Positions 1-36,693 of a DNA stretch of 36,693 bases are shown here, in pieces (the first letter of the stretch is position 1; the number at the start of each line of letters is the position of its first letter). The DNA lies in NCBI GenBank assembly GCA_005881825.1, contig VBEO01000149.1, forward strand, positions 1 to 36,693, written 5' to 3'. A program made the translations under genes and the position numbers. Under the pieces are notes generated by a model. The model worked only from the letters and a program-made list of their open reading frames with translations. It did no database searches and had not been told where the DNA came from. This DNA comes from Chloroflexota bacterium. GTDB lineage: Bacteria > Chloroflexota > Dormibacteria > Dormibacterales > Dormibacteraceae.

Positions 1-316
1 TGGCCTGCAGTGTTTCGAGGTGGTTGGCGACAGTGGTCAGGTTGACCGCGGTGTTTGTGGCATCGCGGCACTCGCAGCGCAGGAAGCCGATCGGGTGCGC
101 GTCCTCGTCGCCCGGCTCGCAGCGGTCGGCGTAGCCGCGCACGGTCTCGGCGCAGGCCAGCTGCAGCAGGTCGTCGGCCTGCCGCATCCAGATCAGCTCT
201 TGTGCTATCTGTTCGTGGCTCTGGCCGGCTCGCGGCCGGTTGCGCACCACAGAGATGGCATCGAAGAGGTGCTGGATTTCCGGTCGCGGAGTGACTCCCC
301 CCGCCCCCTCGATCAT
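1..316 (-). CDS. Unknown protein, partial, behind an SOS box
   Basis: An open frame runs on the minus strand from ATG at 316 off the left edge (105 codons seen, no stop). The protein starts MIEGAGGVTPRPEIQHLFDA and later has a Cys-containing stretch (RCECRDATN). I do not recognise a family. Coding is supported by uninterrupted frame, sensible composition and a well-placed promoter: TAAAAT lies 6 nt before the ATG, which suggests a leaderless mRNA, and a LexA-type palindrome abuts it. The regulation suggests a DNA-damage-inducible gene, but its product does not look like LexA, RecA or a known polymerase in the part visible. It is divergent from the AhpD-like gene. Confidence 0.6.
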   Translation of the reverse strand, partial: MIEGAGGVTPRPEIQHLFDAISVVRNRPRAGQSHEQIAQELIWMRQADDLLQLACAETVRGYADRCEPGDEDAHPIGFLRCECRDATNTAVNLTTVANHLETLQA

Positions 317-322
317 GACCCT

Positions 323-341
323 ATTTTAGAACATCTGTTCG
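323..341 (-). promoter_or_regulatory. Promoter -10 with abutting SOS (LexA) box
   Basis: On the minus strand TAAAAT (328-323) sits 6 nt before ATG 316. Directly upstream, 341-328 reads CGAACAGATGTTCT on the minus strand, a GAAC-N4-GTTC palindrome. It matches the Gram-positive SOS consensus CGAAC-RNRY-GTTY at all 13 positions, and the palindrome touches the -10 box, a position where a repressor would block RNA polymerase. LexA control is inferred. Confidence 0.55.
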
Positions 342-362
342 GGCCGCAAAAGGAGTGGTTGT

Positions 363-368
363 TAAGGT
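363..368 (+). promoter_or_regulatory. -10 box of the AhpD-like gene
   Basis: TAAGGT lies 9 nt before ATG 378, with no Shine-Dalgarno sequence between. This is the TANNNT arrangement of leaderless genes seen repeatedly in this window. Confidence 0.4.
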
Positions 369-377
369 ATTCGCAGC

Positions 378-968
378 ATGCGCATCAAGAGCGTTTCCGA
401 CCAGGACGCCACCGGTCCGCTGCGTCAGCACTACGACGAAGCCATCGCGGACAGCGTCCTCAAAAGGGTCCCGCCGATCATCCAGACCATGAGCCTGCGG
501 CCCGACTTCATGAAGGCCATCAGGGAGGCGGTCAACACACTCCACTTCCGCGACGGCGCCCTGAGCCGGGCTCAGCACGAGATGGTCGCCTCCTACGTCT
601 CGGCCCTAAACCGCTGCCGCTATTGACTCAGCTCGCACACCTGGTTCCTGCAGTTGCAGGGCGAGCAGTACAGCGAAGCGGCCAGCGCGCTGCGCGACGG
701 TGACCTGGACGCGGCCAACCTCGACCAACCGCACCGCAAGCTTTTGGAGTTCGTGGAGACGATCACGCGCCACGCCTACAAGGTCACCGACGAGCAGGTC
801 CAGGAGCTGCGCGACCTGGGCTGGAGCGACGAGCAGATCGCCGAGGCCGTCTACGACGCCGCGCTCTTCAATCTCTTCGTGCGCCTGGCCGACTCCTTCG
901 GGATCGAGCCGCCGCCGCTCTACGAACCCGAGGGCATCCCGAAGGCGGTACTCGCCGACTCCATCTGA
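378..968 (+). CDS. AhpD/carboxymuconolactone decarboxylase-family peroxidase, candidate selenoprotein (CxxU)
   Basis: Reading TGA 624-626 as one residue gives a 196-aa protein in a single frame from ATG 378 to TGA 966. The TGA is residue 83 in N-R-C80-R-Y-(TGA)-L-S-S-H87, exactly where the family has the second Cys of CxxC. Mycobacterial AhpD uses Glu118, Cys130, Cys133 and His137; here Glu68, Cys80, TGA83 and His87 keep every spacing, and position 133 is the peroxidatic residue, the one where selenium would help. A SECIS-like hairpin follows. The downstream half keeps family-like helices (LLEFVETITRHAYKVTDEQV), so the frame is still under coding constraint. The likely role is thiol/selenol peroxidase or alkylhydroperoxidase. 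Alternatives: nonsense mutation or a TGC-to-TGA sequencing error. TGA is an ordinary stop in other genes here, so global reassignment is unlikely. Confidence 0.7.
631..666 (+). promoter_or_regulatory. SECIS-like hairpin downstream of in-frame TGA
   Basis: GCTCGC (631-636) pairs with GCGAGC (661-666), and CCTGC (647-651) pairs with GCAGG (656-660), closing a 4-nt loop AGTT (652-655). The only interruption is a 10-nt bulge on the 5' side (637-646). The apical loop begins 25 nt after the TGA and has G among its first two bases. This fits the published bacterial SECIS pattern (small loop with an early G, about 16-37 nt past the UGA). The hairpin lies inside the coding sequence, as bacterial SECIS elements do. 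Confidence 0.55.
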
Positions 969-977
969 GTTTCTGTT

Positions 978-1541
978 TTGACCCCTACGAACACCGGCTC
1001 CGGCAAGGTGGTCGTGAACAGGTCGATGTCGCTGGACGGCTTCATCGCCGGTCCCGGCGACGCGATGAGCTGGGTCTTCGACTTCATGGCGCCGGACGCC
1101 TTCCCAGAGATCGCCGCGGCCACAGGGGCAATGCTCATCGGACGGCGTACCTACGAGGTGGCCAAACGGCAGAGAGAGGCCAGCCAACCGGGCGGAAAGG
1201 AGTACGGCGGGGGATGGTCGGGACCCGTGTTCGTCCTCACCCACAGGCCGCCGGAGCCGCCGGACCCGGCGCACAGCTTCCTCAGCGGCGACATCGAGGA
1301 GGCGGTCGCCACCGCGCGCACGGCCGCAGGCGGCAAGAACCTGGAGATCCTCGGCGCCAACGTGGCCGGCCAATGCCTGCGGCGGGGCCTGGTCGACGAG
1401 ATCCTGGTTTACGTGCTGCCGGTGCTGCTCGGCGACGGCATCCCTTTCTCGTCCCCAGGGCTTGCCAGGATCGACCTGGAACCCATCAGCAGCACGCGGT
1501 CGGGCGCCGTCACCATCCTCCGGTTTCGGGTCCGCAAGTAG
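978..1541 (+). CDS. Dihydrofolate reductase / RibD C-terminal-like protein
   Basis: A 187-aa protein of the RibD C-terminal (PF01872) fold. Near the N terminus is VNRSMSLDGFIAGPGD, the typical substrate-loop start; then AMLIGRRTYEVA, the GSGPVFVLTH-like central strand (here WSGPVFVLTH), and ILGANVAGQCLRRGLVDEIL, the NADPH-binding Gly-rich turn and helix. Members are NAD(P)H-dependent reductases of unknown substrate, often annotated as DHFR family. It starts 9 nt after the AhpD-like gene, so co-transcription is likely. The TTG at 978 has no clear ribosome site; GTG at 1009 is an alternative start. It converges with the deacetylase gene with only 15 nt between. Confidence 0.8.
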   Translation: MTPTNTGSGKVVVNRSMSLDGFIAGPGDAMSWVFDFMAPDAFPEIAAATGAMLIGRRTYEVAKRQREASQPGGKEYGGGWSGPVFVLTHRPPEPPDPAHSFLSGDIEEAVATARTAAGGKNLEILGANVAGQCLRRGLVDEILVYVLPVLLGDGIPFSSPGLARIDLEPISSTRSGAVTILRFRVRK

Positions 1542-1556
1542 CCCCCGCGTGCTGGG

Positions 1557-2309
1557 CTAGGCGAGCGCCTGCACGGCCTCCAGCGTGTGCAGCCCGTGCA
1601 GGTGGAACAGGACCACACCACCTCGGGCCCGGACCGCCGCGACCATGGTCGCCGCGCCGGCGCCGGCCCAGTCTCGAGTGTCGACGTCCCAGAGCAGCAC
1701 CCTCAACCCGAACTGGGCCGCGATCAGGGCGATGCGCCCCCGCGGACCGTCCCAGCCGCCGTATGGCGGCCGGAAGTAAGGGCAGCCGGCCAGCACGCCG
1801 GCGGCGATCTCGGCCCGGATCGCGGCGTTCGAGAGGCGGCGCAGGTCGGGATGGCTGTAGGTGTGGTTGCAGGTCAGCTGGCCGGCCGCCTGCAGCTGGG
1901 GGATCAGCCAGGGATAGCGATCGCGGCACTGGCCGGTGATGAAGAACAGCGCCTGGCGCTGGCTCTGCTGGAGGACGTCGACGATGGCGCCCACCGTGGC
2001 TGGGTCGCCGCAGTCGTCGAAGGTGAAGGTCAAGTTGGGGTTGTATCCGGCTGTCGTGGTGGGCACCGCCATGCCGGCGCGGATGACCGCGGCGGTGGGG
2101 ATGAACACCGGCACCCAACCGTTGACTGGGAGCTGGGCAAAGATCTCGGCCCGCGTCAGCGGGGGCGGCGCGGGGATCACCGGCGGTGCAGGCTCGACGG
2201 CCGCAGGGGCAGACTCGATCGGTCCTTCGACGAACCCGACCAGATCGGCCAGTAGCACCAGCGCGGCTGCGGCCGCGGGCAGCAACACCCTTCCCTCCTG
2301 GACGTGCAT
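1557..2309 (-). CDS. Secreted polysaccharide deacetylase (NodB/CE4 family)
   Basis: A 250-aa protein with an N-terminal hydrophobic segment (LLPAAAAALVLLADLVGFV), a Pro/Ala-rich linker and a NodB-type domain. CE4 motifs are visible in order: TFDDC (metal-binding Asp pair), HTYSH (H-x3-H metal ligands, residues SHPDL following), RPPYGGWD (the RPPYG motif), DVDTRDW and a final LFHLHG. These enzymes remove acetyl groups from N-acetylglucosamine polymers such as peptidoglycan or chitin. The family is clear, the substrate unknown. A Pro-rich insertion after the signal suggests tethering at the surface. It is divergent from the ThiO-like gene, with just 11 nt between start codons. Confidence 0.9.
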   Translation of the reverse strand: MHVQEGRVLLPAAAAALVLLADLVGFVEGPIESAPAAVEPAPPVIPAPPPLTRAEIFAQLPVNGWVPVFIPTAAVIRAGMAVPTTTAGYNPNLTFTFDDCGDPATVGAIVDVLQQSQRQALFFITGQCRDRYPWLIPQLQAAGQLTCNHTYSHPDLRRLSNAAIRAEIAAGVLAGCPYFRPPYGGWDGPRGRIALIAAQFGLRVLLWDVDTRDWAGAGAATMVAAVRARGGVVLFHLHGLHTLEAVQALA

Positions 2310-2320
2310 GGTATTCGCCT

Positions 2321-3295
2321 ATGCGCGTCGCCGTGGTGGGAGCGGGCGTCATCGGCTGCTCCGTGGCCGAGCGGCTGCAGCGCGGCGGCCACCAGGTCAC
2401 CGTCTACGAGCGGGATACCGTGGGCGCCCACGCCTCCGGCGCGGCGGCAGGCTTGCTGGCGCCCTTCTCGGAGGACGAGCGCGACGCCGGAGCCCGCAGC
2501 CTCCGGCTCTTCCCAGGACTGGCGCAGCGCCTGCTGGAGGAGACCGGCATCGACGTGCAGTTCCACGACATGGACAGCCTGACGCCGGCGTTCGATCCCG
2601 AAGACGAGACCGTGCTCAGGCGCGGTGGCGGCCGCTGGCTGGACGTCTTCGAGCTGCGCCGCCTGGAGCCCGGGCTGCATCCCGACTGCCGGGGCGCGGT
2701 GCTGTTTCCGGAGAGCCAGGTCACGCCGCCGCGACTGACTCAAGCGCTGGCGGCGGCGGCCCGCGGCAGGGGCACCGAGATCCGCGAGCACTCGCCCGTC
2801 GCCGCGCCCGAAGACGTCGAAGACGCCGACCTGGTGGTGCTGGCCGCAGGACCCTGGACGGCCGACCTGGCCGCCGCCTTCGGCCTGGAGGTGCCGGTCT
2901 GGCCCAGCCGCGGCCAGCTGGTCCGGCTCCGGCCGGCACCGGCCCGACCGGCGCCTCTGAACAGGATGCTCACCCACGGCGGCCGCTACCTGGTGCCGAA
3001 GCCTGACGGCGCGGTCGTGGCCGGCAGCACGGAGGAGGAGGTGGGCTTCGACGCCCGGGCCACCGCCGACGGCATCCGCGGCCTGCTGGACTTCGCCCGC
3101 CGCATGGTCCCCGCGCTGGGCGATGCCACGGTGGAAGAGGTGTGGGCCGCGCTGCGGCCGGCCACCTTCGACGGCCAGCCGATCATTGCCAGGGCGAGCG
3201 AGCGGATCATCATCGCCACCGGGCACAACCGCAACGGGATCCTGCTGGCGCCGATCACCGCGGAGATCGTCGCCGGCCTCGTGGACGGGGGGTAG
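2321..3295 (+). CDS. thiO: Glycine oxidase ThiO-like FAD-dependent amine oxidase
   Basis: A 324-aa DAO-family flavoprotein. The N terminus has the Rossmann dinucleotide fingerprint VAVVGAGVIGCSVAERL followed by an acidic strand end (VYERD). ASGAAAGLLAP is the second FAD contact, and the C terminus has GHNRNGILLAPITAEIV, typical of ThiO, where the Arg binds the substrate carboxylate. ThiO oxidises glycine to iminoacetate for the thiazole half of thiamine. No other thiamine genes are in the window, so another amino acid or amine substrate is possible. ATG 2321 is nearly at the 5' end expected for a leaderless message. The stop TAG overlaps the -10 box of the next gene. Confidence 0.8.
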   Translation: MRVAVVGAGVIGCSVAERLQRGGHQVTVYERDTVGAHASGAAAGLLAPFSEDERDAGARSLRLFPGLAQRLLEETGIDVQFHDMDSLTPAFDPEDETVLRRGGGRWLDVFELRRLEPGLHPDCRGAVLFPESQVTPPRLTQALAAAARGRGTEIREHSPVAAPEDVEDADLVVLAAGPWTADLAAAFGLEVPVWPSRGQLVRLRPAPARPAPLNRMLTHGGRYLVPKPDGAVVAGSTEEEVGFDARATADGIRGLLDFARRMVPALGDATVEEVWAALRPATFDGQPIIARASERIIIATGHNRNGILLAPITAEIVAGLVDGG

Positions 3296-3298
3296 GAT
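3293..3298 (+). promoter_or_regulatory. -10 box overlapping the thiO stop codon
   Basis: TAGGAT begins with the TAG stop of the upstream gene and ends 9 nt before ATG 3308. No Shine-Dalgarno sequence is present between them, suggesting a leaderless transcript. Confidence 0.4.
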
Positions 3299-3307
3299 CG
3301 CAACCAG

Positions 3308-3586
3308 ATGGCGGAGATCAGCATCGAGAGCGCGCCCACCAAGTCAGGCTGGGAGTGCGACGTCGAGATCGATCCGGGCACGGAGCGCGCCAGCCGGCAC
3401 CGGGTGCGCGTGCTGCACGAGGAGATGGCGCGCTGGGGCAAAGGCGCCCACGAGCCGGACGCGCTGGTCCGCCGCGCCTTTGAGTTCCTCCTCGAACGCG
3501 AACCCGCCCACGAGATCCTGAAGAGCTTCGAGCTGGCGGAGATCAGCAGGTACTTCCCCGAGTTCGACCGGGCGATGTCCTCATGA
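3308..3586 (+). CDS. Small conserved-looking unknown protein
   Basis: A 92-aa acidic, soluble protein without signal or membrane segment. The N half alternates short beta-like stretches (EISIESAP, WECDVEIDPG, HRVRVLHEEMARWG) and the C half is helical (DALVRRAFEFLLEREPAHEILKS... ISRYFPEFD). I recognise no domain with confidence. It ends in an ATGA overlap with the next small gene (Cys-rich), so the two are probably made together and may act together. The start is set by ATG 3308, 9 nt after the TAGGAT box. Confidence 0.7.
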   Translation: MAEISIESAPTKSGWECDVEIDPGTERASRHRVRVLHEEMARWGKGAHEPDALVRRAFEFLLEREPAHEILKSFELAEISRYFPEFDRAMSS

Positions 3587-3768
3587 AGGCGCCGGTGCCC
3601 TGCTTCGAGTGCGGCACCTTCACCATGGAGCTCGACCTCACGCTCGACCACCAGCACCTGGCGTGCGAGCGCTGCGAGCGCATCTGGTGCGCCCGCTGCC
3701 TCGGGCGCTTCGAAGTCAAGATCTCGGGTGAATGGCTCAAGCGACAGCGAGCCGCCGCGCTCAACTGA
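3583..3768 (+). CDS. Small zinc-ribbon-like protein
   Basis: A 61-aa protein with Cys residues in the pattern PCFECG ... LACERCERIWCARC, i.e. CxxC followed about 20 residues later by CxxC and a further CxxC. This is the ligand arrangement of a small zinc ribbon, probably with one metal site and extra cysteines. It has no membrane segment. It is translationally coupled to the preceding gene (ATGA, 3583-3586) and its end overlaps the start of the acetyltransferase gene by 37 nt. A nucleic-acid or protein-binding role is a guess from the fold only. Confidence 0.65.
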   Translation: MKAPVPCFECGTFTMELDLTLDHQHLACERCERIWCARCLGRFEVKISGEWLKRQRAAALN

Positions 3769-4250
3769 GTGACGCGGGCGACATCGCCCGCATCTACTCC
3801 GAGGGCATCGCCGACCGAATCGCCACCTTCGAGACGGAGCCGCGCAGCCGCGCCGACGTCGAGCAGGTCCTGCGCGGCCTGGATCCGCGACATCCGGCAG
3901 TGGTGGTGGAGCGCGAGGGCCGCGTCGTTGCCTTTGCCTGGACATCCACCTACCGGCCGCGCGCCTGCTACGACCTGATCGCCGAGTTCTCCGTGTACGT
4001 GGGGCGCGAAGCTCGCGGCACCGGCTGCGGTCGCGAGGTGCTGAGCGCGTTGATCGAGGCCGCCGAAGCATCCGGCCTCCACAAGCTGGTCTCCCGCATC
4101 TTTCCCGAGAACACCGCGAGTCGCGCGCTTTGCCGCGCGCTGGGTTTCCGGGAGGTCGGCACCTATGTGCGGCACGGCAAGCTGGACGGCGAGTGGCGTG
4201 ATTGCGTCATCGTCGAGCGGCTGCTGGGCGCAGCCGCGGACGGCTGTTAG
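3732..4250 (+). CDS. GNAT acetyltransferase, phosphinothricin acetyltransferase-like
   Basis: A 172-aa Gcn5-related N-acetyltransferase. N-terminal RAQLSDAGDIARIYSEGIADRIATFETEP is the typical PAT/YncA start. Beta strands AVVVEREGRVVAFAWTSTYRPR and DLIAEFSVYVGREARGTGCGREVLSAL hold the acetyl-CoA pyrophosphate loop (R-G-T-G-C-G). The C terminus NTASRALCRALGFREVGTYVRHGKLDGEWRDCVIVERLL matches the phosphinothricin/methionine sulfoximine acetyltransferase group. It transfers acetyl from acetyl-CoA to an amine; the natural substrate is not predictable. It is coupled by overlap to the small gene upstream and converges with the peptidase gene, with 7 nt between stops. Confidence 0.88.
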   Translation: MAQATASRRAQLSDAGDIARIYSEGIADRIATFETEPRSRADVEQVLRGLDPRHPAVVVEREGRVVAFAWTSTYRPRACYDLIAEFSVYVGREARGTGCGREVLSALIEAAEASGLHKLVSRIFPENTASRALCRALGFREVGTYVRHGKLDGEWRDCVIVERLLGAAADGC

Positions 4251-4257
4251 GTGTCGC

Positions 4258-5100
4258 TCAACTGGTGGCCGGCGAGAAGGTGAGCATCACGCTGCCCTGC
4301 CCCATGTGCTGCTGCTGCGCCTGCATGGCCACGCTGAGCACGTCCCACGTGTAGGCGTAATTCTGTCCCTGCGAGATCCCTGCGTCATCGGAGTACAGCT
4401 TCTGGGTGTCGTAGCCGATCAGCACGATCACGTGGTACACGTTGCCGGCGCTGTAGTACGGGCTGATCTTGGCGCCGCCGGGACCGCCGTGCGTCATCAC
4501 CGGAATGATCACGGGGTTGCCACCGGCGATCGACTTCTTGATGTTGTCGAGCGTCGCCGGGCTGATGGTCGGCTGCAGGTTGTAGAACTGCTTTCCGTCC
4601 TGCCCGACCTTGTCCAGCGAGAGGTCGAGCACGCCGGGCCAGGTCTGGCGCTCGTACTGCACGATCTGGCTCATGGCGGAATCCGCATCGGCCGGCGGGA
4701 TGCGGTCGTTGGGGTATTTGACGCCCTTGTAGTAGCGACCCACCATCAGCACCGCGGCGGCCTCGCAGTACTCCTCGTGGGCGGCGTCCCACTTGCCGGT
4801 CGGCGCCTGCACGGTGTAGGGGACACCCTTGATGAAGACCGAGTCCGGGATCGGAGCCGCTACCGACGGTATCGAAGCCGACGGCTCCGGTGTGGGGGTC
4901 GCGGTGGCTGGCGCCGAGATCACCTGCGCGACCTTGGGGATCGGCTGAACCAGCGACACCGCGTGCCGCGCGTGGTACACGGCGAGCGCGGCTGAGCTGA
5001 GGCCTGCCAGCACCGCGACTGCCGCAAAAGCGGCGGCCGAGCCGTGCTTTCCGCCCCGCGAGACCTGGGATCTCGCGGGCATCCCTGGGTTTTTCAGCAC
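4258..5100 (-). CDS. Secreted C39-like cysteine peptidase family protein
   Basis: A protein of about 280 aa with an N-terminal membrane segment (AAAFAAVAVLAGLSSAALAVY), a Thr/Pro/Ser-rich linker and a papain-like C39_2 (PF13529) domain. The domain has VPYTVQAPTGKWDAAHEEYCEAAAVLM (oxyanion Gln and catalytic Cys), NVYHVIVLIGYD (catalytic His) and an Asp in SDDAG. It probably acts at the cell surface on peptides or peptidoglycan cross-links. The GTG at 5100 lies 6 nt after a TATCGT -10 box on this strand and is my choice; ATG 5082, which has an AGGG just before it, is an alternative. A longer frame runs into the divergent flippase gene and should be ignored. Confidence 0.75.
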   Translation of the reverse strand: MLKNPGMPARSQVSRGGKHGSAAAFAAVAVLAGLSSAALAVYHARHAVSLVQPIPKVAQVISAPATATPTPEPSASIPSVAAPIPDSVFIKGVPYTVQAPTGKWDAAHEEYCEAAAVLMVGRYYKGVKYPNDRIPPADADSAMSQIVQYERQTWPGVLDLSLDKVGQDGKQFYNLQPTISPATLDNIKKSIAGGNPVIIPVMTHGGPGGAKISPYYSAGNVYHVIVLIGYDTQKLYSDDAGISQGQNYAYTWDVLSVAMQAQQQHMGQGSVMLTFSPATS

Positions 5101-5105
5101 ACCCG

Positions 5106-5112
5106 TACGATA
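5106..5112. promoter_or_regulatory. Overlapping bidirectional -10 (peptidase / flippase)
   Basis: TACGATA reads as TACGAT on the plus strand (7 nt before GTG 5119) and as TATCGT on the minus strand (6 nt before GTG 5100). One near-palindrome can therefore serve as -10 for both divergent leaderless genes. Confidence 0.45.
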
Positions 5113-5118
5113 GCCGCG

Positions 5119-6561
5119 GTGTCGACGGAAGCCGCCCCCGCTTACGCACGCCTGGGGTCGCGCGCCGTACGGAACAGCTTGCTCGTCCTGGGGGCTCGCG
5201 TGGTCTCCCGCCTGGTCGCCCTCTTCACGGTGGTGATCCTCGCCAACCACCTGGGCGACACGCGCTACGGGCGCTACGTGACCATGGTCGCGTACAGCGC
5301 GCTGGTCTCGGTGCTGGCGGACTTCGGACTGAACACCCTGTACACGCGCGAGGCGGCTCGGGATCCCCAGCGGCTGACCGGCTACCTGGCCAACCTGCTC
5401 ACTGGGAAGGCTGTGCTCGGCCTCCTCGCATTCGTCGTTTTCTCGGTGCTGCTGGTGATCGTGGGAGTGGGGGAGCTGGCGGTGCCCGGGGGCGTGCTGC
5501 TCGTGCTCACGACCTATTCGGCCCTGCTGCGCAACACGTTCTACGCGCTGGGCCGACTGGAGTTCGAGGCCATCGCGATCCTGGGCGAGATCGGGATCCA
5601 GGCCGCCGGCATCATCGCCGGCGCCCGGCTGGGGGCGGACACGCCCTTCTTCGTCTGGGTCTACGCCACCTCGGCGGCGGCGACCGCGCTCTACAGCGGG
5701 ATCGTGATCCGCGCCTTCGGCCTCGCCGGCATCAGGCTGGCCTTCGACCTCTCATTCCTCTGGGGCTGGCTGCGGACCGCGCTGCCCTTCGCCGTGGGCT
5801 TTCTGCTCACCAATCTCTACTTCCGGGTCGATGTGCCGATCCTCCAGCACTTCAAGCCCTTCAGGGAGGTGGGCTGGTACCAGTTCGCGTACAAGCCCTT
5901 CGAAGCCCTGCAGTTCGTACCGTTGGCGGTCCAGACCGTCGTCTACCCGGTGCTCGGGGTCTACCACAGGCAGAACCAGGAGCTCCTGCGCCGGGCATAC
6001 CAGCAGTTCTTCAAGGTCCTGGTCCTGCTGGGCTGGCCTTTGACGGTGGGGACCTTCTTGCTCGTGCATCCGATCGGCCGCCTCTTCCGGCTTTTCCCGG
6101 AGTCGGAGCCCTCGCTGCGGATCCTCGCCCTGGCCATCGTCTTCCTGTTCGCCAACTCCGCCTTCACGGCCATGCTCTACGCGATCGACCGTCAGGACCG
6201 GTTCGCCTGGACGACCGGCATCGCGGTGGTGGTGAACGTGGTGCTCAACCTCGCCTTGATTCCGCTTTACGGCTATCTGGCGGCCAGCGCCACCACAGTG
6301 ATCACCGAGGCCGCCTTCTCGGTGGCGGGCTGGTGGTTCGTGGCCCGGCGCCACCCGCTGCCCTGGCTGCGGGTCAGCTGGCGGATCCTGCTGGCGGGAC
6401 TGCTGATGGGCGTGGTCCTCTACTTCCTGGCCGCACGCTCGATCGTGATCTCGGCGCCGGCCGGCCTGATCGCTTACCTGGCGGGCCTGGCGGTGCTGCG
6501 GGCGGTCACCCCGGACGAGCTGCGGCAGTTCGCAGCCGGTCTGCGGAGGCCCGCCGCGTGA
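5119..6561 (+). CDS. Polysaccharide biosynthesis flippase (Wzx/MATE-like, MOP superfamily)
   Basis: A 480-aa integral membrane protein with about 12-14 hydrophobic helices (for example NSLLVLGARVVSRLVALFTVV, AVLGLLAFVVFSVLLVIVGV, ILALAIVFLFANSAFTAMLYA). The N-terminal 'Gxx..sRl.gf..viila..lG...fG.y' pattern of polysaccharide transporters is present: SRLVALFTVVILANHLGDTRYGRYV. Such proteins flip lipid-linked oligosaccharides across the membrane. No glycan polymerase lies beside it. GTG 5119 is chosen because it follows TACGAT by 7 nt; the longer frame from 5044 would overlap the divergent gene. The stop overlaps the next start (GTGA). Confidence 0.85.
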   Translation: MSTEAAPAYARLGSRAVRNSLLVLGARVVSRLVALFTVVILANHLGDTRYGRYVTMVAYSALVSVLADFGLNTLYTREAARDPQRLTGYLANLLTGKAVLGLLAFVVFSVLLVIVGVGELAVPGGVLLVLTTYSALLRNTFYALGRLEFEAIAILGEIGIQAAGIIAGARLGADTPFFVWVYATSAAATALYSGIVIRAFGLAGIRLAFDLSFLWGWLRTALPFAVGFLLTNLYFRVDVPILQHFKPFREVGWYQFAYKPFEALQFVPLAVQTVVYPVLGVYHRQNQELLRRAYQQFFKVLVLLGWPLTVGTFLLVHPIGRLFRLFPESEPSLRILALAIVFLFANSAFTAMLYAIDRQDRFAWTTGIAVVVNVVLNLALIPLYGYLAASATTVITEAAFSVAGWWFVARRHPLPWLRVSWRILLAGLLMGVVLYFLAARSIVISAPAGLIAYLAGLAVLRAVTPDELRQFAAGLRRPAA

Positions 6562-7040
6562 GGCTGCTGCTGGCGCCGGGCGCCTCGGGCTCGATCGACT
6601 CGCTGGCCGGCGCCGTGGCCGGCCTCCGCCGGCGCGGCGTCGAGGCGGAGGCGATCGCTGTGCCCCAGGGCCGGGTGGAGAAGGCCGCCCAGTGCTTTCA
6701 GGAGCTTGCGCGGCCGGAGGATGTCGTGGCCGGCCAGTCCTACGGCGGGCGCGCCGCTTCGCTGGCCGCGGCGGAGTCGCGCTATGCCGCCTGCGTGATG
6801 TTCAGCTTCCCGCTCAGCGGCAAGCCCGAGGAGCGGACCGCGCACTGGCCGCGCATTTCCTTTCCGGCACTGGTGCTCAACGGCGAGCGCGACCCGCTCA
6901 GCCCGATCGCTGAGATCCGGCGGCTCGTGCCGCTGCTTCCCCAAGGCCGGCTGATCAGCTTTCCGGGCGCCGGCCATGGCCTGGGGAACGCCCTCGAAGC
7001 CAAGCTCGACGCCGCCGCCGAATTCCTCCTTAGCCTGTAA
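6558..7040 (+). CDS. Small alpha/beta hydrolase (dienelactone hydrolase-like)
   Basis: A 160-aa compact alpha/beta hydrolase. The nucleophile elbow is GQSYGG (Ser about residue 62), the acid is in NGERDPLS and the His in GAGHGLG, giving a full catalytic triad. The size and FPLSG..EERTAHWP region resemble the KAT8/PF20408 ('Abhydrolase_11') group of unknown substrate. GTG 6558 overlaps the TGA stop of the flippase gene, indicating translational coupling; the upstream extension of this frame lies inside the flippase and is a shadow. Confidence 0.78.
   Translation: MRLLLAPGASGSIDSLAGAVAGLRRRGVEAEAIAVPQGRVEKAAQCFQELARPEDVVAGQSYGGRAASLAAAESRYAACVMFSFPLSGKPEERTAHWPRISFPALVLNGERDPLSPIAEIRRLVPLLPQGRLISFPGAGHGLGNALEAKLDAAAEFLLSL
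7031..7036 (+). promoter_or_regulatory. -10 box before the epoxide hydrolase-like gene
   Basis: TAGCCT lies 9 nt before GTG 7046 and overlaps the 3' end of the preceding gene. It fits the leaderless pattern of the window. Confidence 0.35.
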
Positions 7041-7045
7041 ACGCG

Positions 7046-7912
7046 GTGCCCGAAGAGCTCTCCATCAAGGCCAACGGCTTGAAGTTCCGGGCGCTGGCCG
7101 AGGGCCCCGCCGACGGCCAGCCGGTGCTGCTGATGCACGGTTTTCCCGAAGGCGCCGAGTCCTGGGCCCTCCAGCTCGCCGCGCTGGGCGGCGCCGGGTT
7201 CCGAGCGGTGGCGCCGGACCTGCGCGGCTATGGCGGCAGCGACGCCCCCGAGGGCGAGGACGCCTACCACGCCCAGGAGCTGATCGCCGACGTGGGCGGG
7301 CTGCTGGACTCGCTGCAGTGGGAGCGCGCACACGTCGCCGGCCACGACTGGGGTGCGCTGGTGGGCTGGGGCTTCGTGGCCAACCATCCGGACCGCGTCC
7401 TGACCTGGACGGCGCTCTCGGTCGGCCATCCGCTGGCCTTTTACCAGGCCGGGCGGGAGGACGAGGATCAGCGCCGGCGCTCGGCCTACATCCGGCTCTT
7501 CCGGGAGGTGGGGAGGGCCGAGGCGGTACTGGCGGAAGACGGTCATCGGCGCCTCCGGGCGATGTACCGCGAGTACGGCCCCAACCCGGACGCCATACCC
7601 GACTCGGTGATCGACGCCTACGTCCAGGGCTTCGCGCGGCCGGGCCGCCTTACGGCCGCGCTCAACTACTACCGGGTGGCGCTGACCGAGCTGCCGCGCA
7701 TCACCGGCCAGGTGCGGTCACCGACGCTGCTGATCTGGGGGAACCAGGACCCGGCGGTGGGCCGGCTGGGAACCGAGGCGACGGCCCCGATGGTCGAGGC
7801 CCGGTACCGTTTGCGGGAGCTAGAGGGCGCCGGACACTGGTTGCAGTTCGAGCGCCCGCAGGAGGTCGCGCAGGACATGATCGACCATTTACAAGCCGAA
7901 ACCCGCGATTAG
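7046..7912 (+). CDS. Alpha/beta hydrolase, epoxide hydrolase / haloalkane dehalogenase-like
   Basis: A 288-aa alpha/beta hydrolase. VLLMHGFPEGAESW is the oxyanion HGFP motif, APDLRGYGGSD the following strand, and GHDWGA the nucleophile elbow with Asp (about residue 101) in place of Ser, the hallmark of soluble epoxide hydrolases and haloalkane dehalogenases. A cap domain with two Tyr-containing segments (SAYIRLF, YYRVAL) follows, then LIWGNQDPAV (acid) and GAGHWLQFERP (base His). The HGFP motif and cap Tyr favour epoxide hydrolase. Start GTG 7046 is set by the -10 box. Confidence 0.85.
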   Translation: MPEELSIKANGLKFRALAEGPADGQPVLLMHGFPEGAESWALQLAALGGAGFRAVAPDLRGYGGSDAPEGEDAYHAQELIADVGGLLDSLQWERAHVAGHDWGALVGWGFVANHPDRVLTWTALSVGHPLAFYQAGREDEDQRRRSAYIRLFREVGRAEAVLAEDGHRRLRAMYREYGPNPDAIPDSVIDAYVQGFARPGRLTAALNYYRVALTELPRITGQVRSPTLLIWGNQDPAVGRLGTEATAPMVEARYRLRELEGAGHWLQFERPQEVAQDMIDHLQAETRD

Positions 7913-7915
7913 GAT
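7910..7915 (+). promoter_or_regulatory. -10 box overlapping the hydrolase stop codon
   Basis: TAGGAT starts with the TAG stop of the hydrolase gene (7910-7912) and lies 8 nt before ATG 7924. Confidence 0.4.
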
Positions 7916-7923
7916 TCGCGAAC

Positions 7924-8223
7924 ATGGCTGAACAGACTCCCACCGCGCCAGCGCCGATCGGCCACGAAGAACGCCGCAACAACCTGCGGCGCCTCGATGA
8001 CGTTCTCGAAGCCCTCGAGCAGCTCAACCTGCACGACCAGACCGAGCTGACAGACTCCCTTGCCCGGCGGCTGGTGGAGCTCGGCGTCAAGCAGCCGTAC
8101 GACTTCACGATCACGCAGCTGATCGAGAAGGTCTGGGGCATCCAGCAGCCCTTCCTGGTCAAGGTGGTGGTCGAGCGGCGGCGCCGGCGCCGGCGCCGAA
8201 TGCCGATCGACCTGCTTCCCTAG
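7924..8223 (+). CDS. Small unknown protein with poly-Arg near the C terminus
   Basis: A 99-aa soluble protein, mostly helical (NNLRRLDDVLEALEQLNLHD; ELTDSLARRLVELGV), ending in VVVE followed by eight consecutive Arg and MPIDLLP. The Arg run is encoded by GCC/CGG-type repeats around 8178-8200. I recognise no family. The strongly basic tail could bind nucleic acid or acidic partners; equally the run may be a replication-slippage product. A -10 box placed at the preceding stop suggests its own leaderless transcript. Confidence 0.65.
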   Translation: MAEQTPTAPAPIGHEERRNNLRRLDDVLEALEQLNLHDQTELTDSLARRLVELGVKQPYDFTITQLIEKVWGIQQPFLVKVVVERRRRRRRRMPIDLLP

Positions 8224-8226
8224 CCT
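8221..8226 (+). promoter_or_regulatory. -10 box overlapping the stop of the 7924 gene
   Basis: TAGCCT begins with the TAG stop codon and lies 10 nt before TTG 8237. Confidence 0.35.
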
Positions 8227-8236
8227 GGTCCCTGAG

Positions 8237-8620
8237 TTGGGCGCGCGCCGGCTGAAAGGCGTCCGCCGGCGCGGGCTCAGCGGGCTCGGCATCGTGCTGG
8301 TCCTGACCGGGCTGCTGGCGCTGGCGGTGACCTATTCGGTGGTGCCTCCCATCGTGCCCCGGCTGTGGCCGCTGATCCTGGTCGCGGTCGGCCTCTTCGG
8401 ACTGCTGCGACGGCCGGGGTGGGTGTCGGAGCTCGACTTTCAGCTGGGATCCGAGTTCGGACGTTTCGCGGACCGTCAGCGCCGGATCTTCAGCTGGGCG
8501 CTGGTCGTGCTGGGGCTGATCTGCCTGGTCTTCACGCTGCAACTGGTGGACGAGCGCGTGCTGGGGCCGGCTGTGCTGATCGTCCTCGGCTTGCTGCTGC
8601 TGTGGAGGCGTTCGCGCTGA
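8237..8620 (+). CDS. Small membrane protein, unknown function
   Basis: A 127-aa protein with a basic N terminus (GARRLKGVRRRG) and four hydrophobic segments (LGIVLVLTGLLALAVTYSVV; LWPLILVAVGLFGLL; FSWALVVLGLICLVFTLQL; LGPAVLIVLGLLLLW), arranged as two hairpins around a hydrophilic loop (SELDFQLGSEFGRFADRQRR). The pattern resembles small DUF5668-like or envelope-stress membrane proteins, but I assign no family. The TTG start is supported by the -10 box. Its 3' end overlaps the next gene by 19 nt. Confidence 0.6.
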   Translation: MGARRLKGVRRRGLSGLGIVLVLTGLLALAVTYSVVPPIVPRLWPLILVAVGLFGLLRRPGWVSELDFQLGSEFGRFADRQRRIFSWALVVLGLICLVFTLQLVDERVLGPAVLIVLGLLLLWRRSR

Positions 8621-9444
8621 CCGACCTGGAGTGGGTCTCTCTCTTCGCGGAGATCGGGGAGTCGGTGCGCGCGGCGACGGCCCACCTGGTCGGCACTGAG
8701 GAGGGCCGGCTCGAGCTCAGCCAGGGCGCCGGGGGCGACACCACGGTCGAGATCGACCGCCTGGCCGAGTCCGTGGTGCTGGAGCGCCTGCAGCGGGCAG
8801 CCTCAGAGGGCGCACGTTTCTCGGTGCTCTCGGAGGAGGTCGGCCACCGCAACCTGGGTGCCGAATGGCCGCTGGTGCTGGTCGATCCGATCGATGGCAG
8901 CCTCAACGCCAAGCAGGGCATTCCAGTCTTCGCCGTGATGCTGGCGCTCCTGGACGGGCCGCGGTTGGGCGACGCCCGCGTCGGCTACGTGCTGAACCTG
9001 GCTACCGGCGATACCTGGCATGCGGTGCGGGGCGTGGGCGCCTACCGCAACCTTCAGGACCTGGGTACGCTGCCGATGCAACGCGGACATCGTGATTTCG
9101 AGATGGTGGCCCTGGAGAGCTCGCCGCGCTCGGTGATCCGGGCGCGGCCGCTGCTCGAGCGGGCGGCCAAGATCCGGGTGCTGGGCTGCATGGCTTTGTC
9201 CATCGTTCACACCGCCACGGGCGGGGTGGACGTTTTCTGCGCGCCCTTCAAAGCGCGCGCTTTCGACATGGCGGCCAGCCTGCTCATCCTGCGCGAGGCG
9301 GGGGGCATGGCTTCCGATTGCGATGGGGCGGACGTGTACGCGGTCACGGCCGGGCTGGAGGGCCGGACCTCGCTGCTCTGCGCCTCCGACGTGGCCTACC
9401 ACACCCAGGCGCTGGCGCTGATGCGGGGCGCCCTGGCTGGATGA
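8602..9444 (+). CDS. Inositol monophosphatase / FBPase-like phosphatase
   Basis: A 280-aa member of the lithium-sensitive IMPase/FBPase fold. The metal-binding motifs are present: SEEVG (Glu), LVDPIDGSLN (the DPxDGS motif, about residue 96) and a late FDMAAS in place of the usual WDxAAG. GGDTTVEIDRLAES in the N-terminal third is the conserved aspartate region. Substrates could be an inositol phosphate, a sugar bisphosphate or a sugar phosphate such as glucosylglycerate phosphate. It overlaps the following glycosyltransferase (ATGA), so both probably act in one pathway, perhaps dephosphorylating that enzyme's product. The start GTG 8602 lies inside the upstream gene. Confidence 0.78.
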   Translation: MEAFALTDLEWVSLFAEIGESVRAATAHLVGTEEGRLELSQGAGGDTTVEIDRLAESVVLERLQRAASEGARFSVLSEEVGHRNLGAEWPLVLVDPIDGSLNAKQGIPVFAVMLALLDGPRLGDARVGYVLNLATGDTWHAVRGVGAYRNLQDLGTLPMQRGHRDFEMVALESSPRSVIRARPLLERAAKIRVLGCMALSIVHTATGGVDVFCAPFKARAFDMAASLLILREAGGMASDCDGADVYAVTAGLEGRTSLLCASDVAYHTQALALMRGALAG

Positions 9445-10727
9445 CCTTTCCGGCCGACTCGACGATCTTCGCGGTCCTCTCCTTCGAGGGCCCCGACGTG
9501 TACAGCCAGGCCGGCGGGCTAGGGGTGCGGGCCAAGGAGCTGAGCCGCGCGCTAGCGTCGGCGGGCTACGAGACCCATCTCTTCTTCTTGGGCGATCCGG
9601 ACCTGCCGGCCGAGGAGGAGGCCCTCGATGGCCGCCTGCGGCTGCATCGCTGGGGCCAGTGGCTGTCGCGCTCGCACCGGGGCGGCGTCTACGACGGCGA
9701 GGACGTCAAGGTCGTCGACTGGAACCGCAGCCTGCCCTCGTACCTGGTCGACCACCTGGTCGAGCCAGCGGCGCGGGCCGGCAAGCTGATGGTGGTCCTG
9801 GGCGAGGAGTGGCACACCGCCGACTCCATGCGCTTGATCGCGGAGGCACTCTTCTACCGCGGGCTGCGGGACCGCGCCGTGATTCTCTGGAACGCCAACA
9901 ACACTTTCGGCTTCCACCGCATCAACTGGCGCGAGCTGGAAGCGTCGGCGACGCTCACCACCGTCAGCCGCTACATGAAGCACCGGATGTGGGAGGTGGG
10001 GGTGAACCCCATCGTGATTCCGAACGGGATTCCGGCTGCGGCGCTCGTCGACGCGCCTGCGGCCGACGTATCCGCGTTGCGGGCGGCCGCGGGCGCGGAC
10101 CTGCTGCTGTTCAAGATCGGGCGTTTCGACCCCGACAAGCGCTGGATCATGGCCATGACCGCCGCCGGGCTGCTGAAGCGACAGGGGCTGCGGGTGCGCG
10201 TGCTCATGCGGGGAGGCCGCGAACCTCACGGCGCGGACGTGCTCGCGCACGCCGCCACCCATGGGCTGGTGGTGGAGGACTCCCGGTCGCCCCAGGACCA
10301 GGCCTCGCTGCTGCGCCTGTTCAAGACGCACGCGGGGGCCGACGTCGTGAACCTGGTCTCCTTCCTGCCCGAGGGCCTGCTGGGCACGCTGTACGCGGCT
10401 TCGGATGCGGTGCTGGCCAATTCCGGGCACGAGCCGTTCGGCCTCGTCGGACTGGAGGTGATGGCCGCGGGCGGACTGGCGGTCACGGGGTCGACGGGTG
10501 AGGACTACGCCGAGCCCTTTCGCAATGCGGTCGTGCTGGAGACCGAGGATCCGCTGGAGCTGGTGGGGGCGCTCCGGCAGGTGCGCAGCCAGCCGGCCTG
10601 GGCCGCCCATCTGCGCGCCAACGGGCGCGCCACCGCGCGCGAGTTCACCTGGGACCACGTGCTCGACCAGCTGCGCTACTGGCTGGACCTGGCGGCCCTG
10701 CGCCAGGGGGTGGAGCGCCTCTCGTAG
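9441..10727 (+). CDS. Glycosyltransferase (GT4-like, glycogen-synthase fold)
   Basis: A 428-aa GT-B enzyme. The N domain begins IFAVLSFEGPDVYSQAGGLGVRAKELSRAL, like the GGLG nucleotide-sugar loop of glycogen and sucrose synthases. The middle has TTVSRYMKHRMWEVG and VIPNGIP, and the C domain has FKIGRFDPDKRW, then SGHEPFGLVGLEVMAAGGLAVTG, the E-x7-E retaining GT4 motif. The product is unknown. Its place directly after the phosphatase and before the glucan block suggests a primer or compatible-solute sugar transfer, which is inference. The start ATG 9441 overlaps the preceding stop (ATGA). Confidence 0.8.
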   Translation: MTFPADSTIFAVLSFEGPDVYSQAGGLGVRAKELSRALASAGYETHLFFLGDPDLPAEEEALDGRLRLHRWGQWLSRSHRGGVYDGEDVKVVDWNRSLPSYLVDHLVEPAARAGKLMVVLGEEWHTADSMRLIAEALFYRGLRDRAVILWNANNTFGFHRINWRELEASATLTTVSRYMKHRMWEVGVNPIVIPNGIPAAALVDAPAADVSALRAAAGADLLLFKIGRFDPDKRWIMAMTAAGLLKRQGLRVRVLMRGGREPHGADVLAHAATHGLVVEDSRSPQDQASLLRLFKTHAGADVVNLVSFLPEGLLGTLYAASDAVLANSGHEPFGLVGLEVMAAGGLAVTGSTGEDYAEPFRNAVVLETEDPLELVGALRQVRSQPAWAAHLRANGRATAREFTWDHVLDQLRYWLDLAALRQGVERLS

Positions 10728-10789
10728 GTGCGGGGCTTGCCCGGCCCTCGGCGCTGGAACGGTTTGGACGGCAACGGTGTAATTGACGT

Positions 10790-11317
10790 GTGCCGCGATG
10801 GCGCGCGGTCCCGGCAGCTCTGGTCGCGCTCTTCTCCCTCGCCTGCTCGAATGGCCCGGCCGCCGGCGCGACGCCTCCGCAGCAAGCGCAAGCGCCAGGC
10901 GGCTGCGCCGCGACCCACGTCCTGGTCCACACGGGCCCTCCGGAGTGGGCGCGCGCGGGATTCAACTACGGCGCGGGCGACTGGGCGCTGCCGTGGGCGC
11001 TCTCGGATTCTGGCAATGTCGTGGCACACCTCTTCGCCCGGCAGCTGGTGGCTGGTGGAGAACGCCCCGACGGATCGGCGAACAAGATCCTTTGGAACGT
11101 GCGGGATGTCGCGGCCGGCTTGCAGGTGATCGCCCATCCCGACGCCACAACCCAGCCTCGGATCACCATCAGTGGCCAGATGACCAACGGCAACCAGATG
11201 CCCAGCATCGTGGACCTGCCGGCGCCTGGTTGCTGGGCCTTCGCTATCTCCTGGGGTACCAAGCACGACAGCCTGAGCCTGCAAGTGCTGCCAGCCGGGA
11301 GCAGCCCGGCCCTTTAG
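10790..11317 (+). CDS. Putative lipoprotein, unknown function
   Basis: A 175-aa protein with a lipoprotein signal: basic start (PRWRAVP), hydrophobic core AALVALFSLAC and a lipobox ending at Cys 19, then a flexible Ala/Pro/Gln linker. The mature part is beta-rich (THVLVHTGPPEWARAGFNYG; WALSDSGNVVAHLFAR; CWAFAISWGTKHDSLSLQVL) and has two Cys that may pair. No family is recognised. It sits between the glycosyltransferase and GlgE on the same strand. TGTAAT 6 nt before the GTG start is a possible -10 box. Confidence 0.65.
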   Translation: MPRWRAVPAALVALFSLACSNGPAAGATPPQQAQAPGGCAATHVLVHTGPPEWARAGFNYGAGDWALPWALSDSGNVVAHLFARQLVAGGERPDGSANKILWNVRDVAAGLQVIAHPDATTQPRITISGQMTNGNQMPSIVDLPAPGCWAFAISWGTKHDSLSLQVLPAGSSPAL

Positions 11318-11337
11318 GGAGGGGCAAGCCCCTTCCC
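11317..11337 (+). terminator. GC-rich hairpin between lipoprotein gene and glgE
   Basis: GGGAGGGGC and GCCCCTTCCC form a 9-bp stem (one G-T pair) with an AA loop, starting at the last base of the upstream stop codon. No T-tract follows, so it may be a factor-dependent terminator or a REP-like hairpin. Confidence 0.35.
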
Positions 11338-11344
11338 ACGAACC

Positions 11345-11350
11345 TACGAT
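11345..11350 (+). promoter_or_regulatory. -10 box of glgE
   Basis: TACGAT lies 8 nt before GTG 11359, with no Shine-Dalgarno sequence, just after the hairpin. This could be the start of the glgE-treS/pep2-glgB transcript. Confidence 0.45.
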
Positions 11351-11358
11351 TGCATCCT

Positions 11359-13179
11359 GTGGAAGACGGCCGCCGGCGGGTCGTGGTGGAGAACGTGCGG
11401 CCGGAGGTGGACGCGGGCCGCTTCCCCGCCAAAGGCTCCCTCGGGGAGCCGGTGGTCGTCGAGGCCGACATCTTCGGCGACGGCCACGACCAGCTGACGG
11501 CCGTGCTGCTCTGGCGGCCGGTCGGCCACCGCGAGGAGGCGAGCTGGCGGGAGGTCCCGATGGCCCACCTCGTCAACGATCGCTGGCAAGGCTCCTTCGA
11601 ACCCCGCAGGACCGGCACCTGCGAGTTCGCCGTCCAAGCCTGGGTCGACCACTTCAAGTCCTGGGAGCACGACCTGGAGCGGCGCGATCGCGCCGACGCG
11701 GCGGCCGCCAGCGCTGCTCAAGCTGATGGAGAAGCACGGCGACCGCAGCCAGGCTGCCTGCTCGCCGCGCACCCCGCGGGTCCTGGTGGAGCGCGAGCGG
11801 GCGCGCTTCAGCGCCTGGTACGAGGTCTTTCCTCGTTCCACCTCACCGGATCCAGGCCGAGCCGGGACCTTCCAGGATCTCGAGACGCGCCTGCCCTACG
11901 TGGCGGGCATGGGTTTCCACATCCTCTATCTGCCGCCGATCCATCCCATCGGGCGCGCCTTCCGGAAAGGCCGGAACAACACGGTGAGCGGCACCCGCAA
12001 CGACGTCGGCAGTCCCTGGGCCATCGGCTCGGAAGAGGGGGGCCACAAGTCGATCAACCCCGACCTGGGCACGCTGGACGACTTCCGGCGCCTGGTCAAG
12101 GCCACCAAGCGGCACGGCATGGAGATCGCACTCGACATTGCGTTCCAGTGCTCACCCGACCATCCGTACGTGAGAGAGCACCCGGAATGGTTCCGGCAGC
12201 GGCCCGACGGCAGCATCCGCTATGCGGAGAACCCGCCCAAGAAGTACCAGGACATCTACCCCTTCAACTTCGAGACCAGCGACTGGCGGGCCCTTTGGGA
12301 CGAGCTGCTGAGCGTCTTCCTGTACTGGTGCGAGCAGGGGGTGCTCACCTTCCGCGTCGACAATCCCCATACCAAGCCCTTCCGCTTCTGGGAGTGGGCG
12401 CTGGCGCGCGTGCGCGAGCAGCATCCGGACGTGATCTTCCTCAGCGAGGCCTTCACGCGGCCCAAGGTCATGTACCAGCTGGCCAAGCTCGGCTTCAGCC
12501 AGTCCTACACCTACTTCGCGTGGCGCCAGGAGCCCTGGGAGATCCAGCAGTACGCCACCGAGCTGACAACGCCGCCGGTGGTCGACTTCTTCCGCCCCAG
12601 CTACTGGCCGAACACGCCGGACATCCTCACCGAGCAGCTGCAGCTCGGCGGCCGCGCCATGTCGGCCCTGCGCTTCGTGCTGGCGGCCACGCTGGGCGCC
12701 TCCTACGGGATCTTCGGCCCCTCCTTCGAACAGGTCGAGGTGCGGCCCTTGATCCCGGGGAAGGAGGAGTACATGGACTCCGAGAAGTACCAGGTGCGGA
12801 ATTGGGACTTCGAGCAGCCGTCCGGCCTGCAGGATCTGATCACGCGGGTCAACGCCATCCGCCGCGACCAGGCGGCCCTGCGCCACGATCGCACACTTCG
12901 GTTCCTGCGCACCGACAATGAGCGCCTGCTCGCTTACACCAAGACCGCGCCCGACGGCTCCGCCCCCGTCTGCGTGATCGTCAACCTCGACCCCCAGCAG
13001 CGCCAGTCGGGTTGGGTCGAACTGCCGGCGCTCGCGGAAAGCGAGTACGAGGTGGTCGACCTGCTCAACGGGCCTGTGTACCGCTGGCGCGGCGCCGGCG
13101 CCTGGAACTACGTGATGCTGGATCCCGCGCTCACCCCGGCGCACGTGTTCCGGGTCGGCGCACCCCTGCGGCCGCCCGA

Positions 13180-13183
<4 letters not shown>
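11359..13183 (+). CDS. glgE: Maltosyltransferase GlgE, frameshifted
   Basis: GlgE uses alpha-maltose-1-phosphate to extend alpha-1,4-glucan (GH13_3). Frame 1 from GTG 11359 encodes the N domain (RRVVVENVRPEVDAGRFPAK; VEADIFGDGHD; FAVQAWVDHFKSWEHDLERR). Near 11690-11725 the coding frame changes to frame 2, which continues KHGDRSQA, VERERARFSAWYEVFPRS, the barrel and its catalytic parts: LTFRVDNPHTKP (nucleophile Asp) and VIFLSEAFTRP (acid Glu). The helical segment normally between these, roughly 50-60 residues, is missing, so a deletion plus frame change is more likely than one lost base. Start GTG 11359 follows a TACGAT box by 8 nt. The stop overlaps the next start (GTGA). If the lesion is real the gene is dead; if it is an assembly error GlgE is normal. 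Confidence 0.8.
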
Positions 13184-16325
<3,142 letters not shown>

Positions 16326-16329
<4 letters not shown>

Positions 16330-18230
16330 GCCAGACTCAGTCCCGGCTGTCGATGCTCAGCGACGACGATCTCTACCTCTTCAACGAGGGCAGCCAGTTC
16401 CGGCTCTGGGAAAAGCTGGGCGCCCGCGTCGTCGAGGGCGGCGCCTGGTTTGGAGTTTGGGCGCCCAATGCCGAGAGCGTGTCGGTGATCGGCGACTTCA
16501 ACGGCTGGGATCCGCGCAGCAACCCACTGTCGCCGCGCGCCAACTCGGGAATCTGGGAGGGCCTGGTCGCCGGCCTGGGCAAGGGCACCCTGTACAAGTT
16601 CCACGTGATCGCACGCGGCGGCGCTTGGCGGGCGGACAAGACAGACCCGATGGGCATCTTCTTCGAGGTCGCACCCAAGACCGCCGCCATCGTCTGGGAC
16701 CTCGACTACCCGTGGGGTGATGGCGAATGGATGCGCGACCGGAAGGCCCGCAACGGCCCGGCCGCGCCGTGCTCGATCTACGAGGTGCACATCGGCTCCT
16801 GGATGCGCAACGAGCAGGCCGGCAACCACTCGCTCTCCTACCAGGAACTGGCCCCGCGCCTGGCCGACTACTGCGAGAAGATGGGCTTCACCCACGTCGA
16901 GTTCCTGCCCATCACCGAGCATCCCTTCTTCGGCTCCTGGGGATACCAGACGACCGGTTATTTCGCACCGACCTCGCGCTACGGCACGCCCCAGGACTTC
17001 ATGCAGCTGGTCGACCACCTGCACCAGCGCGGCATCGGTGTGGTTCTGGACTGGGTGCCTTCACACTTCCCGACCGACGAGCACGGTCTCGGCTACTTCG
17101 ACGGCACGCACCTGTACGAGCATGCCGACCCCCGGCGCGGGTTCCACCCCGACTGGAACAGCTACATCTTCAACTACGGCCGCCACGAGGTGCGGTCTTT
17201 TCTCATCTCGTCCGCCCTGTTCTGGCTCGACCGCTACCACATCGACGGCATCCGGGTCGACGCCGTCGCCTCGATGCTGTATCTCGACTACTCACGCAAA
17301 AACGGGGAGTGGATCCCCAACGATTACGGCGGCCGCGAGAACCTGGAGGCGATCGACTTCTTGCGGCGCTTCAACAAGGAGGTCTACGCAGCGTTTCCCG
17401 ATGTGCAAACCATGGCCGAGGAATCCACGGCCTGGCCGCTGGTGTCGCGTCCGACGTATGTAGGCGGCCTCGGATTCGGCATGAAGTGGGACATGGGCTG
17501 GATGCACGACACCTTGCAGTACATGTCGCGCGAACCGGTGCACCGCAAGTGGCACCAAAACGAGCTGACGTTCCGCGGCGTGTACGCGTTCAGCGAAAAC
17601 TACGTGCTGCCGCTGTCACACGACGAGGTCGTGCACGGCAAGGGTTCGCTGCTGGGCAAGATGCCCGGCGACGAATGGCAGAAGTTCGCCAACCTGCGCC
17701 TCCTCTTCGCTTACCTGCACGCCACGCCCGGCAAGAAGCTGCTCTTCATGGGCGGAGAGTTCGGCCAGGGCCGCGAGTGGAACCACGACTCCCAGATCGA
17801 CTGGTACCTGCTTCAGTACGGCTCGCACGAAGGCCTGCGGCGGTGGGTGGCCGACCTCAACCACGCGCACCGCGGTGAGCCCGCGCTGCACGCGCTCGAC
17901 TTCGATCCCGCGGGCTGGGAGTGGATCGACGCCAACGACAGCGTCAACTCCACCCTCTCCTTCCTGCGCAAGGCGCCCGGCGGCGACCTCATCGCCTGCG
18001 CCTTCAACTTCACGCCGGTGCCGCGCAGCGACTACCAACTGGGGGTGCCTCGGGGCGGGTTCTGGCAGGAGCTGCTGAACAGCGACGCGGCCGAATACGG
18101 CGGCACTGGCTGGGGCAACCTGGGTGGGGTGGAAGCCCGCGCGGAGGCCTGGCACGGCCGGCCGTGGTCGCTGACCATCGGCCTGCCCCCGCTGGGTGCG
18201 GTTTTCTTCAAATCCGCCGCTTCCGACTGA
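16326..18230 (+). CDS. glgB: 1,4-alpha-glucan branching enzyme GlgB, short form
   Basis: A 634-aa GH13_9 enzyme that makes alpha-1,6 branches. It has one CBM48 domain ([20 protein letters not shown]) and lacks the extra N1 module of E. coli GlgB. Barrel motifs: [27 protein letters not shown] (nucleophile Asp about 312), MAEEST (acid Glu about 366) and [15 protein letters not shown]. The TTG at 16326 overlaps the TreS-Pep2 stop (TTGA). ATG a few codons later ([13 protein letters not shown], at 16353) would give an equally good N terminus. It is coupled to the upstream gene and acts on glucan made by GlgE and GlgA. Confidence 0.95.
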
Positions 18231-18231
18231 C

Positions 18232-18237
18232 TATCCT
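18232..18237 (+). promoter_or_regulatory. Possible -10 box of the GH57-GlgA gene
   Basis: TATCCT lies 12 nt before ATG 18250, right after the glgB stop. It could give a separate transcript with a leader of a few nucleotides. Confidence 0.3.
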
Positions 18238-18249
18238 CTGAGCTTCGCC

Positions 18250-21200
18250 ATGCGACCGCTCCATCTCGCCCTGGTCTGGCACATGCACCAGCCCTACTAC
18301 AAGGACGACCTCACCAAGACCTACCTGCTGCCCTGGGTGCGGCTGCGGGCGGCCAAGGACTACCACAAGATGGCCGCCCTCCTGGACGACTACCCGCGCG
18401 TCCGCCAGACCTTCAACCTGGTGCCCTCGCTGCTGGCCCAGATCGAGGACTACACCCGCGGCGACTACGAGGACCTCTTCCTCAACCTCTCCCGCCGGCC
18501 CGCGGGGGACCTGAGCCACGAGGAGCGCAGGTTCCTGATCCACTGGACCCGCGAGTCGCCGCGTTTCCTGCGCGTGCAGGCGAGCCCGCGCTACTTGGAG
18601 CTGGCCACCCGGTCCGAGGATGAGACCTTCCTGGAGCAGGACATCCGCGACCTCCAGGTGTGGTCCAACCTGTCCTGGATCGACCCCGGATGGGTCGACC
18701 GCGACCCCGGCCTGTCCGAGCTCAAGGCCAAAGACGAGGGCTTCACGGAGCAGGACAAGGAGGTGCTCTTCGAAGCCCAGCTCGGCCTGATCGGGCGGGT
18801 GATACCCAAGTACGCCGAGCTGGCCCGCCGAGGGCAGATCGAGCTCACCTTCTCGCCCTACTACCACCCTATCCTGCCGCTGCTGGTCGACCTGGAGTCC
18901 GCCCGGGCCGCCATACCCCAGATCCGCCTTCCGACCCGGCGCTTCGCCCACCGCGAGGACGCCGAGCGCCAGATCGAGATGGGCATGAGCTCCTTCGAGC
19001 GGCTGATGGGGGTGCATCCGCGGGGCATGTGGCCGAGCGAGATGGCGGTCGGCGACTCGGTGGCCTCGCTGGCGGCGCAGGCCGGCGTCGAGTGGATCAT
19101 CTCCGACGACGACGTGCTCGCCCGGTCGCTGGAGGCAGGCCTGACGCGCGACGGCGAGGGCCGGCTGCATCAGCCCGAGGTCCTGTATGGCCCCTACGAG
19201 ATGGAGCGCGAGGGCGGCCGTGTCGCCCTGGTCTTCCGCGATGCCCTGCTCTCCAACCTGATCGGCTTCGACTACCACCGCATGCCGCCGCTGGATGCGG
19301 TGGCCGACTTCATGCGCCGGCTGCGCCGGATCCGCGAGCAGCAGGGCGAGGACCGAGACTTCCTGGTCACCGTCGCGCTCGACGGGGAGAACGCCTGGGA
19401 CTTCTACACCCGCGAGGGCAACGACTTCCTGGACGCGCTGTACAGCGAGCTGGATCGCGCCGAGGACGTGGTCTGCACCACGGTCGCCGACTTCCTGCAC
19501 GCTCATCCCGAGCGGCGGCCGCTGCACCGCCTGCACACCGGGAGCTGGATCGGGGCCACCCTCGATACCTGGATCGGCGATCCCGAGCACAACACGGCCT
19601 GGGACCTGCTGTCCGAGACGCGCGACTGGCTGGAGGACTACGCGCAGCACCACCCGCACGAGGCCGAGCAGGTGACCGCGGCCTGGCGCGAGGTCATGAT
19701 CACCGAAGGCTCCGACTGGTTCTGGTGGTTCTCGCGCAAGCACGACTCGGGCATGGACCAGATCTGGGAGAACCAGTACCGGCTGCACCTGCGCAACGTG
19801 TACAAGTTGGTCGGGGCGCGGCAGCCGGCTTCGCTCTTCAAACCCATCCTGGAGCGCGCCGGGGCCGACGAGCGGCGGATGCCGCTGCGCAACATCTCAC
19901 CGGCCACCGACGACGACCCCGCTTGGGAGAACGCCGGCCGCTACGAAGTGGGCAGTGGCTTCGGGGCCCTCCACAAGCCGGTCGGCTACATCAGCCGTTT
20001 GCTCTACGGCAGCGACGAGACCCACCTCCACCTGCGCATCGACAGCCGGCTGGCCCCGGAGTCCCTGGACTCGCAGGGCGTGCACTTCTGGCTCTACACG
20101 TCCGGGTCGCCCCAGGGCGAGGCGGTCGGCGAATCCCTGCGCGCGCCGCTGGCCGCGACCTCGCGGGTCGACCTCGGCTTCGACCCGGGCACCGCCATCC
20201 GGATCGGCGGCGGCGCGGTCACCGTCTGCCGGCTCAGCGAGGACCGCGCCGAGGCAGTGCCCACCGCCGTCTTCGAGCAGGGTCCGCGGGCGCGGGTGTC
20301 GGTCCCCTTCGACGCGCTCGAAAAGGCCGGGGGCGAACCCATGCAGCTGGCGCTGGTGGTCGAGGTGCGCGGGAAGGTCGTGGAGCAGATCCCGCCCATC
20401 GGCTCGCTGGGCCTGCGGGTGCCGCGGCGCGCCGACCTGGCCGAGGCCGGCGGGGGGCCGCCGCTCAAGATCCTGATCGCAGCGGCCGAAGTCGCCCCCT
20501 TCGCCAAGTCGGGTGGGCTGGCCGACGTCACCGCCGCCCTGGCCAAAGAGCTGCGCCGGCTGGGCCACGACGTCCGCCTGGTGATGCCGCGCTACCGGCA
20601 GGTCGGCATCGAGCGCAACCAGCTGCAGCCGGTCGTGCGCGGCCTGCGAGTCGGCCTCGGCAGCCACGGCATCGAAGCCTCGGTGCTGGAGGGCCGGGCG
20701 GGCGAGGTGCCTATCTACTTCATCGAGTGCCCGGCGCTCTTCGACCGCGACGGGCTGTATGGCTTCGGCGACGACGACGCCCGCTTCATCTTTTTCGACC
20801 TGGCGGTGGTGGAGATGCTGAAGCCGTTGGGCTTCATCCCGGACGTTATCCACCTTCACGACTGGCACGTGGCCCTGATCCCGAATTTGATCAACCGCGT
20901 CTTCTCGGCCGAGGAGGACCTGTCCGGGATCGCGTCCGTGATGACGATCCACAACCTCGCCTTCCAGGGGCAGTTCGGCTACGGCACTCTGCACCTGGCC
21001 GGCCTGGAGCCCTGGGGCCTGATGAAGGTGGGCGTGCCGCACCTCGACGACGTGGTCAACCTCTTGGGCCGCGGCATCCACTACGCGGATGTGATCAACA
21101 CGGTCAGCGAGCGTTACGCGCATGAGATCCAGACCCCTGAGTTCGGTGAGGGCATGGACGAGCTCCTGCGCATAAACGCCCACAAGCTGTACGGGATCGT

Positions 21201-21948
21201 GAACGGGATCGACACCGAGGTGTTCGACCCCATGCGCGACCCCGCGCTGCGCCACCTGTACAGCGCCGCCGACCTGTCGGGCAAGGCACAGGACAAGGCG
21301 CTGCTCCGCCGCGAGCTCGGCTTGGGGCCGTCAGCCGCGCCCATGATCGCCTTCATCTCCCGCTTCTACGAGCAGAAGGGTTTGGATCTCCTGGAGCAGG
21401 TGCTGCCGCGGCTGATGAGCTCGGGCCCCGACCTTCAGCTGGCGGTGCTGGGCACCGGGGACCGCCGCTACGAAGACCTCTTCCGCCACTTCGCGACCCA
21501 GCACCAGGGTCGGGTCGCCGCGGCCATCGGTTTCGACCCCGGGCTGGCTCAGCGCATGTACGCAGGCGCGGACATGCTGCTCATGCCCTCCCGCTTCGAA
21601 CCCGGTGGGCTGGGTCAGCTGATCGCGCTGCGCTACGGGACGATTCCGATCGTGCGCGCCACCGGGGGCCTGGCCGAGACCATCCGCGACTTCGACCCGG
21701 CCACCGGCGAGGGTCTCGGCTTCGTGTTCGACAACTACGACGCGTGGGACCTTTTCGGCGCCATCGTGCGCGCCGTCGAGGCCTTCCGGCATCGGGAGGA
21801 CTGGGCGAAGCTGGTGCAGAACGCGATGCACGAGGACGTCTCCTGGGCGCGCTCGGCCCACCGCTACGTGCAGCTGTACCGGACGGCCGTGGCCGGCCAC
21901 CGCTCGGCGTCCGGCTCGGTGGCGGTGGCTGCCGGAGGCAGCGGTTAG
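18250..21948 (+). CDS. glgA: GH57 glucanase/glucanotransferase fused to glycogen synthase GlgA
   Basis: A 1232-aa two-enzyme fusion. Residues 1 to about 540 are GH57: LVWHMHQPYY (conserved region 1), GMWPSEMA with the likely nucleophile Glu about 264, and ALDGENAWDFY with the Asp about 379, then EVMITEGSDWFWW. A beta-rich segment of about 190 residues follows (CHGDE-like carbohydrate module, inference). Residues about 738-1232 are GT5 glycogen synthase: KILIAAAEVAPFAKSGGLADV (ADP-glucose KxGGL motif), VIHLHDWHVAL, AFISRFYEQKGLDLL and MPSRFEPGGLGQL with TGGLAETI. GH57 enzymes cleave or transfer alpha-1,4/1,6-glucan, so one chain may extend and remodel glucan. The start is ATG 18250; an upstream extension of the frame overlaps glgB and is unsupported. 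Confidence 0.9.
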   Translation: MRPLHLALVWHMHQPYYKDDLTKTYLLPWVRLRAAKDYHKMAALLDDYPRVRQTFNLVPSLLAQIEDYTRGDYEDLFLNLSRRPAGDLSHEERRFLIHWTRESPRFLRVQASPRYLELATRSEDETFLEQDIRDLQVWSNLSWIDPGWVDRDPGLSELKAKDEGFTEQDKEVLFEAQLGLIGRVIPKYAELARRGQIELTFSPYYHPILPLLVDLESARAAIPQIRLPTRRFAHREDAERQIEMGMSSFERLMGVHPRGMWPSEMAVGDSVASLAAQAGVEWIISDDDVLARSLEAGLTRDGEGRLHQPEVLYGPYEMEREGGRVALVFRDALLSNLIGFDYHRMPPLDAVADFMRRLRRIREQQGEDRDFLVTVALDGENAWDFYTREGNDFLDALYSELDRAEDVVCTTVADFLHAHPERRPLHRLHTGSWIGATLDTWIGDPEHNTAWDLLSETRDWLEDYAQHHPHEAEQVTAAWREVMITEGSDWFWWFSRKHDSGMDQIWENQYRLHLRNVYKLVGARQPASLFKPILERAGADERRMPLRNISPATDDDPAWENAGRYEVGSGFGALHKPVGYISRLLYGSDETHLHLRIDSRLAPESLDSQGVHFWLYTSGSPQGEAVGESLRAPLAATSRVDLGFDPGTAIRIGGGAVTVCRLSEDRAEAVPTAVFEQGPRARVSVPFDALEKAGGEPMQLALVVEVRGKVVEQIPPIGSLGLRVPRRADLAEAGGGPPLKILIAAAEVAPFAKSGGLADVTAALAKELRRLGHDVRLVMPRYRQVGIERNQLQPVVRGLRVGLGSHGIEASVLEGRAGEVPIYFIECPALFDRDGLYGFGDDDARFIFFDLAVVEMLKPLGFIPDVIHLHDWHVALIPNLINRVFSAEEDLSGIASVMTIHNLAFQGQFGYGTLHLAGLEPWGLMKVGVPHLDDVVNLLGRGIHYADVINTVSERYAHEIQTPEFGEGMDELLRINAHKLYGIVNGIDTEVFDPMRDPALRHLYSAADLSGKAQDKALLRRELGLGPSAAPMIAFISRFYEQKGLDLLEQVLPRLMSSGPDLQLAVLGTGDRRYEDLFRHFATQHQGRVAAAIGFDPGLAQRMYAGADMLLMPSRFEPGGLGQLIALRYGTIPIVRATGGLAETIRDFDPATGEGLGFVFDNYDAWDLFGAIVRAVEAFRHREDWAKLVQNAMHEDVSWARSAHRYVQLYRTAVAGHRSASGSVAVAAGGSG

Positions 21949-22816
21949 GGGACGGTTTCTCTTCGCGGCCGCCGCCGCGGTGGTAGCCGCGGGTTGCTCT
22001 TTGGGAGGAACGCCCGCGCCGACCGTCGGCGTCAGCCCTTCGGCGCCAGACCGCACGCCGGCGCAGACGGCTTCGCCAGTGCGCACCCATGATCCGGCAC
22101 CGGCGCCGCCGCACCCGGCCTCGACACCCCGGCCGGAGACCCACCCGGCCTCGTCCCGCTACCCCGCTCAGGCCCACGGCTACGACGTCTCCTACCCCCA
22201 GTGCGCCACGCCCGGGGCGCCGGCGGGCGCGCAGTTCGCGGTCGTGGGCGTCAACGGCGGCAAAGCGTTCTCGCGCAACCCATGTCTGTCCGATGAGTGG
22301 TCGCACGCGCACGAGCCGCGCTCGGTGTACCTGAACTCCGGTTACAACCCCGAGAACTACCGCTTCGCGGACCAGCTCTGCCGGGACCTGGGTGACCGGT
22401 TGGGTGGTGCCACGCCGGCCGAGCGCGAGGCCTACGCCATCGGCTGCGCCGAGGCGACCTACTCCTACGAGGTGATGGAGCAAGAGCGGGTCGCCGGCGC
22501 GCAGATCTGCTGGGTCGACGTGGAGTCGTCGAACAGCTGGGACGAGCTGGACGTCAACCTGAACCGGCACGCCCTGCAGGGATTGTTCGACCAACTGGTC
22601 GGGCACGGCTGCAAGGTCGGCGTCTACGCGCAGTACAAGGAGTGGCGGGCCCTGACGGGGGACTGGCACACGGCGTCCGTGGCCGCCGACTGGGTGAGCC
22701 TGGCGGTGCCCGCCGAGGCCTGCGGGCTGACCGGCTTCACCGGCGGCCCGGTCTGGCTGGTCCAGGAGCTGGCCCCCTGGCCCGACGTCCCCGTCGATTC
22801 CGACTGGGCCTGCTGA
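21949..22816 (+). CDS. GH25/DUF1906-like lipoprotein, start unresolved
   Basis: A protein of about 278-290 aa. A long Ala/Pro/Thr linker follows a probable lipobox (AAGC). The domain begins HGYDVSYPQC and has VVGVNGGKAFSRNPCL, then ICWVDVESSNSWDELD and VGVYAQYKEWRALTG, ending WLVQELAPWPDVPVDSDWAC. This is the TIM-barrel pattern of GH25 muramidases or Rv2525c-like (DUF1906) proteins, with DxE-like acidic residues. It lies at the cell surface, probably acting on peptidoglycan. GTG 21980 leaves too short a signal peptide; the natural signal (FLFAAAAAVVAAGC) continues upstream, where no ATG, GTG or TTG is in frame back to the GlgA end. A CTG at 21929 or a sequence error is possible. Confidence 0.65.
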
Positions 22817-22819
22817 GTG

Positions 22820-22867
22820 GGAGGAGACTCCTCCCCATTCATGGGGAGGTCCGGCCCGAAGGGCCGG
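22820..22867. repeat. Hairpin cluster at the 3' side of the DUF559 gene
   Basis: Three adjacent inverted repeats: GGAGGAG-A-CTCCTCC (22820-22834), CCTCCCCA-TTCA-TGGGGAGG (22830-22849, 8-bp stem) and CCGGCCC-GAA-GGGCCGG (22851-22867). The middle one recurs on the other side of the DUF559 gene. The stop codon of DUF559 (22839-22841) lies in its loop. Confidence 0.7.
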
Positions 22868-23243
22868 GGAGGGGGACGAGTAGTAATGCGATGCCGTCCA
22901 GAACCGCGTCGCGGTCTCTGAGTGCGTCGCTGGCAGACACACGGAACTCCCGGTAACCGTTTGCGCAAAACCAGGCGGTACGGACCCGGTCGTGCACTTG
23001 CATGAAGTCATGGGCTGGCCCGTCCACCTCGACGATCAGTCGTTGTGAGAGGCACGCGAAATCGGCGACGTAGGGACCGATAGAAGCCTGCCGCCGAAAC
23101 TTAAAGCCGAGGAGCTGGCGCCGCCGCAGGCGCGCCCAGAGCATCAGCTCCACGCCGGTCATGGTCTTGCGTAGTTCGCGGGCACGCTGGGTGCGGGGTG
23201 GCGCCACGGCCGCAGCCTGCCTGGACAGAAGCGTCCCGAACAA
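22839..23243 (-). CDS. DUF559 endonuclease-domain protein (Vsr-like)
   Basis: A 134-aa protein of the DUF559 (PF04480) group, related to the very-short-patch-repair/PD-(D/E)XK nuclease fold. N-terminal RARELRKTMTGVELMLWARLRRRQLLGFKFRRQ is the family opening, and YVADFACLSQRLIVEVDGPAH the putative active site (D...E-x-D-G-x-x-H). Function of the family is not established; it is thought to cut DNA or assist mobile elements. The start is uncertain: TTG 23243 as given, or GTG 23207 (VAPPRTQRAR). The C-terminal tail (LLVPLPGPSGRTSP) is encoded by the flanking hairpin DNA, so the gene and the repeats form one unit. Confidence 0.75.
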   Translation of the reverse strand: MFGTLLSRQAAAVAPPRTQRARELRKTMTGVELMLWARLRRRQLLGFKFRRQASIGPYVADFACLSQRLIVEVDGPAHDFMQVHDRVRTAWFCANGYREFRVSASDALRDRDAVLDGIALLLVPLPGPSGRTSP

Positions 23244-23291
23244 CGGTGGTCGTTAAGATCCTCGACCCCCTCCGCCTCGCTGCGCTCGGCA

Positions 23292-23310
23292 CCTCCCCAT
23301 TCTGGGGAGG
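23292..23310. repeat. Hairpin at the 5' side of the DUF559 gene
   Basis: CCTCCCCA-TTC-TGGGGAGG is an 8-bp perfect stem that differs from the 22830-22849 copy by one loop base. The two copies flank the DUF559 gene about 440 bp apart. Confidence 0.7.
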
Positions 23311-23333
23311 AGTCCCGTCTTTCCCCTCTTGCC

Positions 23334-23972
23334 TTACCAGCTCTCCCAGTGGACGATGGCGTCCAGTGCGATGCGGCCGGCGGGTTTGAAGTCGTCGCCG
23401 GTGTAGTAACCGCAGGTGATCAATGCCGCCTGGGTCACCTGCTCGTACGGAATGCCCAGCAGATCGGCGGTCTCCTTCTCGTACCGCAGGTGCAGCGTCG
23501 TGTACGCCCCGCCCAGCCCGCGCGCCCGCATCGCCAGCATGAACGACCAGGCCGCGGGCAGGATCGAGCCGTAGAGCCCCGCAATGGCCATGTTCGAAGC
23601 GCCGGACACGTCGACCCGACCCCAGTGGCAGGGGATGACCATGACGGGCACCTCGCCCATGTGGTCGGCGAGGTACTGGGCGCTGTTGATGATCCGCGGC
23701 TGCTGGGCGTGCCGGGGGTCCGACTGGTCGTATTCGGGCCGGCCCTCGGCCTGGTAGCGATACCAGGAGTCGCGGTACCAGTCACCGATCTGGCGCTTCT
23801 TCTCGGGGTCGGTGACGACCATGAAATGCCAGCCCTGCCGGTTGCCGCCCGTGGGCGCCTGCACCGCCAGCTGCAGGCACTCCAGGATCACCTCCCGGGC
23901 CACCGGCCGCTGAAGGTCGAGCCGCTTGCGCACGGCCCGGGTGGTCGACAGAACGTGGTCGGCGTCCATCAT
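23334..23972 (-). CDS. Nitroreductase-family flavoprotein
   Basis: A 212-aa FMN-dependent nitroreductase-like protein. The FMN phosphate/ring contacts are in the N-terminal TTRAVRKRLD and QAPTGGNRQGWHFMVV, and the dimer region in YGSILPAAWSFMLAMRARGLGGAYTTLHL, with the C-terminal LLGIPYEQVTQAALITCGYYTGDDF. Such proteins reduce nitro, quinone or halogenated compounds with NAD(P)H, or act as oxidoreductases in cofactor metabolism. It begins 4 nt after the GlgP stop, so it is likely in the same message. Two Met codons open the frame and either could be used. Confidence 0.88.
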   Translation of the reverse strand: MMDADHVLSTTRAVRKRLDLQRPVAREVILECLQLAVQAPTGGNRQGWHFMVVTDPEKKRQIGDWYRDSWYRYQAEGRPEYDQSDPRHAQQPRIINSAQYLADHMGEVPVMVIPCHWGRVDVSGASNMAIAGLYGSILPAAWSFMLAMRARGLGGAYTTLHLRYEKETADLLGIPYEQVTQAALITCGYYTGDDFKPAGRIALDAIVHWESW

Positions 23973-23976
23973 GGCT

Positions 23977-25904
23977 TCATCCCCCCCAATCCGGCAGCAG
24001 CCGGAGCTGTTCGACGCGGCGCGCGGCGGGCGCGTACGCCTCCCAGAAATAATCGAGCACCATGCGCCGGGCCGAAAACTCGGTGGCCACCTGGCGGATC
24101 GACGCGCGGATCATCGCCAGCCAGCCCACCGGCAGCCCCCGCGCGTCCCGCTCGTAGTACAGGGGCACCACCTCGCGCTCGAGGACCCGGTACAGCACTT
24201 CGGCCTCACCCGGATCGTCCGCATTTGGCCGGTCCAAGGTGGCCCCGGAAGGGATAGCCCAGCCGATCTCGGGGCTGTAGCCCTCGTCCCACCAACCGTC
24301 CGGGACCGAACAGTTGAGCACGCCGTTGGCGCCGGCCTTCATGCCCGAGGTGCCCGAGGCTTCCAGGAAGCGGCGTGGGTTGTTGAGCCAGACGTCCGCC
24401 CCGTGCACCAGCGCCTGCGCGATCGCGATGTCGTAATCGGGCAGGAAGCAGACCCGGCGTTCGGAGCGGGCCAGGCCGACGACCTGGCGCAGGATCTCCT
24501 TGCCCGGCCCGTCGGCCGGATGGGCCTTGCCCGAGAAGACCAGCTGCAGCGGCCGTTTGGGGTCGTTGAGCAGCCGGGTCAGCCGCTTCAGGTCGGTCAT
24601 CACGAGGTTGGCGCGTTTGTAGGGCGCGAAGCGCCGGCTGAAGCCCAGCGTTAGGGCATCCACGTCCAGGTTGTCGCCGGTGAGCTCGTGCGCGAATTCG
24701 ACCAGGCGCGTCTTGAGCCCGCAGTGGATCTCCCAGAGCTCCTCGTCGGGAACGTTGTCGATGCCGTCCCAGCGGGGGTCGGTGGCGTCCAGGTCCCACC
24801 AGTCCCAGGCCACGTGCCGGCGCAGCAGGTCGGCCAGCTCGGGCGCCACCCAGGAGGGCATGTGGGCGCCGTTGGTGACCGAGCCGATCGGCACCTGTTC
24901 CTCGGGCAGGCCTGGCCAGGCGTCCTTCCAGAGCCGTCGTGAGACGGAGCCGTGCAGGCGGGAGACGCCAACCGAGTTGTCGGCCATGCGCAGGCCGACG
25001 AAGGTCGTGCAGAGCGGCTCGCGTGGGTCGCCGGGTGCGTGCCGGCCCAGGTCCATGAAGCGCTCGAAGGGAATGCCGACCTCGGCCAGGTAGCGGCCGA
25101 GCATCTCGTAGACCAGGCCCGGTTCGAAGTAGTCGCTGCCGGCGGCCACCGGCGTGTGGGTCGTGAAGAGGATGCCGGCCCGCGCCATCAGGCGCGCCTC
25201 CTGAAGGGTGAGCTGCCGGCGCTGGCGCAGCTCCCGGATCCGTTCGGCGGCCACCAGGAAGCCGTGGCCTTCGTTCATGTGGAAGACGGTGGCTTCGATG
25301 CCCATGGCCCGCAGCGCGCGCACTCCGCCGATGCCGAGCACGATCTCTTGGCGCAGGCGGCGGTCGGGCTCCGGCGTGTAGAGGCGGTCGCTGATGGTCC
25401 GGAAGTCGGCCGGGTTGTCGTCGAGATCGGTGTCGAGCAGGAAGAGCGGCACCCGGCCCACCGTTCCTCGTCGATCCGCTGGCGGCCGAAGCCGTTGCGG
25501 TAGAGCAGGCCGACCCCGACCAGCGGGAGGCCGAGGTCGCTGGAGGCCTTGAGGTGGTCGCCGGCCAGAATCCCCAAGCCGCCGGCGTATATGGGCAGGC
25601 ACTCGACGAGCCCGAACTCGAGCGAGAAGTAGCCCACCACCAGCGGCGCCCGGGCGTCGAGGAAGGGCGGCATGCGGTCGCGATGCTCGCGGATCGCCGT
25701 GCGCGCGGCGTCCAGAGCCGCCGCAACCTCCGGCCGTTCGACGGCGGCCGCCATGCCTTCGTCGCCGAGGCGGTTCAGGAGCGCGATCGGGTTCTGTCCG
25801 GTCTCCCTCCAGAGCTCGGGGTCGAGCACCTCGAAGAGGCGAGTGATTCGTGGCTCCCAGGACCAGGTCAAATCAAGGGCAAGGTCCTTGAGGTCAGCCG
25901 ACAC
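23977..25904 (-). CDS. glgP: Alpha-glucan phosphorylase GlgP, frameshifted
   Basis: GlgP cleaves alpha-1,4-glucan with phosphate to glucose-1-phosphate, using PLP. Frame A from GTG 25904 gives the N domain (LALDLTWSWEPRITRLFEVLDPELW, VVGYFSLEFGL, YAGGLGILAGDHLKASSDLG). At about 25456-25464 the coding frame changes; frame B resumes at GRVPLFLLDTDLDDNPADFRT and continues to the PLP motif ASGTSGMKAGANG and WDEGYSPEIGWA. Comparing with the family (alpha-glucan phosphorylase subfamily, TIGR02094), roughly 40-45 residues between RQRIDEERW and GRVPL are missing. The junction has a short repeat (CGGTGG/GTGGGC), compatible with deletion or assembly collapse. GTG 25904 lies 9 nt after a TAGCAT box on the minus strand. 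It is divergent from the nucleotidyltransferase gene. Confidence 0.85.
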
Positions 25905-25909
25905 GGAAC

Positions 25910-25919
25910 TACCATGCTA
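25910..25919. promoter_or_regulatory. Overlapping bidirectional -10 (glgP / nucleotidyltransferase)
   Basis: TACCATGCTA contains TACCAT for the plus gene (9 nt before ATG 25925) and, on the complement, TAGCAT for glgP (9 nt before GTG 25904). The two hexamers share two bases, and the whole intergenic space is 20 bp. Confidence 0.55.
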
Positions 25920-25924
25920 GGGGC

Positions 25925-28456
25925 ATGCGGGCCGTGGTCATGGCGGGCGGGGAGGGCTCCCGGCTGCGGCCGTTAACGAGCCAGCGCCCTAAGCCCCTCG
26001 TGCCGGTGGCGGGCCGGCCGATCATGGAGCACATCCTGCTGCTGCTCCGCCGCCACCAGGTGCGCGAGGTGGTCGCGACTGTGCAGTACCTGGGGGCCTA
26101 CATCCGCAACTACTTCGGCGACGGGTCGGAGCAGGGCGTGAACCTCAGCTACTCCGTCGAGGACACACCGCTGGGTACGGCGGGGTCGGTGAAGCTGGCT
26201 GAGGACCAGCTGCGCGAAACCTTCGTGGTGATCAGCGGCGACGCCCTCACCGACATCGACCTCGGCGCCGCGGTGCGCTTCCACCGACAGCGGCAGTCGA
26301 TGGCGACCATCGTGCTCAAGCCCGTGCCCAACCCGCTCGAGTACGGGGTGGTGGTGGCCGACGAGGAGGGCCGCGTGCAGCGGTTTCTCGAGAAACCTTC
26401 CTGGGGCGAGGTCTTCAGCGACCTCGCCAACACCGGCATCTACGTCCTGGATCCAGCTGTGTTCGAGTATTTCAAGGGCGGCGAGGTCACGGACTGGTCG
26501 GGCGACGTCTTTCCCAAGCTGCTGAAGGAGGGCGAGCCCGTTTTTGGCTGGGTGGCCGATGGCTACTGGGAGGACGTGGGCAGCCATCAGGCCTACCTGA
26601 AGGCAAACTTCGACTGCCTGGAAGGCCGGGTCGCGGTGGACATCCCCGCCGAGCGGCGGGATGCCAAGGTCTGGATCGCCGATGACGCCGACGTGGCTTC
26701 GGATGCCCGGGTTGACGGCCCAGCCCTGATCTGCTCCGGGGCCAAGGTGCGGCGCGGGGCCTGGATCAACGGGCCCTGCGTGATCGGCGCCTACTCGACA
26801 GTCGACAACAACGCCAAGCTTTCCAACACGATCCTGTGGGATCACGCCTACGTGGGTGAGAACTCGCGCCTGCGGGGCACCGTGCTCTGCCGCGGGGTCA
26901 CCGTGAAAAACGGGGCTCTCCTGGAGGAGGGGTCGGTCATCGGCAGCGATGTCGTGATCGGCAGCAACGCCTCCGTCAACGCCAACGTGCGCATCTGGCC
27001 CAACAAGGAGATCGAGCCCGGCGCCGTGGTGCGGGAGTCGATCATCTGGGCGGGGTCCTGGAAGCGGGGGCTGTTCACCGCCTACGGGCTCACGGGCCTG
27101 GCCAACGTGGAGTTCACGCCCGAGTTCGCGGCGCGCCTGGGCGCCTCCGTGGGCGCGCTCTATCCAAAGGGTGGCACGGTCGCCATCTCGCGCGATTACA
27201 CGCGGTCGGCGCACATGATCCACCGGGCGGTGGCGTCGGGGCTGATCTCCTCCGGGGCCAACGTGATCGACCTCTCGACGCTGGCCATCCCGGTCGTGCG
27301 CCACTGGGCGCGCCGGCACCGGATGCCGGTGATCCACATCCAGTCCTCGCCCGTCGATCCCCGCTCGCTGGACATTCGCATCTTCGACACCACCGGCCTG
27401 GATCTCGACAAGCGCAGCGAGCGCAAGCTCGAGAACCTGTACTTCCGTGAGGACGTACGGCGGGTCTCGCATTTCGAGATGGGCCACCTGCAGCAGCGGG
27501 TCGACGATTACGACTCGTACGTGAGCGAGCTGCTGTCCAAGCTCGACGTGGAGACGGTGCGGCCGTCGAAGCTGAAGGTCGTGGTCGACTACAGCAGCGG
27601 CGCCGCGACCCAGGTCCTGCCGCGCGTGCTGCAGGAGATGAACTGCACGGTCATCCCCCTGAACGCTTCGCCCGAGGAGATCGTGGCCGAGCAGGATGAC
27701 AAGGCGTTCCAGGCGCGCCTGGTGGAGATCGGGGTGATCACCCAGGCCGTGGGGGCGAACCTGGGCCTCTTCATCGACTCACCGGGAGAGCGGGTCTTCC
27801 TGATCGACCAGGAGGGCCGCGTGCTGCAGCACGACGTGGCTTTCGCCGTGCTGGCGCAGCTGGCCCTGCTGGGGCGGCCGGGGCTGTTGCTGGGGCCGGC
27901 CTCGGCGTCGCTGGCCTTTTCCAAGATCGCCGAGCAGCTGGAGTCGCGGTTCGTGCCCACCAAGACCACGCCCGGCGCGGTGCTGCGCTCGGCGCAGCAC
28001 ACGGAGACCGTGCTCGCCTCCGATGGGGGCGGAGGCTACTGCTGGCCCGAGTTCCAGCTGGCCTTCGACGGCGTCTACACGACGGCCAAGCTGCTCGAGC
28101 TGCTGGCCACCTCCGGGGTTGGGCTGCGCGAGCTGCGGGCGCACGTGCCGCGGGTCGGTTATGAGCGGATGGTGGTGTTCTGCCCTTGGGAGGCAAAGGG
28201 GCGCGTGATGCGGATCGTGATGGAGAAGCACCTGGAGGATCGGGTCGACCTGACCGACGGCGTGAAGGTGTTCGTCGACGATGGATGGGTGCTGGTGGTG
28301 CCGGACCCTGACCGGCCCGAGTACCAGGTCATCGCCTCGACCGAGGACCCTGTGCACGCCGCACGCCTGGTCGAAGAGTACGCGGCCGTGGTCCGCTCGG
28401 CTGTGGCCGAGGTGCGGCCTGAGGCCGAGCACGTGGTGGAGCGGGAGTCGAGCTAG
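25925..28456 (+). CDS. Sugar-1-phosphate nucleotidyltransferase fused to a degenerate phosphomannomutase
   Basis: An 843-aa protein. Residues 1 to about 235 are a nucleotidyltransferase: MRAVVMAGGEGSRLRPLT followed by RPKPLVPVAGRPI, then GDALTDIDL (metal Asp) and FLEKPSWGE. Residues about 250-370 are a left-handed beta-helix of hexapeptide repeats. Residues about 385-843 align with phosphomannomutase, but its key motifs are replaced: TASHNP by QSSPVDP, the DGDxDR metal loop by DSPGER, and GE-SGH by DGGGGYCWPEF. Catalysis by this half is doubtful and a regulatory role is possible. Related Actinobacterial proteins are annotated mannose-1-phosphate guanylyltransferase; the nucleotide and sugar are not certain. 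Next to glgP and near GlgA it may supply NDP-glucose. Confidence 0.85.
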   Translation: MRAVVMAGGEGSRLRPLTSQRPKPLVPVAGRPIMEHILLLLRRHQVREVVATVQYLGAYIRNYFGDGSEQGVNLSYSVEDTPLGTAGSVKLAEDQLRETFVVISGDALTDIDLGAAVRFHRQRQSMATIVLKPVPNPLEYGVVVADEEGRVQRFLEKPSWGEVFSDLANTGIYVLDPAVFEYFKGGEVTDWSGDVFPKLLKEGEPVFGWVADGYWEDVGSHQAYLKANFDCLEGRVAVDIPAERRDAKVWIADDADVASDARVDGPALICSGAKVRRGAWINGPCVIGAYSTVDNNAKLSNTILWDHAYVGENSRLRGTVLCRGVTVKNGALLEEGSVIGSDVVIGSNASVNANVRIWPNKEIEPGAVVRESIIWAGSWKRGLFTAYGLTGLANVEFTPEFAARLGASVGALYPKGGTVAISRDYTRSAHMIHRAVASGLISSGANVIDLSTLAIPVVRHWARRHRMPVIHIQSSPVDPRSLDIRIFDTTGLDLDKRSERKLENLYFREDVRRVSHFEMGHLQQRVDDYDSYVSELLSKLDVETVRPSKLKVVVDYSSGAATQVLPRVLQEMNCTVIPLNASPEEIVAEQDDKAFQARLVEIGVITQAVGANLGLFIDSPGERVFLIDQEGRVLQHDVAFAVLAQLALLGRPGLLLGPASASLAFSKIAEQLESRFVPTKTTPGAVLRSAQHTETVLASDGGGGYCWPEFQLAFDGVYTTAKLLELLATSGVGLRELRAHVPRVGYERMVVFCPWEAKGRVMRIVMEKHLEDRVDLTDGVKVFVDDGWVLVVPDPDRPEYQVIASTEDPVHAARLVEEYAAVVRSAVAEVRPEAEHVVERESS

Positions 28457-28460
28457 GGGC

Positions 28461-28481
28461 CGGTCAGCGCCGACCGCTTTT
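28461..28481 (+). terminator. Terminator-like hairpin after the nucleotidyltransferase gene
   Basis: CGGTC (28461-28465) pairs with GACCG (28472-28476) across a 6-nt loop, followed by CTTTTAA. The stem is short, so termination may be weak. Confidence 0.4.
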
Positions 28482-28576
28482 AAGGTGCCTTTTCTCGAAA
28501 ACTCCGCCCAGTGGCGCTGCTGAGTGATGCCTATTCCTGAAATCGGCCCATGGTTGCCTGGCGACGCCGGCGCGGG

Positions 28577-28606
28577 CTGACGCGGGAGAAGCCGGACCTG
28601 TAGACT
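28577..28606 (+). promoter_or_regulatory. Promoter-like pair upstream of the GH5-phosphoesterase gene
   Basis: CTGACG (28577-28582) and TAGACT (28601-28606) are 18 bp apart. A perfect inverted repeat begins 1 nt after the -10 hexamer. Confidence 0.35.
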
Positions 28607-28607
28607 C

Positions 28608-28624
28608 CGCCGGAATTTCCGGCG
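28608..28624. promoter_or_regulatory. Palindromic operator-like site
   Basis: CGCCGGAA-T-TTCCGGCG is a perfect 8-bp inverted repeat around the predicted transcription start. It could be a repressor operator or a leader hairpin. Confidence 0.4.
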
Positions 28625-28774
28625 CCGACCGGCAGGGAGCCCCCATCCAGTGCACGGGGTGGGCAAGAAGGGTCCCCACCATCCGTTGAACGTTCCGGCT
28701 TCGGCTGGCTCGTACAGCACTGCATGGGCGTCAAGGCGGCGAGATCGCGCCGCGGCGACGCTGAGGGGTAAGCA

Positions 28775-30818
28775 ATGGCAGATCCACGTGAGATCGGCGG
28801 TATGCCATTCGTCAACGGTCCGCGGCACCGGCTGACGATCTGGCTCGTCTCGCTAGTAACCGTCGCCGGGCTTGGACTGGCGGCCGTCGTCGGGCCGGCG
28901 CCACTCAGGGGGCGCGCGGTGGCCACCGTCAGCAATCTGAGCGTCTCGGGCAACCATCTGGTCGACAACGGCCGGACGGTGGTGCTGCACGGCGTCAACC
29001 GCAGCGGCTCCGAGTATGCCTGCTGGCAGGGCTGGGGCTTCTTTGACGGAGCTAGCGACGACGCCTCGGTGGCCGCCATCGCGGCCTGGTCGTCGAACGC
29101 GGTCCGCGTTCCATTGAACGAAGACTGCTGGCTCGGCATCAACGGCGTCACAGCCGCCTACAGCGGGGCCAATTACCGCAGCGCCATCACCAGCTACGTG
29201 TCGCTGCTGCGCCAGCACGGCCTCTATGTCCAGTTGAGCTTGCAGGTGGTCGCTCCTGGATCTATACAACGAGCCGCACGACATCGACTGGACGTGCTGG
29301 GCAGACGGCTGCCCGATCTCTTCCGGAACCAATGTCAGCCAGCCCTACCAGGCTGTGGGCTTCAAGGCGCTGGTCTCCGCCATCCGCGGGAGCGGGGCCG
29401 GCAACGTGATCCTGATTCCAGGCACCGGTTGGAGCTACGACCTCAGCGGCTGGCTGGCCAACCGTCCTAACGATTCGCAACTGGTGGCGGGCGTCCACAA
29501 CTACGGCGGTCCGAACTACAACACCCAATCGAGTTGGGAGGCCAGCTACGCGCCGACGGCGGCTCAGGTGCCGGTGACCTTCGGCGAGATCGGTTTCGAC
29601 GGTTACGTGGAGCAGTTGATGCCGTGGCTCGACTCCCACGGGATCGGGTACCTGGCCTGGACCTGGGATACGTGGGGTACGGACGAGGCCCTGATCTCCG
29701 GCTATGACGGCACGCCGACCACTTATGGAGTCGGTTACCGCTCGCACCTGCTGTCATTGACGAGCGCACCCGCGCCCGCCCCCACGCCTACTCCAACGGT
29801 CACGCCGACGCCGACGCCGAGCCCGACCCCGTCACCGGGCCTGACCCCTTCCGGAAACTGCCCGGCTGCATCCACGGTGCCGTGCTTCGACCACATCTTC
29901 ATCGTCCTGATGGAGAACCACGCCTACAGCGAGATCGTGGGCAGCAGCCAGGCGCCCTACTTCAATCAGCTCGCGCAGCGTGGAACCCTGGCCGGCAACT
30001 ACTTCGCAGTCGACCATCCGAGCCTGCCCAACTACATCGCGTTGACGTCGGGTGATGACCCCAGCTGGGCGACTCCTGACTGCGCCCCGGTGCCCGGCTG
30101 CACCAGCTCGAGGCAGAACCTGGCCGACAAGGCCGAGGCGTCCGGTCGCAGCTGGAAGGGCTACATGGAATCGATGGGTGCCGCTTGTGGCACGAGCGAC
30201 AACGGCTCGTATGCCGTGCGTCACGATCCCTGGGTCTATTACGACGACATACGCAACAACGCCGCGCGCTGCACCAGTCACGTGGTGGACTACACGGCGC
30301 TCGCCACCGATCTAGCCTCCGCCGCCACCACTCCGAACCTGGTCTGGATCACGCCCAACCTCTGCGACGACATGCACGACTGCTCGATTCAGACCGGCGA
30401 TGGCTGGCTGAGCCGGGAGATGCCCAAGATCCTGAACTCGCCGGCCTTCACCAGCCAGCGTTCGCTGCTTGCAGTGGTTTGGGACGAGGACGATTCGGCG
30501 CAGGGCAACCAGGTCCCCCTGGCCCTGGTCGGCTCGGGGGTGCGCGCGGCGTTCGTGCCGCCCACGAGCTACAACCATTACAACCTGCTGCGGACCGTGG
30601 AGGCGGCTTGGGGGTTGCCCACCCTGACCGCCAACGACGGCGGCGCGGCCGCGATGGCCGATGCCTTCGGTGCAGGGGCGCCCACGCCGTCGCCCACCCC
30701 GACGCCCACGCCCAACCCAACGCCAACTCCGACGCCCACGCCAAAGGTCAAGCACGTGCCCGGGCACAAGCCCAAGCCCTCACCGACTCCGACGCCGACT
30801 GTGATTCCCACCGGCTGA
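28775..30818 (+). CDS. Secreted GH5 glycosidase-phosphoesterase fusion, frameshifted
   Basis: ATG 28775, preceded by GAGGGG, opens a frame with a signal/membrane segment (LTIWLVSLVTVAGLGLAAVV) and a GH5 domain start (VDNGRTVVLHGVNRSGSEYACW). Near 29250 the frame changes: frame 2 ends YVQLSLQVVAPGS and frame 3 resumes LLDLYNEPHDIDW (GH5 NEP, acid Glu), later VTFGEIGFDG (nucleophile Glu) and WTWDTWGT. The usual stretch between APG and NEP, about 35-40 residues, is missing, so a deletion is likely. A Thr/Pro linker leads to a phosphoesterase (PF04185) domain: FDHIFIVLMENHAYSEI, DHPSLPNYIALTSGD, NLCDDMHDCS and VVWDEDD. A Thr/Pro tail with KVKHVPGHKPKP ends it. GH5 acts on beta-glucans or related glycans and the second domain on phosphate esters or phospholipids. 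Joining both in one secreted chain is unusual. Confidence 0.75.
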
Positions 30819-30876
30819 GCCCCTCGAGGATGAGCAGCGTTCGAACGCGACAGGATGGAGCGGTGTGGGGCGGGTG

Positions 30877-30952
30877 TGGAGCGGGAGACGGGACTCGAAC
30901 CCGCTACCTCAACCTTGGGAAGGTCGCGCTCTGCCAGGTGAGCTACTCCCGC
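30877..30952 (-). tRNA. tRNA-Gly (anticodon CCC)
   Basis: On the minus strand 30952-30881 folds as a 72-nt tRNA: acceptor GCGGGAG/CTCCCGC (7 bp), D stem GCTC/GAGC, anticodon stem CGACC/GGTTG with loop TTCCCAA (anticodon CCC), and T stem GCGGG/CCCGT (one G-T pair) with loop TTCGAGT. The next bases are T-CCA (30880-30877), so the 3' CCA is encoded. CCC reads GGG glycine codons. A possible promoter, TAGACT at 30981-30976, lies 23 nt upstream. Confidence 0.93.
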
Positions 30953-30975
30953 TCGTCAGGTCGGTGCGGCCAACG

Positions 30976-30981
30976 AGTCTA
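30976..30981 (-). promoter_or_regulatory. Possible -10 box of tRNA-Gly
   Basis: TAGACT on the minus strand lies 23 nt before the mature 5' end, with CTGAAG 17 nt further upstream as a weak -35. Confidence 0.3.
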
Positions 30982-31000
30982 CCTAGAACACAGCTTGACT

Positions 31001-31615
31001 TCAGTCCGCGGGGTGGGTGCGCAGGCCCTCCAGGAGCCGGACGATGAGATCGCCCACCTCCTGGCGGGCGGCCGCGGGATCCTCGGCGTCGGCCACGTAG
31101 AAGCACGCCTCGGCGATGGCGCCCGCCAGGAGCAGAGCCAGGGGCCGCAGGGGCTGCGGCTCGATCACGCCACCACGCATGGCCTTGCGTAACGCCCCCC
31201 GGATGCCCACCGCGCCGTAGCGCATCTCGATTCCGCGCACGGTGTCCCAGCCCAGGACGGAGCGGGCGTCGTGAAGGGCGATGCGGCGCACGGCGGGATC
31301 CAGCTGGGCGTCGATCATGAGCTGGCAGCCCTGGGTCAGCGAGTACCAGTGATCCGGATCCATGAACACGGTCACGACCTGATCGGAGATCTCGCGTTGA
31401 ACCTGCTCGTACACCGCCTGGAAGACATCGGTCTTGCCCCGGAAGTGGTGATAGAACGCCCCTTTGGTCACCCCGGCGCGAGCCGCGATCTCATCCAGAG
31501 ACGTGGCCGGGTAGCCGTTGGCGCCGAAGAGCTCGCGCGCCGCCGCCAGTAGCGCGGTGCGGGTCTCCTCGCCCTGTGCCAGACGGAGGTCTTTAACTTG
31601 CTCCTTGACTTCCAT
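31001..31615 (-). CDS. TetR-family transcriptional regulator
   Basis: A 204-aa regulator. The N-terminal HTH is RTALLAAARELFGANGYPATSLDEIAARAGVTKGAFYHHFRGKTDVFQAVYEQV, the textbook TetR DNA-binding domain. The C-terminal ligand domain is helical (LTQGCQLMIDAQLDPAVRRIALHDARSVLGW; LALLLAGAIAEACFYVADAED), similar to regulators of small-molecule resistance or lipid genes. It is divergent from the DUF4242/OsmC pair, and the gap carries repeated CGGTAT half-sites, so autoregulation and repression of those genes are likely. The inducer is unknown. Confidence 0.92.
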   Translation of the reverse strand: MEVKEQVKDLRLAQGEETRTALLAAARELFGANGYPATSLDEIAARAGVTKGAFYHHFRGKTDVFQAVYEQVQREISDQVVTVFMDPDHWYSLTQGCQLMIDAQLDPAVRRIALHDARSVLGWDTVRGIEMRYGAVGIRGALRKAMRGGVIEPQPLRPLALLLAGAIAEACFYVADAEDPAAARQEVGDLIVRLLEGLRTHPAD

Positions 31616-31672
31616 ACTCTCGGTATGTAGAGTTCCCGACCGACGGTATGGATATCACCATACCGGCGGTAT
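31613..31672. promoter_or_regulatory. Operator array of the TetR regulator
   Basis: CGGTAT recurs at 31621-31626, 31644-31649 and 31667-31672, exactly 23 bp apart. Two copies form 13-bp palindromes with ATAC half-sites: ATACTC-T-CGGTAT (31614-31626) and ATACCG-G-CGGTAT (31660-31672). CGGTATGG and CCATACCG (31644-31665) also form a longer 8-bp inverted repeat. The array spans the regulator's start codon and the region just before the DUF4242 gene. Confidence 0.65.
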
Positions 31673-31692
31673 GTTAGCACGGGAGGAGTGTC

Positions 31693-31980
31693 ATGCCTAA
31701 GTACTTGATCGAGCGCGATCTGCCGGGGGCCGGCAAACTGTCCAGCGAGGAGCTGCGAGGGATCTCGCAGAAGTCGAACCAGGTGCTGGCCGAGCTGGGG
31801 CCTGAGATCCGGTGGCTGCAGAGCTACGTCACCGACGACAAGATCTACTGCGTCTACATCGCGCCGGACCCTGATGTCATCTACGAGCACGCGCGGTGCG
31901 GTGGCTTCCCGGCGAACAAAGTGACCCAGATCGCACAGGTCATCGACCCTTCCACCGCAGACGTCCCAGTAGCTGTTTGA
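31693..31980 (+). CDS. DUF4242 (SCO4226-like nickel-binding) protein
   Basis: A 95-aa ferredoxin-like small protein. It starts MPKYLIERDLPGAGKLSSEEL and has LGPEIRWLQSYVTDDKIYCVYIAPDPDVIYEHARCGGFPANKVTQI, matching the DUF4242 pattern of SCO4226, a nickel-binding protein in Streptomyces. The exact function is unknown; stress-related metal or oxidant handling is suggested by its OsmC partner. A strong ribosome site GGGAGGAG precedes ATG 31693. It lies under the divergent TetR regulator and its stop overlaps a possible TTG start of the OsmC gene. Confidence 0.85.
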   Translation: MPKYLIERDLPGAGKLSSEELRGISQKSNQVLAELGPEIRWLQSYVTDDKIYCVYIAPDPDVIYEHARCGGFPANKVTQIAQVIDPSTADVPVAV

Positions 31981-31982
31981 CA

Positions 31983-32513
31983 GTGGACCGCAGCCGGCTG
32001 GTGGCGCTCCAGGCGCCGATCAAGGAGCGCTACCGGCAGGATGCGGCGGCGGCGCGGATCACCCTCCGCGCCGCCGGCCGTCTCGACTCTCAGGACGTCG
32101 TCTGCTCGGTCGAGACCGGGCGCGCGCTGGTCGAAGCCGGCCTCCATCCGGCGACCGGCGGCGGAGGCCTGCATGCCTGCTCGGGCGACATGCTCCTGCA
32201 GGCGCTGGTCGCCTGCGCCGGCGTCACTTTGCGCTCGGTGGCGACCTCGCTCGAGCTGGACGTCGCAGGCGCTGTGCGTGCCGAAGGAGACCTCGACTTT
32301 CGGGGCACGCTCGGCGTCGACAAGGAGACCCCCGTCGGCTTTCAGTCCATCCGCCTCTTCTTCGATCTGGACACCGACGCGCCCCCGGACCAGATCGCTA
32401 CGTTGGTCCGGCTCACCGAACGCTACTGCGTCGTGTACCAGACCTTGCGCGGAGGCGTCCCGGTGACGGTTGCATACTCACCTGGAGCTGCTCGCGATGA
32501 GGACAACGCTTAG
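31983..32513 (+). CDS. OsmC-family peroxiredoxin-like protein
   Basis: A protein of about 176 aa of the OsmC/Ohr fold. HACSGDMLLQALVACAGVTLRSVATSLEL carries the first conserved Cys, and LTERYCVVYQTLRGGVPVTVAYS the second, where most members have C-P-V. These thiols reduce organic hydroperoxides with a dithiol reductant. GTG 31983 is chosen; TTG 31977, overlapping the DUF4242 stop (TTGA), is an alternative. It shares the TetR-controlled operon and converges with the GT39-like gene, overlapping it by 4 nt. Confidence 0.85.
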   Translation: MDRSRLVALQAPIKERYRQDAAAARITLRAAGRLDSQDVVCSVETGRALVEAGLHPATGGGGLHACSGDMLLQALVACAGVTLRSVATSLELDVAGAVRAEGDLDFRGTLGVDKETPVGFQSIRLFFDLDTDAPPDQIATLVRLTERYCVVYQTLRGGVPVTVAYSPGAARDEDNA

Positions 32514-33886
32514 TCGCTCAACTGTAGTGCTGCTGGCTCGGCCACCACTGCGCCAGGCTGACGCGCGGCTTGCTGCACACAAAGATCGCGCGGCATACCG
32601 ATCGCGATAACCGTCTGGGGCTCGCCGGGAGGTGGCCCCCACAACCAGTAGCTGAGATGGCCGCTGTAGGCGTGCGGCAGGCCGCGTGCCGGGCCGTACT
32701 CGTCCACTGCGCCCGCCTCGCCGAAGTTCTCGGCCAGGATGACGGCCGAGGCGCGCTGATCGGATGGCAAGGCCGCGTACACCTCGGCCACCTGGCCGGC
32801 CATGGCCTGCCAGCCGAACATATCGGCGTAGTCCATGCGCGCCTTCCAGAGGCCGAGCGAAGCCATCGTCCCAGGTGGAAGCACCGGTAGTCCGAGCGGC
32901 AGCACCACCAGCGTGCCGGCCACCGCCGCGGCCAGCGCTGCGCGCCGGATCCATGGCCGCTCCAGCCCGGTAACGGCCGCCACCGCGCCGGCGGCGTAGA
33001 GGAGCGTGTAGACAGGTCCCGCGTAATAGGACTTGCCTCCGACGACCAAGAACCCGACCTCGACCACCACGGCCGCCCAGAAGAGAACCCGAAAGCGCGC
33101 ATCACGCCAGAGCTGCCAATACCCCAGCGCGGCCAGCGGCAGCAGGAGCGGCCCAAAGAGGAGCAGTTGCTCCAGGCCGTACGCGGACCTCGGATCTTGG
33201 GCGATATCGGCCTGGTGATTGCGGGTGTAGATGAGGCTCGGCCAGTCGTGCTGCGCCTGCCAGAGTAGGTTCGGCGCGAACAGGACGACGGCGATGGCCA
33301 ACCCCAGCCACGGCCAGGGCGTGAGCAGCTCCCGCCGCTGGCGTGTGAGGACCAGCCCCACGGCAACTCCCGCACCCAGCATCAAGACCTGGTACTTGGT
33401 CTCCAGACCGACACCGAAAACGACGCCGAGCAGGGGCCAGAGCCGGAGATCGCCCGTGCGCAGCAGGCGCGCCAGCAGGTAGAGAACCAGCGCCCACGCC
33501 AGCTCGTCGAAGGTGACGGTCTGGAAGAGCAGGTTGGCGCCCAGGAACATGGGCGAGAGCAGGGCGGCCAGCGCTGCCAGACCTTGCGCGCGAGCGCCTC
33601 CGCCCAGCTCGCGGGCGATCAGGCCGGCCAGCAGCACGATCGCGGCCCCGGCCGTGGCCGGCGCCAGCCGCAGGCCTTCGAGCGATCCGGGGAACAGCAG
33701 CTGGTCGAGAAACGCGATCGCCGGCGTGACCGGTGGAAAGTCGACGAATCCCCAGGCCAGGTGACGGGCGCAGTCCAGGTAGTAGAGCTCGTCACGCTGA
33801 AACCCGTACTGCCAATCGGTGGCCAGGTGGGCGGCCACCTTGGCGGCGCCTGCGGCCAGGAGCCAGCGCCAGGCCAGAGGATTCAC
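32510..33886 (-). CDS. GT39/ArnT-like membrane glycosyltransferase
   Basis: A 458-aa polytopic protein of the PMT/ArnT superfamily (GT-C). Near the N terminus the first loop has WQYGFQRDELYYLDCARHLAWGFVDFPPVTPAIAFLD: the DE pair in RDELYYLD is the GT-C catalytic signature. About 8-10 hydrophobic helices follow (LAALAALLSPMFLGANLLF; LLGVVFGVGLETKYQVLMLGAGVAVGLVL), then a soluble C-terminal domain (AEVYAALPSDQRASAVILAENFGEAGAVDEYG). It transfers a sugar from a lipid-linked donor to a lipid, glycan or protein outside the membrane. The GTG at 33886 follows TATAAC by 9 nt. Confidence 0.82.
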   Translation of the reverse strand: MNPLAWRWLLAAGAAKVAAHLATDWQYGFQRDELYYLDCARHLAWGFVDFPPVTPAIAFLDQLLFPGSLEGLRLAPATAGAAIVLLAGLIARELGGGARAQGLAALAALLSPMFLGANLLFQTVTFDELAWALVLYLLARLLRTGDLRLWPLLGVVFGVGLETKYQVLMLGAGVAVGLVLTRQRRELLTPWPWLGLAIAVVLFAPNLLWQAQHDWPSLIYTRNHQADIAQDPRSAYGLEQLLLFGPLLLPLAALGYWQLWRDARFRVLFWAAVVVEVGFLVVGGKSYYAGPVYTLLYAAGAVAAVTGLERPWIRRAALAAAVAGTLVVLPLGLPVLPPGTMASLGLWKARMDYADMFGWQAMAGQVAEVYAALPSDQRASAVILAENFGEAGAVDEYGPARGLPHAYSGHLSYWLWGPPPGEPQTVIAIGMPRDLCVQQAARQPGAVVAEPAALQLSD

Positions 33887-33960
33887 TTGGCCGGCGTTAT
33901 AGCAGGGCTCCGGGGGTTCTAGGTGGCGCCAGGACAGGGCGCCGGCGTTGTCGCTTCTGC

Positions 33961-34708
33961 CTAGGTTGGACTCGGCGAGATCGCCGGGCTGGGTGTGGCC
34001 GTGGTTGTCCCCGATGCGGGCGAGGGGGTACCGCTCGGCGTGGGGGTGCCGGCCGGCGCGGGGCTGGCGCTGGGTGTGGTGGGCACCGTCGCCTCATCGC
34101 GCTGGCTGGTCAAGCTGGCGGCCAGATCCCTGAACTGCGCTATCACGCCATCGATCTCGGCTTCGGCTTGCGCGAGGGTCATGCTCGAGCTGTCGATGTG
34201 GGCGAGCTCGGCCTTCATGGCGGCGACCAGCTGCCTCACCTCCGGCGACGGCTGGCTGGGGTCGTCAGCACCGATGTTGTACTGGATGGCCCAGGCTACG
34301 GTGTCGCAGCCGGTGCAGCCGCCGTTGCTGGCCACGGCCGCATTCTGCGGATGGAAGTCGGTGACGTTGGGGCTCACCAGGTTGATCTGCAGAGCCACCG
34401 CCAAGGACTGGCAGTTCACACAGGAGCTGAAAGCCAGCGCGAGGTTCGGAGAAGTTGCGCACCTGGACGATGTTCTTGGCCCCACCCCCACCTGCTGGAG
34501 ATCCGCCTGGAAGGGTGGTGGCGCTGGCGCTGGCCGGGGCAGGACCAACGGCGAGATCAGCCTGCGGCTGGGCCCGCAGCTGAACGGCGCCTGCTCCTCC
34601 CAAAGCCAGGCTGAATACCGCCGCAGCCGCGACGTAGGGAGTGGCCCGGCCGTGGGCGAGATGGCGAAGACCTGTGTGTAAGGCCCGAACCAGTGACTTG
34701 AACTCCAT
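33961..34708 (-). CDS. Secreted CxxC-repeat protein of unknown function, frameshifted
   Basis: ATG 34708 opens a frame with a membrane/signal segment (YVAAAAVFSLALGGAGAVQL), a Gln/Ala/Ser/Gly linker and NIVQVRNFS. At about 34447 one extra base moves coding to another frame, which continues NLALAFSSCVNCQSLAVALQINLVS and NGGCTGCDTVAWAIQYNIG, then a helical EVRQLVAAMKAEL..and a Thr/Pro/Ser tail. Removing that base rejoins the frames cleanly (RNFS-NLALAFSSC). Two CxxC pairs and this sequence pattern occur in unannotated secreted proteins of Actinobacteria and relatives; function is unknown. It is divergent from the LuxR-CAP gene. Confidence 0.6.
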
Positions 34709-34818
34709 CGAGACTATCCGAAGATATGATACTCAAGCTGTCACCTCTCCTGCTCAGCAGTGGCTGCCGGCGCATTTCTATGACACTGGCGCTATCAGAT
34801 TTGCAGTCCAATCGGCTA

Positions 34819-34824
34819 TAACGT
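34819..34824 (+). promoter_or_regulatory. -10 box of the LuxR-CAP gene
   Basis: TAACGT lies 8 nt before ATG 34833 (and 2 nt before ATG 34827), favouring the second Met as the leaderless start. Confidence 0.35.
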
Positions 34825-34832
34825 CGATGGGC

Positions 34833-35728
34833 ATGGGTTTCACCCCCAGACAAGCCCAGATCCTGGAGCTGGCCGCCCGGGGACGGTCCGATAAGCAGAT
34901 CGCCGGAGACCTAGGCGTTTCTGTGCACACGGTGCGCTCGCACCTGCGGCGGCTCTACGAGACTCTGGGCCTAGCCAACCGAGCGGAGGCCGTGGCGGCC
35001 TTCATGACTGAGCAGGCCGACGCCGACGGGATGGAACCCCCGCACGGCCCGCAGCCGGATCCGAGACCGCAGCCCCGCGCGCTGGTTGCGGGGCTGGTGG
35101 TGGGCGTGACCCTGGCGCTGGCCGCTGCCGCCGCCTGGTCGATGGCTCCTACACGGTTCACGAGCCTGCAGGCGCCCGCGCCCGCCGGCGCGCGCCATGT
35201 AACCGGTGCTCAGCCGGCCAAGCAATCGCCCGCGGCGGCCTCGCCTGCCCCGGCCTCGCCGGCGCCGGCCGCCGCGGCCGCGCCCACTGCCGGCGCCAGC
35301 CCGACCGCGGGGGCGGTTGCGCCCCTTCCGCCGGCGCCGGCGCCGGCCCCGACGGCGCTGATCCAGATGATCGCGGCCACCGGCCAGCTCAGCCTGATCA
35401 ACCAGGAGCGCGCGTCGTCCGGCCTGCCGCCGCTGGCCTGGAACGACTGTCTCGCAGGCGTCGCATCCGCCGAGGCCCGCCGCATGGCCCAGCAGGGCTA
35501 CGTGTCCAGCGCGGGCGGGGTGAGTCGGACAGCTCCTGCCGGCTGGGCACCATCCCCCCGGCCGAGGAGCTGGCTTACTGGCCCGGCGCCAGCGACTCGC
35601 AGATCAACGCCGTATTGATCGCGAACCCGGTCGACAAAGCCAAGCTGCTCGGTCCCTACCGCTACCTCGGTGCCTACTGGGCCATCGGCCCGACCGGTGT
35701 GGGCTTCGTAGCGCTGGAACTCGCTTAG
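34833..35728 (+). CDS. Membrane-tethered LuxR-type HTH protein with external CAP domain, frameshifted
   Basis: Residues 1 to about 60 are a LuxR/GerE DNA-binding domain (TPRQAQILELAARGRSDKQIAG, then SVHTVRSHLRRLYETLGLANRAEAV). About residues 83-104 are one transmembrane helix (ALVAGLVVGVTLALAAAAAW), then a Pro/Ala-rich linker of about 80 residues, then from about 186 a CAP/SCP domain (LSLINQERASSGLPPLAWND; ASAEARRMAQQGYVS). At 35517-35520 a G-run appears one G short; restoring it joins SAGG to GESDSSCRLGTIPPAEELAYWPG and on to VGFVALELA. The N-in topology would place the HTH inside and CAP outside, like ToxR-type one-component sensors. Start ATG 34833 is favoured by the -10 box; ATG 34827 is possible. 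Confidence 0.7.
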
Positions 35729-35757
35729 CCGAAAACAACCACGTCACTTTTCGCGCG

Positions 35758-35786
35758 TTGTGGTCGGCCGTGACCCTTCCTAGCGT
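35758..35786 (+). promoter_or_regulatory. Promoter of the rodlin-like gene
   Basis: TTGTGG (35758-35763) and TAGCGT (35781-35786) are separated by 17 bp, and the -10 lies 7 nt before ATG 35794. This is the best -35/-10 pair in the window. Confidence 0.5.
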
Positions 35787-35793
35787 CGATCCC

Positions 35794-36339
35794 ATGAACA
35801 TGATCCGGATCTCGATCCGCCAAGCCTTCGCGACTCTCGTCGCGGCCCTCTGCCTCGGCGTTCCCGCCCTGGCTCCCACCGCCGCGCTGGCCGCCAGCAA
35901 CCACCAGTCGGGGCTGGTCAACGTCAATCTTCAGGACGTGACCGTACAGGCGCCGATCTCGGTCGCGGTGCCCGTCGGCGTGGCCGCCAACGTCTGCGAC
36001 GTCAACGCTGCGGTGCTCGCCCAGCAGGCCGCCACCGGCCCCGCCAGCTGCACCGCGACGAGCAACTCCATGGCTCTGAGCACGGCCGTCGCCCAGTCGA
36101 TGACCTCGGGCGGTGGCAGCCAGAGCAACAATCAGTCGGGTCTCGTCAACGTGAACATCCAGGGCCTGACCTTGCAGGCGCCCATCAGCGTGGCCGTGCC
36201 CATCGGCGTGGCCGCCAACGTCTGCGACATCAACGCCGCAGTCCTGGCCAGCCAGAACGGCACCGGCGGAGCCGTCTGCACGGCCACCTCGACCTCCAAC
36301 GCGCTGACCCAGGCGATCGCGCGCTCCCTCATGGCGTGA
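35794..36339 (+). CDS. Secreted two-repeat rodlin-like surface protein
   Basis: A 181-aa secreted protein. A signal peptide (FATLVAALCLGVPALAPTAALA) is followed by two repeats of about 68 residues. Each opens NxQSGLVNVNLQ or NNQSGLVNVNIQ, then V-x-L/V-QAPISVAVP, GVAANVCD and a second Cys in ASCTAT or VCTAT. Repeat 1 is near residues 36-104 and repeat 2 near 112-180, about 70 percent identical by eye. The QxGLVNV and VxVxVAxNVC pattern resembles Streptomyces rodlins, which organise amyloid fibrils on hyphae and spores. An aggregating, surface-active coat protein is therefore inferred, not shown. Confidence 0.72.
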   Translation: MNMIRISIRQAFATLVAALCLGVPALAPTAALAASNHQSGLVNVNLQDVTVQAPISVAVPVGVAANVCDVNAAVLAQQAATGPASCTATSNSMALSTAVAQSMTSGGGSQSNNQSGLVNVNIQGLTLQAPISVAVPIGVAANVCDINAAVLASQNGTGGAVCTATSTSNALTQAIARSLMA

Positions 36340-36439
36340 TCTAGGACCACACTCCTTTCCGGGGGCGGTCGGGTTGCATGGCCCTGGCCGCCTCCATTCA
36401 TGCCCGGCGCTATCCTTTGCCAGCATCGACGCGAAGTGG

Positions 36440-36693
36440 ATGGCTGTCGCCCGTGGCGACGAACCGGCCGACCTGGTCCTGAAAGGCGGCCACGTGCTCT
36501 CCGTCTTCACCCGGGAATGGCTCGACGTCGACGTCGCCGTGACCGGCGGCCACGTGGTCGGGCTCGGCTCCTATCGGGGGGTTCAGACGCTCGAGGTCGA
36601 GGGCGGCTACGTGGTGCCGGGCTTCATCGACGCCCACATGCACATCGAGTCGTCGAAGCTGATGTTCGATCAGTTCGCGCGAGCGGTGCTGCC
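36440..36693 (+). CDS. ade: Adenine deaminase-like amidohydrolase, partial
   Basis: The window ends inside this gene. 84 codons are visible from ATG 36440: ARGDEPADLVLKGGHVLSVFT, then GGYVVPGFIDAHMHIESSKLMFDQFARAVLP. VVPGFIDAHMHIESS holds the HxH metal site of the adenine deaminase group, which hydrolyses adenine to hypoxanthine. The frame is open upstream to an ATC at 36425 that lies 8 nt after TATCCT (36411-36416), where the leaderless start would be expected, but ATC is a rare start; ATG is preferred. Confidence 0.78.
   Translation, partial: MAVARGDEPADLVLKGGHVLSVFTREWLDVDVAVTGGHVVGLGSYRGVQTLEVEGGYVVPGFIDAHMHIESSKLMFDQFARAVL

What the first reader, a model, noticed from the sequence alone, without database searches (positions are those of the whole stretch)
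378..968. Candidate AhpD-like selenoprotein with CxxU active site and SECIS-like hairpin
An in-frame TGA replaces the exact catalytic Cys of CxxC, with Glu68/Cys80/TGA83/His87 keeping the spacing of AhpD Glu118/Cys130/Cys133/His137. A two-stem hairpin with a small G-containing loop lies 25 nt downstream. The frame continues for 114 codons with family-like sequence. AhpD-like selenoproteins have been predicted in metagenomes; the phylum here may be new for them.
Basis: partly seen in the sequence, partly recalled or inferred. Interest (0 to 1): 0.85.

Follow-up and report, generated by a model that had tools for sequence, protein, structure and literature searches.

The report
AhpD-like selenoprotein in a soil bacterium
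A small antioxidant-type enzyme gene in a Dormibacteria (Chloroflexota) soil bacterium uses a UGA 'stop' codon to insert the rare amino acid selenocysteine at its active site; this is a real and widely conserved selenoprotein, but it belongs to a selenoprotein family described since 2005.

Summary
The finding holds. Window 378-968 (+) encodes a 196-residue AhpD-like protein with an in-frame TGA at 624-626 replacing the second Cys of CxxC; Glu68, Cys80, Sec83 and His87 are invariant in 31 aligned homologues. The genome carries selA, selB, selC (UCA anticodon), a selD that itself has a TGA, and two formate dehydrogenases with TGA at the Sec site. All 37 distinct sequences of its clade have TGA there, including one from a single-contig genome and two from Planctomycetes, so sequencing error is excluded. 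A hairpin CCUGC-AGUU-GCAGG starts about 20 nt after the TGA and is almost unchanged at nucleotide level; one Leu codon inside it is TTG in 35/35 although TTG is 6% of Leu codons elsewhere in the gene, and one homologue has a compensatory pair change. Cys-bearing homologues mostly lack the hairpin. The protein passes TIGR01926, already catalogued as a CxxU selenoprotein family, so this is a new member of a known kind; the searched library holds no report for Dormibacteria. Most likely it is a Sec-enhanced peroxide or disulfide reductase. Caveats: activity is inferred, and this genome's selB is interrupted before its SECIS-binding domain (assembly error or recent lesion).

The parts
378..968 (+). 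CDS of AhpD-like selenoprotein, 196 residues with Sec at 83, TIGR01926 / PF02627
   Evidence: Translation; TIGR01926 92 bits over cut-off 81.8; PF02627 45.9 over 23; AF2 pLDDT 93.5, PDB matches TM 0.80
624..626 (+). in-frame UGA read as selenocysteine (Sec83), at the position of AhpD's second active-site Cys
   Evidence: TGA in 35/35 distinct sequences and in all 37 of the tree clade; 71 Sec and 16 Cys among 87 wider homologues
615..617 (+). codon of Cys80, partner in the C-R-Y-U motif
   Evidence: invariant in 31 rows
579..581 (+). codon of Glu68, presumed proton-relay residue (AhpD Glu118 equivalent)
   Evidence: invariant in 31 rows; role by analogy with AhpD
636..638 (+). codon of His87, presumed proton-relay residue (AhpD His137 equivalent)
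   Evidence: invariant in 31 rows; role by analogy with AhpD
646..661 (+). bacterial SECIS apical hairpin: U-CCUGC-AGUU-GCAGG-G (loop 652-655 contains G653)
   Evidence: 100% standard pairs in 35 sequences, one compensatory C-G to U-A; TTG Leu codon 35/35 against 6.3% background; no Rfam hit

Best explanation
The gene encodes a selenocysteine form of the AhpD-like 'peroxidase-related' family (TIGR01926). During translation the UGA at 624-626 is decoded as Sec by Sec-tRNA(UCA), delivered by SelB docked on the hairpin just downstream (646-661). The product is an all-helical AhpD/CMD-fold protein in which Sec83 sits where the second, attacking Cys of the CxxC sits. By analogy with AhpD, Glu68 and His87 activate the selenol; Sec83 attacks a peroxide or disulfide, the selenenic acid is resolved by Cys80 as an S-Se bond, and a dithiol reductant restores it. 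Shown here: the frame, Sec conservation, SECIS constraint, Sec machinery and fold family. Inferred: actual UGA read-through, the catalytic cycle, the substrate and the reductant.
For: Sec machinery: selC over cut-off with UCA anticodon, selA 494 bits, selB 326 bits, selD 368 bits with its own TGA in GAGUACK, two FdhA with TGA in VUHGPTV / IUHSSTV. TGA at the same column in all 37 distinct sequences of the clade, including a single-contig genome (G142, L077) and Planctomycetes at 42-44% identity. Purifying selection continues after the TGA: dN/dS about 0.04-0.15 downstream in 7 close pairs. SECIS. Family. selA is over its cut-off in 29 of the 32 genomes with the gene; the three exceptions are only 59-80% complete.
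Against: No expression or mass-spectrometry data. The genome's own selB is interrupted: the N part matches relatives' SelB to residue about 499 and the C part resumes at 534 in another frame, so the SECIS-binding end is not in one frame in this assembly; SelB of all 11 checked relatives of the same class is in one frame. The hairpin is not exceptional thermodynamically. Peroxidase activity is by analogy; not all CMD-fold proteins are peroxidases.
Confidence: 0.95

Rival explanations
1. Sequencing or assembly error, TGC/TGT misread as TGA.
For: The assembly is a fragmented 158-contig genome and at least one other gene (selB) looks damaged.
Against: TGA in all 37 distinct sequences of the clade from separate assemblies, one of them a single-contig genome; nucleotide-level hairpin conservation.
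Confidence: 0.01
2. Pseudogene, or two separately translated fragments (a TTG at 654 could start a 104-residue ORF).
For: A mechanical ORF finder gives exactly that fragment.
Against: Conserved frame and purifying selection on both sides of the TGA; motif residues on both sides are invariant; relatives show the same TGA rather than varied lesions.
Confidence: 0.02
3. The organism reads UGA as an ordinary sense codon (Trp, Gly or other), not Sec.
For: None found; the frame would also be open under such a code.
Against: The gene itself ends in TGA, as do many homologues; family homologues have Cys at this column; Sec machinery is present.
Confidence: 0.01
4. The family is a selenoprotein but this strain no longer makes it, because its selB is broken.
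For: selB frame interrupted before the last winged helix, with about 33 residues missing.
Against: The selenoprotein gene, selA, selC, selD and both fdhA are kept; the break lies in a GC-rich inverted-repeat stretch and the protein after it keeps 71-73% identity to relatives, as an assembly fault would.
Confidence: 0.12
5. The protein works mainly as a general dithiol-disulfide (thioredoxin-like) or reactive-nitrogen reductase rather than an alkyl hydroperoxidase.
For: The PDB title of M. tuberculosis AhpD calls it an enzyme with thioredoxin-like activity; about 20 family relatives carry a truncated-globin-like gene (PF01152) directly upstream on the same strand.
Against: No globin gene beside the window's gene; the genome's one PF01152 match is a different globin.
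Confidence: 0.3

Closest known systems
AhpD-like selenoprotein family, TIGR01926 CxxU (PMC13188914; Sargasso Sea PMC1088965)
   Same: Same family model over cut-off, same CxxU motif, SECIS just downstream
   Different: Host lineage Dormibacteria/Chloroflexota; a clade with no Cys member found here and a near-fixed AGUU-loop SECIS
NF041238 AhpD-related CFYUT (seleno)protein
   Same: Related domain with CxxU
   Different: 77 bits against cut-off 175; only a part of the longer model matches
D. radiodurans AhpD-like protein 6k40 and D. geothermalis 2oyo (Cys forms)
   Same: Same fold, TM 0.80, 27-28% identity, CxxC and His aligned
   Different: Cys instead of Sec
M. tuberculosis AhpD (1knc, 1gu9)
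   Different: 13-15% identity, TM about 0.5; TIGR00777 AhpD model not met (20.8 against 191.95)

Membership tests
Bacterial selenoprotein | In-frame UGA aligned with Cys in homologues, with conserved sequence beyond it | tested here: met
   71 Sec / 16 Cys at the column; selection downstream
Bacterial selenoprotein | SECIS stem-loop immediately downstream with a small loop containing G | tested here: met
   criterion as worded in PMC1088965
Bacterial selenoprotein | selA, selC, selD in the genome | tested here: met
Bacterial selenoprotein | Functional selB in the genome | tested here: inconclusive
   Present over cut-off but frame interrupted in this assembly; intact in relatives
Bacterial selenoprotein | Selenium shown in the protein | not testable with these tools
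   needs expression and mass spectrometry
TIGR01926 peroxidase-related (AhpD-like) | Score over the curated cut-off | tested here: met
   92 bits, cut-off 81.8
TIGR01926 peroxidase-related (AhpD-like) | AhpD/CMD fold with Glu, Cys, Cys/Sec and His at AhpD spacing | tested here: met
AhpD sensu stricto (TIGR00777) | Score over the curated cut-off | tested here: not met
   20.8 against 191.95
NF041238 AhpD_rel_CFYUT | Score over the curated cut-off | tested here: not met
   77 against 175
AhpD (function) | Peroxidase activity recycled by a dithiol donor | not testable with these tools
   biochemical assay needed

The most novel reading that the evidence does not exclude
In Dormibacteria the Sec-AhpD-like protein and an upstream truncated-globin-like protein form a two-gene module for handling nitric oxide, peroxynitrite or organic peroxides in soil bacteria, with Sec kept without any Cys reversion in the clade.
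Probability: 0.2. Interest if true: 0.55.

Novelty: new member of a known kind. Interest (0 to 1): 0.4.

Why it matters
It gives Dormibacteria, a little-cultured soil lineage, a firm predicted selenoproteome (SelD, two FdhA, AhpD-like) and shows that standard gene calling truncates this gene. The close clade is Sec-only in all sequences found, while the wider family switches between Sec and Cys at least four times with the hairpin weaker in Cys forms: a usable natural experiment on SECIS gain and loss and on why Sec is kept.

Tried and rejected
Rfam SECIS_1 (RF00031) on the genome gave nothing, but rang in no control either, so it is uninformative; cmscan of 500-800 gave nothing up to E 10. 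Folding energy of the hairpin alone was not significant. A conserved neighbourhood was sought: the truncated-globin neighbour of family relatives is not next to this gene, and the genome's PF01152 match elsewhere is only 26% identical to it over 57 residues with E 0.075. An upstream 'GTTA' recurrence before the start codon in relatives was seen but not developed. 'One TGA' flags in the wide search are not all Sec: in L084, L087 and L096 the active site is Cys, so only sequences read at the column were counted. selA co-occurrence was not used as a statistical test because selA is nearly universal among the relatives. One dN/dS pair (L053/L058) and the upstream values for the L020 pairs are spoiled by indels.

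Full report
Observation. The frame 378-968 (+) has an in-frame TGA at 624-626 and continues to a terminal TGA at 966-968. Under a standard code an ORF caller sees only a 104-residue fragment from a TTG at 654. The complete protein matches PF02627 (45.9 bits, cut-off 23), TIGR01926 'peroxidase-related enzyme' (92, cut-off 81.8) and the AhpD core domain TIGR00778 (42.8, cut-off 27.8), but not AhpD proper TIGR00777 nor NF041238.

Sec machinery. The host genome (3.09 Mb, 158 contigs, 92% complete) has a tRNA-Sec over the Rfam cut-off (74 bits, contig 66:18462-18557; ARAGORN anticodon tca), adjacent selA and selB on contig 144 and selD on contig 92. SelD has a TGA in GAGUACK. Two formate dehydrogenase alpha genes each carry one TGA, in the motifs VUHGPTV and IUHSSTV; one lies on contig 66 close to selC. 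So at least four selenoprotein genes are predicted. A caveat: selB is interrupted in this assembly. Its N part aligns to relatives' SelB residues 1-499 and its C part resumes at 534 in another frame, whereas SelB of all 11 checked relatives of the same class matches the model from end to end without a break. The stretch is GC-rich with an inverted repeat. I regard assembly error as likelier than a real lesion, but cannot show it.

Homologues. In 61 genomes (own and relatives) the gene is in 32, each with one in-frame TGA (the column itself was read for 31 of these, not for G012); 29 of the 32 have selA over the cut-off and the three without are only 59-80% complete. From genome contigs come Chloroflexi/Dormibacteria records and two Planctomycetes at 42-44% identity, all with TGA at the same column, and one distant gammaproteobacterial Cys form. 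Among 35 distinct sequences the TGA is universal, and the tree clade of 37 is Sec throughout. In 31 aligned rows Glu68, Cys80, residue 83 and His87 are invariant. Close pairs show dN/dS of about 0.04-0.15 downstream of the TGA, so translation past it is under selection.

Wider family. A phylum search found matches in 111 of 400 genomes. Reading the column in the fetched sequences gives 71 Sec and 16 Cys. A careful tree needs 6 Sec/Cys changes, at least 4 forced by well-supported branches; long branches make details unsure and direction is not inferred. One single-contig genome (G142) has both a Sec gene of the window's clade (L077) and a Cys paralogue of another clade (L117).

SECIS. The TGA is followed at +20 to +35 by U-CCUGC-AGUU-GCAGG-G (646-661). 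Over 35 sequences the six pairs are 100% standard, with one compensatory change in L027 (CUUGC-AGUU-GCAAG). The codons over it are TTC in 34/34 Phe, CTG 34/35, CAG 35/35, TTG 35/35 and CAG 34/35, while in the rest of the same genes TTG is 6.3% of Leu codons. Codons elsewhere in the gene vary freely. The sequences are related, so no probability is given, but the constancy extends to Planctomycetes. Across the wider family different subclades have different hairpins in roughly the same place (e.g. CUGCUUU-GGC-AAAGCAG, GACCUC-CGUGCU-GAGGUC), and the local fold is stronger in Sec than in Cys sequences (median -8.7 against -4.7 kcal/mol; Mann-Whitney p 2e-5, not corrected for relatedness). The loop has a G, the common feature named in the Sargasso Sea study. 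The hairpin alone is not thermodynamically exceptional (z -0.99) and no Rfam family matches.

Structure. AlphaFold2 with 31 sequences gives pLDDT 93.5, pTM 0.89, all helices, with Cys80/Sec83 at the start of helix 81-93 (Sec modelled as Cys). Closest solved structures are Cys proteins of the same family: 6k40, 2prr, 2oyo, 3c1l, 2pfx (TM about 0.8, 24-28% identity); M. tuberculosis AhpD is more distant (TM about 0.5).

Mechanism. From the known AhpD scheme (general knowledge): Glu and His relay a proton from the second Cys, which attacks the substrate, and the first Cys resolves. Here the attacking residue would be Sec. That Sec83 is the attacking residue and that the substrate is a peroxide are inferred. 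In about 20 same-family relatives a truncated-globin-like gene (PF01152, 38.9 bits) lies directly upstream on the same strand, hinting at nitric-oxide or oxygen chemistry, but not beside the window's gene.

Known or new. TIGR01926 CxxU AhpD-like proteins are in the 2026 catalogue of prokaryotic selenoproteins, and AhpD-like families 1 and 2 are in the 2008 ocean survey. No paper in the searched library combines Dormibacter* with selenoprotein, selenocysteine or selenium, while the term itself finds papers. This is a solid new member in an apparently undescribed lineage, not a new kind.

Noticed in passing
G000:C144 about 1890-1920 (L009 1084-1099, - strand): The genome's only selB is interrupted: about 33 residues missing and the frame changes before the C-terminal winged helix, while relatives are intact.
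   Followed up: partly
G000:C66:17084-17839 and C146:14468-15217 (L142, L144): Two formate dehydrogenase alpha genes with in-frame TGA at the canonical Sec site; one close to selC.
   Followed up: partly
G000:C92:19217-20128 (L016): selD itself has an in-frame TGA in the motif GAGUACK, so selenophosphate synthetase is a predicted selenoprotein.
   Followed up: partly
upstream of the gene in L021, L025, L033, L040, L045, L058 and others: Truncated-globin-like gene (PF01152) directly upstream on the same strand in about 20 same-family relatives, absent beside the window's gene.
   Followed up: partly
about 10-20 nt before the start codon in most same-family relatives: Recurrent CGTTA/GTTA motif shortly before the start codon, possibly a promoter -10 element of a leaderless transcript.
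   Followed up: no
L102, L103, L107, L108, L112, L113, L121, L123, L125 against L117: Another subclade has a conserved CTGCTTT-GGC-AAAGCAG hairpin after its TGA; its Cys relative L117 lacks it.
   Followed up: partly
window 11726-21948 and 23977-28456: Cluster of ORFs that look like glycogen/trehalose enzymes (glycosidases, branching enzyme, glycogen synthase, phosphorylase, nucleotidyltransferase), judged by eye only.
   Followed up: no
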